DNA of 64,000 nt from Variovorax sp. PBL-E5 (GTDB lineage Bacteria > Pseudomonadota > Gammaproteobacteria > Burkholderiales > Burkholderiaceae_C): contig NZ_LR594671.1 of assembly GCF_901827185.1 (NCBI RefSeq), forward strand, positions 1,426,001 to 1,490,000, given 5' to 3'. The translations under genes were made by a program, and so were the position numbers. Of the stretch, positions 1 through 64,000 are shown piece after piece; position 1 is the stretch's first letter, and each line of letters opens with the position of its first letter. The notes below the pieces were generated by a model, which worked only from the letters and a program-made list of their open reading frames with translations, was not told the origin of the DNA and made no database searches.

Positions 1-1
1 G

Positions 2-97
2 GTGGTGCTCAGTCGGGCCGACCAGAGCCTGGAGGCCTTCGAGGCCGTAGCGCAGCAACTGATGGCCCAGGTGCGTCGACCCCCCGGCGCCAGCTGA
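2..97 (+). CDS. C-terminal end of an unidentified protein (partial)
   Basis: An open frame enters from the left edge and reads 31 codons to TGA. The visible peptide is a short amphipathic, Ala/Gln-rich tail (SLEAFEAVAQQLMAQV) with no diagnostic motif. It could be the tail of a regulator such as a LysR protein, but nothing visible proves that. The following 264 bases (98-361) hold no gene I can support. Confidence 0.35.
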   Translation: MVLSRADQSLEAFEAVAQQLMAQVRRPPGAS

Positions 98-361
98 GGT
101 GCCGTCCGAGCAGAGGCCGGCCTGCGGCTGCCGGAATGATCGGGGTCGCCAGGGTAGGGTGCCGGCGGATGTTCCGCGCGGCCGATTGCGCCGTCGGCCT
201 ACGGCATCGGCCCCCCTGCTGCGGGTGCACGATGGTGGAGGCCTTTTATGTCCAAGGAGCTTCCATATCCCGCCTTTGCCTGCCCTTGGCCGCTGGCCGC
301 ACGGCGTTGCCCACGCCCTTCGCCGACGCGCCGGGTGTCGGAGCCGATGACGTGCGTGCGT

Positions 362-1285
362 CTATGAAGCGCTGCGATGCGAATACATCGGCTGGCCCGC
401 CTCGGGCAGCGTGGCCGTCAGGATCGTGCCGGAGCGCGACTCCACGATATGCAGGCGTTTGCGGTCGGGTCCGCCATAGGCGCAGTTGGTCGTGTAGAGG
501 CCTTCGGGCGAGTCGATCCTGTAGAGCGGCTCACCCCTCGGGCTGAAGATCCAGGTCGCGCCGAAGCCGACGTGGCACACCGCCAACCCGCCCGTGCGGT
601 CCAGTGCAATGCCGTCGGGGCCGCCGCCGCCCGACATCTGGATGTAGACGCCCACCTTGGTGGCCGTGCCGTCGCTCATCATCGGCACGCGCCAGATCGC
701 GTTGTCGCGTGTCACCGCGAGCAGCACCGCGGTCTCGTCCAGGTTGAGCACCAATCCGTTCGGGCTGGGAATGCCGGCGAGTACGCAATCGAGCTGGCCC
801 GAGGTGCGCAACCTGAACAGCCGGCCGCTGGGATCCTGCAAACCCGTCTGCCCCTGGTCCGTGAAGTACAGATCGCCGTTCGATGCGAAGAACAGGTCGT
901 TGCAGCCCTTGAAGCATTCCAGCCGCGCCCGCTCCAGGTAGGGCTCGACCTTGCCGCTCACGGGGTCCATCACCATGATGCCGCGCCGATAGTCCGCGAT
1001 GAAGGCGCGTCCGTCCGGATGGAACTTGAGGCCGTTCGGTTCGCCGTCGTATTGCGCGACGAGCGTGAAGCTGCCCTGGGGATCGATCCTGAAGATCCGG
1101 CCCCAGGGGATGTCGACCACCCACAGATTGCCGTCACGGTCGAACGACGGTCCCTCCAGGAACACCGGCGCCGGTGCGCCATGCAGCTGCGCATGGGCCC
1201 ACGCGGACTGGCGGTCGCGGACCATGAATTCCTCCGGCACGCGGGCGAAGACCTCGGCCTGGATTCGAACGGGCGGTGCAAACAT
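362..1285 (-). CDS. SMP-30/gluconolactonase-family lactonase
   Basis: A 307-residue protein with the SMP-30/gluconolactonase/LRE beta-propeller pattern. The expected metal ligands are in place: Glu44 in FLEGPSF, Asn129 in GCNDLFF, Asn176 in SPNGLVL and Asp224 in GPDGIALD. Family members hydrolyse sugar or hydroxy-acid lactones in the cytoplasm using one divalent cation. It is the last gene of the minus-strand operon that starts with the hydroxy-acid dehydrogenase, 21 bases after the TRAP large permease. It may therefore open a lactone derived from the imported acid. The substrate cannot be read from sequence. Confidence 0.85.
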   Translation of the reverse strand: MFAPPVRIQAEVFARVPEEFMVRDRQSAWAHAQLHGAPAPVFLEGPSFDRDGNLWVVDIPWGRIFRIDPQGSFTLVAQYDGEPNGLKFHPDGRAFIADYRRGIMVMDPVSGKVEPYLERARLECFKGCNDLFFASNGDLYFTDQGQTGLQDPSGRLFRLRTSGQLDCVLAGIPSPNGLVLNLDETAVLLAVTRDNAIWRVPMMSDGTATKVGVYIQMSGGGGPDGIALDRTGGLAVCHVGFGATWIFSPRGEPLYRIDSPEGLYTTNCAYGGPDRKRLHIVESRSGTILTATLPEAGQPMYSHRSAS

Positions 1286-1306
1286 CGTGGAGACCTTTGG
1301 AGACGA

Positions 1307-2608
1307 TCAGCGGGAAATGCTGCCGGGCAGCCAGAGCGCGATCTCCGGCCAGACGACGAGCATCGCCAGCAGCACGAACATGAGCAGATGGAACGGCACC
1401 GTGCCGAGCACCACGTCGGTCAGGCTGCCGCGCGAGATGCTCTGGATGACGAAGAGGTTGATGCCGATCGGCGGCGTGATCTGGCCCATCTCGATGAACA
1501 CCACGACGACGATGCCGAACCAGATCGGATCGATGCCGTAGCTGGCGAGCAGCGGATAGAGCAGCGGCACTGTGATGACGATCATCCCGAGGCTCTCGAC
1601 GAACGCGCCGAGCGCGGTGAAGAGTGCGAGCAGCGCAAGGAAGAACTCGAGCTTGTTGAGATGCAGGCCGACGATGAACCCGGTGATCTGCTCGCCCACG
1701 CCGGCAAAGCTCATGGCATAGGAGAACACGAAGGCGGCGTAGGTGATGAACAGGATGTTCGCGACGACCAGCGACGATCGCTTCAGGCAATCGACGAACT
1801 CCTGCCACGACAGATGGCCCCAGATGCGCGAGATCACGAGGCTGAAGAGACAGCCGGCGCCCGCGGCTTCCGTCGGCGTGCCGATGCCGCTGTAGATCGT
1901 TCCCATGATGGCGGCGATGAGAACGACGAAGGGCACGACGTCGACCAATGCCCTCAGGATCACGCCCGCCGGCAGGGTGCCGGTGTCGCGCGGCGCGATC
2001 CCGGGCCGTGCGAGTGCGGCGAACGCGATGTAGACCATGAACAGCAGCGTCAGGATGATGCCCGGCACGACGCCGGCCATGAACAGCTTCGCGACCGAGG
2101 TCTCGGTGAAGGTGCCGTAGACGATCATCGCGATGCTCGGCGGCACGAGGATGCCGAGCGTCCCGCCGGCCGCGAGGCTGCCGGTCGCGAAGCGCCGGTC
2201 GTAGTGGCGCGCATCGAGCTGCGGCAGCGCGACCTTGCCGATCGCCGCGGCGGTCGCGATGCTCGATCCGCTGACCGCGGCGAACATCGCGCAGCCCACG
2301 ATGTTGGTCTGCAGCAGCCCGCCCGGGACCTTGCGCACCAGCTTCGACAGTCCGCCGTAGACGCGCAGGCCGATGCCGCTGCCCTGCAGGAACTCGGCCA
2401 TCAGCACGAACAGCGGGATGGCCGTCAGCGTGTAGCTGTCCATGCTGCCCCAGCTCACCAGGCCGAGTCCGTGCAGCGCGCCGGTGCCGCCCTGCACGTA
2501 GAGATAGGCGATGCCGGGCAGCAGGATCGCGAACGGCACGGTCATGCCCGCCGCGAGCAGTCCCAGGAACAGGATGAAGATCAGGACGATCTGGTAGTCG
2601 GGGTTCAC
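1307..2608 (-). CDS. dctM: TRAP transporter large permease, DctM family
   Basis: A 433-residue, very hydrophobic protein of the DctM family, the large channel subunit of a Na+-driven TRAP uptake system. I start it at the GTG at 2608, giving VNPDYQIVLIFIL. The frame stays open further upstream but reads as non-membrane shadow sequence. The GTG overlaps the TGA of the small permease gene in a GTGA, so translation is probably coupled. Typical DctM segments are visible, such as FAAVSGSSIATAAAIGKV and GIVVVVFIEMGQITPPIG. It works with the DctQ and DctP proteins encoded just upstream. Confidence 0.93.
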   Translation of the reverse strand: MNPDYQIVLIFILFLGLLAAGMTVPFAILLPGIAYLYVQGGTGALHGLGLVSWGSMDSYTLTAIPLFVLMAEFLQGSGIGLRVYGGLSKLVRKVPGGLLQTNIVGCAMFAAVSGSSIATAAAIGKVALPQLDARHYDRRFATGSLAAGGTLGILVPPSIAMIVYGTFTETSVAKLFMAGVVPGIILTLLFMVYIAFAALARPGIAPRDTGTLPAGVILRALVDVVPFVVLIAAIMGTIYSGIGTPTEAAGAGCLFSLVISRIWGHLSWQEFVDCLKRSSLVVANILFITYAAFVFSYAMSFAGVGEQITGFIVGLHLNKLEFFLALLALFTALGAFVESLGMIVITVPLLYPLLASYGIDPIWFGIVVVVFIEMGQITPPIGINLFVIQSISRGSLTDVVLGTVPFHLLMFVLLAMLVVWPEIALWLPGSISR

Positions 2609-3159
2609 GCGCCGCCTCCACGCAGGATGGCGCGCAGCCGCCGCCAGTCGCCGACCAGTGTCCGCAGCAGCGTGATCGTCAGGGCCAGCATGCCGATCGG
2701 CATTGCCAGGCGCGGAATCCACAGCGGCGTCATCAGGGTGGTCGCGGCCACGTCCCCCGAGGCCCACGTGATCCAGACGAAGCGCACGAACTCGACGAAC
2801 AGCACGGCCGCGACGATGAACGTCGCGGCGTCGAAGACCAGCCGCAGGCCCGCGCGACCGGCGGGCGACAGGCGCGTGTCGAGCAGGTGCACGCGATGGA
2901 AGGCGTGATCGACCTGGCCCGAGGCGAGCCCGAGGAAGGTGATGGCCAGCAGCGCGTAGCCGCCCAGCTCGTTGGTGACCTGCAGCGACCAGCCGAAGGC
3001 GGAGCGCGCGATCATCTCGATCCCCATCATCACGACCAGGATGACCACGGCCACCTGGGTGGCCCAGCGCGTCACGCGCTCCAGCAGACTTTCGGCGGGG
3101 CTGAACGCGTCCGCGTCGATCGGGGCGATGGCGGCGAGGTCTGCTGCAACGGGCTCCAT
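2605..3159 (-). CDS. dctQ: TRAP transporter small permease, DctQ family
   Basis: A 184-residue protein with four predicted membrane segments and the usual DctQ signature region (MGIEMIARSAFGWSLQVTNELGGY). DctQ proteins pair with DctM to form the membrane part of a TRAP transporter. The gene starts 2 bases after the dctP stop and ends in a GTGA overlap with dctM, giving the standard P-Q-M order. An acidic 25-residue stretch precedes the first helix. Confidence 0.92.
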   Translation of the reverse strand: MEPVAADLAAIAPIDADAFSPAESLLERVTRWATQVAVVILVVMMGIEMIARSAFGWSLQVTNELGGYALLAITFLGLASGQVDHAFHRVHLLDTRLSPAGRAGLRLVFDAATFIVAAVLFVEFVRFVWITWASGDVAATTLMTPLWIPRLAMPIGMLALTITLLRTLVGDWRRLRAILRGGGA

Positions 3160-3161
3160 CT

Positions 3162-4166
3162 TCAGCGCCCGATCACGGGAAGGATCTTCTGCATGGCTTC
3201 CTGCGCATTGGCGGGGCGGCTGCCGGCCCAGCTCTTCCAGTACGGCGCCATCTTGCCTTCGGCGGTCGCGATGTCCGCCTTGCTCGGCTCGGTGACGACC
3301 ATGCCCTCGCTGGCCAGCTTGCGGGTCATCTCGTCTTCCTCGGCGGCCATGGCGTTCGTCATGCGGCGGGTGTGGTCATCGACGATGGCCTGCACCGTCT
3401 TGCGGGTGTCCGGTGGCAGCTTGTCCCAGACGCCCTTGTTGACCAGGATCAGCGAATCGATGAAGCTGATGTTGAGGCGATAGCTGTACTTGAGCAGGTC
3501 GCGCCACACATAGCCGTAGCCGGAGCTCGCGGTGATGGCGCCGTCGATCACGCCGCGATCGAGCGCCGCCGCCACTTCCGCCGTGCCGAGCGTGACGGGA
3601 ATGCCGCCGAGCATCTTGATGAAGTCCGCCTGTTCCGGCGCGATCACGCGGATCTTCTGGCCGCTGATGTCCGCGAGCGAGGTCAGCTTCTTGCGCGACC
3701 AGAGCACGTTGTACGGGAAGATGTAGCGCCCCAGGATCACCACGTCCTTCTTCGCGTAGTCGTCGCGCAGGTAGGGCGCCTCGATGTCCCAGGCTTTCTC
3801 GAATTCGCTCATCGAGCGGATCAGGAGCGGCAGGCGGACCACGGCACCGACCGGTGCGCTGCCGACGAAGAAGGCATCGTCGCCCAGCTGCACCACGTTG
3901 TCCGCCACGGCCTGCGTGATGTTGGTCGCGGTGATGGGCAGCGTGCCGCCGAGGTTCAGCCGGACCGACAGCTGGCCGCCGGTCTGCTTCTTGATGTCCT
4001 CGAACATCGCGTTCAGGCCTTTCACGGCGGTGACGGTCGCGACCGCGTTGTAGGTGTAGGCGCGCCAGAAGTCGGCTGCCTGCGCCATGCCGAAGGCCGT
4101 GCATCCCAGGATCGCCGCGGTCAGCAGTGCGGCCAGCTTCATGGGGGCTCTGATCGGAAGTCTCAT
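3162..4166 (-). CDS. dctP: TRAP transporter substrate-binding protein, DctP family
   Basis: A 334-residue periplasmic receptor. I choose the ATG at 4166 because an AGGAG lies 7 bases upstream and the protein then begins with a clean Sec signal peptide (MRLPIRAPMKLAALLTAAIL, cleaved near AQA). The frame is open 13 codons further upstream. DctP features include FPYNVLWSRKKLTSLADISG and the AALDRGVIDGAI segment. The ligand is probably a carboxylate, given neighbours that act on hydroxy- and keto-acids. Confidence 0.9.
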   Translation of the reverse strand: MRLPIRAPMKLAALLTAAILGCTAFGMAQAADFWRAYTYNAVATVTAVKGLNAMFEDIKKQTGGQLSVRLNLGGTLPITATNITQAVADNVVQLGDDAFFVGSAPVGAVVRLPLLIRSMSEFEKAWDIEAPYLRDDYAKKDVVILGRYIFPYNVLWSRKKLTSLADISGQKIRVIAPEQADFIKMLGGIPVTLGTAEVAAALDRGVIDGAITASSGYGYVWRDLLKYSYRLNISFIDSLILVNKGVWDKLPPDTRKTVQAIVDDHTRRMTNAMAAEEDEMTRKLASEGMVVTEPSKADIATAEGKMAPYWKSWAGSRPANAQEAMQKILPVIGR

Positions 4167-4233
4167 TGTTGTGTCTCCTGCGCTTGTGGACGGAATCGAC
4201 GGCACGGAAGGTTCGGCGTGCCGCCCGGGGCAT

Positions 4234-4941
4234 TCAACGGTCGTCGAAGGCCGCGTCGATTTCTTCGACCTTCATCGCGGCATAGCTCGCGGCCGCGCCG
4301 CTGAGATCCCAGACGGCTTCGCCGCGCTCGACGGCCTTGGCCAGCGCGTCTTCCTTGCGCATGCGTGCGAGGGCCGCCTGCACGGTGGCGGCGGCCTCCT
4401 GCTTCGGCACGCAGATCACGCCATCGCCGTCGGCCACGATCAGGTCGCCCGGGTTCACGAGCACGCCGTCGCAGACGACGGGCGTGTTGACGAAGCCGTG
4501 GCCGCTCTTGTCGGGATGGATCGAATGGATGTGGGTGGCCCAGACCGCGCAGCCGAGCGACTCCACCGTGTCGGTGTCGCGCACGCAGCCCTGCACGACC
4601 ACGCCGGCGAGCCCTTTTCGCATCGCGTAGCGCGCCGCCATGTCGCCCCATTGCGCACCCGAAGTCTCGGCATCGCAGACCACCACGAGCACGTCGCCGG
4701 GCTGCGCGAGGTAGAGCGCGCGATGCATCATGAGGTTGTCGCCCGGCGCGCAGAAGGCCGTGACCGCGGGGCCGGCGATCTTCGCGCCTTTCTGGATCGG
4801 CCGCATGCGGCTGGACATCAGGCCGCCGCGGCCGTGGGACGCCGCGGCCTCGTGGAGATCCGATACCGTGGCCTCGCGCGCCTCGGCGCACAGGGCCGCG
4901 TCGACGCGGTTGACGCGCAGGAATACCTTGGAACTGTTCAT
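4234..4941 (-). CDS. RraA/HMG-aldolase family protein
   Basis: A 235-residue member of the RraA-like superfamily. This includes class II 4-hydroxy-4-methyl-2-oxoglutarate/4-carboxy-4-hydroxy-2-oxoadipate aldolases and RNase E inhibitor RraA. The aldolase-type Arg-Asp pair is present (GCVRDTDT), as are the NPGDLIVADGDGV core and a long C-terminal helix. The position between a dioxygenase and a TRAP transporter favours a retro-aldol or keto-acid role over RNase regulation. The gene starts 14 bases after the dioxygenase stop. Confidence 0.85.
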   Translation of the reverse strand: MNSSKVFLRVNRVDAALCAEAREATVSDLHEAAASHGRGGLMSSRMRPIQKGAKIAGPAVTAFCAPGDNLMMHRALYLAQPGDVLVVVCDAETSGAQWGDMAARYAMRKGLAGVVVQGCVRDTDTVESLGCAVWATHIHSIHPDKSGHGFVNTPVVCDGVLVNPGDLIVADGDGVICVPKQEAAATVQAALARMRKEDALAKAVERGEAVWDLSGAAASYAAMKVEEIDAAFDDR

Positions 4942-4954
4942 GATCCGTCCGCCT

Positions 4955-5848
4955 TCAATGCGGCACGCAGTGGGCGTCCGCCGACAGCCGGAAGGTGGTG
5001 CGCTTCATCAGGCGCGGCTGGTCGAGCTGCATCTCGTCGCGGCGGTGCATCGTGCAGCCGTTGTCCCACATCATCAGGTCGCCGTTGTGCACCTTGTGCC
5101 GATAGACCAACTCCGGGCTGCCGCCCGCCTCGAACAGGATCGGCAGCACGCGCGCGTTGTCCGCTTCGCTCAGGCCCTCGATCGCGACCAGCGTGGTCGG
5201 GTCGGCGTAGAGCGCCTTCCTGCCGGTGACCGGGTGGGTCAGCACGACCGGGTGGAAGGCATCGGGCAGCTTGGCCATTTCCCTGGCCTGCGGGCTGTCC
5301 TTGTCCTTGAGTTCGAGCGTGTTCATGATGGCCATGCGCTTTGCATAGCGGTAGGTGCCGGTGCGTCCGTCCACCAGCTTCTTCACGTCGGCCGGCAGGC
5401 GGTCCCAGGCGCCGTACTGGTTGGCCCAGTAGATGTCGCCGCCGCCCTTGGGCACTTCGACGCCGTACAGCATCGCGCCCGTGGCCGGCCGCACCTTGAA
5501 GGTCTGGTCGGAGTGCCAGTCCACGTCGTCGCCGCCGGCGAAGCCGCCGACGAAGCGGCCGTCCGCGTAGCGCAGGGTGCTGAAGTAGATGATCTCGTCG
5601 CGGTACGGCGACTGGATGTCCTTGCGGTTCGCGCTCTCGCAGCGGCCGAACATCTGCGTGAAGCGCACCTGCTCTTCCTCCTCGAGCGACTGGCGCCGGA
5701 AGATGATGAGGGGCGAGGTCTGCCAGAGTTGCCGGATCTGCTCGATCGCCTCGGGATCGGCCAGCAGTTCGTCGATGCGGTCCTCGATCTCGATGGCGAA
5801 ATCGGAATGCAGCTGGCGGTATTTCAATGAGTGGGCAATGGCGGACAT
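4955..5848 (-). CDS. TauD/TfdA-family 2-oxoglutarate dioxygenase
   Basis: A 297-residue Fe(II)/2-oxoglutarate dioxygenase. The facial triad is readable: His112 and Asp114 in DWHSDQTF, and His268 in MWDNGCTMHRRD. An Arg at 283 or 287 would hold the 2-oxoglutarate carboxylate. I use the ATG at 5848, preceded by GGAG; the frame is open far upstream without coding character. TauD/TfdA enzymes hydroxylate sulfonates, aryloxyacetates or similar acids and release an aldehyde or ketone. The substrate is unknown, but co-transcription with two uptake systems implies an imported carboxylate. Confidence 0.9.
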   Translation of the reverse strand: MSAIAHSLKYRQLHSDFAIEIEDRIDELLADPEAIEQIRQLWQTSPLIIFRRQSLEEEEQVRFTQMFGRCESANRKDIQSPYRDEIIYFSTLRYADGRFVGGFAGGDDVDWHSDQTFKVRPATGAMLYGVEVPKGGGDIYWANQYGAWDRLPADVKKLVDGRTGTYRYAKRMAIMNTLELKDKDSPQAREMAKLPDAFHPVVLTHPVTGRKALYADPTTLVAIEGLSEADNARVLPILFEAGGSPELVYRHKVHNGDLMMWDNGCTMHRRDEMQLDQPRLMKRTTFRLSADAHCVPH

Positions 5849-5907
5849 GGAAGAGCTCCTGGATGCTGGATGGGTGGCGGATTTCGGATGGGGCAGGCAG
5901 GGCCGTG

Positions 5908-6876
5908 TCAGTCGGCCTTCATGTGGGCGCTGCGGATGATGTCCGCGTCGGTGCGGCGTTCGGAGCGCAGCCATGCCACCAGCTGTTCGTGGTCCATGGC
6001 GGGCGCAGGCTCGAAGCCGAGGTCGTGCAGTGCCTTGGTCGTCTCGGGCAGCGCGAGGATCTTGCGCATCTCGGCGGCGAGCCGATCGCGGATCTCGACC
6101 GGCGTGCCGCGCGGCGCCATCAGTGCATTCCAGGCGACGACATTGAAGCCATCGAGTCCCTGCTCGGCCACGGACTTGATCTCGGGCAGTGCGGTCATCG
6201 GCTTGGCCGAGGTCACGGCGAGCGGCTTGATCTTGCCGAATTGGGACTGCGAAGCGGCCACGGTGTCGATCAGCACCGGCACCTGGTTGCCCAGCAGCGC
6301 GGTCATCGCCTCGCCCGAGCCCTTGTACTTGATGGCGAAGAGCGGCACGTTCTGCCGCTTGATCATCTCCAGCACGAGTTGCGCGGTGACGCTGGGCAGC
6401 GCGACGTCGATCTTGTCGGGCCGGCTCCTGGCCAGCTGGATCAGCTCGGGCAGGGATTTGATGTTCAGCGACGGATTCACCGAGATGACCATCGGAATGA
6501 AAGCCGTCGCGGTGATCGGCTCGAAGTCCTTCTCCGCATCGAAGCCCGTGTTGTCGTACAGCGCGGGGTTCAGGGCGTGCGTGCCCGAGGCGCCCATGAT
6601 CAGCGTGTAGCCGTCGGGCGTGGCGCGTGCGGCGTAGGCCGTTCCCATGTTGCCGAAGGCGCCGGGCCGGTTCTCGACCACCACACCCTCGTTCAGCGCG
6701 GCAGACAGCTTGGAGGCGAAGTAGCGCGTGGCGATGTCGGTGCTCTGCCCGGGCGGATAGGCGACCACGATCCTGATCGGGTGATTGGGATAGCCTTGTG
6801 CGAAGGCACTGCCCGCGATCGCGAGCGCCATCGGCACGGCCGCGATCCGGCGGACGAATCTGGCAAGAGAAATCAT
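5908..6876 (-). CDS. Bug/TctC-family tripartite tricarboxylate receptor
   Basis: A 322-residue periplasmic solute receptor of the Bug (TctC) family. The ATG at 6876 gives a Sec signal peptide (MISLARFVRRIAAVPMALAI... AFAQG) and overlaps the dehydrogenase stop as ATGA. Family signatures include YPNHPIRIVVAYPPG, VVVENRPGA and ARATPDGYTLIMG. No TctA or TctB membrane genes lie nearby, which is usual for the many orphan Bug receptors of this lineage. It may share membrane subunits or act in signalling. The operon also carries a complete TRAP system. Confidence 0.93.
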   Translation of the reverse strand: MISLARFVRRIAAVPMALAIAGSAFAQGYPNHPIRIVVAYPPGQSTDIATRYFASKLSAALNEGVVVENRPGAFGNMGTAYAARATPDGYTLIMGASGTHALNPALYDNTGFDAEKDFEPITATAFIPMVISVNPSLNIKSLPELIQLARSRPDKIDVALPSVTAQLVLEMIKRQNVPLFAIKYKGSGEAMTALLGNQVPVLIDTVAASQSQFGKIKPLAVTSAKPMTALPEIKSVAEQGLDGFNVVAWNALMAPRGTPVEIRDRLAAEMRKILALPETTKALHDLGFEPAPAMDHEQLVAWLRSERRTDADIIRSAHMKAD

Positions 6877-8066
6877 GTTTGTCTCCTTGGTGTTGGAATG
6901 AGCGGCTCCGTGTCGGCCGCCGTGCGCAGGTAGCGTTCGTCCAGCGCGTCGAAAGCGCTGCATCCGATCTGCGCCATGACCACGTCGATCTCGTGGCGCA
7001 CGATCTGCAGCGCGCGCGCGATGCCGCGCGCGCCGCCGGCCGCGGCGCCGAACAAGGTGGGCCGCCCGAAGAACGCGAATCGCGCACCCAGGCAGCGTGC
7101 GATGACGATGTCGGAACCGCGCCGCACGCCGCTGTCCACCATCAGCACCACCCGGTCGCCGACGGCCGCGCGGATCGCGGGCAGCATCTCGATGGGCGTG
7201 GGCGCGGTATCGAGCTGGCGGCCCCCATGGTTGGAGACCATGAGCGCATCGACGCCGATGGCCGCGGCCTCGCGCGCATCGTCGGGATGCAGCAGTCCCT
7301 TGACCACGAGCGGTCCGCTCCAGGCCGCGCGGATGCGCTCCAGCGTCTGCCACTTGATCATCGGGGCCGGCGTGAGCGTGCCGTAGAGATCGGCCACCTC
7401 GGCCGCCGAAGCGCCCGCGCGGCCGTACGGCGCCCAGTTGCTCATCATGGGAATGCCGCCCGTGCGCAGGTAGCGCAGCACCCAGGCCGGATGGCCGAGC
7501 GCCTCGAGCACCACGGAAGGCGTCATGCGGAACGGACGCGAGAAGCCGTTGCGGCGATTGCGCTCCCGGTTCGAGTTGACCGGGACGTCGACCGAGACCA
7601 CCAGCGTGCGCACGCCGGCATCGCGTGCGCGCTTCACCAGGTCGGTGTTGATGTGTTCTTCGCGCGTGCCGTAGATCTGGAACCAGACGTGTTCGGGCGC
7701 GAGCTTCGCCACCTTCTCGAGCGCCGCGTTGCTCGCGCTCGACAGCAGGAAGGGGATGTCGGCTGCCTTGGCCGCCTCGGCAAGTAGCTCATCCGCGCCG
7801 GGGTGGAAGAGCCCGGCCAGGCCGGTGGGCGAGATGCCGAAAGGGCTGGCATAGCGGCGGCCCAGGAGTTCGGTCGACTGGTCGCGTCGGGACACGTCGA
7901 CCAGGTAGCGCGGGACCAGCTGAAAGCGCCGGAACGCCGCGCGGTTGCGCCGCATGCAGTCCTCGTCGTCCACGCCGCCGTCGATGAAGTCGAAGGCGAT
8001 CCGGGGCAGCTTGCGCCGTGCCATCAGGCGCAGGTCCTCGAGGTTGATCGCTGTGTTCACGTTCAT
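6873..8066 (-). CDS. FMN-dependent alpha-hydroxy-acid dehydrogenase
   Basis: A 397-residue member of the L-lactate/mandelate dehydrogenase and glycolate oxidase family. The active-site block SNHGGRQLD is at 278-286 with catalytic base His280. Lys256 (VVKG) should contact flavin N1, and MVDSGVRRGSD is the phosphate loop. It oxidises a 2-hydroxy acid to a 2-oxo acid. It is the first gene of the eight-gene operon and lies about 30 bases downstream of the -10 of a promoter shared with two other units. LldD, MdlB and GOX-type proteins cannot be separated by eye. Confidence 0.92.
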   Translation of the reverse strand: MNVNTAINLEDLRLMARRKLPRIAFDFIDGGVDDEDCMRRNRAAFRRFQLVPRYLVDVSRRDQSTELLGRRYASPFGISPTGLAGLFHPGADELLAEAAKAADIPFLLSSASNAALEKVAKLAPEHVWFQIYGTREEHINTDLVKRARDAGVRTLVVSVDVPVNSNRERNRRNGFSRPFRMTPSVVLEALGHPAWVLRYLRTGGIPMMSNWAPYGRAGASAAEVADLYGTLTPAPMIKWQTLERIRAAWSGPLVVKGLLHPDDAREAAAIGVDALMVSNHGGRQLDTAPTPIEMLPAIRAAVGDRVVLMVDSGVRRGSDIVIARCLGARFAFFGRPTLFGAAAGGARGIARALQIVRHEIDVVMAQIGCSAFDALDERYLRTAADTEPLIPTPRRQT

Positions 8067-8098
8067 CGTTTCTCGTTCCGGAGTTGTCTCTCCATTCG

Positions 8099-8127
8099 AG
8101 AATATCGACCCCTCTTTTCGCTGCCCA
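8099..8127 (-). promoter_or_regulatory. Promoter of the hydroxy-acid dehydrogenase/TRAP operon
   Basis: On the minus strand a -35-like TGGGCA (8122-8127) and a -10 TATTCT (8099-8104) are separated by exactly 17 bases. The same arrangement is found at 18878-18906 and, with more divergent hexamers, at 14918-14946. It lies 33 bases before the ATG at 8066. Confidence 0.6.
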
Positions 8128-8143
8128 TAGGGCCCGGAAGCGG

Positions 8144-8162
8144 AGTTTCACAATTTGAACTT
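8144..8162 (-). promoter_or_regulatory. Candidate IclR-family operator, copy A
   Basis: The minus strand reads AAGTTCAAATTGTGAAACT, an imperfect inverted repeat 16 bases upstream of the -35 element. Near-identical sites at the same distance precede the amidohydrolase and the second Bug gene. A site upstream of a weak -35 suits an IclR-type activator. The binding protein is inferred from the neighbouring iclR-like genes. Confidence 0.55.
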
Positions 8163-8177
8163 CCAGGCGAATGCGCA

Positions 8178-9008
8178 CTAAGGGAATGCGGCCGGGGCCG
8201 CCGGCATCATCGAGCCGAGGAACTGGTGCGCATCGCTCTGCACCGCGGCCGCGACTTCGGACAGCGCCTGCCGGATCTCCGGCAGGCGCGCTTCGCCGAA
8301 CTGTTCCGGCAGCCCGGTCAGGACGACGGCGGCGATGGCGCGTCCATCGCCGCCGCACACCGGAACGGCGAACGCATGAACCCCGGGCACGACGTCGCCG
8401 AGATTGACGCCGAAGCCATGGCGCTGCGAACGCTCGCGCATCTTCCGGAGTGCGGCAAGGCGGCCGTCGCCGCGCTTGGCGATTTCCTGCTGCGTGTTGT
8501 CCGCGAGGATGTTCTCGGCTTCGAGCATGGGCAGCGTCTGCAGGATCGCCACGCCGCCGACCGAGGTGAAGAGCGGCCGCCGGGTGCCGACGTGCACCAT
8601 CAGGCCGCGCAGCTCGAGGGTGCCCTTGCGCACTGCGCACACGTACTCGTTGCCGCTGCGAAGGATCAGCCAGGCAATGGCCTCGGTCTGGACGGCGTAC
8701 TTCGCCAGGCGGCGTTCGCAGGCTTGGCGGAAGGTGGCATAGCCGGGAAGCGACAGGCCGAGCTCATAGAGCATCGGCCCGGGAAAGTAGTGCTTGTCCG
8801 CGGAACGTTGCTGCACGAAGCGTTCGCGCACGAGGCACGAAAGGATGCGATGAACCGTTCCCTTGTCCACTTCGCAGCGGGTTGCGAGGTCCGACAGCCG
8901 CCAGCCGAATTCGCCGCGCGCGGCCAGCTCGCGCAGGATGCGCAGTGCGCGCTCGATGCTCTGAGTTCCGTTGTGTTCGGGGGCTGGTGCGTTGTGCGAG
9001 GTTTGCAC
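8178..9008 (-). CDS. IclR-family transcriptional regulator
   Basis: A 276-residue regulator with an N-terminal winged helix-turn-helix (about residues 17-80, ALRILRELAARGEFGWRLSD) and a C-terminal IclR effector domain. It starts with GTG. It is clearly paralogous to the regulator at 15902-16723: both contain RPLFTS.GGVAILQTLP and RHGFGVNLGDVVPGVHAF. It ends just before the operator/promoter of the dehydrogenase operon and is read in the same direction, so it probably controls that operon. Confidence 0.92.
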   Translation of the reverse strand: MQTSHNAPAPEHNGTQSIERALRILRELAARGEFGWRLSDLATRCEVDKGTVHRILSCLVRERFVQQRSADKHYFPGPMLYELGLSLPGYATFRQACERRLAKYAVQTEAIAWLILRSGNEYVCAVRKGTLELRGLMVHVGTRRPLFTSVGGVAILQTLPMLEAENILADNTQQEIAKRGDGRLAALRKMRERSQRHGFGVNLGDVVPGVHAFAVPVCGGDGRAIAAVVLTGLPEQFGEARLPEIRQALSEVAAAVQSDAHQFLGSMMPAAPAAFP

Positions 9009-9111
9009 GTGAACGAGTTCCTTCAGGGACGCTCGGTCATCTCCTGCACGAGCGTGGGTGGCAACGGGTGGATCCTGCGCAGTATCGCGAGGGATCCGCG
9101 CCGATCATGCT

Positions 9112-10023
9112 TCATGGCGATGCGCATGCGCGGGTCCCGCCCGCCAGTTCGAGTGCGCGCCTGAACTGCTGTTCCAGCGGGGCGGCGAAGAAGGCGGCGT
9201 CCTGTTCGGCGACGACTTCCGCGGCACGGATCTCCAGCAGGCGCCGCAGCCGGTAGCGTGCGCGCTGATCCTTCAGGCTTTGCCGGAGGTCGCCGGCTGC
9301 CAGCCACGACTGGTGGCGGTCGATGGCCTGCGAGAGCGCGTCGATGGATGCGGGCTGCGACGCCGATGCGAGCAGCACGGGCGGAACCCAGGCGCCCTGT
9401 GCGTGGCGCGTGATCGCCGCGATGCGCTGAATGTCGGTTGCCATCTTCCGTGCGCCCGGAAGATCGGCCTTGTTGACCACGAAGATGTCCGCCATCTCCA
9501 TGATCCCGGCCTTCATGGCCTGCACCGTGTCGCCGCTTTCCGGCAGCAGCACCAGCACGAGCGTGTCCACCTGCACGCGGGCCGCGTAGTCGGTCTGGCC
9601 CACACCCACCGTTTCGAGCATGACCTCGGCGAAGCCGAAGTCGTCCATCGCGTCGAGCATCTCGGGCAGGTTGTCCGCGAGCCCGTCCGAGGTCTTGCGC
9701 GAGCCGAGCGAGCGGATATAGAGCTCGGCCGCGCCGGCGAGTTCGTCCATGCGCACCCGGTCGCCCAGGATGGCGCCGCCGGTCTTCGGGCTGCTCGGAT
9801 CGACGGCCAGCACGCCGAGGCGGCCGCGGGCGGCGCGCGCGAGCGCCAGGTGGCCCAGCAGCGTGCTCTTGCCGGCGCCTGGCGCACCGGTGATGCCGAT
9901 CCGCCGGGCGCCGCATGCAGCCGCTTCGCGCAGCGGCCGTCTTGCGAGTTCGAGGGCGCTGGCATTCGTCAGCTGCGTGAGTGTGCGGCCGAGCGTCCTG
10001 CGATCGAGCGGCTTCGAAGTCAC
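9112..10023 (-). CDS. meaB: MeaB/ArgK-type GTPase chaperone for the acyl-CoA mutase
   Basis: A 303-residue G3E-type GTPase. Walker A GAPGAGKS is at 46-53, with VDPSSPKTGGAILGDRVRM, the switch-like ETVGVGQTD and base-recognition NKAD motifs. MeaB proteins gate loading and repair of adenosylcobalamin on acyl-CoA mutases. The GTG start (10023) overlaps the CoA-transferase stop as GTGA. It is the last gene of the mutase operon. The N-terminal helical region before Walker A is short compared with typical MeaB proteins of roughly 330 residues. Confidence 0.92.
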   Translation of the reverse strand: MTSKPLDRRTLGRTLTQLTNASALELARRPLREAAACGARRIGITGAPGAGKSTLLGHLALARAARGRLGVLAVDPSSPKTGGAILGDRVRMDELAGAAELYIRSLGSRKTSDGLADNLPEMLDAMDDFGFAEVMLETVGVGQTDYAARVQVDTLVLVLLPESGDTVQAMKAGIMEMADIFVVNKADLPGARKMATDIQRIAAITRHAQGAWVPPVLLASASQPASIDALSQAIDRHQSWLAAGDLRQSLKDQRARYRLRRLLEIRAAEVVAEQDAAFFAAPLEQQFRRALELAGGTRACASP

Positions 10024-11147
10024 GTCGAGGCCCAGCCCAGCACTTCGCCGCGGTGCTCGTCCAGCAGCGGCGGCAACCCGTACGAGGGTGTGAAGCCATC
10101 GAAGCGGATCGGGCTCGCGATGGCCCGCAACGGCAGATCGCCGTTGCCGAGCGGCACCACGAGCGACCGGTCCGCGGCGATGTCGCTTCGCAGCGCATCG
10201 CTCAGTGTTCCCACTTCCGCCACCACGAGCCCGAGCGGTGCCAGGCGGCTCACCCATTCGCTGGCGCGCGCGCCGGCGAGCACGGCCGCGATCGCCGCGA
10301 CGACCTCGGCGCGATGCGTGCGCCGGGCCGGCATGGTGGCGAACTTCGGATCGGCGGTCCAGTGCGACCGGCCGATCTCCTCGCAGAACTTCTTCCAGAA
10401 CCTGTCGTGCGTGATGAAGAGCGTGAGCCATCCCTGCGCCGTCGGAAAGATCTGCGCAGGCACGAGGTACGGATGCGACGAACAGGGCATCCGTTCGATC
10501 GTCTCGCCGGCATTGAGATCCGCGCCCGCCAGGTAGTTGAGCTGCGACAGCATCACGTCGTACATCGACACATCGACTTGCCCGCCGCGTCCCTGCACGA
10601 TCTTGGCGAGCAGGCCGAGCGCGGCCACCAGGCCGGCAGAGTTGTCGACCGCCGAATAGCCGGCCTTCGTCGGCGGCGAAGCGGGGTCGCCGGTCAGCGC
10701 CATCACGCCCGTCATCGCCTGGATGACGTAGTCGTAGGCCGGGTTTTCCGAGTACGGCCCTTCGAGGCCATAGCCGGTGAGGGCGACGCAGATCAGGCGC
10801 TCGTTCCATGGGCGCAGCGCATCGTAGGTGAGGCCGAGCTTGCGGATGGCCGAGGGGCGCAGGTTGGTCACGAGCGCGTGCGATCGCGCCACGATGCGGC
10901 CCAGCGCTTCGCGCCCTCCGTCGTCCGCGAGGTCGAGCACCACGCTTTTCTTGTTGCGGTTCAGGCTCGCGAAATAGGCGTTGTGCGGTCCGATGAAGTG
11001 AGGGCTGACGGTGCGGCCGATGTCGCCTTCGCGTGCCTCGATCTTGATGACCTCGGCGCCCATGTCGGCGAGCATCAGTCCGCAATAGGGGCCGGCCAGC
11101 ATGTGGCCGACCTCCACCACGCGGATCCCTTCGAGCGGTGCGTTCAT
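10020..11147 (-). CDS. CaiB/BaiF family III CoA-transferase
   Basis: A 375-residue family III CoA-transferase with the N-terminal GIRVVEVGHMLAGPYCGLMLADMGAEVIK-type fold and the DLADDGGREAL segment. A probable catalytic Asp lies in SAVDNSAG. Such enzymes move CoA from a donor, often succinyl-CoA, to a carboxylic acid via an aspartyl-CoA anhydride. The gene overlaps the B12 subunit gene by ATGA and the meaB gene by GTGA. It probably activates the acid that the mutase rearranges, or recycles CoA from the end product. Confidence 0.93.
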   Translation of the reverse strand: MNAPLEGIRVVEVGHMLAGPYCGLMLADMGAEVIKIEAREGDIGRTVSPHFIGPHNAYFASLNRNKKSVVLDLADDGGREALGRIVARSHALVTNLRPSAIRKLGLTYDALRPWNERLICVALTGYGLEGPYSENPAYDYVIQAMTGVMALTGDPASPPTKAGYSAVDNSAGLVAALGLLAKIVQGRGGQVDVSMYDVMLSQLNYLAGADLNAGETIERMPCSSHPYLVPAQIFPTAQGWLTLFITHDRFWKKFCEEIGRSHWTADPKFATMPARRTHRAEVVAAIAAVLAGARASEWVSRLAPLGLVVAEVGTLSDALRSDIAADRSLVVPLGNGDLPLRAIASPIRFDGFTPSYGLPPLLDEHRGEVLGWAST

Positions 11148-11563
11148 GCCAGGCGCTCGGCGAGGATGCGCACCACGTCGTCCAGCGGCATGTCGGCCGT
11201 GAAGATGGCGGCCGCGCCCAGCTGTCGCAGGTGCGGCTGATCTTCCGCCGGAATGGTTCCGCCGACGAAGACCTTGACGTCGCCTGCGCCGAGTTCGCGC
11301 AACTGCGCCATCACGTCCCCGACCAGCTCCTTGTGGCTGCCCGACAGGATGCTCAGGCCCACTGCATCGACGCCTTCGTCGACGGCCACCTGCGCGATCT
11401 GCTGCGGGCTGCGGCGAAGCCCCGTGTAGATCACCTCGGCGCCCGCATTGCGCAGCGTCAGCGCGACGATCTTCGCGCCGATGTCGTGGCCGTCGAGGCC
11501 GGGCTTGCCGATGAGGATGCGCTTGCCGGCCAGCGCGGGACGGGTCTGGAGGGGCGTGTTCAT
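11144..11563 (-). CDS. Acyl-CoA mutase small (B12-binding) subunit
   Basis: A 139-residue cobalamin-binding domain standing alone. The base-off/His-on signature is complete: DGHDIG at 24-29 with lower-axial His26, then LSILSGSH, then FVGGTIP. It would bind adenosylcobalamin and dock on the large subunit encoded immediately upstream, with an ATGA overlap. Split large/small mutases are known for isobutyryl-CoA, 2-hydroxyisobutyryl-CoA and archaeal methylmalonyl-CoA mutases. Confidence 0.95.
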   Translation of the reverse strand: MNTPLQTRPALAGKRILIGKPGLDGHDIGAKIVALTLRNAGAEVIYTGLRRSPQQIAQVAVDEGVDAVGLSILSGSHKELVGDVMAQLRELGAGDVKVFVGGTIPAEDQPHLRQLGAAAIFTADMPLDDVVRILAERLA

Positions 11564-13167
11564 AGATTCACCGGTTCCTTGAATTCGCCCCATTCCTTCT
11601 TGAGGCACGCGACCATCTCGCCGACCGTGGCGTAGGCATGGCAGCAGTCCACGAGAAAGGGCATCACGTTCTCGCGGTCCCTGGCAGCGGCCGTGGCGAG
11701 CCTGGCCAGCGATGCATCGACCGCCGTCTGGCTGCGCGTGTCGAGGACGCGCTGGAATTTCTCGAGCGCGCGCTGCGCCACCGTCGGGTCGAGCGTGAAG
11801 ACCTCGCCGACCTTGATCTCCTCGTCCGCCTTCCTGAAATGGTTCTGGCCGACGATGACCTGGTGGCCGGCGTCGATGTCGAGCTTGCGTTCGAGCCCGC
11901 GCTCGGCCAGGCGCAGCTGGATCCAGCCTTCCTCGATCGCGCGGGTCACGCCGCCGTAAGCCTCGATCTCGTCCATGACCTGCACGATCTTTTCTTCCAT
12001 GCGGTCGGTGTGCTGCTCCATGAAGTAGCTGCCGCCGAGGGGATCGACAGTGCGGGCGATGCCGCTCTCGTAGGCGATGATCTGCTGCGTGCGGACCGCG
12101 AGCTCGGCGGAGAACTCGGTCGGTATCTGGAAGGCTTCGTCGAATGCGCAGGTGAAGATCGATTGCGCGCCACCGAGCACCGCAGCCATGGTTTCCACGG
12201 CCACGCGCGCGATGTTGTTGTAGGGCTGCGGCGCGACCAGCGAAGACCCGCCGCAGACCACGCCGAAGCGAAAGTGCTGCGCCTTCGGATCCTGCACGCC
12301 GTAGCGTTCCTTCATCAGCCGCGCCCAGAGGCGGCGCCCGGCGCGGAACTTCGCGATCTCCTCGAAGAAGTCCATGTGGACGTAGAAGAAGAACGACAGC
12401 CGCTTGGCGAATTTCTCCACGTCGCCGCCGCGTTCGCGCAGCTCGTCGACATACGCCAGTCCGTTCGCCAGCGTGTAGGCCATTTCCTCGGCGGCCGTCG
12501 CGCCCGCGTCGCGGACGTGCGCGCCGGCGATGCTGATCGGGTTGAAGCGCGGCGAGACTTCGTTCGAGTACAGGATCGAGTCGGCGATCAGCCGCATCGA
12601 GGGCCGCACCGGAAAGATCCAGGTGCCGCGGGCGACGTACTCCTTGAGGATGTCGTTCTGGATCGTGCCCGTGAGTTTGCTGCGCGGCACGTTCTGTTTG
12701 TCGGCGACGGCCAGGTACATCGCGTAGACGATGGCAGCGGTTCCGTTGATCGTGAACGAGGTCGAGATCTTCGACAGGTCCAGCCCGTCGAACAGGATCT
12801 CGGCCTCGCTCAGGTTGGACAGCGACACGCCGACCTTGCCGATCTCGGGGCGGGCCATCGGGTGCGTGGGGTCCAGGCCGCATTGCGTGGGCAGGTCGAG
12901 CGCCACCGAGAGACCGGTCTGCCCCTTGGCCAGCAGGAACTTGTAGCGCGCGTTGGATTCCTCCGCGGTTCCGAAGCCCGAGTATTGGCGGATGGTCCAG
13001 AGGCGTCCCTGGTAGCCGTCGGGAAAGATGCCGCGCGTGAACGGGTACTCGCCCGGCGCGCCGATCTGCGCCGGGTCGATGGCCGCGGCCGCGATGCGTG
13101 CCGGTACTTCGACGCCGCTGCGGTTGACGGGGCGAATCTCGGGGTGGACGCTGGGTGTGCCGCTCAT
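11560..13167 (-). CDS. Divergent acyl-CoA mutase large subunit
   Basis: A 535-residue catalytic TIM-barrel subunit of the methylmalonyl-CoA mutase family, lacking a fused B12 domain. By eye alignment with P. shermanii MutB, Tyr62 (Tyr89), Gln170 (Gln197), Arg180 (Arg207) and His217 (His244) are kept. The Tyr/Arg pair is typical of enzymes that bind a free carboxylate. Other core positions differ: Ala216 for Tyr243, Gly302 for His328, Val304 for Gln330, Ser308 for Trp334, Phe338 for His364 and Cys340 for Asn366. The start at 13167 overlaps the crotonase stop as ATGA. I infer a succinyl-type CoA ester bulkier than that of classical MCM; plain MCM activity is not excluded. Confidence 0.92.
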   Translation of the reverse strand: MSGTPSVHPEIRPVNRSGVEVPARIAAAAIDPAQIGAPGEYPFTRGIFPDGYQGRLWTIRQYSGFGTAEESNARYKFLLAKGQTGLSVALDLPTQCGLDPTHPMARPEIGKVGVSLSNLSEAEILFDGLDLSKISTSFTINGTAAIVYAMYLAVADKQNVPRSKLTGTIQNDILKEYVARGTWIFPVRPSMRLIADSILYSNEVSPRFNPISIAGAHVRDAGATAAEEMAYTLANGLAYVDELRERGGDVEKFAKRLSFFFYVHMDFFEEIAKFRAGRRLWARLMKERYGVQDPKAQHFRFGVVCGGSSLVAPQPYNNIARVAVETMAAVLGGAQSIFTCAFDEAFQIPTEFSAELAVRTQQIIAYESGIARTVDPLGGSYFMEQHTDRMEEKIVQVMDEIEAYGGVTRAIEEGWIQLRLAERGLERKLDIDAGHQVIVGQNHFRKADEEIKVGEVFTLDPTVAQRALEKFQRVLDTRSQTAVDASLARLATAAARDRENVMPFLVDCCHAYATVGEMVACLKKEWGEFKEPVNL

Positions 13168-13949
13168 TTCTTGGCCTTGGACAACAGTTTTCCGGAGGCG
13201 CTCCAGTGGTCGTCGTGGAGCCATGTGTCGAGCAGTTGCCGCTGCTCGACAGCGCGGCAGTCCTCGAACGACGCGCCGCGCCGCCACGCCAGCGTCTGCG
13301 CCTTGATGCCGCGCAGCACTTGCGGCGCGCAGGCCAGCATGGGTTCGAGGAAGGCCTGCACGTCGCTGCCCGCGGGGCCGTCGCCGATGACGGCATCGGC
13401 CAGTCCCCAGGCCAGTGCCTGCTGCGCATCCACGAGCTCGCAGCGGCTCATCATCCGCATCGCCCGGGCGCCGCCGACGAGCCGGCAAAGATCCGGCCCG
13501 CCACCCCAGGCGGAGGTGATCGCGAGTCGGGCCTGGATGAAGCCGATGCGCGCGTGCGACGACTGCAGCCGCATGTCGCAGGCGAGCGCCAGTTCCGCGC
13601 CGCCGCCGATCGCGTCGCCGTTGAGCAGGGCGATGACGGGCACGGGACAGCCGCGGATGACGTCCAGCGCACCGCGCGCCTGGTCCGTCATGGCGCGGGT
13701 CGCGGGCTCGTCGCGAACGTCGGCCAGGTCCACCAGGTCACCGCCGGCTGCGAAGAAGCGCTCGCCGGCGCCGGTCAGGACGATGAGCCGGATCCCGTCC
13801 TGCGCACCGGCCTCGCGCACCGCGGCCGAAAGCGCTGCGAGCACCGGACGCGAGAGGGCGTTGTGCTTGTGCGCGCGATCGATCGTGATCCAGCACGCGC
13901 CGGATGCGCGCTGGTCGACCGTGATGTCTTGGCTGTTGGGCACTGGCAT
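13164..13949 (-). CDS. Crotonase-fold protein, possible acyl-CoA decarboxylase
   Basis: A 261-residue enoyl-CoA hydratase/isomerase-superfamily protein. The oxyanion-hole segments are present (ERFFAAGGDL; GDAIGGGAELALACD). The first hydratase glutamate is kept (Glu119), but the second (rat Glu164) aligns with Gln139, followed by an AWGGG turn. A lone-Glu site with a WGGG loop resembles malonyl-type decarboxylases such as ECHDC1 more than water-adding crotonases. It is first in the mutase operon, preceded by GGAG. E. coli sbm is likewise paired with a crotonase-fold methylmalonyl-CoA decarboxylase. Decarboxylase is a hypothesis; hydratase or isomerase remains possible. Confidence 0.85.
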   Translation of the reverse strand: MPVPNSQDITVDQRASGACWITIDRAHKHNALSRPVLAALSAAVREAGAQDGIRLIVLTGAGERFFAAGGDLVDLADVRDEPATRAMTDQARGALDVIRGCPVPVIALLNGDAIGGGAELALACDMRLQSSHARIGFIQARLAITSAWGGGPDLCRLVGGARAMRMMSRCELVDAQQALAWGLADAVIGDGPAGSDVQAFLEPMLACAPQVLRGIKAQTLAWRRGASFEDCRAVEQRQLLDTWLHDDHWSASGKLLSKAKK

Positions 13950-14010
13950 GTCTCCGGAGGTTTTTTCGAAGCGCGATGCTATAGTTGATTTATTCTGAGA
14001 CGAGAAACAG

Positions 14011-14028
14011 TGTTCGATATTTCGAACA
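14011..14028. promoter_or_regulatory. Perfect palindrome between mutase operon and iclR gene
   Basis: TGTTCGATATTTCGAACA has 7-base arms that match perfectly around a 4-base spacer. It lies 62 bases upstream of the crotonase ATG and 92 upstream of the divergent iclR ATG. Its size and position suit an operator for the adjacent IclR protein, controlling both genes. Binding is inferred. Confidence 0.6.
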
Positions 14029-14119
14029 AACTGGCGCTGATCCCGACACTTGGGACGCGGGGCCTGCGTTTGTTCAGCCCGCAGAATTTCTTGCTTGCCC
14101 AGGCCGTAAAGGGAATCGC

Positions 14120-14872
14120 ATGTCAGCAGCCAGCGTCACCGCCGTCGACCGCGTCATCGACATCTTCGAAGCCTTCCAGACGAGCCAGCGGCCGCTGTCC
14201 CTCACCGACCTGGCCGAGGCCGTGGACATCCCGAAGAGCACCTGCCATGCGATCGTCGCCACGCTGACCGCGCGCGGCTACCTGTATTCGCTGACCCGGC
14301 CGCGCTCGCTGTATCCGACCAAGCGCATGCACGATGTGGCGCGCGACATCCTGGACAAGGATCCGTTCGTCGAGCGGATGACGCCGATGCTCGAACGTCT
14401 TCGCGACACTTCGCGCGAGACCATCATCCTGGGCAAGCGGCAGGGCGATTCGGTGGTGTATCTGCAGGTCTCGGAGAGCGAGCACTCGATCCGCTATTCC
14501 GCCAAGCCGGGCGACATCAAGCCGATGCATTCGAGCTCGATCGGGAAGGCCCTGCTGGGCTCGATGAAGGAGCCGGACCTGCGCGCGTGGTTCGAACACC
14601 GGGCATTGCCCTCCATCACCGCCGCGACGATCACGGATCCGGATGCGCTGATCGCCGACATCCTGCAAAGCCGGCGCGCCGGCTATTTCCAGACGCGCGG
14701 CGAGAACGTGAGCGATGTGTGGGCGGTTGCCGCCTTCTTCGCGGTTCACAACGAGACGCTGGCCGTGGCAGTGGCGGGGCCGAGGCACCGCATGGAGACC
14801 AGCCTCGCGGAGTGCGCGCAGTTGCTGGTGGCGACCTGCAGCTTCATTTCCCGCCAGTTCTCGGCCAGATGA
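14120..14872 (+). CDS. IclR-family regulator, divergent from mutase operon
   Basis: A 250-residue IclR regulator with its winged HTH at about 10-65 (AVDRVIDIFEAFQTSQRPLSLTDLAEAVDIPKST in register) and a C-terminal effector domain containing HSSSIGKALL. I use the ATG at 14120 with AAAGGGA upstream; a 45-codon extension upstream looks non-coding. Transcribed away from the mutase operon, with a perfect palindrome in the gap, it is the probable local regulator. It is not a close paralogue of the other two IclR proteins here. Confidence 0.9.
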   Translation: MSAASVTAVDRVIDIFEAFQTSQRPLSLTDLAEAVDIPKSTCHAIVATLTARGYLYSLTRPRSLYPTKRMHDVARDILDKDPFVERMTPMLERLRDTSRETIILGKRQGDSVVYLQVSESEHSIRYSAKPGDIKPMHSSSIGKALLGSMKEPDLRAWFEHRALPSITAATITDPDALIADILQSRRAGYFQTRGENVSDVWAVAAFFAVHNETLAVAVAGPRHRMETSLAECAQLLVATCSFISRQFSAR

Positions 14873-14882
14873 GGGGCGCCGA

Positions 14883-14901
14883 AAGTTCAACCCGTGAAAT
14901 T
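14883..14901 (+). promoter_or_regulatory. Candidate IclR-family operator, copy B
   Basis: AAGTTCAACCCGTGAAATT matches copies at 8144-8162 and 18923-18941. It lies 16 bases upstream of the -35 position, as in the other two. Confidence 0.5.
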
Positions 14902-14917
14902 GCGGTGCAGCCCGAGC

Positions 14918-14946
14918 GTTTCGTTGCGTGACCGGGCGGCTATCGT
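14918..14946 (+). promoter_or_regulatory. Promoter of amidohydrolase-iclR-reductase unit
   Basis: GTTTCG (14918-14923) and TATCGT (14941-14946) are 17 bases apart and keep the spacing to the operator seen in two other promoters. The -35 is poor, so it probably needs an activator. The start codon is 46 bases downstream of the -10. Confidence 0.45.
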
Positions 14947-14991
14947 GGCTGCGACCTGGCCCGATCCACACCGAGGTGATCCGCGTACCGC

Positions 14992-15873
14992 ATGACTGGC
15001 TCGACGACGAACCCAACGCTGCCCCCTGGCGCATGTGATTGCCACACGCACGTGTTCCTGGACGAGCACGAATTCCCGCTGTCGCCTTCGCGCCGCTACA
15101 CGCCGCCGCCCGCATCGATCGATGCGCTGTCACGGCTGCACGCCGGTCTGGGCATCGAACGCGTCGTCATCGTGCAGCCCAGCGTCTACGGGCTCGACAA
15201 CGCGGCCACCCTGCATGCGCTGCGGGTGCTCGGCAAGGGCCGCGCAAGGGGCGTCGCCGTCATCGACGCCCAGGTGCCGGAGGCGACGCTCGACAAGATG
15301 ACGGCGGCCGGCGTTCGCGGCGTTCGCGTCAATCTCGAGATCGATCGCGAAAGCGATTCGGCCAGGTCGGCCGAGCAGATGCGGCGCATCGCCGCACGCG
15401 TGGCGCCGAGGGGATGGCACGTGCAGGTCTATGCGAGCATGCCCCTGATCGCCGCTTGCAGTGCCGTCATCCGGGAACTGCCGGTGCCGGTGGTGCTGGA
15501 TCACTACGCCGGCGCGCATGCGAGCCGAGGCGTGGATCAGGAAGGCATTGGGGCCGTGCTGGACCTCGTGGCAGCCGGCAAGGCCTACGTCAAGCTCTCC
15601 GCGCCCTATCGCTGTTCCGCCAGGGCCGACCACGCAGACCTCGAGTCGCTCGCAAGGCGCTTCATCCAGGCCCATCCGGATCGCATGCTGTGGGGCAGTG
15701 ACTGGCCGCATCCGCAGCCAGGTGCGAAGCCGCTCGCCACGGATGTCTGCCCACCGTTTGTCGTGGACACCGGCCATGCGCTGCGCCAGTTGCGCCGATG
15801 GTCGCCGGACGAGACAACGCTGCACAGGATCCTCGTCGACAACCCGGAGCGCCTCTATGGCTTCGGCGCATGA
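14992..15873 (+). CDS. Amidohydrolase-2 family protein, LigI-like lactonase
   Basis: A 293-residue TIM-barrel hydrolase with CDCHTHVF (His18, His20), VVLDHYAGAH, GSDWPHPQ and a terminal NPERLYGF. This arrangement matches the 2-pyrone-4,6-dicarboxylate lactonase (LigI) branch of amidohydrolase family 2. Such enzymes hydrolyse lactones of polycarboxylates. A GAGGTGAT lies 9 bases upstream of the ATG. It is first in a unit with an iclR gene (overlapping or 28 bases on, depending on start) and a PanE-like reductase. Confidence 0.88.
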   Translation: MTGSTTNPTLPPGACDCHTHVFLDEHEFPLSPSRRYTPPPASIDALSRLHAGLGIERVVIVQPSVYGLDNAATLHALRVLGKGRARGVAVIDAQVPEATLDKMTAAGVRGVRVNLEIDRESDSARSAEQMRRIAARVAPRGWHVQVYASMPLIAACSAVIRELPVPVVLDHYAGAHASRGVDQEGIGAVLDLVAAGKAYVKLSAPYRCSARADHADLESLARRFIQAHPDRMLWGSDWPHPQPGAKPLATDVCPPFVVDTGHALRQLRRWSPDETTLHRILVDNPERLYGFGA

Positions 15874-15901
15874 ACTGAACCGGCTGCAGGAGATGCTCAC
15901 C

Positions 15902-16723
15902 ATGGACATGACTTTTCTCGCGCAATGGGCCCCTGCGGCGACAGCGACCGGGCCCGAGCGCCCCGGCACGCGCAGCCTTGCGCGCGGCATCAAGCTCCTG
16001 CGCGCGATCGCCTCGCGTCCGCAGTTCGGCTGGCGGCTGTCCGACCTGGCCGCCGCGTGCGAACTGGACCGGGCCACCGTGCATCGCATGCTGGCCTGCC
16101 TGATCGAGGAGCGCCTGGTGGCGCAGTGCGCGAGCGATCGCCACTACCTGCCCGGGCCGTTGATGTACGAACTCGGCCTCGCGCTGCCCGATCGTGTCCA
16201 GTTCCAGCGCCACGCAGAGGCGGACTTGCAAGCCTTCGCGCGCCGCATGGGTGGCGTCGCGGTGCTGCTGTTGCGCAGCGGCAATGAATACGTCTGCAGC
16301 GTGCGCGCCGGGACGCTGCCGGTCACGGGGTCGGTGCTCTATCCGGGCTCGCGCCGGCCCCTGTTCACCTCGGCCGGCGGCGTGGCGATCCTGCAGACCT
16401 TGCCTGCAGGCGAGGCGCGTGCAGTCCTGCTCGACAACGTGGCGCAGGAGGTCGCGCGTTGCGGCGCCGGCCGGCTGGCGGCGTTGCAGAAGATGCGCGA
16501 ACGCTCCGATCGCCATGGCTTCGGCGTGAACCTGGGCGATGTCGTGCCGGGCGTGCATGCGTTCGGCATGCCCGTGCGCGGATCCGGCGATGCCGTGTTC
16601 GGCTCGCTGTCTCTGCTGGGCACACCCGAGCGCCATGGCGAAGCGAGGCTCGACATCCTGCGCGACGAACTGGGCACCGCGGCGGCAGCGCTGGGCGAGG
16701 CCGCGCGCCAATTCAATCTGTGA
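15902..16723 (+). CDS. IclR-family transcriptional regulator (paralogue)
   Basis: A 273-residue IclR protein strongly similar to the one at 8178-9008: both share FGWRLSDLA, HYLPGP/HYFPGP, LLRSGNEYVC and RHGFGVNLGDVVPGVHAF. CAGGAG 9 bases before the ATG at 15902 decides the start; in-frame ATGs at 15893 and 15857 are alternatives, the latter overlapping the lactonase gene. It probably recognises the same AGTTCA-type operator as its paralogue, giving cross-control of three promoters. Confidence 0.9.
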   Translation: MDMTFLAQWAPAATATGPERPGTRSLARGIKLLRAIASRPQFGWRLSDLAAACELDRATVHRMLACLIEERLVAQCASDRHYLPGPLMYELGLALPDRVQFQRHAEADLQAFARRMGGVAVLLLRSGNEYVCSVRAGTLPVTGSVLYPGSRRPLFTSAGGVAILQTLPAGEARAVLLDNVAQEVARCGAGRLAALQKMRERSDRHGFGVNLGDVVPGVHAFGMPVRGSGDAVFGSLSLLGTPERHGEARLDILRDELGTAAAALGEAARQFNL

Positions 16724-16734
16724 AAGGACAGGCC

Positions 16735-17787
16735 ATGACGCGGGTATGCATCGTCGGGGCAGGCGCCGTGGGCGGCTACGTGGGGGCGCACATGACCCGG
16801 GCCGGGGTCGACACGATCCTGGTGGACGCCTGGCCGGAGCACGTCGAGGCCATGCGCGCGAAAGGCCTCAGCGTCGCCGGCATGAACGGGGCCGGCGCGG
16901 TGGACACGCCGGTCAGGGCGCTCCACATCGGCGACGTTCCGCAGCTGTTGCGCGAGGCACCCATCGATGTCGCCTTCATCGCAGTGAAAGCCTACGACAC
17001 CGAGTGGGCCACGCAGTTGATCCTGCCGTACCTTGCGCCCACGGCCTGCGTCGTCTCGCTGCAGAACGGCATCAATGAAGAGACCATCGCCGCGATCGCC
17101 GGCTGGGGGCGCACGCTGGGCTGTTCCGTGAGTGCGCTGGCGGCCGAACTGGTGGCACCCGGCCGGATCGTTCGCAACTCGCCGCTCGGCGACGAGAAGA
17201 AAGCCGGCATGCGCATCGGCGAATTGCATGGACAAGTCACCCCGCGCGCGCAGATGCTCGCCGCGCTGCTGGCGCACGGCGACACCTGCAAGGTGACGCC
17301 GAACCTGTGGGGCGAGCGCTGGTCCAAGCTCACGATCAATGCGATGCGCAACGGCGTCTGCGCCCTGACCGGCCTCACGGGCAAGCAGCGCGACACGAAT
17401 GACGTGGCGCGCGATCTGACGATCCGGCTCGGCAGCTCGAGCATCCGGGTCGGCCGGGCGCTGGGCCTGGCGCTGGAGCCTGTCGGCGGGTTGGACCTCG
17501 ACCTGCTGGCGCGTGCTGAAAGCGACACTCGCGCTCGCGAGGCAATCACGACGATGATCATGGAAGTGGCCAATTCGCGCAGCGATGGCCAGCGGCCGTC
17601 GATGGGTCAGGACATCCGCAAGGGCCGCCGCACCGAAACGGAGTACATCAACGGACTCGTCGCGCGTCGCGGCGAGGAAGTCGGCATCGACGTCACCTGC
17701 CACCGGCGCGTCAACGAGATCATCAAGCGCATCGAGAAGGGGGAGTTGATGCCGAGCCCCGACCTGCTGCAAGCCATCGTGGCGTGA
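16735..17787 (+). CDS. Ketopantoate reductase-family (PanE/ApbA) oxidoreductase
   Basis: A 350-residue NADPH-dependent reductase with the N-terminal dinucleotide motif GAGAVGGYVGAH. The C-terminal ApbA domain contains KLTINAMRNGVCALTG (catalytic Lys and Asn region) and RPSMGQDIRKGRRTE. True PanE proteins are usually nearer 300 residues. The catabolic context suggests reduction of a branched 2-oxo acid, or the reverse reaction, rather than pantothenate synthesis. AAAGGA precedes the ATG. It ends convergently with the second Bug gene. Confidence 0.88.
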   Translation: MTRVCIVGAGAVGGYVGAHMTRAGVDTILVDAWPEHVEAMRAKGLSVAGMNGAGAVDTPVRALHIGDVPQLLREAPIDVAFIAVKAYDTEWATQLILPYLAPTACVVSLQNGINEETIAAIAGWGRTLGCSVSALAAELVAPGRIVRNSPLGDEKKAGMRIGELHGQVTPRAQMLAALLAHGDTCKVTPNLWGERWSKLTINAMRNGVCALTGLTGKQRDTNDVARDLTIRLGSSSIRVGRALGLALEPVGGLDLDLLARAESDTRAREAITTMIMEVANSRSDGQRPSMGQDIRKGRRTETEYINGLVARRGEEVGIDVTCHRRVNEIIKRIEKGELMPSPDLLQAIVA

Positions 17788-17804
17788 AGGCTTTGGGCGA
17801 AGGC

Positions 17805-17824
17805 GCCGCCGGTTTGCCGGCGGC
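17805..17824. terminator. Hairpin between convergent genes
   Basis: GCCGCCGG-TTTG-CCGGCGGC is a perfect 8-bp stem in the short gap between the convergent reductase and Bug genes. It has no U-run on either side, so it may be a bidirectional stop or a 3'-end stabiliser. Confidence 0.4.
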
Positions 17825-17838
17825 TTCGCATCGCCGCC

Positions 17839-18825
17839 TTATTCGAGCTGGATCTCGGCTTTCTTGACCACCGCATCCCAGCGGGCTTCATCCTCGGCGA
17901 TGCGCGCGCCGACCTGGGCCGGCGTGGCAGGGTGCGACATCTCCACGCCGCCCACCGATTTCACGCGCGTGTAGAAGGCCTCGCTCGCGATCACCTTGTT
18001 GGCGGCCGCATTCAGCTTGCCGACGACGTCGGGCGGCGTCTGCCTGGGCGCGACCAGGACGAAGCGCACCGTGGCTCTGAAGTTGCGCAGCCCCGCCTCG
18101 TCCATGGTGGGAAGTTCCGGATAGGCCGGGTCGCGCTTTGCCGAGGCGAGGCCCAGGCCCTTGAGCTTGCCGGCGCGCACGTAGTCCATCGAACCCGTGG
18201 GCAGGAAGGCGTAGGTCACGCGGTCGCTGATCAGGTCCATCTGCACCTGGTTGCCGCCCTTGTAGGGCACGTGCAGGGTCTTGACGCCGATCTCCTTGTT
18301 GAACATTTCCGCCATCAGGTGGATGGGCGTCGAGATGCCCGACGAGCCGTAGGAATACTTCGCCGGGTCCGCCTTCAGCAGCGCGACGAATTCCTGGAGG
18401 GTGGTGGCCGGCACGTCGGGCGCGGTCACCAGGACGAATCCGATGGTCATGATGTCGGAAACCGGCGCGAAGTCGCGAATGCCCTTGTAGGGCAGGTTGG
18501 CGAGGATCGACGGCGGCACGACCGCCGGCAGGTTGGCGAAGAACAGCGTGTAGCCGTCGGGCGCGGCACGCGCCACGTAGGCGCCTGCAATGGTCTGGTT
18601 GGCACCGGGCTTGTTGTCGACGATCACCGGCGAGTTCAGTGTCTGGGAGAACTCGGCGGCAAACGCCCGCGCGGCCACGTCGGTCGGGCTGCCGGCGACG
18701 AACGGGACCACGATCGTGATGGGCCGGGCAGGGAAGCCCTGCGCCAGCGCGCCGCTGGACCACGCCAGGGATGCGAGCGCGCCGCCGAGGAGGAAGCGCC
18801 GCCTGATGTTCAAGGTGAAATCCAT
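17839..18825 (-). CDS. Bug/TctC-family receptor
   Basis: A 328-residue periplasmic receptor. The ATG at 18825 has GGAG upstream and gives a signal peptide with a twin-arginine-like RRRFLLGG run, cleaved after ALAQ. Family hallmarks are FPARPITIVVPFVAGSPTD, VDNKPGAN and ARAAPDGYTLFF. It is a single-gene unit behind the third copy of the shared promoter/operator, so it probably serves the same substrate family as the dehydrogenase operon. Confidence 0.93.
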   Translation of the reverse strand: MDFTLNIRRRFLLGGALASLAWSSGALAQGFPARPITIVVPFVAGSPTDVAARAFAAEFSQTLNSPVIVDNKPGANQTIAGAYVARAAPDGYTLFFANLPAVVPPSILANLPYKGIRDFAPVSDIMTIGFVLVTAPDVPATTLQEFVALLKADPAKYSYGSSGISTPIHLMAEMFNKEIGVKTLHVPYKGGNQVQMDLISDRVTYAFLPTGSMDYVRAGKLKGLGLASAKRDPAYPELPTMDEAGLRNFRATVRFVLVAPRQTPPDVVGKLNAAANKVIASEAFYTRVKSVGGVEMSHPATPAQVGARIAEDEARWDAVVKKAEIQLE

Positions 18826-18877
18826 GTCGTCTCCAGATGTGCTTTGCATCTCGTGGGTTTTGGGGGGTCGCCTTTTG

Positions 18878-18906
18878 AGAATATCGGCCGTCCTGTCCCC
18901 TGCACA
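18878..18906 (-). promoter_or_regulatory. Promoter of the second Bug gene
   Basis: On the minus strand TGTGCA (18901-18906) and TATTCT (18878-18883) are 17 bases apart, almost identical to the promoter at 8099-8127. The shared block extends around the -10 as CCGATATTCTC here and TCGATATTCTC there. Confidence 0.6.
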
Positions 18907-18922
18907 TGGGCCGCGAGTTTCG

Positions 18923-18941
18923 AGTTCCACTCCTTGAACTT
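18923..18941 (-). promoter_or_regulatory. Candidate IclR-family operator, copy C
   Basis: The minus strand reads AAGTTCAAGGAGTGGAACT, 16 bases upstream of the -35 element, matching copies A and B in sequence and position. Confidence 0.55.
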
Positions 18942-19071
18942 TTCGTCCGAGGTCGCCAGCGTCCGGCGAACGACCTCGGTGACAAGTCGAAACGCAAAGT
19001 GGGCAACCGCCGACAGCGCGGACGCGCGCTTTGGGGCACAGTGAAGACCTTGTGCGAAGGAGTCGATGTTC

Positions 19072-19929
19072 ATGACGACCGCTTGCGGTATTTGCGGAGC
19101 GTCCAATCGGGAAAATGCGAAGTTTTGCGTGAACTGTGCGGCGCGGCTTGGCGTGGAGCCGATGGGCCAATCCATTTTCGGGACCGATGCGAAAGCCCCG
19201 CGTACGCAGCGCGACTCGGGTTTCGATGCGCCGCGTACGGCCTATTCGCATCCGATGAGCCTGCGCGCTGCGTTGATGTCGCGCGAGCCGGCGATCTTCT
19301 GGGTCCGCGCGGGGATGACCGGCCTCGTGCTGCTGATCGGATTCATCGGCTGGTGCCTGTACGTCCTGACCGCGAACAAGGTGCCGCCGCAGTCGTCGGT
19401 GAGTGAGCGCACGGTGCTTGCAGCGCCGCAGCCACCTGCCGAGCCCAAGCCGGCAACCGCGGGGGCTGATGCGCCAAAGCTGGCGTCGACGCCAGCGGTT
19501 CCCGCCACGACGAGCGAGGCACGGGTGGCCCCCGCATCGGTGCCGGGCACGCAGGCGGCAAGTGCCGAGCCTCGATCCAGGACCGTGGCGGCCACCACCC
19601 CGCGAAACACCGAGACGCGGCGCGCTCGCCCTGCCGCTGCGCCGCGCGTTCGAGCGCCGACGTCATCGGATGAAGACGATGTGTCGCCGAAGTTCACCTG
19701 GGTCGAGCCTTCGCGCCCGAACGCGCGCACGTCGATGCCGGATTACCAAGATCCGGGACCGCCGATCGTGCAAGGGCCGGGGCCACGTTACGCCGGATCA
19801 CCGCCTTCGCCCGTGGTGTCGCCACGCGAATTCGCGGGCCCTGCGCAAGGAGCCGATCTCGGTCCGCCGATCGCTCCCGGGCCGGGGCCGCGCTACGACT
19901 TCTCGTCGCCGGGCGCCACGCCGAGATAG
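19072..19929 (+). CDS. Zinc-ribbon, single-pass membrane protein with Pro/Ala-rich tail
   Basis: A 285-residue protein of unknown function. A double-Cys zinc ribbon opens it (Cys5, Cys8, Cys19, Cys22: CGIC...FCVNC). One membrane helix follows at about 83-103 (GMTGLVLLIGFIGWCLYVLT), then a long Pro/Ala/Thr-rich region. The tail carries two copies of a GPPI..GPGPRY motif. I choose the second of two close ATGs because GAAGGAG is 9 bases upstream of it. Topology suggests a cytoplasmic ribbon and a periplasmic tail, perhaps a cell-envelope linker. Confidence 0.75.
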   Translation: MTTACGICGASNRENAKFCVNCAARLGVEPMGQSIFGTDAKAPRTQRDSGFDAPRTAYSHPMSLRAALMSREPAIFWVRAGMTGLVLLIGFIGWCLYVLTANKVPPQSSVSERTVLAAPQPPAEPKPATAGADAPKLASTPAVPATTSEARVAPASVPGTQAASAEPRSRTVAATTPRNTETRRARPAAAPRVRAPTSSDEDDVSPKFTWVEPSRPNARTSMPDYQDPGPPIVQGPGPRYAGSPPSPVVSPREFAGPAQGADLGPPIAPGPGPRYDFSSPGATPR

Positions 19930-19948
19930 AGCGCGGCGCCGCGCGGCT

Positions 19949-20620
19949 TCACCGTCCGGCCGCCGCCTCGATGGCCTGGCGGATTTCGTGTGTCCTCAGC
20001 ACGTCCGCGTACTTGGCCTGCAGGTCGAAGAGATTGGCCTCGTGAGGCGTTGGATGCCGGTCGCCGCACGCCTCGGACGCCACGATCGGGATGTAGCCAT
20101 GTTGCACGGCATCGACGGCCGTGGCTCGCACGCAGCCGCTTGTGCTCATGCCGGCGATGATCACGCAGTCCACGCCCTGCGAATTCAGCAGGCTGGCGAG
20201 CGAGGTGCCGAAGAACGCGCTTGCGTATTGCTTGGAGATCACTGGCTCGTGCGACGCGGGCCGGAGCGCTTCGACGAAGTCTCCCATCGGATTGCCTTCG
20301 CGGAAAACCGAGAGAGCGGGGACCTTCCGGTAGAAGACGCCGCCATTGACACCTTGTGCGTCGTAGACCACGCGGGTGTGGCATACGAGAAGCCCTTGCC
20401 CGCGGGCCCAAAGCAACAGCGCCTGTGCTGCGTCGATGACGTGGGGCACGTTGGCGAACAGGGGGCAGTCGGGTTCGAAGTAGGCGCGCGCAAAGTCGAC
20501 CATCAGCAACGCTTGACGAGTGCCTGTGCCCAGCCGTGCGCCGAAAGCGCCGCTTTGGCCGTGGTTGCTGCCGGGTGCGGTCTCGCTCTTGTGCATCGCG
20601 TCATTCATCATGGTGTTCAT
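19949..20620 (-). CDS. Isochorismatase-family cysteine amidohydrolase
   Basis: A 223-residue isochorismatase-fold hydrolase with the Cys-Lys-Asp triad readable: Asp42 (MVDFARAYF), Lys130 (ISKQYASAFFGT) and Cys163 (GMSTSGCVRATAVDA). This pattern resembles N-carbamoylsarcosine amidase and maleamate/N-formylmaleamate amidases. Its proximity to a maleate-isomerase-like gene favours a maleamate-type amide. It overlaps the end of the GntR gene by 20 bases. About 30 N-terminal residues precede the conserved domain. Confidence 0.88.
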   Translation of the reverse strand: MNTMMNDAMHKSETAPGSNHGQSGAFGARLGTGTRQALLMVDFARAYFEPDCPLFANVPHVIDAAQALLLWARGQGLLVCHTRVVYDAQGVNGGVFYRKVPALSVFREGNPMGDFVEALRPASHEPVISKQYASAFFGTSLASLLNSQGVDCVIIAGMSTSGCVRATAVDAVQHGYIPIVASEACGDRHPTPHEANLFDLQAKYADVLRTHEIRQAIEAAAGR

Positions 20621-21272
20621 TGGCTTTCAAGAGGGTGTGCTTGGCCGAATGGATGTGGCAACTCATGGTGCTCTGCGCCCAGGCGGCGTCATGCACCTGG
20701 AAGGCATCGATCAACTCCCGATGCTGGCCGAAGCTGCGCCGAAGCTGGTCGACGGTGTAGCTGCGAAAGGTCCTCTGGACGATGGGAAGCTCGATCGCAT
20801 TGGCGAGGGTCGCGATCAGGCGCTCGTTGTGGCTGGCCTGCGCAATGACCCGGTGGAACTCGCGATTGAGCCGGCCAATGCGTGCCGCGTTGGCCTCGCT
20901 GGTATCCGGGCCGCCGGATTCGATGTCGTCCTGCAAAGCCTGGAGTTGAGCAATTTCGTCCAGACCGATGTGACGCGCGGCGTGACCGGCGATTTCTCCT
21001 TCGATGAGCACGCGCAACTCGAAGATCTCTGCAATCTGTGCACTGGACCAGGTCCGTACCATCGTCCCGCTGTTGGGCTTGAAGACCACGAAGCCGTCCG
21101 CAGTCAGCAGGCGCATGGCTTCGCGCACTGGCGTGCGAGAGGTGTTGAACTCTGCCGCCATCTGCTGTTCGGTCAATCTCATGCCCGGCCCGTAGAGGCC
21201 ATTGATGATGCGCTCCTTCACGACGGCGTAGAGCTGGTGGGCAACGGTGGCCGTGCCGGTGACTTGTTTCAA
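20601..21272 (-). CDS. GntR-family (FCD/FadR-type) regulator
   Basis: A 223-residue regulator with an N-terminal GntR winged helix (LTEQQMAAEFNTSRTPVREAMRLL) and an all-helical FCD effector domain containing the metal-ligand-type motif LNREFHRVI. I start it at TTG 21272, preceded by AGGAGGAG; the upstream frame has no coding logic. It sits between the amidase and isomerase-like genes on the minus strand and probably binds the two palindromes in the 22051-22272 gap. Confidence 0.9.
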   Translation of the reverse strand: MKQVTGTATVAHQLYAVVKERIINGLYGPGMRLTEQQMAAEFNTSRTPVREAMRLLTADGFVVFKPNSGTMVRTWSSAQIAEIFELRVLIEGEIAGHAARHIGLDEIAQLQALQDDIESGGPDTSEANAARIGRLNREFHRVIAQASHNERLIATLANAIELPIVQRTFRSYTVDQLRRSFGQHRELIDAFQVHDAAWAQSTMSCHIHSAKHTLLKANEHHDE

Positions 21273-21306
21273 GGGCTCCTCCTGAGGCGGCCTGACATGT
21301 TGGCGA

Positions 21307-22050
21307 TCAGTATCGTTCCAGGAGAGCGCCGAAACCGCTCTTCCTGTCCCCGATGTCGGACTGGCGCAGCGCATGCCAGTAGATGGCGGTGTTGATGGCC
21401 ACCACAGGCTTGTTGAGCCATGCCTCTGCTTCGCCGGCAAGCCGGGCCATTGCCAGGTTGGTTCCCACCTGGACGATGCCGTCGATGTCATCCCCATCCA
21501 GTTCCTGCAAGGCATTGCGAAGCTCGGCCTCCTGCACGTGCGCGATCTTGACGGGGCTTTCACACCGGAGTCCCTTGATGCGCTTGACCTCGTAGCCGGC
21601 TTCCTCGAAGAAGCGCACGACGTTTCTGTCGCCGATTGCCTGATAAGGCGTGACGACGGCAATGCGCTGGATGCCCAGCACCGCGAATGCGGCTTCGCAG
21701 GCTTCCGAACCCATTGAAACGGGCAGCCGCGTGCGTTCTTCCAGTTGTGCCTTGAGGCGGCGGCTGGCGGTCAGCCCGTCCCAGAAGGTTTCCGCGGATA
21801 TCCCAAGCACGAGGCGGTCCGGCTCGCAGGACATGACCGCATCGACCGCCTCGTCCTGCGCCGCTGCGATCAATTCGATCAGGCGCTGAAAGTCCTCGTC
21901 GTTGTTCAGCGGGATGTTCGGGATGCGGATGCGGCTGATGTGGTTCGTCACGCCGGTGGGGCGCATCGCGTCGAACTCCGGCTGCACGCTCGTGTTGGTG
22001 GAGGGGACCAGAACGGCGAACTTCTGTCGCCAGCCTAAAGAGTCGGTCAT
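21307..22050 (-). CDS. Maleate isomerase/arylmalonate decarboxylase-like protein
   Basis: A 247-residue member of the Asp/Glu racemase superfamily, closest in layout to maleate cis-trans isomerases and arylmalonate decarboxylases (FAVLVPSTNTSVQPEFDAM; IAVVTPYQAIGDRNVVRFFEEAGYEV). I do not see a Cys at the usual two catalytic positions: the stretches read LGISAETFWDG and VQVGTNLAMARL. Cysteines occur elsewhere. It may thus have a changed reaction. It is first gene of the minus-strand arm facing the cupin gene. Confidence 0.82.
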   Translation of the reverse strand: MTDSLGWRQKFAVLVPSTNTSVQPEFDAMRPTGVTNHISRIRIPNIPLNNDEDFQRLIELIAAAQDEAVDAVMSCEPDRLVLGISAETFWDGLTASRRLKAQLEERTRLPVSMGSEACEAAFAVLGIQRIAVVTPYQAIGDRNVVRFFEEAGYEVKRIKGLRCESPVKIAHVQEAELRNALQELDGDDIDGIVQVGTNLAMARLAGEAEAWLNKPVVAINTAIYWHALRQSDIGDRKSGFGALLERY

Positions 22051-22096
22051 GTTTTCCTTTCGATAGCACTTGCGTCGTTGAAATCAGTCACCTATG

Positions 22097-22108
22097 ATTG
22101 TCCACAAT
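22097..22108. promoter_or_regulatory. GntR-type operator 1
   Basis: ATTGTCCACAAT is a perfect dyad with GT...AC half-sites typical of FadR-subfamily GntR regulators. It lies in the AT-rich gap between divergent operons next to a gntR gene. Confidence 0.55.
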
Positions 22109-22159
22109 TTATCCGGTTTTTATCCTTTATATGCCATAAATTGCCTTGAATCTCGCATC

Positions 22160-22171
22160 ATTGTCGACATT
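22160..22171. promoter_or_regulatory. GntR-type operator 2
   Basis: ATTGTCGACATT contains the perfect palindrome TGTCGACA. Its centre is 63 bases from operator 1, close to six helical turns, which would put both on the same DNA face. Confidence 0.5.
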
Positions 22172-22272
22172 GAAGATGAGGCGACGACTGTTGTTGTAGC
22201 TACATTGAGCTGAGAGGCGCGCCGAAGAGGCGATGCCCAACCCCTTATTTGCTTGACTTTGAGGATGACCCG

Positions 22273-22665
22273 ATGAGCGATACAGAGCGTTCCATACCGC
22301 GAACCGAAGGCTACTTCTCGGTGAGAGACCACATTCCGATCGAGCGGCTGGCTGCCGTTGAGGGCGTGAAGCCCAAAGGCAAGGTGGAAGTGCGACGGTT
22401 GATGGTGGGCGAGGACATCCTCATGCTTCACGTCTTCCGGGAGAAGGGCCTGATCGATCCGGTGCACAAGCACATGGACCATGAGACTGTTGCCTACCTG
22501 ATCAAGGGCCGCCTGCGCCTGGTGATCGGCGACAAGGAGTTCATCGCTGAGCCCGGTACCTCATGGATTCATCCTCGTGGCGTGGAGCATTTCAGCGAAG
22601 CCCTGGAAGACTGCGAACAGCTGGAAATCAAGTCGCCTCCCAAGAAGACATGGGTCAGCGAGTAG
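22273..22665 (+). CDS. Cupin-domain protein
   Basis: A 130-residue single-domain cupin. The metal-binding motif 1 is visible as PVHKHMDHETVAYLIKGRL and motif 2 as PGTSWIHPRGVEHF. Small cupins act as metal-dependent dioxygenases, isomerases or sugar/acid-binding proteins. It is first gene of the plus-strand arm. The function is not specific from sequence. Confidence 0.85.
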   Translation: MSDTERSIPRTEGYFSVRDHIPIERLAAVEGVKPKGKVEVRRLMVGEDILMLHVFREKGLIDPVHKHMDHETVAYLIKGRLRLVIGDKEFIAEPGTSWIHPRGVEHFSEALEDCEQLEIKSPPKKTWVSE

Positions 22666-22726
22666 CTGCGATGAGCCGCCGCCCCATAGCACCGACCCCC
22701 CGCAGATCCCAACGAGGCAAGAAATC

Positions 22727-24055
22727 ATGACAGACGCACAGGCACTGGAGAATTCGAGCTACCTTTCCTCGGCGCAGGCTGCCAGCCAAGAGGCTCTCTA
22801 TCGCAAGGTTCTCTGGAGGCTGGTCCCCATCCTGTTCCTCAGCTATGCGATGTCCTATCTGGATCGCATCAACGTGGGCTTCGCGAAGCTGCAGATGCTG
22901 GGCGATCTGGGCTTCAGCGAGACCATCTACGGGCTCGGCGCCGGGGTCTTCTTCCTCGGCTATTTCATCTTCGAGGTTCCGAGCAACCTGATTCTCCATC
23001 GCGTGGGCGCCAGGCGCTGGATCGCCCGCATCATGATCACCTGGGGACTGCTGTCTTCCGCGATGATGTTCGTGAAGACGCCCATGTCCTTCTACGTGCT
23101 GCGTTTTCTCCTCGGGGTGGCCGAAGCCGGATTCTTTCCGGGCATCGTCCTGTACCTGACCTACTGGATTCCGCCGAGCCGGCTGGGCAAGGCGCTGGCC
23201 TTGTTCTTCCTGGCGGTCCCGATCTCGGGCGTGGTGGGTGGCCCGCTTTCGGGCTGGCTGCTGCAGAGCTTCCACCAGGTTGGCTCGCTGCAGGGCTGGC
23301 AATGGATGTTGCTGATCGAGGGATTGCCATCCGTCCTCCTCGGCGTGGTCGTCCTCGTCATGCTGCGTGACCACATCAAGGACGCGGCGTGGCTCGATGA
23401 GAACGAAAAGAAGATCCTGGCACGCAACCTGGAGCGTGAGAACACCAGGATCATCGGTGTCTCCGTCAAGGACGCCTTCGCGCTGCCGTTGGTCTGGGTG
23501 CTGTGCCTGATCGAGTTCTGCATCGGGCTGGGCATCTACGGCATGGGCTTCTGGATGCCGACCATGATTCGCGAAAGCGGTGTCAGCGGCATGCTCAACA
23601 TCGGGCTGTTCAGCGCCATTCCCTACGGCGTGGCGGCGATCTCGATGGTGTGGGTAGCCAAAGTGGCAGACGCTCGCGGCGACCGCAAGTTCTTCCTGGC
23701 GCTCGCGGCGCTGATAGGCGCTGTCGCTCTCTACCTGAGCATGTCCTTCAAGGACACCACAGTCTTCGCCATTGCAGCGCTGACCGTGGCGACCGCTGGC
23801 ATCTTGACGGCCTTTGCCCAATTCTGGCGGCTGCCCACGGTGCTGCTGAGCGGGAGAGCGGCCGCGGCGGGGATCGCGATCATCAGTTCGGTGGCGAACC
23901 TGTCCGGATTTGCCAGCCCTTATCTGGTGGGCTGGCTGCGAGACACCACCGGCAGCGGCGCTGTCGGCATGTACCTGACCGCCGGCAGCCTCGTGGTGGC
24001 AGCGGTCGTGACGATTCTCCTGCCCGGGCGACTGGTCAACCGGCAGCCCGACTGA
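22727..24055 (+). CDS. MFS transporter, anion:cation symporter (ACS) type
   Basis: A 442-residue 12-helix permease. The DRINVGFAKLQM motif after helix 1, with GYFIFEVPSNLILHRVGARRWIAR, is characteristic of the ACS family (phthalate, tartrate, hexuronate and 4-hydroxyphenylacetate transporters). It probably imports the organic acid handled by the following genes, coupled to protons. The start ATG at 22727 gives a 25-residue cytoplasmic N-terminus. Confidence 0.93.
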   Translation: MTDAQALENSSYLSSAQAASQEALYRKVLWRLVPILFLSYAMSYLDRINVGFAKLQMLGDLGFSETIYGLGAGVFFLGYFIFEVPSNLILHRVGARRWIARIMITWGLLSSAMMFVKTPMSFYVLRFLLGVAEAGFFPGIVLYLTYWIPPSRLGKALALFFLAVPISGVVGGPLSGWLLQSFHQVGSLQGWQWMLLIEGLPSVLLGVVVLVMLRDHIKDAAWLDENEKKILARNLERENTRIIGVSVKDAFALPLVWVLCLIEFCIGLGIYGMGFWMPTMIRESGVSGMLNIGLFSAIPYGVAAISMVWVAKVADARGDRKFFLALAALIGAVALYLSMSFKDTTVFAIAALTVATAGILTAFAQFWRLPTVLLSGRAAAAGIAIISSVANLSGFASPYLVGWLRDTTGSGAVGMYLTAGSLVVAAVVTILLPGRLVNRQPD

Positions 24056-24064
24056 AGGCAAAGC

Positions 24065-24853
24065 ATGACTTCCAAACCCACCTGGGTCGACGTGCAGGAG
24101 CACGTGCTGACCGAAGACAACCTGCGCCTGCTGCTGGACAACAGGATCGCTGCTATCCGCATCCCGAGCTTCGCCAGCCCTTCGGAGTGCCAAGGCTTTG
24201 CCGCCGCCGCCAAGAAGGGAAATATGCAGTACTACAACGTGAGCGACCGCATCGGGTACATCGGATTGGCTCAATACCAGTACCGTTGGACCCGGACCAA
24301 GGAGGAATTTCTGGCCGATGTTCCCAAGGCCCGCGCGGATGTGGAGGCGGTCTTCGCCGATTCCTTCAATCCGCTGCAGCGCGTGATGGATCGCCTGCGC
24401 GCGGTCTGGCCGCACCCGGTGGACTTCGCACGGGAGAGCGGCCTAGCCTACTTCGCCGGCATCATCCGGTCCACCAGCGACAAGATCGATCTCCATGTGG
24501 ATTGGGCGCCCGTCAATTCGCCCGATTACGCGATCGGCGCCATCGACGGCCAGCTCGGATGGAATTTCTTCGCGGAGGAACTGGCCTCCGGCGGCCACAC
24601 CACGGTGCACAACAGTCCCTGGGAACCCGAGGTCGTTCCGGGCGAGATTCCCAAGAGCTACGGATTGGACCGCAGCCTGGTCGAAGGCGCGCCCAACCTG
24701 GTGTACCGCGCGAAGGCGGGCGACGTGGTCATCTTCAACACTCGCAATCCGCACGAGATCGCGTCGGGCACGACGGCGCCGGGCGGCAGCCGCGTGTCCA
24801 TCGGTTCCTTCATCGGCCGCATGCCCGACAGCAGCCTGGTCATGTGGGCCTGA
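24065..24853 (+). CDS. 2-oxoglutarate/Fe(II) oxygenase-like protein
   Basis: A 262-residue protein that fits a 2OG-Fe(II) oxygenase facial triad: His144 and Asp146 in IDLHVDWAPV, His230 in FNTRNPHEIA and Arg243 in GSRVSIGSF. Spacing and order match jelly-roll hydroxylases. It starts 9 bases after the MFS gene and precedes the NIPSNAP gene. I cannot name a characterised relative. A hydroxylation or dealkylation step on the imported acid is the simplest reading. Confidence 0.7.
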   Translation: MTSKPTWVDVQEHVLTEDNLRLLLDNRIAAIRIPSFASPSECQGFAAAAKKGNMQYYNVSDRIGYIGLAQYQYRWTRTKEEFLADVPKARADVEAVFADSFNPLQRVMDRLRAVWPHPVDFARESGLAYFAGIIRSTSDKIDLHVDWAPVNSPDYAIGAIDGQLGWNFFAEELASGGHTTVHNSPWEPEVVPGEIPKSYGLDRSLVEGAPNLVYRAKAGDVVIFNTRNPHEIASGTTAPGGSRVSIGSFIGRMPDSSLVMWA

Positions 24854-24863
24854 GGGGGTGGCG

Positions 24864-25175
24864 ATGATTGTCGAGATGCGTTCCTACGTCTTGCTGCCGG
24901 GCAAGCTGCCCGAATTCATGCGGCTCATGGGCACCGAAGGCATCGCCATCGAGCAGAGGGTGCTGGGTCGCATGCTGGGTTTCTACAGCACCGAGATCGG
25001 CGCGATCAACAAGGTCATCCACTTGTGGGCCTACGACTCCTTCGAGGATCGACAGTGCCGCCGCGCGCAGCTGGCCGCTCATCCCGAGTGGGCTGCCTTC
25101 GTGCTGAAGGTGCTGCCCCTGATCCAGGACATGAACAACGAAATCCTCAACCCGGCGCCTTTCTCCCCGCAGTAA
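24864..25175 (+). CDS. NIPSNAP-family small protein
   Basis: A 103-residue dimeric alpha/beta-barrel type protein with the NIPSNAP pattern (VEMRSYVLLPGKLPEFMRLM; HLWAYDSFEDRQCRRAQLAAHPEW). Such proteins often accompany CoA-transferase and oxygenase genes in catabolic loci, with poorly known roles. It lies between the oxygenase-like gene and the CoA-transferase gene. Confidence 0.85.
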   Translation: MIVEMRSYVLLPGKLPEFMRLMGTEGIAIEQRVLGRMLGFYSTEIGAINKVIHLWAYDSFEDRQCRRAQLAAHPEWAAFVLKVLPLIQDMNNEILNPAPFSPQ

Positions 25176-25223
25176 GGCGCGGCGTTGGGGCGTGACTGTG
25201 CAGAAACAGAAATTGAATCCGGA

Positions 25224-26441
25224 ATGACTACCAAGCAGAATGCGCCGCTGACAGGACTGACCGTCCTCGATCTCACCCACATGCTGTCAGGTCCCTACGG
25301 GACAATGACGCTGACCGACCTGGGTGCTCGCACCATCAAGATCGAACCACCCGGCGCAGGCGAAGGCACGCGCAAGCTGCTGGCCGAGAGCTCCGACTAT
25401 TCACGCGATGGGATGGGGGCCTACTTCCTGACCCTGAACCGTGGCAAGGAGAGCATGGCCCTGGACCTGAAGTCGACCGAGGGGCGGGCCGTGTTCTACG
25501 ACCTCGTGAAACACGCCGACATCGTCTTCGACAACTTCAGCGCCGGCGTGATGCGGCGGCTCGGCATCGACCACGACACGCTCGCGGCGGTCAACCCGCG
25601 CATCATCACCTGCACCGTCTCCGGCTTTGGCGAGTCCGGACCCGACACGCAGCGTCCCGCCTTCGACCAGGTGGTGCAGGCCATGGGTGGCGGTATGTCC
25701 ATCACGGGGGAGCCGACCATGCCGCCCACACGATCGGGTATTCCGATCGGTGACCTGGGTGGTGGCATCTTCGGCGCGATGGGCGTGCTCGCGGCGGTGA
25801 TCGCGCGCCACAGCACGGGGAAGGGACAGCACGTGGACGTATCGATGCTCGATGTGCAGATCTCGTTGCTCAACTACATGGCGACCATGCACCTGATGTC
25901 CGGTCATGTGCCAAATCGAATCGGCAACGGTCACTTCGTCCACGTGCCCTACAACGTCTATGCCACCCAGGACGGTCATGTCGTGGTCGCCTGCATTGGA
26001 GACGCTTTCTTCGAACGCTTCCGCGAGATGCTTCCGCTGCCGGCATTGCAAAAGCCCGAGTATTCGTATCAACCAGCCCGGCTGGCCGATAAGGTTCTCA
26101 TCGACACGGCGATTGGCCAGGCGTTCGCCGGTCGTACCACTGCGGAGTGGCTCGAGCGGTTGCGTGCTGCGCGCATTCCCTGCGGGCCGGTGAATGATTT
26201 CGCGCAGGCGCTGTCGGATCCTCAGGTCCTCGCGCGCAACATGGTGGTATCGATGCCATTGGAATCTGGCGAAGTGGTGCGCATGCCGGGCATTCCGATG
26301 AAGTTCTCTGAGACCGGAGAAGCTCGTTTCACAGCGCCGCCTCGTGTGGGACAGGATTCGCACGTCATCCTGTCGCAGATGCTGGGCTATGACGACGCCC
26401 GCATTGCCGCCTTGCAGGTCGCCGGCGCAGTGGGGGTCTGA
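25224..26441 (+). CDS. CaiB/BaiF family III CoA-transferase
   Basis: A 405-residue family III CoA-transferase (TVLDLTHMLSGPYGTMTLTDLGA; probable catalytic Asp in IPIGDLGGGIFGAMG; GKGQHVDVSMLD). It is not closely similar to the CoA-transferase of the mutase operon. Immediately followed by an HMG-CoA-lyase-like gene (3 bases), it probably makes the lyase substrate, as in 3-hydroxy-3-methylglutarate or citramalate degradation. Confidence 0.93.
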   Translation: MTTKQNAPLTGLTVLDLTHMLSGPYGTMTLTDLGARTIKIEPPGAGEGTRKLLAESSDYSRDGMGAYFLTLNRGKESMALDLKSTEGRAVFYDLVKHADIVFDNFSAGVMRRLGIDHDTLAAVNPRIITCTVSGFGESGPDTQRPAFDQVVQAMGGGMSITGEPTMPPTRSGIPIGDLGGGIFGAMGVLAAVIARHSTGKGQHVDVSMLDVQISLLNYMATMHLMSGHVPNRIGNGHFVHVPYNVYATQDGHVVVACIGDAFFERFREMLPLPALQKPEYSYQPARLADKVLIDTAIGQAFAGRTTAEWLERLRAARIPCGPVNDFAQALSDPQVLARNMVVSMPLESGEVVRMPGIPMKFSETGEARFTAPPRVGQDSHVILSQMLGYDDARIAALQVAGAVGV

Positions 26442-26444
26442 CCG

Positions 26445-27356
26445 GTGACCGATGCTCTGTTCATCACCGATGTCGGACCACGCGATGGTCTGCAAAGCCA
26501 AAGCACGATGGTGAGCACTGAGGGCAAGCGCGCGCTGATCGAGGCGCTGTTCGACGCGGGGCTGCGGCGCATCGAAGCCACCAGCTTCGCCTCGCCGAAG
26601 GCGGTGCCCCAAATGGCGGATGCCGATGCGTTGATCCGGGGGCTCGTGGTGCCGGACGACGCCCGTGTCTCCGTGCTGGTCCCGAACCAGCGGGGCCTGG
26701 AGCGTGCCGTGGAGGCGGGCGCGCGGGAGATCGCCGTGGTGCTCGCGGCGACCGAAACGATGAACCGGAAGAATATTCGCATGGGGCTCGACCAGGCGCT
26801 CCAGACCTGCAGGGACACGCTGACCGACGCGGCGCGCGCAGGCTTGCGCACCCGCGCCTATGTGGCAGTGGCCTTCGCCTGTCCCTTCGAAGGCGTGACC
26901 GCCGAGGCGCGCGTGACGGAACTGGCGCTGGAGATGCGCAACGCCGGCGCGAGCGAGATCGTCATTGCCGACACCATCGGCTCCGCCGCGCCAACGGATG
27001 TGGCGCGCGTGCTGGACGCTCTGTTGGCGCATCTGCCCCCGGACGCGGTAGGCGTGCATTTCCATGACACGCGGGGCATGGCGCTGGCCAATGCCTGGTG
27101 CGCCATCACGCATGGCGTGCGCCGTTTCGATGCCAGCATCGGCGGTTTGGGAGGATGTCCGTTTGCCCCCGGCGCTGCCGGCAACCTGGCCACCGAGGAT
27201 CTGGCGCTGATGGCGCAGCAATGCAAGCTTGAAACCGGCATCGATCTGCAGGCCTTGTGTGCGGCGATCGACATCGCGAGCGAGCTCGTCGGCTACAGCG
27301 TGGGCGGGCGCAGCGAGCGTTGGCTCGTGCGCCAGCAGCAAAGGGACGGAGCTTGA
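26445..27356 (+). CDS. HMG-CoA lyase-family enzyme
   Basis: A 303-residue TIM-barrel of the DRE-TIM metallolyase group. Signatures are VGPRDGLQ (catalytic Arg and metal Asp), HFHDTRGMALANA (metal His pair) and the catalytic-Cys loop GGLGGCPFAPGAAGN. HMG-CoA lyases split 3-hydroxy-3-methylglutaryl-CoA to acetyl-CoA and acetoacetate; relatives split other 3-hydroxyacyl-CoA esters. It starts with GTG and ends the plus-strand arm. With the CoA-transferase it gives a two-step activation and cleavage route. Confidence 0.9.
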   Translation: MTDALFITDVGPRDGLQSQSTMVSTEGKRALIEALFDAGLRRIEATSFASPKAVPQMADADALIRGLVVPDDARVSVLVPNQRGLERAVEAGAREIAVVLAATETMNRKNIRMGLDQALQTCRDTLTDAARAGLRTRAYVAVAFACPFEGVTAEARVTELALEMRNAGASEIVIADTIGSAAPTDVARVLDALLAHLPPDAVGVHFHDTRGMALANAWCAITHGVRRFDASIGGLGGCPFAPGAAGNLATEDLALMAQQCKLETGIDLQALCAAIDIASELVGYSVGGRSERWLVRQQQRDGA

Positions 27357-27473
27357 TCTCGATCCCTTCGGCAGACCTCCAGCGCTTCGACGATACGAAC
27401 GTCCGGTTGCTCAGCAGTCGGGCATAGAGACGACAGAAGGGCTGGGAAGAGTGACCAAAATCGTGACACGCCG

Positions 27474-28292
27474 CTAACGCAAGAAGACGTGCTGCATGAA
27501 CTGCCGGATCGGGTACTGGACCACGGCCTGCATCGTCGCCGGAAGCTCCAGCGGGCGCATCAGCATCTTGAGCGTGGCGCCCGGCTTCAGGTTGCGCCGC
27601 ACGGTGCCGCTCATGCGCGCGCTCAATTCCCGGACATAGCTCGCATCCGTGGCGCGCTCCGGGGATCGCGCCTTCACCAGATGGCGGATCGCGCAATCGG
27701 CGTCTTCGCTCTTCAACTCCAGCGTGCGTTTGCTGATCGTCGCCAGCACACGGGCCCGTCCCACGCCTTCCTGTTCGCGGTAGCGGCGGAAGAAGCCGTA
27801 GAAGTGCTTGTAGTGATTGATTTCATCGGTGGCGATGCGGTTGCTCAGATCGCGCAGCACGGGCTCGGTGGTGGCGCGCGCCAGCGCGCGATAGTAGGTG
27901 GCGGTGCCGGTTTCGACCACGCAGCGCGCTGCCATCTCGAGGGCGCGCGTCGGGGCCAGGAGCTCGACCTTGCAATAGGTCGCATATTCCGCGAGGAAGT
28001 CCTGGTAGGCCGTGTTCCAATCGAACTCAGGCCATGCGTGATGCACGTACGCACGCAGTGTCCGCCCATGCTGAAGCTCTTCGGGCTCCCACTGATTGCG
28101 CAGCCAGGAGACGACTTCGGCGTCGCCGCGAAAGAAGTCGACGAGGTTCTGCGTGTAGAGGTCCGATCCGCTTTCGACGAACGATGCGGAACTTGCCATG
28201 TAAAAAAGATTCTCGTCTGCGCGCACCCGATCGAGCGCCATGCGCGAGAAGTCCAGATCCTCGATTGTCCAGCGCGCTTTATAAGCTGCCAT
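27474..28292 (-). CDS. Ferritin-like diiron protein
   Basis: A 272-residue, largely helical protein. Two ExxH-type motifs (Glu72/His75 in PEELQHGRT; Glu157/His160 in DEINHYKHF) plus Glu127 in VETGTATYY form a plausible diiron site in a ferritin-like four-helix bundle. The arrangement resembles acyl-ACP desaturase-like or ring-hydroxylating diiron proteins, but no clear family is recognised. A basic C-terminal 70 residues follow the bundle. Confidence 0.72.
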   Translation of the reverse strand: MAAYKARWTIEDLDFSRMALDRVRADENLFYMASSASFVESGSDLYTQNLVDFFRGDAEVVSWLRNQWEPEELQHGRTLRAYVHHAWPEFDWNTAYQDFLAEYATYCKVELLAPTRALEMAARCVVETGTATYYRALARATTEPVLRDLSNRIATDEINHYKHFYGFFRRYREQEGVGRARVLATISKRTLELKSEDADCAIRHLVKARSPERATDASYVRELSARMSGTVRRNLKPGATLKMLMRPLELPATMQAVVQYPIRQFMQHVFLR

Positions 28293-28379
28293 GCATGATC
28301 CTCAAGCCGAAGCTCATCCGGGATTCTTGAGCGGTCACCGCATCGGCCGTGTAGGTGCGCAACGCATTTTCGAGTGACT

Positions 28380-28820
28380 TCAGGTTCCGCGTGCGTCGAG
28401 CCATTCCTGCACGCATGCCTCGAACAGGGGGATGTTCTCTTCGACTTCGTCATGCAGGAATCGACGCGCGCCGGCCTGGGCCCGCAGGTCGGCCGCGAAC
28501 CACCTTTCCCTGGCCGCGCCGGCCGCGGGCGGTGGAGAGGCACCCCATACCAGCGCAAAGATCGAAAGGGATTCGTCCGCCGGCAGATCGGCCCAGATCA
28601 TTCCGATACGGGACAGAATGCCCCGGCACTCGTTCAACTCGATGCCGGTTCGCACGTGGCCGTCCTCTTCGAGGATCACCGCACTCAGGCCGCCGGCCAT
28701 CATCACACGCAGCAAGGCATCGGGCTCGGCGCGGCGGATCCATTCGTCCGCGCGTCGAACCAGCTGTGCCGCAATATTGACCTTGTCGAAGCGCATGCGT
28801 TTCAGCGCATCGTCGCTCAT
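28380..28820 (-). CDS. Hypothetical protein
   Basis: A 146-residue soluble protein with no motif I recognise (FDKVNIAAQLVRRADEWIRR near the start; an acidic C-terminus). It ends 87 bases before the ferritin-like gene on the same strand and may be cotranscribed with it. The region 28821-29025 upstream shows no gene. Confidence 0.6.
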   Translation of the reverse strand: MSDDALKRMRFDKVNIAAQLVRRADEWIRRAEPDALLRVMMAGGLSAVILEEDGHVRTGIELNECRGILSRIGMIWADLPADESLSIFALVWGASPPPAAGAARERWFAADLRAQAGARRFLHDEVEENIPLFEACVQEWLDARGT

Positions 28821-29025
28821 CGAGTTTCAGGACGATCGATGGCGTGCCGGCAGGTTCGGATGGGACGTGCTTGCATGATGCGCTTGATGAGGCCACTTAC
28901 ACGGCAGGAGCGCTGCATTTTGCACGCGGGCAGTCGTTTCGTGCAGTGGTCGAGATGCCGCCGGCATTTGCGAATCCGTCGGCGACGTGCGCTTTGCCTT
29001 GGGGGTCAGAGGACCGGCAAGGAAG

Positions 29026-29226
29026 CTATTCCTTGGGACGCCATGCGCTGAGAAATTCGGACGTCGGGTCCGGCGCACGCGGTGCCGCTGGCGCGTAGGT
29101 CACTGTCGTCGATGTCGCGGTCGGCGTGCCGGCACTGCGCACAGGTGCTGTTGCAGCGCCATCTTCGCAGCCAGCCAGGCACATCAGCAGGATCACGCTT
29201 GCCAACAAACGCCAGGATTTCTTCAC
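29026..29226 (-). CDS. Small lipoprotein
   Basis: A 66-residue protein starting at GTG 29226. It has a lipoprotein signal (KKSWRLLASVILLMCLAGC) with lipobox LAGC. The mature part is a short Ala/Pro/Thr-rich chain without domains. It is probably anchored in the envelope; function unknown. Confidence 0.6.
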   Translation of the reverse strand: MKKSWRLLASVILLMCLAGCEDGAATAPVRSAGTPTATSTTVTYAPAAPRAPDPTSEFLSAWRPKE

Positions 29227-29381
29227 GGCCTTGCCTTGGTTGTTCCATCGGCGCAGCCCCAATGGCTGCGCTCTCATGGCCCAATCGTAGCCGAAATTAA
29301 ATCTAAAGTTCTACTTTTATTTGAAGGCTTGTCGAGCCTTCCTTGTAGCCTGTGAACTGTGCCAGGGGTAGCGCGTCGTGC

Positions 29382-30128
29382 TCAGAGCCGGCTCAATATC
29401 AACCCCAGCGTGAGTGCCGCCGAGGTGCCGAAGATGACCAGGCCGACGACCCGGCGCCGGTGGGTCAGCATCCACAACGCCACACCGGACACCGACAGGA
29501 AGATCAGGCTCCCGGCCAGCGTATCGACCAACAGGATCCACGCGACGGGCATGCCGACGCCCTTGTGCAGGTTGGCCAGAGTGGCGACGAAGCCGTTGCT
29601 CGTGGTCGTGACGCCGACGGACCGGTTGCCGCGCCAGTAGTCGGCCTGCACGATCGCATCCGGACCACCGAAATTGAAGATCCAGCGTTCGGGCTGCATC
29701 AGCGGCTTGGGCGCTGCGGCGTCCGCCGATTCAGACGCGCCGGCATGCCGGCCTTTTTCGGTCCAGGCCACAGGTCGAGAGGGCTCGGTGCGTATCGAGT
29801 TGGGTGGCGCATCCATGCCGAGAGCGGTTTGCAGCCAGGCCGCCATTTCCTGTGCGCTGGCTGGTGCGGGATCCGGCAGTGCAAGCTGTGCATTGGCGCG
29901 TTGCTGCGACATCGGCAGTTTCAGCACGGCACGGTGGTTCAGCCAGATGCCGGCCGTACCGAAGATCAGTCCCAGGATCGCGCCCCAGAGGCCGATCCAG
30001 CCGTGTGTCTTGCGGATCCAGCGCACGAGCATCGCGCGGCGATGATGCGGGTGCGGACGTTCGGCGGCCAGGCCTTGCGTCGGATCGGCGATGGCGGGGC
30101 CGATGGCAGTTGTTGAAAGGCTCGTCAT
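29382..30128 (-). CDS. PepSY-associated membrane protein (iron-uptake operon)
   Basis: A 248-residue PepSY-TM type protein with membrane segments near 45-62 (GLWGAILGLIFGTAGIWL), 187-207 (AWILLVDTLAGSLIFLSVSGV) and 222-240. The RKTHGWIGLWG opening is typical of PepSY_TM proteins in iron-siderophore loci. It follows the piuC gene by 11 bases and the TonB receptor further upstream. It may assist reductive release or transport of iron at the inner membrane. Confidence 0.82.
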   Translation of the reverse strand: MTSLSTTAIGPAIADPTQGLAAERPHPHHRRAMLVRWIRKTHGWIGLWGAILGLIFGTAGIWLNHRAVLKLPMSQQRANAQLALPDPAPASAQEMAAWLQTALGMDAPPNSIRTEPSRPVAWTEKGRHAGASESADAAAPKPLMQPERWIFNFGGPDAIVQADYWRGNRSVGVTTTSNGFVATLANLHKGVGMPVAWILLVDTLAGSLIFLSVSGVALWMLTHRRRVVGLVIFGTSAALTLGLILSRL

Positions 30129-30139
30129 GCGGGCGTGAC

Positions 30140-30826
30140 TCAGGTGTCGCTCCATTTGCGAAGAAGGTTGTGGTAGGTGCCGATCAGCGTGCGGCGCGCC
30201 GTTTCGTCGGCCCCGCTCTGGTTCAGACGCTGGATGGCGTTGTCCAGGTCGAACAGCAACGCGCGGTCGGCGGCATCGCGCACGAGGCTTTGCACCCAGA
30301 AGAAGCATCCCACGCGGGTGCCGCGCGTGATCGGGGTGACCCGGTGCACGCTGCTCGCTGGGTAGATCACCAGGTCGCCGGCCGGCAGCTTGACGCTCTG
30401 CATGCCGTGGGTGTCTTCCATCTGCAATTCGCCGCCGTCGTAGCTGTCGGGGTCCGACAGGAACAGCGTGGCCGACAGATCGGTGCGCACCTTGCGGCCG
30501 ATGTGCGGATGAATGCGGACGCCACCGTCGACATGCAGACCGAAGGTCATGCCTTCGCTGTAGCGGTTGAACATCGGCGGATAGAGGATGTTCGGCAATG
30601 CCGCGCTGATGAAGATCGGATGCCGCTCCAGCGCGCTCGCGATGATGTCCTGGCACTCGCGGGCCACCTGCGAGCGCTCGTCGATCTGCTGATTGAACTT
30701 CACCGCTGCGCCCTGATGGCCGGCCGTCACGCGGCCGTCGACCCAGGCGTCGCCGGCCGCGTCGAGCCGCGTGCGCACCGCGGCCAGCGCCGCTGCGTCG
30801 AGAAGCTGGGGAATGCAGACAAGCAT
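30140..30826 (-). CDS. piuC: PKHD-type Fe(II)/2-oxoglutarate hydroxylase PiuC
   Basis: A 228-residue prolyl-4-hydroxylase-domain protein with His98, Asp100 (FGLHVDGG), His161 (YPASSVHRV) and Arg171 (GTRVGCFFW). Length and motifs match PiuC/YbiX proteins, which accompany TonB-dependent siderophore receptors. It lies 22 bases after the receptor gene. The exact reaction of this family is unsettled. Confidence 0.93.
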   Translation of the reverse strand: MLVCIPQLLDAAALAAVRTRLDAAGDAWVDGRVTAGHQGAAVKFNQQIDERSQVARECQDIIASALERHPIFISAALPNILYPPMFNRYSEGMTFGLHVDGGVRIHPHIGRKVRTDLSATLFLSDPDSYDGGELQMEDTHGMQSVKLPAGDLVIYPASSVHRVTPITRGTRVGCFFWVQSLVRDAADRALLFDLDNAIQRLNQSGADETARRTLIGTYHNLLRKWSDT

Positions 30827-30848
30827 GTTCTGGCAGGAAGCGGCGGGA

Positions 30849-33158
30849 TCAGAACCTGTAGTTCAGCGTCACCATGGCCGAGCGGCCGGAGCCGGGCACT
30901 GCACGGCCGCCGTCGGACGGGATCAGCGCGTCGTAATAGTAGCGATTGAAGAGATTGAACAGGTTCAAGCGGATATCGTATTTGGGTTGGTGGTACGCGA
31001 GCGTGGCGTCGAAGCGCGTGTAGCTGTCCACGCGAACCAAGTCGGTATTGTTCGCGAAACGGCTCCCGCTGTAAGTGACGCCGCCGCCGATTTCCCATTC
31101 CGGTGTGATGGCATAGACCGCCCAGATGCTGGCGGCATCCTTGGGCGTGTTGGCCGGCGTCTTGCCGAGCGTGCCGGGCGCGATGCCGTCGACGATCGTC
31201 GCATCCAGGTGCGTGTAGGCGCCGAACAGTTGCAGCTGGTCGGTGACGCGTCCGGCCACGCCGGCGCGCGCGCCGTTCACGCGCACTGTGCCGGTCGCGA
31301 CGTAGGTGCCGTCGGAGTTCTGCGAGCGCGCATTGGTTTGCGTGATCTGGAACGCGGCGGCAGTGAGCGACAGGTCGCCGTTGTGCAGATCCCACTTGCC
31401 GCCGAGCTCGTAGGCCTTGTTCTTTTCCGGTGGCAGCGGTTGCGTCGCGCCTGTCGTAGAGGTCAATTGCTCCAGCGACGGATTGAAGGACGTGCTGTAC
31501 GACACGTAGTACGACTGCTCGGGCGTTGGCTGCCAGATGCCGCCGCCGCGCACGCTGGTGAAGTTGACCGTCTGATTCATGAACGCCAATGCATTGGCGC
31601 TCGTGACCGTGTTGTTGATGCTGGCGCGGTAGTTGTCCTGACGGACGCCCGCGACGAGCTTGAACTGCGGGCTGAGTTCGATCGTGTCGTTGACGTAGCC
31701 GGCGACCGTGGTCGCATTGGCCGTCGCGAGATTGCCCGGCAGGCTGGGCGCCGAGGCGGACGAGGCGATCTCGATCGGATTGAGCAGGGGCGTGCACGAC
31801 GCATAGCCGCTGGTGCCGCCGACCGGATTCAGCGCCACGCCGCCGCAGTTTCCGTTGCGGTAGTAGGCTTGGTTGCTGTACATGTCGCGCCCGAACTCGA
31901 AGCCGGCCAGGAAGGTGTGCTTGATGCTGCCGGTGTCGAACTTCGCGTTGTATTCGGTCAGGTTGAAGAAGGACTTGTCGTGGATCACGCGGTCATGGCT
32001 TTGCTGCCGCACCCAGAGCTGGTCGAGCGGCAGGCCACTGAAGGCAGGCGCCGGTGCCGCCGTGGTCCCGGTGGTGAACGCGGTGAAGCCCTTCGCGCTC
32101 AGCGTGCCAAGGGCCTGGGGCGCGGTTTCGCGCGCGTCGGTGGTGACCTCATTGAACTGCGTCTGATTGCGGATCGAGCTGGTCGGCGTGAGCTTGTGCA
32201 GGACCGTCGCGCCGAAAGCGCCGATGTCCGAAATGGTCCGGTCATCGCTGAAGCCGTAGGCATTGTTGCGGTCGACCGCGACCGGCTTGCCGTTGAGCGC
32301 CTGCACACCGTAGTCGGCCATGTCGCGGTTGTGCTGCACGAGGGCGGTGAAGGTCACTTGCGTCGGCGTGCCGATGCCGAATTTCAGCGACGGCGCGATG
32401 CCGTAGTCCTGCAGCTTGGTCTGATCGCGGGTGGTGGCATCGCCGTCCTGGCCCATCGCCGAGATGCGGAAGGCCGAGGTCTCGGACAACGGCTGATTGA
32501 CGTCGATCGTCGTCCGTGCCAGCCCGGTCGTGCTGGCCGATACCGACACTTCGCCGGCCGGCGTCAGCGAGGGCTTCTTGGTCACCTGGTTGATCACGCC
32601 GCCGGTCGAGCCGCGGCCGAACAGCATGGACGATGGGCCCATCAGGACCTCGACCGAATCCAGGGCGAAAGTGTCGCGGAAGTACTGGGCGCGATCGCGT
32701 GCGCCATCGAGATACACGTCGGTCCGCGCGGAGAATCCATTCAGGTTGATGTTGGTGCCGATCGTGCCGCCCTCGGCCGCGCCGATGGTCAGGCCCGGCA
32801 CGTTGCGCAATGCGCTCGCCAGCGAGGTCGCGCCTTGCGACTGCATCAGCGCCTGGTTGATGACTGTCACCGATTGAGGAATGTCTTTCAGATCGGCGGG
32901 CAGGCGACTGATCGACGAGCCATTGGCGCCGAAGTTGTTCTTGTCCGCGGTATCGCGAACCTGCACCTCACGCAGGGTGGGCGGCACCGAGGTCCCTGGC
33001 GCGGCCGAAGTCGCCGGCGTTGACGCTGACGAATCTGTCTGTCCGGAGGCCGCGGCCGGCGCGGCCTGCTGGGCGAATGCACCGGGCAGGGAGAACAGAC
33101 TGAGCAGGGCCAGGGCGACGGGCGTGTGATGGCGCACCGCGGGACGAACGCGTTTCAT
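30849..33158 (-). CDS. TonB-dependent siderophore receptor (PiuA/Fiu-like)
   Basis: A 769-residue outer-membrane receptor. The ATG at 33158 (GAGG upstream) gives a signal peptide ending AFAQQ. A Ser/Ala/Thr-rich linker follows, then the plug domain (LPADLKDIPQSVTVINQALM; GGTIGTNINLNGFSARTDVYLDGARD). The beta-barrel ends in ...MVTLNYRF with terminal Phe. With PiuC and a PepSY protein it forms a standard catecholate-iron uptake unit, and a Fur-like site lies upstream. Confidence 0.94.
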   Translation of the reverse strand: MKRVRPAVRHHTPVALALLSLFSLPGAFAQQAAPAAASGQTDSSASTPATSAAPGTSVPPTLREVQVRDTADKNNFGANGSSISRLPADLKDIPQSVTVINQALMQSQGATSLASALRNVPGLTIGAAEGGTIGTNINLNGFSARTDVYLDGARDRAQYFRDTFALDSVEVLMGPSSMLFGRGSTGGVINQVTKKPSLTPAGEVSVSASTTGLARTTIDVNQPLSETSAFRISAMGQDGDATTRDQTKLQDYGIAPSLKFGIGTPTQVTFTALVQHNRDMADYGVQALNGKPVAVDRNNAYGFSDDRTISDIGAFGATVLHKLTPTSSIRNQTQFNEVTTDARETAPQALGTLSAKGFTAFTTGTTAAPAPAFSGLPLDQLWVRQQSHDRVIHDKSFFNLTEYNAKFDTGSIKHTFLAGFEFGRDMYSNQAYYRNGNCGGVALNPVGGTSGYASCTPLLNPIEIASSASAPSLPGNLATANATTVAGYVNDTIELSPQFKLVAGVRQDNYRASINNTVTSANALAFMNQTVNFTSVRGGGIWQPTPEQSYYVSYSTSFNPSLEQLTSTTGATQPLPPEKNKAYELGGKWDLHNGDLSLTAAAFQITQTNARSQNSDGTYVATGTVRVNGARAGVAGRVTDQLQLFGAYTHLDATIVDGIAPGTLGKTPANTPKDAASIWAVYAITPEWEIGGGVTYSGSRFANNTDLVRVDSYTRFDATLAYHQPKYDIRLNLFNLFNRYYYDALIPSDGGRAVPGSGRSAMVTLNYRF

Positions 33159-33227
33159 GAAATCCTCGGTAATGAATGACAGGCAGCGGCGCATACAAGC
33201 CATGCCACCTGGACGCGAGATTTTGAC

Positions 33228-33246
33228 TGCGAATCGTTCTTATTGT
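33228..33246 (-). promoter_or_regulatory. Fur-box-like site upstream of TonB receptor
   Basis: TGCGAATCGTTCTTATTGT resembles the right half of Fur sites of the GATAATCATTCTTATT type. It lies about 70-90 bases upstream of the receptor start, a normal place for iron repression. The match is partial. Confidence 0.42.
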
Positions 33247-33509
33247 TGTTCTTGTAGGGAAAATGTCAGATCTGCGATACAAGTGCAGTAAATTTTCATT
33301 TGTTCAGCTTCTGTACAGGTTGATTTAAACCCAAACAGAGACGAGGCGAGGCCGCTATCGCGTTGTTGCGGCGCGACGCATCCTTCAGCGATTCCAGGGG
33401 ACCCGGTCGCGCGCAATTAAGATCGAACGACTCCGCCCGGCCACGCACGGGTGGACGAGAGCGGCACGGAGCCGTCAAATTTTTTGCGCGCCGCAGCGCC
33501 GCATCCAGG
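33247..33509. other. Non-coding gap between iron operon and kinase gene
   Basis: The gap 33159-33562 has no gene I can support. Its left part is AT-richer and carries the Fur-like site. The middle is GC-rich without a convincing start codon and ribosome site. It ends in a strong plus-strand terminator at 33510-33533. A short untranslated RNA could occupy roughly 33400-33533, but I see no clear promoter. Confidence 0.35.
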
Positions 33510-33533
33510 GGCCCCTCGTGAGGGGCCTTTTTT
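33510..33533 (+). terminator. Strong intrinsic terminator ahead of the kinase gene
   Basis: GGCCCCT-CGTG-AGGGGCC forms a perfect 7-bp stem followed directly by six T. No plus-strand protein gene precedes it, so it ends either an unseen RNA or a leader of the kinase transcript. Confidence 0.75.
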
Positions 33534-33562
33534 GTGGCCCGGCTGACAGAGGGCAGTGAGCC

Positions 33563-34999
33563 ATGATGGGTAATTCGTCGTTCGCAGGGCTGGGCAACTC
33601 GTCCTTTGCAAGTCTCACGCCGGCGCCCGCGTCGGCGGACGAGGCCGAGCCATGGGTGCGCGGCGAGCTGATCCGCAGCCTGATGCGGGCAGCCCGCGGT
33701 TCCTATCTCCTGGCAGCCGCCCTGATGCCGGCCATGGTGGGGTTGAGCTGGGGTCACGTGCCCGTGTGGCAGCTGATGGCCTGGCTGGTCATCGGCATCG
33801 TGGCGACCGGGTTCCGCATCTGGGGCGAGCAGCTCTACGCCCGGCACTATGCCGACCGGGACTCGGCCGCCCAGCAATATTTCGTCGAACACTATCGCTA
33901 TCTCTGGAGCACCAGCGCGTTCGCGTGGGGCCTGTCGATCCTGATATTTTTCGAGCGCACGCCGCTCGTGAACCAGTTCATGAGCTGGCTGATCGTCGCC
34001 GGCGTGGCGACCTTCCCGTTGAACGGACTCGCGCTGCATCCGCCGCTGCTCAAGCGCTACGTCAACACGCTGTTCTTCACCATGCTGGCGGCGATCATCG
34101 TGCGCATGATCGAGCTCAAGTTCGAGCGCCCGCATTTTCACTACGGCTTTCTCCTGCTTCCCGGTCTTCATTGGTGGCTGTTGCTGCGCGCCGGTCGCCG
34201 CATCCACGAGACCGCCCGCAACAGCTTCGAGCTGCTGTTCCACAACCACATCCTGATCAATTCGCTCACGCAGCAACGGCAGGCGGCGGTCTCGGCGGTG
34301 GCGATGAAGAATCGCTTCCTTGCCAGCGCCGCGCACGACATGCGCCAGCCGGTGCTGGCGCTCTCGCTCTATGCCGACTGGCTGCGCAACGAGCCGGAAC
34401 TGGTGGCGGAGATCGCGCCCAAGATCGTGCGCGCCACGCATGCCGTCAACGCGCTGTTCGATTCGTTGTTCGATCTGGCGCGCATCGATTCGGGCCAGGT
34501 GAGGCTGCACATCGAGCGGGTCGATGTGGCCCAGCTGCTGCACGATCTCGAACTGCAATACCGGCCGGTCGCCGAGGCCAAGGGATTGACCTTTCGCATG
34601 CACGTGGCGTCGGGCACGGTGCTGACCGATCCGATCCGTGTGCGTCGCATGATCGGCAACCTGCTGGCCAATGCGATCAAGTACACCGTCGAGGGGGGCA
34701 TCCTGCTCGCGTCACGGCAGTCGAGGGACGGCCTTCGCGTGGAGGTCTGGGATACCGGCATCGGCATCGCGCGCGAGCACCTGCGCGACGTGTTCCTCGA
34801 GTTCTACAAGGTGGCCGACCATGCCGGCACATCGGACGGATTCGGGCTGGGCCTTGCGATCGTCGCGCGCCTGTCGCATGCGCTCGGCCATCCGGTCAGC
34901 GTGCGCTCCCGGCTCGGGCGAGGCAGCGTGTTCCGTGTTGCGCTGCACGATGCCGACGAATCGCAAGCCCAAACCCGCATCTCCGGCGCCGTGGGCTGA
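33563..34999 (+). CDS. Membrane sensor histidine kinase
   Basis: A 478-residue kinase. About five or six hydrophobic segments span residues 48-210. The HisKA phospho-acceptor His258 (FLASAAHDMRQPV) and a C-terminal HATPase (NLLANAIKYT N-box; DTGIGIAREH G1; GFGLGLAIV G2) follow. No receiver domain is fused. It points convergently at a LuxR-type regulator gene 134 bases away, its most likely partner. An ATG one codon downstream is an equal start candidate. Confidence 0.92.
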   Translation: MMGNSSFAGLGNSSFASLTPAPASADEAEPWVRGELIRSLMRAARGSYLLAAALMPAMVGLSWGHVPVWQLMAWLVIGIVATGFRIWGEQLYARHYADRDSAAQQYFVEHYRYLWSTSAFAWGLSILIFFERTPLVNQFMSWLIVAGVATFPLNGLALHPPLLKRYVNTLFFTMLAAIIVRMIELKFERPHFHYGFLLLPGLHWWLLLRAGRRIHETARNSFELLFHNHILINSLTQQRQAAVSAVAMKNRFLASAAHDMRQPVLALSLYADWLRNEPELVAEIAPKIVRATHAVNALFDSLFDLARIDSGQVRLHIERVDVAQLLHDLELQYRPVAEAKGLTFRMHVASGTVLTDPIRVRRMIGNLLANAIKYTVEGGILLASRQSRDGLRVEVWDTGIGIAREHLRDVFLEFYKVADHAGTSDGFGLGLAIVARLSHALGHPVSVRSRLGRGSVFRVALHDADESQAQTRISGAVG

Positions 35000-35004
35000 C
35001 CAAG

Positions 35005-35034
35005 AAAAAAGGGTCCGGCCGAAGGCCAGGACCC
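35005..35034 (-). terminator. Intrinsic terminator of the LuxR regulator gene
   Basis: On the minus strand GGGTCC-TGGCCTTCGGCC-GGACCC is followed by six T. It lies 99 bases past the regulator stop, just beyond the repeat, and only 6 bases past the convergent kinase stop. Confidence 0.75.
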
Positions 35035-35041
35035 TGTTCGT

Positions 35042-35132
35042 GAGCTGCCGCGGATCCGGCCCGCCGGGCCGCAGGCAGCGCCCCCTGAAAGGGGGTAGGC
35101 GAAGCGACACGAAGTGCGCGCAGCCTGGGGGG
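35042..35132 (-). repeat. Dispersed intergenic repeat, copy 1
   Basis: A ~90-base element, read on the minus strand: CCCCCAGGCTGCGCGCACTTCGTGTCGC-type head, ACCCCCT...AGGGGG hairpin, and a TGCGGCCCGGC...GCCGG hairpin ending in CCGCGG. The second copy is at 47475-47564. It fills the space between the regulator stop and the terminator. Confidence 0.7.
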
Positions 35133-35735
35133 TCAGCTGTTATTCGAAAGCAGCCCGTTGGTCCGGGCGTGGTGGAGCGCCTGGGTCCGGCTCTTGACGC
35201 CGAGGCGTCGGAACAGGCGCCAGAGGTGCACCTTCACGGTGTGCTCGCTGATGTCGAGTTCGGTGGCGATGTCGCGGTTGCTCATGCCCTGGTCGAGCAT
35301 GGCGATCAGCTGGGTCTGGCGCTTGGACAGCTTGCTGCTGGCCGCGGCCACCGGTTCCTCGGCATCGGCGTCGGCCATCAGCAGGCCGCGCAGCACGGCA
35401 GTCAGCTCCGCGGAACTGGACGACTTCTCGATGTAGGTGTCGGCGCCGGCCTCGATGCAGGCTTCTTCCATGTCGGCCGCGGGCGAGGCCGAGTAGACCG
35501 CGATCGGAACGTCCGGATAGTCCTTCTTCACCTCGACCACGCCCGAGACGCCGTTGGTGTCGGGCAGCTTGAGATCCAGGCAGAACAGGTCGGGCGCGCC
35601 GTGCTGCTTCACGGCGGAGGGCAGCTTGTCGAGCCGCTCGAGTTCGACGATGGTCTCGGCCGGCCGCAGGCGACGCAGCACCATCACGATCGCGTCACGC
35701 ATCAGGGGATGGTCGTCGATGACATAAATACTCAT
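35133..35735 (-). CDS. NarL/FixJ-type (LuxR) response regulator
   Basis: A 200-residue regulator. The receiver domain has the acid pocket Asp7/Asp8 and phospho-acceptor Asp54 (FCLDLKLPD), with Lys in YIEKSSS. The LuxR helix-turn-helix is LSKRQTQLIAMLDQGMSNRDIATELDISEHTVKVHL. GAGAGAAG precedes the ATG at 35735. Partner kinase is probably the convergent gene at 33563-34999. Confidence 0.93.
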   Translation of the reverse strand: MSIYVIDDHPLMRDAIVMVLRRLRPAETIVELERLDKLPSAVKQHGAPDLFCLDLKLPDTNGVSGVVEVKKDYPDVPIAVYSASPAADMEEACIEAGADTYIEKSSSSAELTAVLRGLLMADADAEEPVAAASSKLSKRQTQLIAMLDQGMSNRDIATELDISEHTVKVHLWRLFRRLGVKSRTQALHHARTNGLLSNNS

Positions 35736-35799
35736 GGCTTCTCTCTCATTTTGTGCGCCCTGGCCGGCAGTGCCGGCCATTGCTGCGCGAAATCGTTGC

Positions 35800-37122
35800 T
35801 CAGCTGCCGCCGGCCGCTTCAGCAGCCAGCGCCTCGAGTGCGGCCGAGGCCGCGCGAACTCCCTCATTGTCGATCGGTTCCAGCTGCGCGGCGAGCAGGC
35901 TCAATGCCGGCCCGCCTTGCTGCCGAAGCGTACCGATCATGCGGCCGGCTTCCTGGGGCGATGCGAACCCTACGCTTTGTAACAGCTGTACGCCGTTCGC
36001 GTCGAGCAGCTTGAAATAAAAAAGTCCGTCTTTGTCGCGGTATTGCTTGAAACTGGGCCGCACGGTCTTGCCGGCCTTGCGTGCAGCGGCCTTGTCCCGC
36101 GCCGCCAGATTGCGCAGCCCGACGGCCTGGCGCAACTCGGCCATGAAGGGGCGCGAGAGCGCGCGCGCCTTGTCGGCGCCGGCGCGAAGGATCTGCTCGA
36201 TCTGCGCCGGATCGTTCAGCAGCGCGTCGTAGTGCTCGCGCATCGGCGCGACCTCGCGGTCGATGCGCTCGAAGAGGATCTGCTTGGCGTCGCCCCAGGA
36301 GATGCCCTCGGCGAAGGCCCGGCGCAGCATCTGCGTCTCCTCGGCGTCCGCGAAGGCCTGGTAGATCTGGAACAGCGCCGAACCCTCGGTGTCCTTCGGC
36401 TCGCCGGGCGCGCGCGAATCCGTCACGATGCCGGCGATCAGCTTCTGCAACTGCGCGCGCGGTGCGAAGAGCGGGATCGTGTTGTCGTAGCTCTTGCTCA
36501 TCTTGCGGCCGTCGAGGCCGGGCAACGTCGCCACCGCATCGTCGATCTCGGCCTCCGGCAGCGTGAAGTGTTCGCCATAGAGATGGTTGAAACGCTGCGC
36601 CATGTCGCGCGCCATCTCGATGTGCTGCACCTGGTCGCGGCCGACCGGCACCTTGTGCGCATTGAACATCAGGATGTCCGCGCCCATCAGCACCGGGTAC
36701 ATGAACAGGCCGGCGTTCACGTCGGCGTCGGGGTCGTCGCCGCGGGCGATGTTCTTGTCCATCGACGCCTTGTAGGCGTGGGCACGATTGAGCACGCCCT
36801 TGGCCGTCACGCAGGTCAGGAACCAGGTCAGCTCGGGAATCTCGGCGATGTCGGATTGCCGGTAGAAGGTCACGCGCTCGGGGTCCAGTCCGCAGGCCAG
36901 CCAGGTGGCGGCGATCTCGAGCGTCGAGCGCTGGATGCGCGCGGGCTCGTCGACCTTGATCAGTGCGTGATAGTCCGCGAGGAAATAGAAGCTCTGGACA
37001 TGCTTCTCGCGGCTGAACCGCACGGAATGCCGCACCGAGCCGACATAGTTGCCGAGGTGCGGCGTGCCGCTGGTGGTGATGCCGGTCAGGAAGCGGACGG
37101 GAGCGGGGGAGGACGAAGCCAT
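35800..37122 (-). CDS. trpS: Tryptophan--tRNA ligase
   Basis: A 440-residue class Ic aminoacyl-tRNA synthetase with HIGH-type motif TSGTPHLGNYVG near residue 20 and KMSKS in GLDGRKMSKSYDN. It charges tRNA-Trp. It is about 100 residues longer than the compact 330-residue TrpS of E. coli; the extra C-terminal part (RPSFKQYRDKDGLFYFKLLDANG...) is a small separate domain that I recall in betaproteobacterial TrpS. It is last in a minus-strand housekeeping block. Confidence 0.96.
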   Translation of the reverse strand: MASSSPAPVRFLTGITTSGTPHLGNYVGSVRHSVRFSREKHVQSFYFLADYHALIKVDEPARIQRSTLEIAATWLACGLDPERVTFYRQSDIAEIPELTWFLTCVTAKGVLNRAHAYKASMDKNIARGDDPDADVNAGLFMYPVLMGADILMFNAHKVPVGRDQVQHIEMARDMAQRFNHLYGEHFTLPEAEIDDAVATLPGLDGRKMSKSYDNTIPLFAPRAQLQKLIAGIVTDSRAPGEPKDTEGSALFQIYQAFADAEETQMLRRAFAEGISWGDAKQILFERIDREVAPMREHYDALLNDPAQIEQILRAGADKARALSRPFMAELRQAVGLRNLAARDKAAARKAGKTVRPSFKQYRDKDGLFYFKLLDANGVQLLQSVGFASPQEAGRMIGTLRQQGGPALSLLAAQLEPIDNEGVRAASAALEALAAEAAGGS

Positions 37123-37132
37123 GGGAGAAGAT

Positions 37133-37804
37133 TCAGTGCAGCAAGGCCAGGATGGGCGTGAGCAGGAGGTTGATCGCCTGGTAGCCCAGGTTCATCAGCG
37201 GCCGCAGCCAGTAGTTGCTGACGATGCCGGCGATCACCAGGCCCATCACGATGAAGAAGCCATACGGCTCGATGCGCGACAGAAAGATCTGGGCACGCCC
37301 GTGCGGCAGCAGGCCGGCCAGCACCCGGCCGCCATCGAGCGGCGGCAGCGGGAACAGGTTGAAAGCCCACATCACGAGATTGACCAGCACGCCGCCCTGC
37401 GCCATCTTGATGAAGAAGGGCTCGTTGATGCCCCCGGCCACCAGGCCGACGAAGAACAGCGCCCAGATGATCGCCTGGATGAAATTCGACGCCGGACCGG
37501 CGAGCGCGACCCAGACCATGTCGCGCTTCGGATTGCGCAGACGATTGAAGTTGACCGGTACCGGCTTCGCGTAGCCGAACAGGAAGGCGCCCGAGGTCGC
37601 GAAGTAAAGCAGCAGCGGCATCAGGATGGTGCCGACCGGGTCGATATGCTTGAAGGGATTGAGCGTCACGCGGCCGAGCACGTACGCCGTGTTGTCGCCC
37701 AGGTACCGCGCCACATAGCCGTGCGCCGCCTCGTGCACCGTGATCGCGAAGACCACGGGCAGGGCGTAGATGAGCACGGTTTGAATCAGGTTTGAAATGT
37801 CCAC
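37133..37804 (-). CDS. Site-2-protease-family (M50) membrane metalloprotease
   Basis: A 223-residue multi-pass membrane protein. Zinc motif HEAAH lies at 24-28 inside the first helix, and the third ligand motif is NLFPLPPLDGGR. This is the short M50B/YwhC type without a PDZ domain. It lies 10 bases upstream of trpS on the same strand; association with trpS and the YciO-type gene is a common arrangement. The substrate is unknown. Confidence 0.92.
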   Translation of the reverse strand: MDISNLIQTVLIYALPVVFAITVHEAAHGYVARYLGDNTAYVLGRVTLNPFKHIDPVGTILMPLLLYFATSGAFLFGYAKPVPVNFNRLRNPKRDMVWVALAGPASNFIQAIIWALFFVGLVAGGINEPFFIKMAQGGVLVNLVMWAFNLFPLPPLDGGRVLAGLLPHGRAQIFLSRIEPYGFFIVMGLVIAGIVSNYWLRPLMNLGYQAINLLLTPILALLH

Positions 37805-37849
37805 AACCCATTGTCTCAGGAGTCGAGCTCGACCCCCGATGGCCTGGGG

Positions 37850-38485
37850 CTACAAGCCCAGAACTGCCAGTGCGCCGCGTCCCTGCCGCACCAGCACCGG
37901 CTCGCCGCCCGTGCCCATCGGCGTGAGGTCGACCACCGTGGTCGGTTCCGACGGACAGGCGCCGGCATCGATGACGGCACCGATCTGCTTTTCGAAGCGC
38001 TCGCGGATCTGCTGCGCGTCGTTGAGCGCCTGGGTCTCGCCCGGCGGAATCAGCGTCGTGGCCAGCAGCGGCTCGCCATGCAGCATCAGCAGCTCGCACA
38101 GCACCTTGTGATCGGGCACGCGCAGGCCGATGGTCTTGCGCTGCGGATGGCTCACCCGTCTGGGCACTTCCTTGGTGGCTTCGAGCAGGAAGGTGTAGGG
38201 GCCGGGCGTGGCCGCCTTGAGCAGGCGGTACTGCTTGTTGTCCACCCGCGCATAGTTGGCGAGCTCGCTCAAGTCGCGGCAGATCAGCGTCAGGTGATGC
38301 TTCTCGTCGACCTGGCGGATGCGCCGCAGCTGGTCGACCGCGTCCTTGTCGTCGAGATGGCAGGCGAGCGCGTAGCTCGAATCGGTCGGTACGGCGACGA
38401 TCTCGCCGCGCGCGAGCAGCGCGGCAGCCTGCTTGAGCAGGCGCTGCTGCGGGTTGTCGGGATGAACTTCGAAGAACTGGGCCAT
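37850..38485 (-). CDS. YciO/Sua5-family threonylcarbamoyl-AMP synthase-like protein
   Basis: A 211-residue YrdC-like domain protein. ATG 38485 gives MAQFFEVHPDNPQQRLL. It has VPTDSSYALAC, the RKTIGLRVPDH core and KEVPRRV. YrdC/Sua5 proteins make threonylcarbamoyl-AMP for t6A37 tRNA modification; the YciO branch is a paralogue with similar but weaker chemistry. The VPTDSSYALACHL and HHLTLICRDL segments are YciO-like. Confidence 0.9.
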   Translation of the reverse strand: MAQFFEVHPDNPQQRLLKQAAALLARGEIVAVPTDSSYALACHLDDKDAVDQLRRIRQVDEKHHLTLICRDLSELANYARVDNKQYRLLKAATPGPYTFLLEATKEVPRRVSHPQRKTIGLRVPDHKVLCELLMLHGEPLLATTLIPPGETQALNDAQQIRERFEKQIGAVIDAGACPSEPTTVVDLTPMGTGGEPVLVRQGRGALAVLGL

Positions 38486-38540
38486 GGCGAGCGAGAGGAT
38501 GCGAAAGCGAAGCGGGACATTCTGCCGCGAGAACGGCGCT

Positions 38541-39482
38541 TCAGGATTCGGCCGGCTCGATCGGCACGCGCCGCTCACGCACGGTGAGCCAGGCGCCGGC
38601 CGCGCCGCAGATCGCGATCAGCCCCATGCCGATCAGCGACACCCGGTCCGGCATCTGGGCGAACAGCAGCCAGCCGCCCAGCATGGCGAAGCCGATCTGG
38701 GCGTAGAGGTAGGGCGTCAGCGTGGAGGCGGGCGCCCGTTGGTACGCCAGGATGAGAAGAAAGTGGCCGACCGTCCCCATGAATCCCATCAGGCACAGCA
38801 GCGCCCACCAATGCCACGACGGCAGCGCCGTCCAGGCGAGGGGTACCAGGACCGATGCGACCAGCGTGCCGACCCAGCCGGTGTAGAAATGGATCGTGAG
38901 CGGATCCTCGGTCTGCGCCAGCTTGCTGGTCAGTACCTGGAACCACGCGTTGGTGATCACCAGGCCGATCGGCAACAGCACCGCCCAGCCGAAGGCGTCG
39001 CCGCCCGGCCGCAGGATCACCAGCGTGCCGACGAAGCCGCCCGCCACCAGCGCCCAGCGCAGCGGCGACACGGACTCCTTGAGCGTGGTGGCCGCCAGCA
39101 GCGTGATCACCAGCGGCGCGATCAGCACCACCGAGGTGAACTCGGCCACCGGCATGTAGCGCAGGCTGAAGAAGGCCAGCGTGCTCGAAGCCAGCAGCAG
39201 GACGCCGCGCAGCAACTGGTACTTGGGATGCCGCGTCCGGAACAGCGCGGCGCCCCGCGTCGGCACCAGCACCGCCGTCGTCGCGATCGCCTGGAACGCA
39301 TAGCGCACCCAGATGCCCATCAGGATCGGCACGCCGGTGGTCGACAGCTTGGTGGCGCTGTCGAGCGTCGCGAAACAGGCGACGGCGAGCACGACCAAGC
39401 CAATGCCCGCGAGGATGCGTTCCGATTCGATGTCGCGCGTGTTCTTCCTTGCGGGAGCGTCCGCGCTGGCCGCCGCCGTCAC
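38541..39482 (-). CDS. EamA/DMT-family permease
   Basis: A 313-residue permease with ten hydrophobic segments in two EamA repeats (ILAGIGLVVLAVACFATLDSATKL first; WAVLLPIGLVITNAWFQVL opening the second). GTG 39482 overlaps the PHP gene stop as GTGA and fixes the likely start. The metabolite exported or imported is unknown. Confidence 0.9.
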   Translation of the reverse strand: MTAAASADAPARKNTRDIESERILAGIGLVVLAVACFATLDSATKLSTTGVPILMGIWVRYAFQAIATTAVLVPTRGAALFRTRHPKYQLLRGVLLLASSTLAFFSLRYMPVAEFTSVVLIAPLVITLLAATTLKESVSPLRWALVAGGFVGTLVILRPGGDAFGWAVLLPIGLVITNAWFQVLTSKLAQTEDPLTIHFYTGWVGTLVASVLVPLAWTALPSWHWWALLCLMGFMGTVGHFLLILAYQRAPASTLTPYLYAQIGFAMLGGWLLFAQMPDRVSLIGMGLIAICGAAGAWLTVRERRVPIEPAES

Positions 39483-40333
39483 TGGATGCGGTGCTCCAGC
39501 AGTTCCCACACCGGCGTGAGCTTGCCGGGCAGCAAGGGGAGCTTGCCGAGGTCGCAATGGCTTTCGTCGGGGCTGTGGAAGTCGCTGCCGCGCGAGGCGG
39601 CAAAGCCGAACTCCAGCGCCTTGTCGGCGTACTCGACGAACTCGGCCGTGGTGTGGCTGCCGGTCACGACCTCGATCGCACGGCCGCCATGGGCCTGGAA
39701 CTCGACGAACAGCGCGTATTCCTCGTTGGCCGTGAACTTGTAGCGGCCCGGATGCGCGATCACGGCCAGGCCGTGGGCGGCGGTGATCCAGTGCACCGCG
39801 TCCTTCAGCGTGGCCCAGCGATGCGGCACGTAGCCGGGCTTGCCCTCGGTGAGGAACTTGCGAAACACTTCGGGCGTGTCTCGGCAGTGGCCCTGCTCGA
39901 CCAGGAAGCGCGCGAAGTGCGTGCGCGAGATCAGTTCGGGATTGCCGACGAACCTGAGCGCGCCTTCATAGGCGCCGTGGATGCCGACCTTGGCGAGCCC
40001 CTCGGACATCTCCATCGCGCGCTTGCCGCGGCCGCCGCGCGTGTCGTAGAGGCCTTCGCTCATGGCCGCGTCGTCCGGATCGAAGCCGAGGCCGACGATA
40101 TGCACCGTCTCGCCTGCGAAAGTCACCGAGATCTCGGTGCCCGTGAGGTACTTCATGCCGTGCGCGCGGGCCGCGGCCGCGGCGCGCTGCTGGCCGCCGA
40201 TCTCGTCGTGGTCGGTCAGCGCCCAGAGCTCGACGCCGTTGGCCGCGGCGCGCGCTGCCAGCGCTTCGGGCGTCAGCGTGCCGTCCGAGACCACGGAGTG
40301 GCAATGCAGGTCGGCGTTGAGGATCGAGGGCAC
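39479..40333 (-). CDS. PHP-domain phosphoesterase (RNase AM/YciV-like)
   Basis: A 284-residue PHP protein with metal motifs ADLHCHSVVSDG, ALTDHDEIGG, GTEISV, VIAHPGRY and RGSDFHSP. The family includes E. coli RNase AM (YciV/TrpH), a 5'-3' exonuclease and 3',5'-nucleotide phosphatase. It starts with GTG. It heads the block PHP-EamA-YciO-protease-trpS, all on the minus strand. Confidence 0.92.
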   Translation of the reverse strand: MPSILNADLHCHSVVSDGTLTPEALAARAAANGVELWALTDHDEIGGQQRAAAAARAHGMKYLTGTEISVTFAGETVHIVGLGFDPDDAAMSEGLYDTRGGRGKRAMEMSEGLAKVGIHGAYEGALRFVGNPELISRTHFARFLVEQGHCRDTPEVFRKFLTEGKPGYVPHRWATLKDAVHWITAAHGLAVIAHPGRYKFTANEEYALFVEFQAHGGRAIEVVTGSHTTAEFVEYADKALEFGFAASRGSDFHSPDESHCDLGKLPLLPGKLTPVWELLEHRIQ

Positions 40334-40359
40334 ACCATGAGTTTATTCTTTTCGCTTTT

Positions 40360-41388
40360 TCAGCGTTTCTTGCGCAACGCGATCCACGCCGCCGCCGCGG
40401 TGAAAGTCACGATGATCGACAGCACGACCCAGAAGCCGTGCTTGTGGTCGGCCAGCGGAATGCCGCCCACGTTCATCCCGAACAGGCCGGCGACGATGTT
40501 GATTGGCAGCGCCAGCACCGTCACCACCGTCAGCACGAACAGGCTGCGGTTGTTGTCCTCGTTGACGTTGGCCGCGATCTCTTCCTGCAGCAGCTTGATG
40601 CGCTCCTGCAGCGCGCCCATGTCGCGCAGCACCACCGAGAATTCCTCGGTCGAGCCGCTCAGCGCCTGTGCATCCGGCTCGGCCATCCAGGCGGGCGGGT
40701 TCTGCAGCAGCCGAAACAGCGCCGCCGGCTCCGGTGCCAGCAGGCGCTGCAGCCGCACCAGCACCCGGCGCAGCACGCCCAGCCGCGAACGCTTGTGGTC
40801 GAGCCGGCCGGCGAGCTGGTCGTCCTCGATCACGTCGATGCGCGTCGTCACGCCGCGCACGATGTTCACCAGCACGTCGGCCTGCGCGCGCAGCAAATGC
40901 TCGAGCAGCTCGGTGCTGGAACGCGGCGCGTCGCCGGCCTTCACCGCCGTGCGCAGCGCGTCGACCGAGCGCAGCGGCTGCGAGCGCGCCGTCACCACCA
41001 GCCGCGGCCCGACGCTGATCCACAGCGTCGAGATGTCCGACGGTTCGAAGCTGAACTCGAAGTGGACGTCGTTGATGACCGCGATCAGCGAATCGTCCGC
41101 GCGCTCGATGCGGGTCGAATGCAGGCCCTCGTGCAGAGTCTCGAAGAAGACATCGGACAGCCCGGCGTGGCGCAGCAGCCAGCGCTCCGCCTGTGAGTGA
41201 CTCAGGTTGAAGTGCAGCCACATGTAGGCGCCGCCCGGCGCTGCATCGGGCGCCGCGGCGAGCCATTCGGCCGCGTAGGCCGAGTCGACGGCGCAGGCCG
41301 GCTGCGGCGCGGCCGCATCGAAGAGGTAGCCGCAGATCAGCCCGGCCTCGTCGCTGCCGTAGGCGTTGCCGGCCCGTTGCTGCAGCAC
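40360..41388 (-). CDS. zntB: CorA/ZntB-family divalent metal transporter
   Basis: A 342-residue pentameric-channel protein with a long cytoplasmic alpha/beta domain and two C-terminal helices. The signature loop GMNVGG (GLFGMNVGGIPL) follows helix 1. The ADSLIAVINDVHFE and NEDNNRSLFVLTVVTVLALP regions favour the ZntB branch, which moves zinc and other divalent ions. The start appears to be GTG. It lies between the PHP and PiT genes, convergent with neither. Confidence 0.9.
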   Translation of the reverse strand: MLQQRAGNAYGSDEAGLICGYLFDAAAPQPACAVDSAYAAEWLAAAPDAAPGGAYMWLHFNLSHSQAERWLLRHAGLSDVFFETLHEGLHSTRIERADDSLIAVINDVHFEFSFEPSDISTLWISVGPRLVVTARSQPLRSVDALRTAVKAGDAPRSSTELLEHLLRAQADVLVNIVRGVTTRIDVIEDDQLAGRLDHKRSRLGVLRRVLVRLQRLLAPEPAALFRLLQNPPAWMAEPDAQALSGSTEEFSVVLRDMGALQERIKLLQEEIAANVNEDNNRSLFVLTVVTVLALPINIVAGLFGMNVGGIPLADHKHGFWVVLSIIVTFTAAAAWIALRKKR

Positions 41389-41416
41389 TGGCGAAGTCGC
41401 GGCGGTCAGGGCGCGC

Positions 41417-43045
41417 TCAGAAGAGGTGGCTGAACAGCCAGTACAACGAGCCCGACAGCAGGATCGCAGCGGGCATCGTCAGCACCCAGGCCAGCGCGAG
41501 GTTGCGCAGCGTCGACATCTGCAGGCCCGAGCGGCTGGCCGCCATCGTGCCCGCCACGCCCGAGGACAGCACGTGCGTGGTCGACACCGGCAGTCCGTAC
41601 ATGTCGGCCGCACCGATGGTCAGCATTGCCACCACCTCGGCGGAGGCGCCCTGGGCATAGGTCAGATGGGTCTTGCCGATCTTCTCTCCCACCGTGACGA
41701 CGATGCGCTTCCAGCCGATCATGGTGCCCAGGCCCAGCGCGATCGCGACCACCACCTTGACCCACAGCGGGATGAACTTGGTCGCATCGTCGATCTCGTG
41801 ACGGAAGGCGCCGACCTTGCCCTTGGTGTCGGCATCCAGCTTCACGGCGCCGCTCTTGTCGAGCACGCGGATCGCTTCGGAAGCCAGGTACATGTCGTTG
41901 CGCACGTTGGCCACCGCGTCGGCCGGGACGCCGGCGAGCGAACCATGGTCCTTGACCTGGGTACCGATGCTGCCGGCGAGGGCCGCGATCGCCGGTAGCA
42001 CCGTCGGATTGAATTCCTTCGTCCGCACATAGGTCGCGATCGTCTCGCGCGCCTGCGCCGGCTGCGGGGCGGGCAGGGCAGCAGGGGCGCTGCGCACCAG
42101 CGCGCTCTGTGCCACCTCGGCCACTGCGACGAAGCGGATGGTCTCCTCGGCGGGCATGGCGCGGTTCAGCGCATAGGCCAGCGGCACGGTGCCGACCAGG
42201 ATCAGCATGATCAGGCCCATGCCCTTCTGGCCGTCGTTCGAGCCGTGCGCGAAGGACACGCCGGTGCAGGTCAGCACCAGCAGGCCGCGGATCCACCACG
42301 GCGGCGGGGCGTTGGTCTTCGGCTCGTCGTAGAGCTCGCGGTTTTTCACGAGCAGGCGCAGCACCATCAGCACCAGCGCAGAAAACACGAAGCCGACGAT
42401 CGGCGACAGCAGCAGCGAATAGCCGACATTGAGGGCCTGGCCCCAGTCGACGCCGCTGGTGCCGTCGCGCCCGTGCATCAGTGCATTGGCGACGCCGACG
42501 CCGATGATCGAGCCGATCAGCGTGTGCGACGACGAGGCCGGCAGCCCGAGCCACCAGGTACCCAGATTCCAGACGATGGCCGCGATCAGCAGCGCGAACA
42601 CCATCGCGAAGCCGGCGCTCGACCCCACTTGCAGGATCAGTTCGACCGGCAGCAGCGAGATGATGCCGAAGGCCACGGCGCCGCTGGATACCAGCACACC
42701 CAGGAAATTGAAGAAGCCGGACCAGATGACCGCGAAGCTCGGCGGCAGCGAGTGCGTGTAGATCACGGTCGCGACCGCGTTCGCGGTGTCGTGGAAACCG
42801 TTGACGAATTCGAAGCCCAGGGCAATCAGCAGCGCCACGCCCAGCAGGATGAAAGGCACGTAGGTCGTGACCGGCGTGCCGGCGGCGCTCACGTCCTGAA
42901 CCAGGCTCCAGGCGGTGTACAGAAGGCCGCTCGCCAGCAGGCCGACGAACACGATCAGCGTGACCGGTCCCGGCTTGGCATCCAGCGAGGGGCGCCCCGA
43001 AGACGGGGCCTGGGTCGAAAGCGAAGGCGCGGTGATCGAGCTCAT
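41417..43045 (-). CDS. pit: PiT-family inorganic phosphate transporter
   Basis: A 542-residue low-affinity phosphate permease. The duplicated signatures are present (FVNGFHDTANAVAT and HGSNDGQKGMGL; PASSSHTLIGSIIG and LPVSTTHVLSSGVAG), separated by a hydrophilic loop of about 140 residues (roughly 300-440). It is divergent from the ppk2 gene, with Pho-box-like repeats in between, suggesting phosphate-linked control of both. Confidence 0.94.
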   Translation of the reverse strand: MSSITAPSLSTQAPSSGRPSLDAKPGPVTLIVFVGLLASGLLYTAWSLVQDVSAAGTPVTTYVPFILLGVALLIALGFEFVNGFHDTANAVATVIYTHSLPPSFAVIWSGFFNFLGVLVSSGAVAFGIISLLPVELILQVGSSAGFAMVFALLIAAIVWNLGTWWLGLPASSSHTLIGSIIGVGVANALMHGRDGTSGVDWGQALNVGYSLLLSPIVGFVFSALVLMVLRLLVKNRELYDEPKTNAPPPWWIRGLLVLTCTGVSFAHGSNDGQKGMGLIMLILVGTVPLAYALNRAMPAEETIRFVAVAEVAQSALVRSAPAALPAPQPAQARETIATYVRTKEFNPTVLPAIAALAGSIGTQVKDHGSLAGVPADAVANVRNDMYLASEAIRVLDKSGAVKLDADTKGKVGAFRHEIDDATKFIPLWVKVVVAIALGLGTMIGWKRIVVTVGEKIGKTHLTYAQGASAEVVAMLTIGAADMYGLPVSTTHVLSSGVAGTMAASRSGLQMSTLRNLALAWVLTMPAAILLSGSLYWLFSHLF

Positions 43046-43089
43046 GGCAAGGGGCGGGTTGTGGCGCGGCGCCTGATCGTGGGCGCGTC

Positions 43090-43108
43090 ATGTGACAGCT
43101 TCGTGACG
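43090..43108 (-). promoter_or_regulatory. Pho-box-like direct repeat facing pit
   Basis: The minus strand reads CGTCACGAAGCTGTCACAT: two GTCAC units exactly 11 bases apart, the spacing of PhoB half-sites. It lies 45-63 bases upstream of the pit start. Confidence 0.45.
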
Positions 43109-43133
43109 GCGCTTGGCCCGTGCCGGGCCTCCT

Positions 43134-43152
43134 TTGTCACGGAACGGTCATG
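43134..43152 (+). promoter_or_regulatory. Pho-box-like direct repeat facing ppk2
   Basis: TTGTCACGGAACGGTCATG has GTCAC and GTCAT 11 bases apart on the plus strand, 46-64 bases before the ppk2 start. It mirrors the site facing pit. Confidence 0.42.
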
Positions 43153-43197
43153 CCGCGGCGGCAGCATCCGGCTTTCCCTCTGCCTTCCGGATCGACC

Positions 43198-44115
43198 ATG
43201 ACGCTGCCCAGCACTTTCACCGACCATGAGGATCTGATGCAGCGCATCGCGCGCGACCTGGTCGACAGCTACGACGAGGAGATCGAGCTCGAGCTCGAGG
43301 ACCGCAATCTCGACGAACTCGAATCGGGAAAGGTGACCGACAAGGCGGGGCGCCAGGCCTATTTCAAGGAGCTCTTTCGCCTGCAGGCCGAGCTGGTCAA
43401 GCTGCAGGACTGGGTGCAGCACGGCAAGCAGAAGGTCGTCATCCTCTTCGAAGGCCGCGACGCGGCGGGCAAGGGCGGCGTGATCAAGCGCATCACGCAG
43501 CGCCTCAACCCGCGCGTGGCCCGCGTGGCTGCGCTGCCGGCGCCCAACGACCGCGAACGCACGCAGTGGTATTTCCAGCGCTACGTGGCGCACCTGCCGG
43601 CCGCGGGTGAGATCGTGCTGTTCGACCGCAGCTGGTACAACCGCGCCGGCGTCGAGCGCGTGATGGGCTTTTGCTCCGACGAGGAATACGAAGAGTTCTT
43701 CCGCACCGTGCCCGACTTCGAGCGCATGCTCGCGCGCTCGGGCATCAAGCTCATCAAGTACTGGTTCTCGATCACCGACGAAGAGCAGCACATGCGCTTC
43801 CTCGGCCGCATCCACGATCCCCTCAAGCAGTGGAAGCTGAGCCCGATGGACCTCGAAAGCCGCCGCCGCTGGGAGGAATACACCAAGGCCAAGGAAACGA
43901 TGCTGGAACGCACTCATATCCCCGAGGCGCCCTGGTGGGTGGTGCAGGCGGTCGACAAGAAGAAGGCGCGCCTGAATTGCATCAGCCACCTGCTGGGCCA
44001 GTTTCCGTACCACGAGGTCGAGCATGCCCCGGTGACCTTGCCCGCGCGCGTGCGCAATGCCGACTACCTGCGCCATCCGGTGCCGGCCAGCATGATCGTG
44101 CCCGAACTGTATTGA
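43198..44115 (+). CDS. ppk2: Polyphosphate kinase 2
   Basis: A 305-residue PPK2-family kinase with Walker A GRDAAGKGG (86-94), Walker B-like EIVLFDRSWYNRAGVERVM and the lid-region WEEYTKAKETML. PPK2 enzymes transfer phosphate between polyphosphate and nucleoside di- or monophosphates. Length and an N-terminal acidic helix (EEIELELEDRNLDELE) suit class I. ATG 43198 follows the Pho-like sites and is divergent from pit, pairing phosphate uptake with polyphosphate turnover. Confidence 0.94.
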   Translation: MTLPSTFTDHEDLMQRIARDLVDSYDEEIELELEDRNLDELESGKVTDKAGRQAYFKELFRLQAELVKLQDWVQHGKQKVVILFEGRDAAGKGGVIKRITQRLNPRVARVAALPAPNDRERTQWYFQRYVAHLPAAGEIVLFDRSWYNRAGVERVMGFCSDEEYEEFFRTVPDFERMLARSGIKLIKYWFSITDEEQHMRFLGRIHDPLKQWKLSPMDLESRRRWEEYTKAKETMLERTHIPEAPWWVVQAVDKKKARLNCISHLLGQFPYHEVEHAPVTLPARVRNADYLRHPVPASMIVPELY

Positions 44116-44190
44116 GATGCGGCCGGTCGGCCGATGGATGCGCGCAGGCGAAGCTGCTACCGTGTGCGGAACACGCTTTCGCGCACACCG

Positions 44191-45234
44191 ATGTCCCGCC
44201 GCTCCACCTCTCCGCTCACGCGCGCCTACCAGCGCAACCTGAAGGCGCTCACCAAGGCCACGCTGAAGAGCGGCAAGCGCATCGCGAGCCAGGTGCAGCG
44301 CGCGACCGCCAAGCAGCTCAAGCCGCCGCCGGGCCGTGGCGACTGGATCGGCGGCATGGCGCTCGGCGCCGGCGGCGCCCGGCGCTATCACCTGTACCGT
44401 CCGCCCGACCTGCAGTTGCAGCCGGGCGAAAAGCTGCCGCTCATGGTCATGCTGCACGGCTGCGGCCAGACCGGCCGCGACTTCGCGGCCAGCACGCGCA
44501 TGAACCGCGTGGCCGCGCGCGAACGCTTCCTCGTGCTCTATCCGGAGCAGGACCGCCTGGCCAACGCGCAGGGTTGCTGGAACTGGTACGAACGCCGCTC
44601 GGGCAAGGCGGATGCCGAGGCCGCGACGCTGATGGCGGCGATCGACCAGGTGATCCTGCTCTATCCCGCCGACCGCGAGCGCGTTGCGCTGGCCGGCCTC
44701 TCGGCCGGCGCCAGCATGGCGGCCCTGATGGCCACGCGCTATCCCGGGCGCTTCAAGGCGGTAGCGATGCATTCCGGCGTTGCGCCCGGCGCCGCGAAGT
44801 CGCCGGCCACCGCGCTCGGCGCCATGCGCGGCCGCCATGTGCCGCCGATGCCCGCCACCGCCGTCGGCAAGGCGATGGGCGCGGCGGCCGCGTTCAGCTC
44901 GCTGGCGCCGCTGCTGGTGCTGCATGGCGATGCCGACGCCGTGGTGTCGGCCCGCAATGCGGTCAGCAGTGCAGCGGTCTGGGCCATGGCCACCGGCGCG
45001 CGGCCCGGCAGCCCGCGCACGCTGCAGCGCGGCAAGCGCCATCCGATGCGCATCACCGACTACACCCGCGGCAACAGAACACTGGTCACGCTGTGCGAGA
45101 TCGCCGGCCTCGGCCATGCATGGAGCGGCGGTGCCCCCAGCATGCCGTTCAGCGATGTCGCGGGCCCGGACGCTGGCAAACTGATCTGGGCCTTCGCCGC
45201 GCGCCAGTTCAGGTCGGGCGCCGTGCAGCCGTAG
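44191..45234 (+). CDS. PHB-depolymerase-family esterase
   Basis: A 347-residue alpha/beta hydrolase of the short-chain PHA depolymerase/feruloyl esterase group. It shows the oxyanion segment VMLHGCGQTGRDFA, nucleophile elbow GLSAGASMAAL, acid region LLVLHGDADAVV and His in GLGHAWSGG. No clear signal peptide is seen: the N-terminus is basic (MSRRSTSPLTRAYQRNLKAL). It may act inside the cell or leave by an unrecognised route. Confidence 0.88.
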   Translation: MSRRSTSPLTRAYQRNLKALTKATLKSGKRIASQVQRATAKQLKPPPGRGDWIGGMALGAGGARRYHLYRPPDLQLQPGEKLPLMVMLHGCGQTGRDFAASTRMNRVAARERFLVLYPEQDRLANAQGCWNWYERRSGKADAEAATLMAAIDQVILLYPADRERVALAGLSAGASMAALMATRYPGRFKAVAMHSGVAPGAAKSPATALGAMRGRHVPPMPATAVGKAMGAAAAFSSLAPLLVLHGDADAVVSARNAVSSAAVWAMATGARPGSPRTLQRGKRHPMRITDYTRGNRTLVTLCEIAGLGHAWSGGAPSMPFSDVAGPDAGKLIWAFAARQFRSGAVQP

Positions 45235-45258
45235 TCGGTATCGCCGAGGGACAACCCG

Positions 45259-46110
45259 ATGGCCACCATTCCCTACGACGCGAGCCGCGCAGCGCTCTAC
45301 GCACCCGAGCATCGCGACACGCTGTTCGCGGCCGGCGAGCGCTACACGCCCACCCAGCGGGCCGTCGAAGCCGCGCGACTGGCCTACTACCGCGCGGAAA
45401 CATCCACGACCGAGCATGCGCGCCTGATCGATGCACTGGCCCGCGCCGGCTTCGATGCGCCGACGCTGTTCGTCGAAGGCGCCACCTTCGCGTTCGGCGC
45501 ACTGCATGCGCACGACGGCGGCGCGCTGGTCGCCTTTCGCGGCACGCAGCCCGACGAGATCCGCCATCTCGCGACCAACCTGCAGGCGCAGCAGACCGCA
45601 TGGGCACCGACCGGCGGCCGCGTGCACGCGGGTTTCGCGCATGCGGCGCGCGCGGTGCTGCCGCGGATCCAGGACTGGCTCGCCGGCGCGGCCAGCCGGC
45701 GCAGCAGCCTCGTGCTGGCCGGCCACAGCCTCGGCGCGGCGCTCGCCACGCTCGCCGCCACAGTGACGCCGCCCACCTTGCTCGTCACGCTCGGCTCGCC
45801 GCGCGTGGGCGACGCGGACTTCGTCGCGGTGCTGGCCGGCGCCGACATCGTGCGCCTCGTCGATGGCTGCGACGTCGTGACCCAGGTACCGCCGGCGCTC
45901 TCGTTCTATGCACATGCCGGCGCGCCGACCTACATCACCTGCGACCAGGCCATCTGCGTCATCGACCCGACGCCATCCTTCATCGAGACCGATCGCGCGC
46001 AGGGCCGCGCGCGCTACGCGACGGAGCATGCGTGGAAGCCGGGCGCCGTGCTGCTGCGCGACTTGGCGGACCATGCGCCGGTCAATTACGCCAGGGCGTA
46101 TTTCGGCTGA
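45259..46110 (+). CDS. Class 3 lipase-family protein
   Basis: A 283-residue hydrolase with the lipase-3 nucleophile elbow LAGHSLGAALATLAA, the upstream oxyanion strand ALVAFRGTQPDE and GSPRVGDADFVAVLAG. A catalytic His is probably in YATEHAWKPG. No signal peptide is evident. It starts 24 bases after the PHB-depolymerase-like gene and may be cotranscribed. Confidence 0.87.
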   Translation: MATIPYDASRAALYAPEHRDTLFAAGERYTPTQRAVEAARLAYYRAETSTTEHARLIDALARAGFDAPTLFVEGATFAFGALHAHDGGALVAFRGTQPDEIRHLATNLQAQQTAWAPTGGRVHAGFAHAARAVLPRIQDWLAGAASRRSSLVLAGHSLGAALATLAATVTPPTLLVTLGSPRVGDADFVAVLAGADIVRLVDGCDVVTQVPPALSFYAHAGAPTYITCDQAICVIDPTPSFIETDRAQGRARYATEHAWKPGAVLLRDLADHAPVNYARAYFG

Positions 46111-46197
46111 GCCGCCGTACGCCACCGGGCGTATTTCCGTTGCGCGCCCTCCTGCGCAGACTTCCCTCCATCGTTCAAACCACCGGAGAAGGAAGCC

Positions 46198-47466
46198 ATG
46201 CAACGTCGTTTCACCCTCAAGGCGCTCACCGCCGCCGTGGCTCTCGCGAGCCTTTCCGCCGTGCCGGCGTTCGCCCAGGACACCATCAAGGTCGGCATCC
46301 TGCATTCGCTGTCGGGCACGATGGCGATCTCCGAGACGGCGCTCAAGGACATGGCGCTGATGACCATCGAGGAGATCAACGCCCACGGCGGCGTGATGGG
46401 CAAGAAGCTCGAACCCGTGATCGTCGACCCGGCCTCCAACTGGCCGCTGTTCGCCGAGAAGACCAAGCAGCTGCTCGGCCAGGACAAGGTCGCCGTGATC
46501 TTCGGCTGCTGGACTTCGGTGTCGCGCAAGTCGGTGTTGCCGGTGGTCGAGGAAATGAACGGCCTGCTGTTCTATCCGGTGCAGTACGAGGGCGAGGAGC
46601 TGTCCAAGAACGTGTTCTACACCGGCGCCGCGCCCAACCAGCAGGCCATTCCCGCGGTCGAGTACCTGATGAGCAAGGAAGGCGGCGGCGCCAAGCGCTT
46701 CGTGCTGCTGGGCACCGACTACGTGTATCCGCGCACCACCAACAAGATCCTGCGCGCCTTCCTGCACAGCAAGGGCGTGAAGGATGCCGATATCGACGAG
46801 AAGTACACGCCCTTCGGCCACAGCGACTACCAGACCATCGTGGCCGACATCAAGAAGTTCTCGCAGGGCGGCAAGACGGCGGTGATCTCCACCATCAACG
46901 GCGATTCCAACGTGCCCTTCTACAAGGAACTGGGCAATGCCGGCCTCAAGGCCAAGGACGTGCCGGTGGTGGCCTTCTCGGTCGGCGAGGAAGAGCTGCG
47001 CGGCGTCGACACCAAGCCGCTGGTCGGCCACCTTGCGGCATGGAACTACTTCATGTCGATCAAGAACCCGAGCAATGCGGCCTGGATCAAGGAATGGAGC
47101 GACTACGCCAAGGCCAAGAAGCTGCCGGGGCAGGCCGACAAGCCGCTGACCAACGATCCGATGGAAGCCACCTACATCGGCATGCACATGTGGAAGCAGG
47201 CCGTCGAGAAGGCCAAGAGCACCGACACCGACAAGGTCGTCGCTGCGATGGCGGGCCAGACCTTCAAGGCGCCGGACGGCTTCACCGTCGAGATGGATCC
47301 GAAGAACCACCACCTGCACAAGCCGGTGTTCATCGGCGAGATCAAGGCCGATGGCCAGTTCGGTGTGGTGTGGAAGACGCCGGCGCCCGTCAAGGCGCAG
47401 CCGTGGAGCCCGTTCATCGAAGGCAACGACAAAAAACCCGACTTTCCTGCCGGAAAGTCGATGTAG
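46198..47466 (+). CDS. urtA: Urea ABC transporter substrate-binding protein
   Basis: A 422-residue periplasmic receptor of the UrtA/AmiC type, with signal peptide ending AFAQD and the mature start TIKVGILHSLSGTMAISE. GCWTSVSRKSVLPVVEEMNGLLFYPVQYEG is the urea-receptor signature block. GAAGGAAG precedes the ATG. It is first of urtABCDE; a dispersed repeat separates it from urtB, which may decouple its expression level. Confidence 0.96.
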   Translation: MQRRFTLKALTAAVALASLSAVPAFAQDTIKVGILHSLSGTMAISETALKDMALMTIEEINAHGGVMGKKLEPVIVDPASNWPLFAEKTKQLLGQDKVAVIFGCWTSVSRKSVLPVVEEMNGLLFYPVQYEGEELSKNVFYTGAAPNQQAIPAVEYLMSKEGGGAKRFVLLGTDYVYPRTTNKILRAFLHSKGVKDADIDEKYTPFGHSDYQTIVADIKKFSQGGKTAVISTINGDSNVPFYKELGNAGLKAKDVPVVAFSVGEEELRGVDTKPLVGHLAAWNYFMSIKNPSNAAWIKEWSDYAKAKKLPGQADKPLTNDPMEATYIGMHMWKQAVEKAKSTDTDKVVAAMAGQTFKAPDGFTVEMDPKNHHLHKPVFIGEIKADGQFGVVWKTPAPVKAQPWSPFIEGNDKKPDFPAGKSM

Positions 47467-47474
47467 CTGGCTCG

Positions 47475-47564
47475 CCCCCAGTCTTCGCGCACTTCGTGTC
47501 GCTTCGCCAACCCCCTACCGGGGGCAACACCTGCGGCCCGGCTAAGCCGGTTCCGCGGTGTTTC
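47475..47564 (+). repeat. Dispersed intergenic repeat, copy 2
   Basis: Same layout as 35042-35132 in opposite orientation: CCCCCAGTCTTCGCGCACTT head, ACCCCCTACCGGGGG hairpin, then CCGGCTAAGCCGG hairpin and CCGCGG. It sits between urtA and urtB. Confidence 0.7.
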
Positions 47565-47579
47565 TGGAATTGAGATCGC

Positions 47580-49172
47580 GTGCAACTATCTATGCGCTTC
47601 ATCAACTTCTGCGTGACGGCATTCGTGCTGTTGACGACTCTCTCGGCCCACGCACTGACCGTCGACGAAGCACGGGCCATTGCGATCGGCGACAGCGAAG
47701 ACCGCATCGCCGCGCTGAACAAGGCCGTGACCGATGCCGACGACAAGACCGCCGCCTTCATCCAGGCCTTGAGTGACGACACCGTCAAGGTGAGCGCCGA
47801 CAAGGTCTTCGTCATCAGGGACGACAAGGCCTTCGATCCGGTGAGCGGCATCGAGCTCAAGCTGCCCGACGACGCCGACGACGTGGTCAACAACAACCTG
47901 ATGCGCGGCGCGCTCGATGCCGCGCAGGCCGCGCTCAAGCTCACGAGCAAGGACGATGCGGTGCGGGCCGAAGCCGCGGCCGCGCTGTTCAAGGAACCCG
48001 ACGAATCGCGCTTGCCGCTGGTCGAGAAGGCGCTGGCGGCCGAGACGAACGCCGGCATCAAGGCGAAGCTCGAACTCGTGCGGGATGCCTCGATGCTCAC
48101 CAGCGCCGACAAGGGCCGCCGCCTCGCCGCGGCCAAGGCGCTGGGGCAGAACAAGAACCCCGACACCAAGCTGCTGCTCAACCAGCGCCTGGCCGACGAG
48201 ACCGAGGCGGATGTCAAGGCCGCGATCCAGGCCTCGATCGCGAGCATCGACGGCGCGCTGGTCTGGGGCGATCGCATCAACGCGATCTTCAGCGGCATCA
48301 GCCTCGGCTCGGTGCTGCTGCTGGCCGCGCTGGGCCTCGCGATCACCTATGGCCTGATGGGCGTGATCAACATGGCGCACGGCGAGCTGATGATGATCGG
48401 CGCCTATGCGACCTACGTGATGCAGGGCCTGTTCCAGCGCTACCTGCCGGAGTCGGCATTCGGCCTCTATCTCGTGGCGGCGATTCCCGTGTCCTTTCTC
48501 GCCTCGGCGCTGGTCGGCGCGGTGCTCGAACGCGGCGTGATCCGCTTCCTCTACGGCCGGCCGCTCGAGACGCTGCTGGCCACCTGGGGCATCAGCCTGG
48601 TGCTGCAGCAGTTGGTGCGTTCGTTCTTCGGCGCGCAGAACGTCGGCGTCGAGAACCCGAGCTGGATGAGCGGCGGCTTCACCATGCTGAGCAACGTGAC
48701 GCTGCCGTGGAACCGCATCTGCATCATCGTCTTCGCCGGTCTCGTGTTGCTCGCGATGGGCTGGCTCATCGCCCGCACGCGCCTGGGCCTGTTCGTGCGC
48801 GGCGTCACGCAGAACCGGCCGATCGCCTCCTGCATGGGCGTGAACACGGCGCGCATCGACACCTACGCCTTCGCGCTCGGCTCCGGCATCGCGGGCCTCG
48901 CGGGCTGTGCGCTGTCGCAGATCGGCAATGTCGGCCCGGACCTCGGCCAGAACTACATCGTCGATTCGTTCATGGTGGTCGTGATGGGTGGCGTCGGCCA
49001 GCTCGCGGGCACCGTGTACGCGGCGATGGGGCTGGGCATTCTCAACAAGTTCATCGAAGGCCGGGCCGGCGCGGTGCTGGCCAAGATCGCCGTGCTGGTC
49101 TTCCTCATCGTGTTCATACAGAAGCGCCCTCAAGGGATCTTCGCAATCAAAGGTCGGAGCGCCGAGGCATGA
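47580..49172 (+). CDS. urtB: Urea ABC transporter permease UrtB
   Basis: A 530-residue LivH-type permease. A signal-like helix (RFINFCVTAFVLLTTLSAHA) and about 200 residues of charged helical repeats precede the membrane domain (ISLGSVLLLAALGLAITYGLMGVINMAHGELMMIGAY). This extended N-terminus is normal for UrtB. The GTG at 47580 has GAG close by; an in-frame ATG at 47592 is the alternative. It ends in an ATGA overlap with urtC. Confidence 0.94.
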   Translation: MQLSMRFINFCVTAFVLLTTLSAHALTVDEARAIAIGDSEDRIAALNKAVTDADDKTAAFIQALSDDTVKVSADKVFVIRDDKAFDPVSGIELKLPDDADDVVNNNLMRGALDAAQAALKLTSKDDAVRAEAAAALFKEPDESRLPLVEKALAAETNAGIKAKLELVRDASMLTSADKGRRLAAAKALGQNKNPDTKLLLNQRLADETEADVKAAIQASIASIDGALVWGDRINAIFSGISLGSVLLLAALGLAITYGLMGVINMAHGELMMIGAYATYVMQGLFQRYLPESAFGLYLVAAIPVSFLASALVGAVLERGVIRFLYGRPLETLLATWGISLVLQQLVRSFFGAQNVGVENPSWMSGGFTMLSNVTLPWNRICIIVFAGLVLLAMGWLIARTRLGLFVRGVTQNRPIASCMGVNTARIDTYAFALGSGIAGLAGCALSQIGNVGPDLGQNYIVDSFMVVVMGGVGQLAGTVYAAMGLGILNKFIEGRAGAVLAKIAVLVFLIVFIQKRPQGIFAIKGRSAEA

Positions 49173-50379
49173 GCGACGTCCAACTTCCTTCCAAGGGCCC
49201 GCTGCTCAGCGGCAAGGGCTGGACCGCTTTCTTCGTCGCGCTGATCGCCGTCTGCGCGCTGGCGCCGGTGCTCAACATGGCGGTCGCGCCCGACAGCGCC
49301 TTCCACATGAGCGACTACGCCGTGGCCCTGGTCGGCAAGATCATGTGCTACGCGATCTGCGCACTGGCCATGGACCTGATCTGGGGCTACACCGGCATCC
49401 TTTCGCTGGGTCACGGCGTGTTCTTCGCGCTCGGCGGCTACATGATGGGCATGTATCTCATGCGCCAGATCGGGCGCGACGGCAACTACAAGAGCGACCT
49501 GCCGGACTTCATGGTGTTCCTCGACTGGAAGACGCTGCCCTGGCACTGGACTTTCAGCGGCAGCTTCGTCGCCACGCTGATCCTGATCGCTGCGGTGCCG
49601 GCCGCGGTGGCCTTCGTGTTCGGCTTCTTCGCCTTCCGCTCGCGCATCAAGGGCGTGTACTTCTCGATCATCACGCAGGCCATGACCTTCGCGGCCATGC
49701 TGCTGTTCTTCCGCAACGAGACCGGCTTCGGCGGCAACAACGGCTTCACCGACTTCAAGCGCATTCTGGGCATTCCGATCGCGACCCGGGAGATGCGCAT
49801 GACGCTGTTCGTGCTCACCGGCCTCACGCTGCTCGGCTTCTTCCTGTTCGCCAAATGGCTGATCGGCAGCAAGTTCGGCCGCGTGCTGCAGGCGATTCGC
49901 GACGCCGAGTCGCGCGTGATGTTCTCGGGCTACAACCCGCTCGGCTACAAGCTCAGCATCTGGGTCATCTCGGCCGTGATGTGCGGCGTGGCCGGTGCGC
50001 TCTATGTGCCGCAGGTGGGCATCATCAACCCCGGCGAGATGAGCGCGGCCAACTCGATCGAGATCGCGATCTGGGCCGCGGTCGGCGGCCGCGCGACGCT
50101 GATCGGGCCGATCCTCGGGGCCTTCATCGTCAATGGCGCCAAGAGCTGGCTCACCGTCGCGTATCCGGAATACTGGCTCTACTTCCTGGGGGCCCTGTTC
50201 ATTGCTGTCACGCTGTTCCTGCCGAACGGCATCGTGGGTCTGGTGAAGAAATGGGCCTCGCGCGAGAAGGCGGCGCCGAGCGAGGGCCGGCGCGAAGCGC
50301 AGCGCGCGGTGGCGGCGGGGCAGGGCGCCGAACCCGCCGCGCTGACACCGCTCGCGGCCGAACCGAAGGGAGCCCGCGC

Positions 50380-50383
<4 letters not shown>
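49169..50383 (+). CDS. urtC: Urea ABC transporter permease UrtC
   Basis: A 404-residue LivM-type permease (DLIWGYTGILSLGHGVFFALGGYMMGMYLMRQIG; FSGYNPLGYKLSIWVISAVMCGVAGALYVPQVG). It starts in the ATGA of urtB. It has a hydrophilic tail of about 40 residues (WASREKAAPSEGRREAQ...), longer than needed for the fold. Confidence 0.95.
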
Positions 50384-51255
<872 letters not shown>

Positions 51256-51257
51256 CC

Positions 51258-51950
51258 ATGCTCGAAGTCAAGAACATCCATCAGTACTACGGCGGCTCGC
51301 ACATCCTGCGCGACGTGAGCTTCGCCGCCACGCTCGGCAAGGTCACTGTGCTGCTCGGGCGCAATGGCGTGGGCAAGACGACGCTGCTCAAGTCTCTCAT
51401 GGGTCTGGTGCCGATCAAGAGCGGCAGCATCGAGTTCGATGGCGCGCCGATCCAGCGGCAGACGCCCTACGAGCGCGCGCGCTCCGGCATGGGCTTCGTG
51501 CCGCAGGGCCGCGAGATCTTCGCCCGGCTCACGGTCGAGGAGAACCTGCGCATGGGCCTGGCCTACAAGCCCGGCAGCACGCCGATTCCGCCCGAGCTCT
51601 ACGAGCTGTTCCCGGTGCTCAGGCAGATGCTGAACCGGCGCGGCGGCGATCTGTCGGGCGGGCAGCAGCAGCAGCTCGCGATCGCGCGCGCGCTGGCGCC
51701 GAAACCCAAGCTGCTGATCCTCGACGAGCCGACCGAAGGCATCCAGCCCAGCATCATCAAGGACATCGGCCGCGTGATCCGCATGCTGGCCGATCGCGGC
51801 GACATGGCGATCGTGCTGTGCGAGCAGTACTACGATTTCGCGCAGGAACTGGCCGATGACTACCTCGTGATGGAGCGCGGCGAGGTGATCGCGCGCGGGC
51901 TCGGCAAGGACATGGAGGCGCAGGGGGTGCGGCAGCTGGTCGCGATCTGA
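51258..51950 (+). CDS. urtE: Urea ABC transporter ATPase UrtE
   Basis: A 230-residue LivF-type ATPase: Walker A GRNGVGKTT, signature LSGGQQQQLAIARAL, Walker B LLILDEPTEGIQPSI and the switch region LCEQYYDF, where Gln-Tyr replaces the usual His as in UrtE/LivF proteins. It starts 2 bases after urtD and ends the urt operon. Confidence 0.95.
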   Translation: MLEVKNIHQYYGGSHILRDVSFAATLGKVTVLLGRNGVGKTTLLKSLMGLVPIKSGSIEFDGAPIQRQTPYERARSGMGFVPQGREIFARLTVEENLRMGLAYKPGSTPIPPELYELFPVLRQMLNRRGGDLSGGQQQQLAIARALAPKPKLLILDEPTEGIQPSIIKDIGRVIRMLADRGDMAIVLCEQYYDFAQELADDYLVMERGEVIARGLGKDMEAQGVRQLVAI

Positions 51951-51956
51951 CCGAGC

Positions 51957-51976
51957 CTCGCCAGGATCGTGGCGAG
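51957..51976 (+). terminator. Hairpin after urtE
   Basis: CTCGCCA-GGATCG-TGGCGAG is a perfect 7-bp stem 6 bases past the urtE stop. No U-run follows, so termination would be weak or factor-assisted. Confidence 0.35.
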
Positions 51977-52040
51977 TCACGGCGGAATGCCGGGACAATC
52001 GCGAATTGGGCGATGATGGCATCCACTGCGCGAGGCCATC

Positions 52041-53582
52041 TTGAACCGATACTTTCTCTCCCGCCGCCGCCTGGTCGGCGGCGCGCTGGCCGCCGCATCG
52101 CTCGCCCACCCCTTTCTGCGCCTGCACGCGCAGCGGTGGCGCGATCGCGATCCGTTCACGCTCGGCGTCGCATCGGGTAGCCCGACGCCCGACGGCGTGG
52201 TGCTGTGGACGCGGCTCGCGCCCGATCCGCTGCAGGGCGGCGGCATGGGCAAGGCGCCGGTCGAGGTGGATTGGGAAGTTGCCGAGGACGAGCGCTTTGC
52301 GCGCATCGCCGCGCGCGGCACTGCACGGGCCGTCGCTGCCGAGGCGCACTCGGTGCATGTCGAGCTGCACGGCCTCGCGCCGGGCCGGCCTTACTGGTAT
52401 CGCTTCAGGGCGGGCGATGCCCGCAGCCCCGTCGGCCGCACGCGCACCGCGCCCGCCGACGGCGACACGGCCACGCCCGCGCGGCTGGCCTTCGGCTCGT
52501 GCCAGCAGTACGAGCAGGGCTACTACGCGGCCTACCGCGACATGGCGACTCAGCCGATCGACTGCATGATCCATCTCGGCGACTACATCTACGAGACCTC
52601 CTGGGGCTCGCGCCACGTGCGGCATCACCAGGCCGGCATCCCGGCGCAACTGCCCGAGTTCCGCGACCGCTACGCGCTCTACAAGACCGATCCCGACCTG
52701 CAGGCCGCGCATGCCGCCTTCCCGTGGCTGGTGATCTGGGACGACCACGAGGTCGCCAACGACTACACGGACGATGTCTCGCCCCACACGGCCGATCCCG
52801 CGCAATTCCTCGCCATCCGCGCGGCCGCCTACCAGGCCTGGTACGAGCACATGCCGGTGCCCGCGAGCGCGCGGCCCCGAGGCGCCTCGGCGACCATCTA
52901 TGGCCGCTATCGCTTCGGCCAGATGCTCGATGTGCTGCTGCTCGACGGTCGGCAGTACCGCTCGCACCACGCCTGCCTGCCGGGCCGCAGCGCCACGCCG
53001 CTGGTCGATTGCCCCGAACGCAGCGCGCCCGGGCGCAGCTTTCTCGGCACCGCGCAGGAGGCCTGGTTCGCGCGCGAACTGGTGCGGCCTCCCACGCAGT
53101 GGACCGTGATCGCGCAGACCACGCTGATGGCCGAGGCCGATCGCAAGGGGCCACCCGCGCACGGCTACTGGATGGATGGCTGGGACGGCTACGCGGCGGC
53201 GCGCACGCGGCTGCTCGATGCGGTGGCGGTGCTCAGGCCGCGCAACCCGCTCGTGATCAGCGGCGACGTGCATGCGTTCTGGGCGGCCGACCTGCGGCGC
53301 GAGCCTGGCGCGCCGATCGTGGCGACCGAATTCGTCGGCGGCGCGATCACCTCCGAAGGCCCGAGCGCGGCGGGCGTGGCCAACCTGCTGGCGAAGAATC
53401 CGCACCTGCGCTTCGGCCGCGGCGACAAGCGCGGCTACGCGCTGATGTCGCTCGATGCGCGCGGCTGCGCGGTCGAGTACCGTGCCGTGGACGACGAGAA
53501 GCTCGCCGGCTCCGCTGTCCGCCGGCTCGCGCGCTTCGCGGTGGAAGACGGCGCACCGGGCGTGCACATCGAATCCGCCTGA
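52041..53582 (+). CDS. phoD: PhoD-like alkaline phosphatase/phosphodiesterase
   Basis: A 513-residue secreted phosphatase. A twin-arginine signal (SRRRLVGGALAAASLAH) fits Tat export. The PhoD core includes LAFGSCQQYEQGYYAAYRDM, MIHLGDYIYE, VIWDDHEVANDY and VISGDVHAFWAADL, which supply metal ligands. The start is TTG at 52041. PhoD enzymes release phosphate from phosphodiesters; no Pho box is obvious in the 90-base upstream gap. Confidence 0.92.
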   Translation: MNRYFLSRRRLVGGALAAASLAHPFLRLHAQRWRDRDPFTLGVASGSPTPDGVVLWTRLAPDPLQGGGMGKAPVEVDWEVAEDERFARIAARGTARAVAAEAHSVHVELHGLAPGRPYWYRFRAGDARSPVGRTRTAPADGDTATPARLAFGSCQQYEQGYYAAYRDMATQPIDCMIHLGDYIYETSWGSRHVRHHQAGIPAQLPEFRDRYALYKTDPDLQAAHAAFPWLVIWDDHEVANDYTDDVSPHTADPAQFLAIRAAAYQAWYEHMPVPASARPRGASATIYGRYRFGQMLDVLLLDGRQYRSHHACLPGRSATPLVDCPERSAPGRSFLGTAQEAWFARELVRPPTQWTVIAQTTLMAEADRKGPPAHGYWMDGWDGYAAARTRLLDAVAVLRPRNPLVISGDVHAFWAADLRREPGAPIVATEFVGGAITSEGPSAAGVANLLAKNPHLRFGRGDKRGYALMSLDARGCAVEYRAVDDEKLAGSAVRRLARFAVEDGAPGVHIESA

Positions 53583-53746
53583 GCGGTCGGCGCACGGCGC
53601 GCGCACTCGACATCCTCAGGGTTTCCGCGGCCATCGTGACGGATTGCGCAGCGGCGCGCGTCGCCGAGGCCAAGCCCGGAACCGCCGCATGGCCCCGGCC
53701 ACTCAACGAGGCAATCCTGCATGGCCACCGTGGGAGCCGGACGATC

Positions 53747-54334
53747 ATGTTCACGCACTTCTTCACCTTCTGGCGAAAGCCGCGTCCCGTTCCTCCACCG
53801 GCGCCACGCAGCCCGGCCCCCTTGCCCGATGCGGTGGCCCGCATGCCAGCCGCCGCCCGGCTCTCCCGGCCGTCCGCCCGGGGCGACGGGCTTCAGGTCG
53901 AATACCACGCGGGACTGGTCGACCAACTGCGCGCGGAGCACGAAGGGCTGCTGGTGCTCTACGACGCGATCGGCCGTGCGATGGGGCAGAACCGATGGCC
54001 CGAGGTCTCGGCGCAGCTGCGCAAGCTGCGCGGCATGCTGACCAGCCACCTGTTGAAGGAACGCGTCAGCCTCTACTGCTACCTGCAGCGCGTGATCCCG
54101 GAGGACGACGACATGCATGCACTCTTTCTCGGCTTCAAGATCGAGATGGGGGCCATCGGCAAGATCGCCTTCAACTTCGTCGATCGTCATGCCGCGTCCG
54201 AGGTGTTCGACGACCCGGCCAGACAGGCGGCCTTCCGTGAGCAGTACGCCTCCATCGGCCAGGTGCTGACCGACCGCATCGTGCGCGAGGAGGCGCAGCT
54301 CTATCCGATGTACCAGGCCAGATCGTCCGCCTGA
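53747..54334 (+). CDS. Hemerythrin-like domain protein
   Basis: A 195-residue protein with a Pro-rich basic N-terminus (about 45 residues) and a four-helix hemerythrin-like bundle: LRAEHEGLLVLYDAI, MLTSHLLKERVSLYCYL, IVREEAQLYPMY. His/Glu ligands are present but one or two classical His positions are unclear. It may sense or store oxygen or iron. It converges with the anti-sigma gene 6 bases away. Confidence 0.75.
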   Translation: MFTHFFTFWRKPRPVPPPAPRSPAPLPDAVARMPAAARLSRPSARGDGLQVEYHAGLVDQLRAEHEGLLVLYDAIGRAMGQNRWPEVSAQLRKLRGMLTSHLLKERVSLYCYLQRVIPEDDDMHALFLGFKIEMGAIGKIAFNFVDRHAASEVFDDPARQAAFREQYASIGQVLTDRIVREEAQLYPMYQARSSA

Positions 54335-54340
54335 GCGGGC

Positions 54341-55024
54341 TCAGGGTCCGGGATCGGCCGTGGCGAGGCGTTCGCGCAGGCGTTGCGCGAAGGCCGCCAG
54401 CTCCTTGGCGTTCAGGTCCGACGCGGCCCAGAATTGCATGCCGGCCTGGGTCCAGTGCACGAGGTTGTAGCCGCGCCGCGTGGCGGACACGGGCACCGTG
54501 GGCGTACCGTCCGGCGCCGGCCAGACGAACAGGTTGACGATGTGCGAGCCCGCGCGGTAGACCAGCGCGGCGACCGGCCGGCCGTCGAGGTAGTCGAGCC
54601 GGCCGCCCGTCAGCGGCAGGCCCTCGTCGGCGAGGTCCACCACCGGCGGCGAGAAGTCGAGCTTGCCCGCGAACCAGGGCTTGACGGTGTGGCGGTCCGA
54701 CGAGGCGACGTCGGCCAGGTGCGAGCCCATGAGCGAGCGCACGTGGCTGTCGGTGACGGCGTCGCTCAGCACGTCCTGCGCGGGCAGCACGAGCAGGCTC
54801 AGGGCCAGGCCCCAGGCGGTTGCGGCGCCGGCGCCGAACAGCGCGAGGCCGCGCAGCCAGGGCCATGCCGCTTGCCGGCCGCTGCGTCCCGGTGCGGAAC
54901 GCTGCGCGTCGGCCATCCGCAGCGCGCCCTGGATGCGCCCGGCCAGCGCGGCCGGCGGTGCATGCCGCAGGCCCTCCTGGCGGATCAGCGCGTCGAGCGG
55001 GTCGTCTTCTTCAGGCATTGGCAT
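54341..55024 (-). CDS. Membrane anti-sigma factor
   Basis: A 227-residue single-pass protein. A short cytoplasmic domain (about 1-50, EEDDPLDALIRQEGLRHAPP) is followed by one membrane helix at 52-77 (RGLALFGAGAATAWGLALSLLVLPA) and an extracytoplasmic domain (HTVKPWFAGKLDFSPPVVDL; VNLFVWPAPDG). This layout and the overlap with the sigma gene identify it as the cognate anti-sigma factor. A classical HxxxCxxC zinc motif is absent. Confidence 0.88.
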   Translation of the reverse strand: MPMPEEDDPLDALIRQEGLRHAPPAALAGRIQGALRMADAQRSAPGRSGRQAAWPWLRGLALFGAGAATAWGLALSLLVLPAQDVLSDAVTDSHVRSLMGSHLADVASSDRHTVKPWFAGKLDFSPPVVDLADEGLPLTGGRLDYLDGRPVAALVYRAGSHIVNLFVWPAPDGTPTVPVSATRRGYNLVHWTQAGMQFWAASDLNAKELAAFAQRLRERLATADPGP

Positions 55025-55586
55025 CCCGTTCCCTTTCCTGTTTCGCCGCGGGGGCTTCCTCGCGCAATGCATCGCGCAGCAGGGCGCGGGCGCGCGACAG
55101 GCGCGACATCACCGTCCCGACCGGGATGCCGGCGACGCGCGCGATGTCTTCATACGGCATTCCCTCCAGCTCGCGCAGCACGATCACTTCGCGAAAGGCC
55201 GGCGCCAGCGCCTCGATCGCCGCGTTGACGCGCCGGCCGCGGCTGCGCTGCTCCCAGAGCGCGGCAGGATCGCCGCCGTCCTGGGGCAGGGCGCTGATGC
55301 CGGCCGTATCGACCTGGCTGTCGCGCAACTCGTCGAACTCGACCTGGTCCGCCAGATGGCGATGCTGCCGCATGCAGTCGTAGCAGGCATTGCGCACGAT
55401 GCCGAGCAGCCAGGGCCGCACGCTCTCGCCGCGCAGCGCGTCGTAGAAGCGGAAGGCGCGCAGGTACGCCTCCTGCACCGCGTCCTCGGCCTCGCGGTCG
55501 TCGCGCAGCAGCCAGCGCGCCAGGTTGTAGGCGGCGGGCAGGTGCGGCAGCGCCGCGGTCTCGAATCGAAGGGTGCGGTCGGTCAA
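55011..55586 (-). CDS. ECF RNA polymerase sigma factor
   Basis: A 191-residue sigma-70 family ECF factor with region 2 (AYNLARWLLRDDREAEDAVQEAYLRAFRFYDAL) and region 4 (LAPAFREVIVLRELEGMPYEDIARVAGIPVGTVMSRLSRARALLRDAL). The start is TTG 55586 with AAGGA upstream. Its 3' end overlaps the anti-sigma gene by 14 bases. Pairing suggests an envelope-stress or oxidant response; targets are unknown. Confidence 0.93.
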   Translation of the reverse strand: MTDRTLRFETAALPHLPAAYNLARWLLRDDREAEDAVQEAYLRAFRFYDALRGESVRPWLLGIVRNACYDCMRQHRHLADQVEFDELRDSQVDTAGISALPQDGGDPAALWEQRSRGRRVNAAIEALAPAFREVIVLRELEGMPYEDIARVAGIPVGTVMSRLSRARALLRDALREEAPAAKQERERDANA

Positions 55587-55787
55587 CGGAGTCCTTCACT
55601 GCATGACGCGGCGGGGCGCTGATTTATTCCATGCCTTGCGCCCGCCTTCGATTCTCGTCAACCCGGTGCGCCGATGGGTGACACATTCCACACATTGCGC
55701 AACGGAAATCGCCGGCGCTGCGGTTTTGCGCTGTGCTTCGTGCCATGCGAGGTCTAGCATCACACTGCCATTCGAGAGGAGTTCGTC

Positions 55788-55913
55788 ATGGAAACATCTC
55801 ACGCGAAGCTGCAACCCCAGGACCCGTTCGCCGCCAGGCTGGGCCTCTACATGTTCTTCACGGGCGTGGTCGCCGCCGCGATCATGGCGGCCGCTTCGAT
55901 GTTCTGTCCCTGA
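55788..55913 (+). CDS. Small single-pass membrane protein (41 aa)
   Basis: A 41-residue reading frame with GAGAGGAG 6 bases before the ATG. The second half is one hydrophobic helix (LGLYMFFTGVVAAAIMAAASMF). It is divergent from the sigma gene and may share its regulatory region. The strong ribosome site and clean helix support a real gene. Confidence 0.6.
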   Translation: METSHAKLQPQDPFAARLGLYMFFTGVVAAAIMAAASMFCP

Positions 55914-55922
55914 TCCATTCGT

Positions 55923-57347
55923 TCAGCCGGCGTCCGCACCGAGCGGCGGCGCGATGTCTTCCAGCGAGCGCCGCTCGGCATCGACGCCCCAGCGCAGCGC
56001 GATCAGCCCCGCGACGATGACCAGCGCCGCGCCGATCGCATAGCCGACAGCGACCGCGCCGCGGCTGCCGGTTTCGATCAGCGCGCCGAACAGCACCGGC
56101 GCGACGAAGCCGCCGGCACCGGTGCCCACGGCATAGAAGATCGAGATCGCGATCGCGCGCATCTCCAGCGGGAATACCTCGCTCACCGTGAGGTAGGCCG
56201 AACTGGCCGCCGCCGAGGCCAGAAAGAACACCGCCGACCAGCACAGCGCCTGGCTGCGCGCATCGAGCCAGCCTTGCATGAAGGCCCAGCCGGTCAGCGC
56301 CAGCCCGACGCCCGACAGCACATAGGTCAGCGCGATCATGCGCCGCCGGCCCACGCGGTCGAACAGCGGGCCCAGCACCAGCGGCCCCAGCACGTTGCCG
56401 AGCGCAAATGGAAAGATATAGAGCGCGACCCGGCCCTCGGGCACGCCGTGGAAGCGCGTCAGCACCAGCGCATAGGTGAAGAAGATCGCGTTGTAGAAGA
56501 AGGCCTGCGAGATCATCAGCGCGAGCGCGACGATGCTGCGCTGCGGATAGCGCTTGAACAGCACGTGCGCCACCTCGCGCCATGCCGGACTTGCGCGGGT
56601 GCCGAAGGCTGCGCCGCCGACGGCGGGCGCGAGCGGTCCGTGCCGCGTGGCGACTTCGGCCTCGATGCCGGCGACGATGCGCTGCGCTTCGTCGGCGCGG
56701 CCATGCGACATCAGCCAGCGCGGGCTCTCAGGCACGTCGCGCCGCACCAGCAGGATCGCCACCGCGAGGAACGCACCGAGGCCGAAGCCCGCGCGCCAGC
56801 CCCACACCGGGCCGAGCACGCGCGGATCGAGCAGCCACAGGCTCATGCCGGCACCGAGCGCCGCGCCGATCCAGAAGCTGCCGTTGATGGCCAGGTTCAC
56901 CCGGCCGCGCACGCGCGCCGGGATCAGCTCGTCGATGGCCGAGTTGATGGCCGCGTATTCGCCGCCGATGCCCAGGCCGGTCATGAAGCGGCACAGCGCG
57001 AAGAAGGCGAAGTCCGGCGAGAAGGCGGTGGCCAGCGTCGCCGCGGTGTAGACCGCGAGCGTAACGAGGAACAGCTTCTTGCGCCCCAGCCGGTCGGCCA
57101 GCCGCCCGAAGACCAGCGCGCCGACCACCGCGCCGCCGATGTAGAGCGAGCCGCTCCAGCCGACCTGCGCTGCGTTCAGTGCCAGCGTGTCGGCGCGCTC
57201 GAGCACGCTGCCGATCGAGCCGACCAGCGTGACCTCCAGCCCGTCGAGCACCCAGGCCACGCCCAGCGCGATCACCACCCGCCAGTGCCAGCGCGACCAT
57301 GGCAGGCGGTCGAGCCGCGCGGGGATGTCGCTGTGCACGGCCGTCAT
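55923..57347 (-). CDS. MFS transporter, sugar/acid symporter type
   Basis: A 474-residue 12-helix permease with LGVAWVLDGLEVTLVGS, GRLADRLGRKKLF between helices 2 and 3, and FDRVGRRRMIALTY in the second half. The pattern fits the metabolite:H+ symporter group (aromatic acid or sugar). It ends 9 bases from the 41-aa gene on the opposite strand. No pathway genes adjoin it, so the substrate is open. Confidence 0.92.
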   Translation of the reverse strand: MTAVHSDIPARLDRLPWSRWHWRVVIALGVAWVLDGLEVTLVGSIGSVLERADTLALNAAQVGWSGSLYIGGAVVGALVFGRLADRLGRKKLFLVTLAVYTAATLATAFSPDFAFFALCRFMTGLGIGGEYAAINSAIDELIPARVRGRVNLAINGSFWIGAALGAGMSLWLLDPRVLGPVWGWRAGFGLGAFLAVAILLVRRDVPESPRWLMSHGRADEAQRIVAGIEAEVATRHGPLAPAVGGAAFGTRASPAWREVAHVLFKRYPQRSIVALALMISQAFFYNAIFFTYALVLTRFHGVPEGRVALYIFPFALGNVLGPLVLGPLFDRVGRRRMIALTYVLSGVGLALTGWAFMQGWLDARSQALCWSAVFFLASAAASSAYLTVSEVFPLEMRAIAISIFYAVGTGAGGFVAPVLFGALIETGSRGAVAVGYAIGAALVIVAGLIALRWGVDAERRSLEDIAPPLGADAG

Positions 57348-57436
57348 GCGAAGCTTGGGGATTGCATGGCGCCCCAGTCTAGGCAGTCGCGCGGCGCGCT
57401 TTCGTCGGACGAGGGCCTGTTCGCCGCTGGCCGCGC

Positions 57437-58267
57437 CTATGTCGCCCAGATCCGCGGCGAGGGTCCGCGCAGGTTCCACAGCTCGGCGCGCCAGGCCTGC
57501 CAGATCGTGCGCAGCAGCTGCATCGCAGGCTCCACCAGCGGCGCCAGCACGCGCAGCACGATGACCTCTTCGTGCGGACTGGTCGCGCCGGCGCTCGCGC
57601 ACAGCACGTGGTCTTCGATGAGCGCCCTTGCGACATCGAGCGCCGCGCCGCGCCGCGCACGCGCGATCGGCGTGCCGGCGACGAAGAACATCGAGGCGAG
57701 GCAGCGATGGCCGGCCAGGCCGATCGGGCTTTGCAGCAGGCGCCGGTCAGCGGCGTCGATGCGTCCGCGTTCCAGCCAAACGCCCGGTACTTCGACGTGC
57801 TGTTGCAGGCGGCCGTGTTCGAAGGGCTTGCCGGCGCCCGGCAGGCCGAGCGCGCTCAGGTCCCAGCCGATCAGCTCGGCGCCGGGCTCGGCCCTGAGCG
57901 TGAGCCGGTTCTCCGCGCGGCAGCCGCTGTAGCAGATCGCTTCGAGCGGCAGCCATTCGAGGCGCGCGCCGGCCTCGGCGACCAGCTCGGTGCGTTGCAA
58001 TGCGAGCTCGCCTTCGGAGCGGTAGAAGCGCGTCGCGCCCGGCGTGGTGATGAGCCCGTGGCTGCCCGCCGCGGCGCGCACGCGCAAGTCGAGCGTGTCG
58101 CCGCCGACCAGGCCGCCCGGCGGATGCACCAGCACGTTGTGGCAGATCGCGTCGCCCTCGGGATAAAGGCTTTGCAGGATGCGCAGCGGGCCTTCGTGGC
58201 GAAAGCGCGCGACGCTGCGCGCGTCTTCAAGCCGATAGTCGAGGTCGAGTTGCGCGTGCCAGGCCAT
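57437..58267 (-). CDS. ureD: Urease accessory protein UreD
   Basis: A 276-residue UreD/UreH protein (HVLVHPPGGLVGGDTLDL-type core, TTPGATRFYRSEGELA, LEWLPLEAICYSGCRAENRL). UreD scaffolds UreF and UreG during nickel loading of urease. It is read on the minus strand, and downstream lies an MFS gene rather than ureABC. It is about 5.5 kb from the urt operon. It needs urease genes elsewhere to be useful. Confidence 0.93.
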   Translation of the reverse strand: MAWHAQLDLDYRLEDARSVARFRHEGPLRILQSLYPEGDAICHNVLVHPPGGLVGGDTLDLRVRAAAGSHGLITTPGATRFYRSEGELALQRTELVAEAGARLEWLPLEAICYSGCRAENRLTLRAEPGAELIGWDLSALGLPGAGKPFEHGRLQQHVEVPGVWLERGRIDAADRRLLQSPIGLAGHRCLASMFFVAGTPIARARRGAALDVARALIEDHVLCASAGATSPHEEVIVLRVLAPLVEPAMQLLRTIWQAWRAELWNLRGPSPRIWAT

Positions 58268-58336
58268 GGGTCGAGTGTAGGGACTCCGCGGGCCGGCTTG
58301 CGCGGCGCCCTTGCGTTTCGCCCGGTCCGCTCGCGA

Positions 58337-58780
58337 TCAGGCCATCGGGAACGGAATGCCCACGATCGTCCTGACGGTGAGCAGGAACACCGGGTCTTCC
58401 AGCGGCCGCTGCTTCGGCAACGCGAAGCCGACCTCGAAGTACGGGCTCGTGCCGCACAGGGTGGTGTTCGCGGTCACGAACGCAAAGCACATGAGAAACT
58501 CGCTCGCGTGGCGAAGTGCTTCGACACCGAAGTCGATCGTCAGCAGACGCCAACTGCCCCGTCCCTTCAGGAACGGTGCGATCAACTGGATCGCCCGCGG
58601 CTCCAGGTAGAACCGGCTTTGCACGATCGCGATGGCCTTGTCGATGCCGAGCGGGCTGGGCCCGTTTCCGTCGGCTGCCACGACGACCTCCGTGTCGTCG
58701 GCGAGTCTCGTCATCCATTGCTCGTGCGGCATCGACGCCGAGAGTCTGCGGATTCGAACGAACTCACCGAGCTTCGTCAC
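58337..58780 (-). CDS. Hypothetical protein
   Basis: A 147-residue soluble protein with no recognised motif (VRIRRLSASMPHEQWMTRLAD; IAIVQSRFYLEPRAIQLIAPFLKG). The start appears to be GTG. Fairly even codon use and absence of a competing frame support it. It lies 69 bases upstream of ureD on the same strand. Confidence 0.6.
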   Translation of the reverse strand: MTKLGEFVRIRRLSASMPHEQWMTRLADDTEVVVAADGNGPSPLGIDKAIAIVQSRFYLEPRAIQLIAPFLKGRGSWRLLTIDFGVEALRHASEFLMCFAFVTANTTLCGTSPYFEVGFALPKQRPLEDPVFLLTVRTIVGIPFPMA

Positions 58781-59061
58781 GACGCCGTGCTGGTCCTCGG
58801 GGGCGGGTTGATCGCTGTTTGCGGATTGCGCGTCATGTCACTCTCCATGGTTCGACTGGCTGGGATGCAGCCAATCTACGGCGTGCATCGACCGAAGAAA
58901 CTCCGGTTCTTGTCATGGAATCGCTGCCATCGGCAACGCGCCTTCGACGAGGTTTCGAAGCAAGAAACGGAGTGCCGTTGTCGGCGCGCATGCCTAAGGT
59001 CCGGGCACGGAGACGCGATCCTGCTTCTCTTTCAACCCCATCCATTGAAGGAAATATCACC

Positions 59062-59517
59062 ATGTCCAAAGAAGACGACAACAAGGCCGTCGTCGGCCGC
59101 TGGTTCACCGATTTCTGGGGCAAGACCTGCAATCTCGACATCGTCGATCAGCTTGCCGCGCCCGATATGCTGCTGCACTACTCGCTGCATGAGCCGCGTC
59201 GTGGCCGCGAAGACATCAAGGCCTTCATGACCGATTTTCGCGAGGCGTTTCCCGACCTTCACTTCTGGGGCGCTGCCGATCTCATCGCCGAGGGCGACCA
59301 CGTGGTGGGCCGCTGGGAAGGCGGCGGTACGCACACCGGGCCGGCCTTCAGCGACTTTCTCATCGGATCGCTGCCGGCCGCGACGGGCAGGAAGATGCAT
59401 TTCACCGGCACGACCGTGCTGCGGCTCCAGGACGGCAAGATCGTCGAGGAGATCGGCCTGGACGACGGCGTCAAGGCGCTGCAGCAACTCGGACTCCTCC
59501 ACGCGGAAGTCCGCTGA
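59062..59517 (+). CDS. SnoaL-like/NTF2-fold protein
   Basis: A 151-residue SnoaL-like protein (VVGRWFTDFWG; DMLLHYSLHEPRRGREDIKAFMTDFREAFPDLHF; GRWEGGGTHTG; VLRLQDGKIVEEIG). The fold covers polyketide cyclases, ketosteroid-isomerase relatives and many proteins of unknown role. GAAGGAAA precedes the ATG. It converges with the aminotransferase gene. The upstream 58781-59061 gap shows nothing clear. Confidence 0.85.
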   Translation: MSKEDDNKAVVGRWFTDFWGKTCNLDIVDQLAAPDMLLHYSLHEPRRGREDIKAFMTDFREAFPDLHFWGAADLIAEGDHVVGRWEGGGTHTGPAFSDFLIGSLPAATGRKMHFTGTTVLRLQDGKIVEEIGLDDGVKALQQLGLLHAEVR

Positions 59518-59532
59518 AAGAGGCCCGTTTCC

Positions 59533-60723
59533 TCAACCCGAAGCCAGCCGCGCGACCGCGCGCTCCAGCCCGCCGCGGCCGTACGGAATGCGCTGCACCG
59601 TCATCGCTGCTTCCACGCCGGCCAGGCAGCCGAGGATCATCGCCGCGTTCATGTCGCCCAGATGGCCGATGCGAAAGGCCCGGCCGGCGAGCGGCCCGAG
59701 GCCGCCCGCGATCGCGACCTGGAAGCGCTCGCGGGCGACGTTGCGGATCGCCTCGGGATCGATGCCGGGTCCGACTGCGATGGTCGTCACCGATACCGAG
59801 CGCGAGGCCGGCACTTGCGCGAAGAAGCGCAGCGCGCCGGCCTCGCTCCAGCATTCGACCGCGGCATGCACCGCGTCGGCGATGAGCCGATGGCGGGCGA
59901 TCACCTCGGCCACGCCTTCGCGGAAGATCAGCGCGAGCGCCGCTTCCATGCCGGCGAGCAGGCTCTGCGGCGGCGTGCCGCAGAACTTGCGGTACGCGTG
60001 CGGGCTCTGCCGCAGCGGCCAGTCCCAGTAGTAGCGCGGCGCGCGGTTGCGGCGCGAGACCTCCATCGCCGCCTCGTTGACCGCGACGAACGCGAGCCCG
60101 GGCGGCACCATCAAGCCCTTCTGGCTGGCGCCGAGCGCGACATCGACGCGCAGCGCATCCATCGCGAACGGCGCGGCCGCCAGCGATGCCACGACATCGA
60201 CGACGAACAGCGCCGGGTGCCCGCTGCGATCGATCGCGGCGCGCAGCGCGGCCAGGTCGTTGGTGACGCCGCTGGCGGTGTCGGTGTGGACGATGAAGAC
60301 GGCGACGATCTCGTGCGCCGCGTCGACGCGAAGCACGGCTTCGACGTCGGCCGGATCGACCGGCAGTCCTTCGGTCCATGGCGTGCGGATCACGCGGCCG
60401 CCCATCGCCTCGGCCTGCACCGCCCACGATTCCGAGAAGTGGCCGGTGCTGGCCACCAGCACGGCCTGGCCGGGCGCGACCAGGTTCGCGATCACCGCTT
60501 CCCAGGCGCCGTGGCCGTTCGCGGCGTAAAGGTAGATGTCGGAGCGCTCGGTCTCGAGCAGACGCTTCAACCCCGTCTCGCAGGCGGCGATGCACAGATT
60601 CAGGCGCGGATCGGCCAGGTCCATCGGCTGGCGGCTCATGGCATGCACGACTTCGTCGGGCACGCGGCTCGGCCCCGGGGAATGGAGAAAGCGGTAGCCG
60701 GGCAGCCGAGGGGCGTCGTTCAT
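59533..60723 (-). CDS. Alanine-glyoxylate/serine-pyruvate type aminotransferase
   Basis: A 396-residue class V PLP enzyme. The PLP lysine is Lys202 in LGASQKGLMVPPG, with the preceding Asp in FVVDVVASLAAAPF. The N-terminal FLHSPGPSRVP and C-terminal FRIGHLGDMN blocks are typical of the AGT/SPT group. It transfers amino groups from alanine or serine to glyoxylate or a similar acceptor. It follows a nucleoside deaminase gene by 58 bases, a pairing compatible with purine catabolism (ureidoglycine aminotransferases belong to this group). Confidence 0.9.
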   Translation of the reverse strand: MNDAPRLPGYRFLHSPGPSRVPDEVVHAMSRQPMDLADPRLNLCIAACETGLKRLLETERSDIYLYAANGHGAWEAVIANLVAPGQAVLVASTGHFSESWAVQAEAMGGRVIRTPWTEGLPVDPADVEAVLRVDAAHEIVAVFIVHTDTASGVTNDLAALRAAIDRSGHPALFVVDVVASLAAAPFAMDALRVDVALGASQKGLMVPPGLAFVAVNEAAMEVSRRNRAPRYYWDWPLRQSPHAYRKFCGTPPQSLLAGMEAALALIFREGVAEVIARHRLIADAVHAAVECWSEAGALRFFAQVPASRSVSVTTIAVGPGIDPEAIRNVARERFQVAIAGGLGPLAGRAFRIGHLGDMNAAMILGCLAGVEAAMTVQRIPYGRGGLERAVARLASG

Positions 60724-60781
60724 GCGGAGGGCTCGTTCGATGCGGTGATCCGTCGATGCTAGCCGGCTTGCAGGAGGCGGC

Positions 60782-61294
60782 TCAGCCTTCCCACGCACCC
60801 ACGTGCGCGGCGCTCGCCTCGTCGAGCAGCGCCGGTCCGATGCATTCGACCGCATGCGGCGAGGACTGGAGGATGTCGCGGCACGACAGCACGCCATCGC
60901 GCGCGTCGCCGCGAAACGCGCGCAGCCGTGCGCCATCGATGCCGAACACCACGCGGCCGATGTCGGACCAGAAGATCGCGCCCGCGCACATCACGCAGGG
61001 TTCGCCGGACGCGTACAGCGTGGCGCCGGCCATTTCCTCGCTCGGCAGCTTGCGCTCGCTCAGCATGCGAACGACGTTGAGTTCGGCGTGGCCGGTGAGG
61101 TCGCCGGTCTCGGCCGTGTTGCAGTAGGCCTCGGCCAGCACCTCGCCGGTGGCCGACACCACCAGCGCGCCGAAGGGCCGGTTGCCGCGCCGCCGTGCCG
61201 CATGCGACCAGACGATGGCCTTGCGCAGGTAGCGGCCGTCGCGTTCGTCGAGCTGGACTTCGGCGGGAAAGGTGGGTGGAGGAGGTGAACTCAT
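60782..61294 (-). CDS. Nucleoside/guanine deaminase (CDA fold)
   Basis: A 170-residue zinc deaminase with H69-A-E71 and P99-C100-VM-C103 zinc and proton-shuttle motifs. NRPFGALVV is the base-binding opening. Candidates include guanine deaminase (GuaD-type) and TadA-like enzymes; the aminotransferase neighbour favours purine breakdown. AGGAGG precedes the ATG. Confidence 0.9.
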   Translation of the reverse strand: MSSPPPPTFPAEVQLDERDGRYLRKAIVWSHAARRRGNRPFGALVVSATGEVLAEAYCNTAETGDLTGHAELNVVRMLSERKLPSEEMAGATLYASGEPCVMCAGAIFWSDIGRVVFGIDGARLRAFRGDARDGVLSCRDILQSSPHAVECIGPALLDEASAAHVGAWEG

Positions 61295-61429
61295 GCTTTC
61301 ATGCTACGTGGGCCGCGCGCCGGGGGCGCCGCAGGGTCGAAATGACCGAATCAGGCACTTTGACTTTAGCGCACCGCGCGGATGCGGGCGCGGCTACCAT
61401 CCGGCCCACTTTCCAACCAGGAGAATTCC

Positions 61430-61828
61430 ATGAGCATCACGGTCCGGCGCGACGGCCTCCATGGCACGCAGCACACCCTGCGCATTCGCGATCATCAGAT
61501 CACGGTCGACGCTGCCGAGGCCGCGGGCGGCCACGATGCCGGTCCGCAGCCGCACGATCTGTACGACGCCTCGCTCGGTGCCTGCAAGGCGCTGACGGTG
61601 CTGGTCTACGCGCAGCGCAAGAACATTCCGGTGGAGGACATCGAGGTGGTGGTGGCGCGCGACGACAGCGAGGAGCGCAAGGGCGTCTACCGGCTCAACA
61701 CCACGCTGCGCGTCACTGGCGCGCTCAGCGAGGAACAGCGGCAGGAGCTGCTGCGCGTGGCGGGCAAGTGCCCGCTGCATCGGCTGATGACGGAGGTCAG
61801 GACGGAGATCGAGACGCGCCTGGTCTGA
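61430..61828 (+). CDS. OsmC-family peroxidase-like protein
   Basis: A 132-residue OsmC/YhfA protein. The two redox cysteines are visible in LYDASLGACKALTVL and VAGKCPLHRLM, spaced as in OsmC/Ohr peroxidases. It probably reduces organic hydroperoxides in the cytoplasm. AGGAGAA precedes the ATG. Confidence 0.9.
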   Translation: MSITVRRDGLHGTQHTLRIRDHQITVDAAEAAGGHDAGPQPHDLYDASLGACKALTVLVYAQRKNIPVEDIEVVVARDDSEERKGVYRLNTTLRVTGALSEEQRQELLRVAGKCPLHRLMTEVRTEIETRLV

Positions 61829-61861
61829 GGCCGCAGCGCTGCAGCCGCTTCATTGCAGTCA

Positions 61862-61888
61862 TTGAAAGAGCCGATGAATATATAAAGA
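61862..61888 (+). promoter_or_regulatory. Possible promoter of amidohydrolase pair
   Basis: TTGAAA and TAAAGA lie 15 bases apart in an unusually AT-rich patch, about 65 bases before the first amidohydrolase. Spacing is short, so the call is weak. Confidence 0.3.
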
Positions 61889-61952
61889 TTCACCCGTTTA
61901 CCGATCAAAGGTCCGCTGCGAGCATTCGTTCATCGAACCCGCAGAGGACACC

Positions 61953-62885
61953 ATGATCATCGATACCAGCTGCTATCCCACCAACCTCGTCGACCTCGCG
62001 TGGCGCCATGACGGCGAGCCCTTCACCGGCGAGCGCCTGATCCGCATGCTGGACGGGCCCTACACCATCAACGGCAAGCCGCGGCGCATCGACCGCGCCT
62101 TCATCCAGCCGCCGCAGGGCAACACCATCTACACCTGGACCGACGGCGAGCAGACCGGCCGTGAGGCGATCGACGCCTACATGGCCTACACGCTGGAGAT
62201 GGTGCAGAAGTACCCCGAGCGCTTCATCGGCTGCTTCGTCTACAACCCGCGCTGCGGCGTGCAGAACGGCGTCGAGGCGATCGAGCGCTATGCCACCGAG
62301 CACGGCTTCAAGATGGTCCAGCTGCAGGCCAACATGCATGCCTACCGGCCCGACCGCGCGCTCGACTGGGTGCGGCCCGCGCTGCAGAAATGCGCCGAGC
62401 TCGGCCTGCTGGTCAAGCTGCACATCGGCGACGGGCCCTACAGCATCCCGACCGAATGGGTGCCGATGATCAAGGAGTTTCCGAGCGTCAACTTCATCAT
62501 GGCGCACTTCGGCGTGCAGACCGGCGGCGTGTACTGCTTCGAGCCTTTCCAGTGGGCGCAGGAACTGCCCAACGTGTACTGCGAATCGGGCTGGTGCCTG
62601 CAGTCGCGCATCGTCGAGTTCGCCAAGGTGCTGCCCAAGCACAAGATCCTCTACGGCTCGGACACGCCGCCCAACGAACCCGGCATGTGGCTGCGTCTCT
62701 TGGAAGTGCTTTGCCACGAGCCGCCGCAGGGCCTGAGCCTCGACGAGGACTCGCTCGAGGACTACCTCGGCAACAACCTGGCGCGAATGATCGGCATCGA
62801 ACCGAGCCCGCCGCCGCGCAGCTTCGAGGAGGCTCGCGACCGCCTGGCCGACGCCGCCGAAAAGGCCCCCGTCACCACGCGCTGA
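61953..62885 (+). CDS. Amidohydrolase-2 homologue lacking the HxH motif
   Basis: A 310-residue amidohydrolase family 2 protein, a tandem paralogue of the next gene. The strand-1 metal motif, His-x-His in the neighbour, reads Ser6-Cys7-Tyr8 here (MIIDTSCYPTN). Later ligands remain: His157 (KLHIGDG), His185 (MAHFG) and Asp237 (GSDTPPNE). It may be a non-catalytic partner of the second copy, or use a different metal or none. The family contains decarboxylases and hydrolases of aromatic acids. The pair is followed by a UbiD-family gene. Confidence 0.88.
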   Translation: MIIDTSCYPTNLVDLAWRHDGEPFTGERLIRMLDGPYTINGKPRRIDRAFIQPPQGNTIYTWTDGEQTGREAIDAYMAYTLEMVQKYPERFIGCFVYNPRCGVQNGVEAIERYATEHGFKMVQLQANMHAYRPDRALDWVRPALQKCAELGLLVKLHIGDGPYSIPTEWVPMIKEFPSVNFIMAHFGVQTGGVYCFEPFQWAQELPNVYCESGWCLQSRIVEFAKVLPKHKILYGSDTPPNEPGMWLRLLEVLCHEPPQGLSLDEDSLEDYLGNNLARMIGIEPSPPPRSFEEARDRLADAAEKAPVTTR

Positions 62886-62900
62886 ACCCGGAGACCCGCA

Positions 62901-63815
62901 ATGATCATCGACACCCACCTGCATCCCACCAACCTGGTCGACGAGGCCTGGCGCCACACCGGCACGCCCTTCAACGGCGAGCGCATGCTCAAGCTGATGG
63001 ATGGCCCCTACATGATCAACGGCAAGCCGCGCCGCATCGACATGGGCTTCATCCAGCCGCCGCCCGGCAACACCGGCTACCGCGACGGCAACCGGCGCGG
63101 GCGCGAAGGCATCCGCGACTACATGGCCTACATCGCCGAGCTGACGCAGAAGTACCCGGACCGCTTCATCGGCAACTTCACCTTCAACCCGCGCTGGGGT
63201 CCGGAGAACGGCGCCGAGGAACTGGAGTTCCACATCAAGGAGTACGGCTTCAAGATGCTGAAGCTGCACGCCAACATGCACGGCTACCGGCCCGACCGCG
63301 CGCTCGACTGGCTGCGCCCCGCGATGAAGGTCTGCGCCAAGTACAACATCGTGGTGCTGATCCATACCGGCGACGGGCCGTACACGATCCCGACCATGTT
63401 CTATCCGATCATCCGCGAGTTCCCGATGGTGAATTTCATCATCGGCCACTTCGGCATCCAGACCGGCGGCAACTATTCCTTCGAGGCCTTCTGGATGGCG
63501 ATGGACACGCCCAACGTGGTGTGCGAGTCGGGCTGGTGCTTCCAGTCGCGCATCGTCGAGTTCGCGAAGCAACTGCCGCGCCACAAGATCGTGTTCGGCA
63601 CCGACTCGCCGCCCAACGAACCCGGCATGTGGCTGCGCGAACTCGAGGTGCTGTGCTCGCCCGCGCCGCAGGGCATGGACCTCGACGAGGACGGTCTCGA
63701 GGACTACATGGGCAACAACATCGCGCGGCTGTGCGGCATCAAGACGACGCCGCCGCCGAAAGATCTCGACGACGCCAAGCGGCGCATGACGGACACGTAT
63801 GCGGGCGTGAAATAG
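62901..63815 (+). CDS. Amidohydrolase-2 family protein (intact metal site)
   Basis: A 304-residue protein with the full metal set: His6 and His8 (MIIDTHLHPTN), His155 (LIHTGDG), His183 (IGHFG) and Asp235 (GTDSPPNE). It aligns end to end with the preceding gene (NGKPRRID, IQPP.GNT, SGWC.QSRIVEFAK), so the two arose by tandem duplication. It starts 15 bases after it with GGAGA upstream. The reaction could be hydrolysis or non-oxidative decarboxylation. Confidence 0.9.
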   Translation: MIIDTHLHPTNLVDEAWRHTGTPFNGERMLKLMDGPYMINGKPRRIDMGFIQPPPGNTGYRDGNRRGREGIRDYMAYIAELTQKYPDRFIGNFTFNPRWGPENGAEELEFHIKEYGFKMLKLHANMHGYRPDRALDWLRPAMKVCAKYNIVVLIHTGDGPYTIPTMFYPIIREFPMVNFIIGHFGIQTGGNYSFEAFWMAMDTPNVVCESGWCFQSRIVEFAKQLPRHKIVFGTDSPPNEPGMWLRELEVLCSPAPQGMDLDEDGLEDYMGNNIARLCGIKTTPPPKDLDDAKRRMTDTYAGVK

Positions 63816-63825
63816 GGCCGCTGTC

Positions 63826-64000
63826 GTGACCGCGACGACGGCCGTGTCCGCGCAGGACTTCCAGAGCTGGCTGACCGGCTATCGCGCGGCGCATGCCGAC
63901 GATGTGCTGGTGATCGATCAGGCCGTGAGCGCCGACCAGGAGATCACGGCCGTCGTGCAGGCGCTCGCGCGCGAAGGCCGGCATCCGCTGGTGCTGTTCG
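63826..64000 (+). CDS. UbiD-family decarboxylase (start only)
   Basis: The GTG at 63826, 10 bases after the amidohydrolase stop, opens a frame that runs off the window. Its 58 residues (AQDFQSWLTGYRA; VLVIDQAVSADQEITAVVQAL; GRHPLVLF) match the N-terminal pattern of UbiD-type decarboxylases, which use prenylated flavin on aromatic or unsaturated acids. Only the first domain edge is visible, so the call rests on this short pattern. Confidence 0.65.
   Translation, partial: MTATTAVSAQDFQSWLTGYRAAHADDVLVIDQAVSADQEITAVVQALAREGRHPLVLF

Follow-up and report, generated by a model that had tools for sequence, protein, structure and literature searches.

Variovorax sp. PBL-E5 carries a five-gene operon built around a B12-dependent acyl-CoA mutase, and we asked which substrate this mutase acts on and what the genes around it contribute. 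The window, meaning the whole stretch of DNA that was analysed, was 64,000 nucleotides long. The operon lay on its minus strand at 9112-13949, in the order crotonase, mutase large subunit, B12 subunit, family III CoA-transferase, and MeaB-like GTPase. These genes and the nearest regulator gene were as follows.

13164..13949, minus strand: crotonase-fold protein, 261 aa (Pfam ECH_1), probable substituted-malonyl-CoA decarboxylase
11560..13167, minus strand: acyl-CoA mutase large subunit, 535 aa, with a remodelled active site (Pfam MM_CoA_mutase, 636 bits; residue tally; trees)
11144..11563, minus strand: cobalamin-binding small subunit, 139 aa, with DxHxxG as D24-H26-G29 (Pfam B12-binding)
10020..11147, minus strand: family III (CaiB) CoA-transferase, 375 aa (Pfam CoA_transf_3)
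9112..10023, minus strand: MeaB-like GTPase, 303 aa from a GTG start, presumably a chaperone that loads B12 (Pfam MeaB)
14120..14872, plus strand: divergent IclR-type regulator gene that may control the operon (Pfam domains IclR_C and HTH_IclR at 14126-14872)

The genes, frames, and coordinates all agreed with the original prediction, which had described five overlapping genes of these families. Each of the four junctions was a 4-bp RTGA overlap (ATGA or GTGA; 13164-13167, 11560-11563, 11144-11147, and 10020-10023), suggesting one translationally coupled operon. Downstream on the minus strand (4955-9008) were genes for a TauD dioxygenase, an FMN-dependent hydroxyacid dehydrogenase, another IclR protein, and what by eye is a TctC-like binding protein. 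IclR genes also adjoined the relatives L033 and L036.

A PF01642 domain and a DxHxxG cobalamin domain, located on separate subunits, placed the mutase in the AdoCbl-dependent acyl-CoA mutase superfamily, and by Pfam the large subunit had no B12 domain of its own. Pocket residues were placed by aligning the mutase to 1REQ chain A with HMMER and MAFFT, the 1REQ numbering being offset by +27. Compared to 1REQ, Y62, Q170, R180, and H217 were retained, as was E344 (E370). Six residues were replaced: Y243 by A216, H328 by G302, Q330 by V304, W334 by S308, H364 by F338, and N366 by C340. The pocket read Y Q R A H G V S F C E, versus Y Q R Y H H Q W H N E in methylmalonyl-CoA mutase (MCM). The by-eye mapping of the original prediction was right at all six replaced sites, and the alignment agreed with it on the equivalents of Tyr89, Gln197, Arg207, and His244. 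Its description of the replacements as small-for-large swaps held for five of the six; His364 became Phe, which is not small. The Tyr62/Arg180 pair, which we take to be the carboxylate site of the substrate, was present, in keeping with the earlier claim that a carboxylated acyl-CoA is still held. An AF2 model of the mutase had a pLDDT of 73.2 with 28 close relatives in its alignment and was too poor at the pocket loops to support docking.

We then compared the operon with 87 related loci, consisting of the best 80 from a search of genome contigs, in which more exist, together with L033-L036, L088, L094, and L096. Since L088 and L149 were one contig, and L126/L150 and L136/L177 looked like near-copies, the independent loci were fewer than 87. 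Their mutases were 68-93% identical to the query, and among the listed matches identity dropped from at least 68% in the relatives to below 50%. Y62, Q170, R180, A216, H217, G302, V304, F338, and E344 were invariant in 87/87 loci; S308 was found in 86 (Ala in one) and C340 in 76 (Ala in 11). All ten named pocket sites and E344 were also present in 119/119 database proteins, the best matches listed, at 86-95% identity. A pocket that is unlike that of MCM and yet fixed down to 68% identity pointed to a specific function of its own. Many more mutase groups of related genomes had other remodelled pockets at the same positions (L011, L029, L054, L081, L083-L087, L108, L031, L076, L112, and L028). 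One such pocket read Y Q R A H H G D Q P E, another Y Q R G H L H S G R E, and several of these groups look like unassigned specificities.

Counting the window's own genome, the clade was carried by 2/61 genomes of the genus, 3/349 of the order sample (in one case broken across two contigs), and 3/229 of the class sample. Some mutase match at the set threshold was found in 57/61 genus genomes, at 42-45% identity apart from the two carriers. The clade recurred across Alpha-, Beta-, and Gammaproteobacteria, in hosts from soil, groundwater, and sea; named hosts were Cupriavidus, Bordetella, Hydrogenophaga, Ramlibacter, Paraburkholderia, Bradyrhizobium, Halomonas, Billgrantia, Marinobacter, and Sulfitobacter. 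Four of the contexts examined were on plasmids or large secondary replicons. Given this distribution and these replicons, the operon looks like an accessory catabolic module.

The B12 subunit accompanied the mutase in 87 of the 87 loci, the crotonase in 81, the MeaB-like GTPase in 77, and the CoA-transferase in 72, some absences being due to contig ends. The full order of the query operon was kept in 62/87. After the B12 subunit, the crotonase was therefore the tightest partner of the mutase. Among the matches listed from plasmid records, the seven with a mutase above 70% identity were the same seven with a crotonase above 44%, the next crotonase being at 36%. No crotonase was seen at L119, L155, and L156 in the visible upstream DNA (1.5 kb at L155). 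In 15/87 loci (some at contig ends), no CoA-transferase was seen in the neighbourhood of the mutase, so the activation step may vary. At L175, an alkyl-sulfatase-like protein and an AMP-binding ligase occupied the usual place of the transferase. On one contig of Bradyrhizobium manausense the module occurred twice (L158 and L165), with about 31 kb between the copies, one with a CoA-transferase and TRAP genes, the other without a CoA-transferase and beside ABC-transporter, aldehyde dehydrogenase, and SDR genes (cluster labels). In a Rhodospirillaceae bin (L191, 4165-9176), a B12 subunit, two further mutase-like genes, and a MeaB-like gene lay directly upstream of the crotonase-mutase-B12 triad; of these two mutase-like genes, one had the pocket V Q L Q H H Q A H D E, the other L Q N Q H H Q S H D E.

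D24, H26, and G29 of the small subunit were present in 87/87. The CoA_transf_3 domain and a conserved Asp assigned the transferase to family III; this residue, D168, presumably the catalytic Asp, was found in 72/72. The P-loop of the MeaB-like GTPase (G46, P48, G49, G51, K52, and S53) was intact in 75/77, with a gap in two, and the query protein scored below the NCBIfam MeaB equivalog cut-off (223.5 versus 240.75).

Gene neighbours were then counted in 88 neighbourhoods; the counts are rough owing to a simple gene caller, single-linkage clusters, and labels taken from one Pfam-tested member each. TctC, TRAP, or TAXI-like uptake genes occurred in 45/88. Other recurring neighbours were SDR (16), aldehyde dehydrogenase (14), 2OG-Fe oxygenase (12), FMN dehydrogenase (8, the window's own included), and the TauD family (8 others). 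None of these five families was general across the 88 neighbourhoods, and the neighbours did not fix the substrate. In four alphaproteobacterial bins (L152, L168, L174, and L182), a DIOX_N-type 2OG-Fe(II) oxygenase directly preceded the crotonase. In L152, L174, and L182 this oxygenase was itself preceded by one gene of a shared cluster, luciferase-like by Pfam on the L174 members.

We propose, at about even confidence, that the operon is a catabolic module for an imported carboxylic acid, which would be loaded with CoA, rearranged as a 2-substituted succinyl-CoA, and decarboxylated by the crotonase. The likeliest acid is a 2-substituted succinate, with an alkyl or aryl group as the substituent, or a compound that gives rise to it. 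The family III CoA-transferase would move CoA to the diacid, probably from succinyl-CoA, and the MeaB-like GTPase would load the AdoCbl mutase. The mutase would then shift the thioester, converting 2-R-succinyl-CoA to R-methyl-malonyl-CoA, with the R group sitting where MCM has His328, Gln330, Trp334, and Tyr243. The crotonase would decarboxylate this product to R-CH2-CH2-CO-SCoA and thereby pull the reversible mutase step forward, and general beta-oxidation would complete the breakdown. This pathway was preferred because it uses every gene and both the retained and the changed residues. The alignments favour it in two respects: the remodelled pocket is fixed while Tyr62, Arg180, Gln170, and His217 stay, and the IaaG and ethylmalonyl-CoA mutase (ECM) types, the two other groups here that presumably use substituted succinyl-CoA, depart from MCM at these positions as well. 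The co-occurrence of the crotonase, its loss of the second catalytic Glu, and the frequent uptake genes also speak for it.

The crotonase step was examined next. An ordinary enoyl-CoA hydratase requires two catalytic Glu residues, 144 and 164 in the rat enzyme, which correspond to Glu119 and position 139 here. Glu119 was retained in 81/81 crotonases, whereas position 139 was Gln in 75 (including Gln139 of the query, in the register given by the alignments), His in six, and never Glu. An ordinary hydratase was therefore rejected. E. coli ScpB, annotated as methylmalonyl-CoA decarboxylase, also had no Glu at the second position in an alignment at 25% identity. E235, W243, and H248 were invariant in the 81 crotonases, and position 148, usually within W148-G-G, was Trp in 71 and Phe in 10; these residues may resemble those of mammalian ethylmalonyl-CoA decarboxylase ECHDC1. 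An AF2 model (pLDDT 93.8) had the crotonase fold, and its nearest solved structures were mainly hydratases, with methylmalonyl-CoA decarboxylase not among the 50 fold matches listed in either search; fold comparison thus did not tell a decarboxylase from a hydratase. From its tie to the mutase and from the scpB logic, we infer that the crotonase decarboxylates the mutase product. The mutase could instead act as proposed beside a crotonase that is a thioesterase, an isomerase, or an unusual hydratase working before or after it. Crotonases without the second Glu include other activities, and the position of the gene as first of the operon and the hydratase-like folds are consistent with such a role, but its place matches the sbm logic and its conserved residues may resemble those of ECHDC1, and we consider this reading unlikely.

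The place of the mutase in its family was examined with a 74-row tree and a careful 34-row tree. In both, the query clade was monophyletic with full support, and neither united it with the IaaG or ECM type. Grouping with MCM was rejected (AU p 0.014), while groupings with the IaaG type (0.171), the ECM type (0.192), and 2-hydroxyisobutyryl-CoA mutase (HCM; 0.145) were not. The larger, quick tree of 74 rows grouped the clade with IaaG and other remodelled rows at SH-aLRT 83-89%, a group that was not robust. Y243, H328, and Q330 of MCM were replaced, and the protein scored below the PRK09426 cut-off (551.6 versus 876). It had Y62 and R180 and lay outside the HCM clade (itself 100/100). The query formed a 100/100 clade separate from the IaaG type, and the ECM rows formed another 100/100 clade; none of the five operon proteins was an acyl-CoA dehydrogenase, although IaaGH would be accompanied by an IaaF-type dehydrogenase with GGG, and the small subunit was separate, unlike ECM. 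A second PF01642 protein in the same genome, on a 750-aa frame, had the canonical pocket. The phylogeny that the original prediction had named as its check thus did not place the large subunit inside characterised MCMs with the same residues, and pocket, trees, and the second canonical mutase bore out a specificity unlike that of MCM. We are highly confident that the enzyme is not an ordinary MCM.

Mutases of the hydroxyisobutyryl- and pivalyl-CoA kind bypass tertiary or quaternary carbons. The query could likewise use a different carboxylated acyl-CoA, such as 2,2-dimethylsuccinyl- or dimethylmalonyl-CoA with its quaternary carbon, and lift a block of beta-oxidation in either direction. The mostly smaller pocket residues and the HCM grouping that was not rejected fit such a role. 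HCM, however, retains the MCM residues at 302 (His), 304 (Gln), 338 (His), and 340 (Asn) and loses Tyr62/Arg180, and the query shows the reverse, leaving this substrate class improbable. An ordinary Sbm-type MCM (succinyl-CoA to methylmalonyl-CoA to propionyl-CoA, CoA being returned to succinate) would follow the step logic of E. coli scpA-argK-scpB-scpC with a 42% identical ScpA, but is very improbable given six fixed replacements in the pocket, the rejected union with MCM, the canonical mutase already in the genome, and a transferase from an unrelated family. Against the proposed 2-substituted-succinate pathway itself stand the low identity of the crotonase to ScpB, its hydratase-like nearest structures, the separation of the clade from IaaG and ECM in the trees, and the loci that lack a CoA-transferase or crotonase.

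To our knowledge, few acyl-CoA mutase specificities have been established. Clade members are often named 'methylmalonyl-CoA mutase' in databases, and with their recurrence in three proteobacterial classes they are probably mis-assigned to propionate metabolism. We suggest tentatively, at somewhat less than even confidence, that the operon represents an undescribed and widespread proteobacterial route for 2-substituted succinates, combining CoA transfer, B12 rearrangement, and redox-neutral decarboxylation by a dedicated crotonase in place of the oxidative IaaF step; its mutase would have a specificity not known from any characterised enzyme. If true, this would account for the entry of branched or aryl-substituted diacids into central metabolism, and the mutase with its enlarged pocket could serve in synthetic pathways. 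A literature search, with most subscription papers outside its scope, tied no publication to the operon, PMC11599936 included, and the spot table in the part consulted of a thiodipropionate proteome study in Variovorax contained no mutase (PMC6370202).

Several known systems resembled the operon in part. The E. coli scp (sbm) operon also combines a mutase, a GTPase, and a crotonase-family decarboxylase, and the Sbm-like label given earlier held for this step logic. It did not hold for all the parts: identities were 42% to ScpA, 36% to ArgK, and 25% over 169 aa to ScpB, ScpC had no homology to the operon transferase (E 0.19), and ScpA, unlike the query, has 714 aa and a canonical pocket. HcmAB (HCM, PDB 4R3U) was the best sequence match among solved structures (498 bits) and is also split into subunits, but has I62/Q180 in place of Y/R and the canonical H302, Q304, H338, and N340. 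One row that we take to be isobutyryl-CoA mutase from its residues F and Q retained His302 and Gln304, in line with what the original prediction had said of this enzyme. Ethylmalonyl-CoA mutase (MeaA/ECM) acts on methylsuccinyl-/ethylmalonyl-CoA. The rows that we take to be ECM from a sequence motif (L027, L032, and L114) had the pocket Y Q R Y H G Q L Q P E, which shares Gly302 with the query but keeps Gln304 and Tyr216; the ECM type was 38% identical to the query and, in one context (L113), had its B12 domain on the same frame.

IaaGH is the phenylsuccinyl-CoA/benzylmalonyl-CoA mutase of anaerobic indoleacetate degradation in Aromatoleum aromaticum. Our IaaG type (L046, L009, L050, and L051) was set by gene context and a GGG motif. 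The adjoining acyl-CoA dehydrogenases had GGG instead of YEG in 4/4, a mark of IaaF according to PMC8360864, where IaaGH is proposed to rearrange a 2-substituted succinyl-CoA. Around one such sequence, Pfam identified hydantoinase A and B, molybdenum hydroxylase subunits, and a family III CoA-transferase. The likeness to this step noted in the original prediction was upheld, with IaaG recognised by context: the pocket (Y Q R Y H I G/A G A C E) was changed at the same positions (I302, G/A304, G308, A338, and C340), Cys340 being common to both, the subunits were likewise split (L090 and L103), the query was 44% identical over 526 aa to an IaaG-type protein, and the nearby family III CoA-transferase was 30% identical over 294 aa. 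Unlike the query, the IaaG type keeps Tyr216, and its operon has the IaaF-type dehydrogenase, hydantoinase, and molybdenum hydroxylase, with no crotonase among its labelled genes. MatB/ActD of matlystatin and actinonin biosynthesis are proposed to convert hexylmalonyl-CoA to 2-pentylsuccinyl-CoA, and MatB, like the query, has a separate B12 subunit, MatQ (PMC5719088). As described there, and compared by description rather than sequence, these enzymes differ from the query in being biosynthetic, actinobacterial, and accompanied by a carboxylase-reductase. With IaaGH, MatB/ActD, and ECM already reported or proposed as mutases of 2-substituted succinyl-CoA, the earlier claim of a new substrate class was overstated; what would be new here is the decarboxylase-coupled module and the exact substrate.
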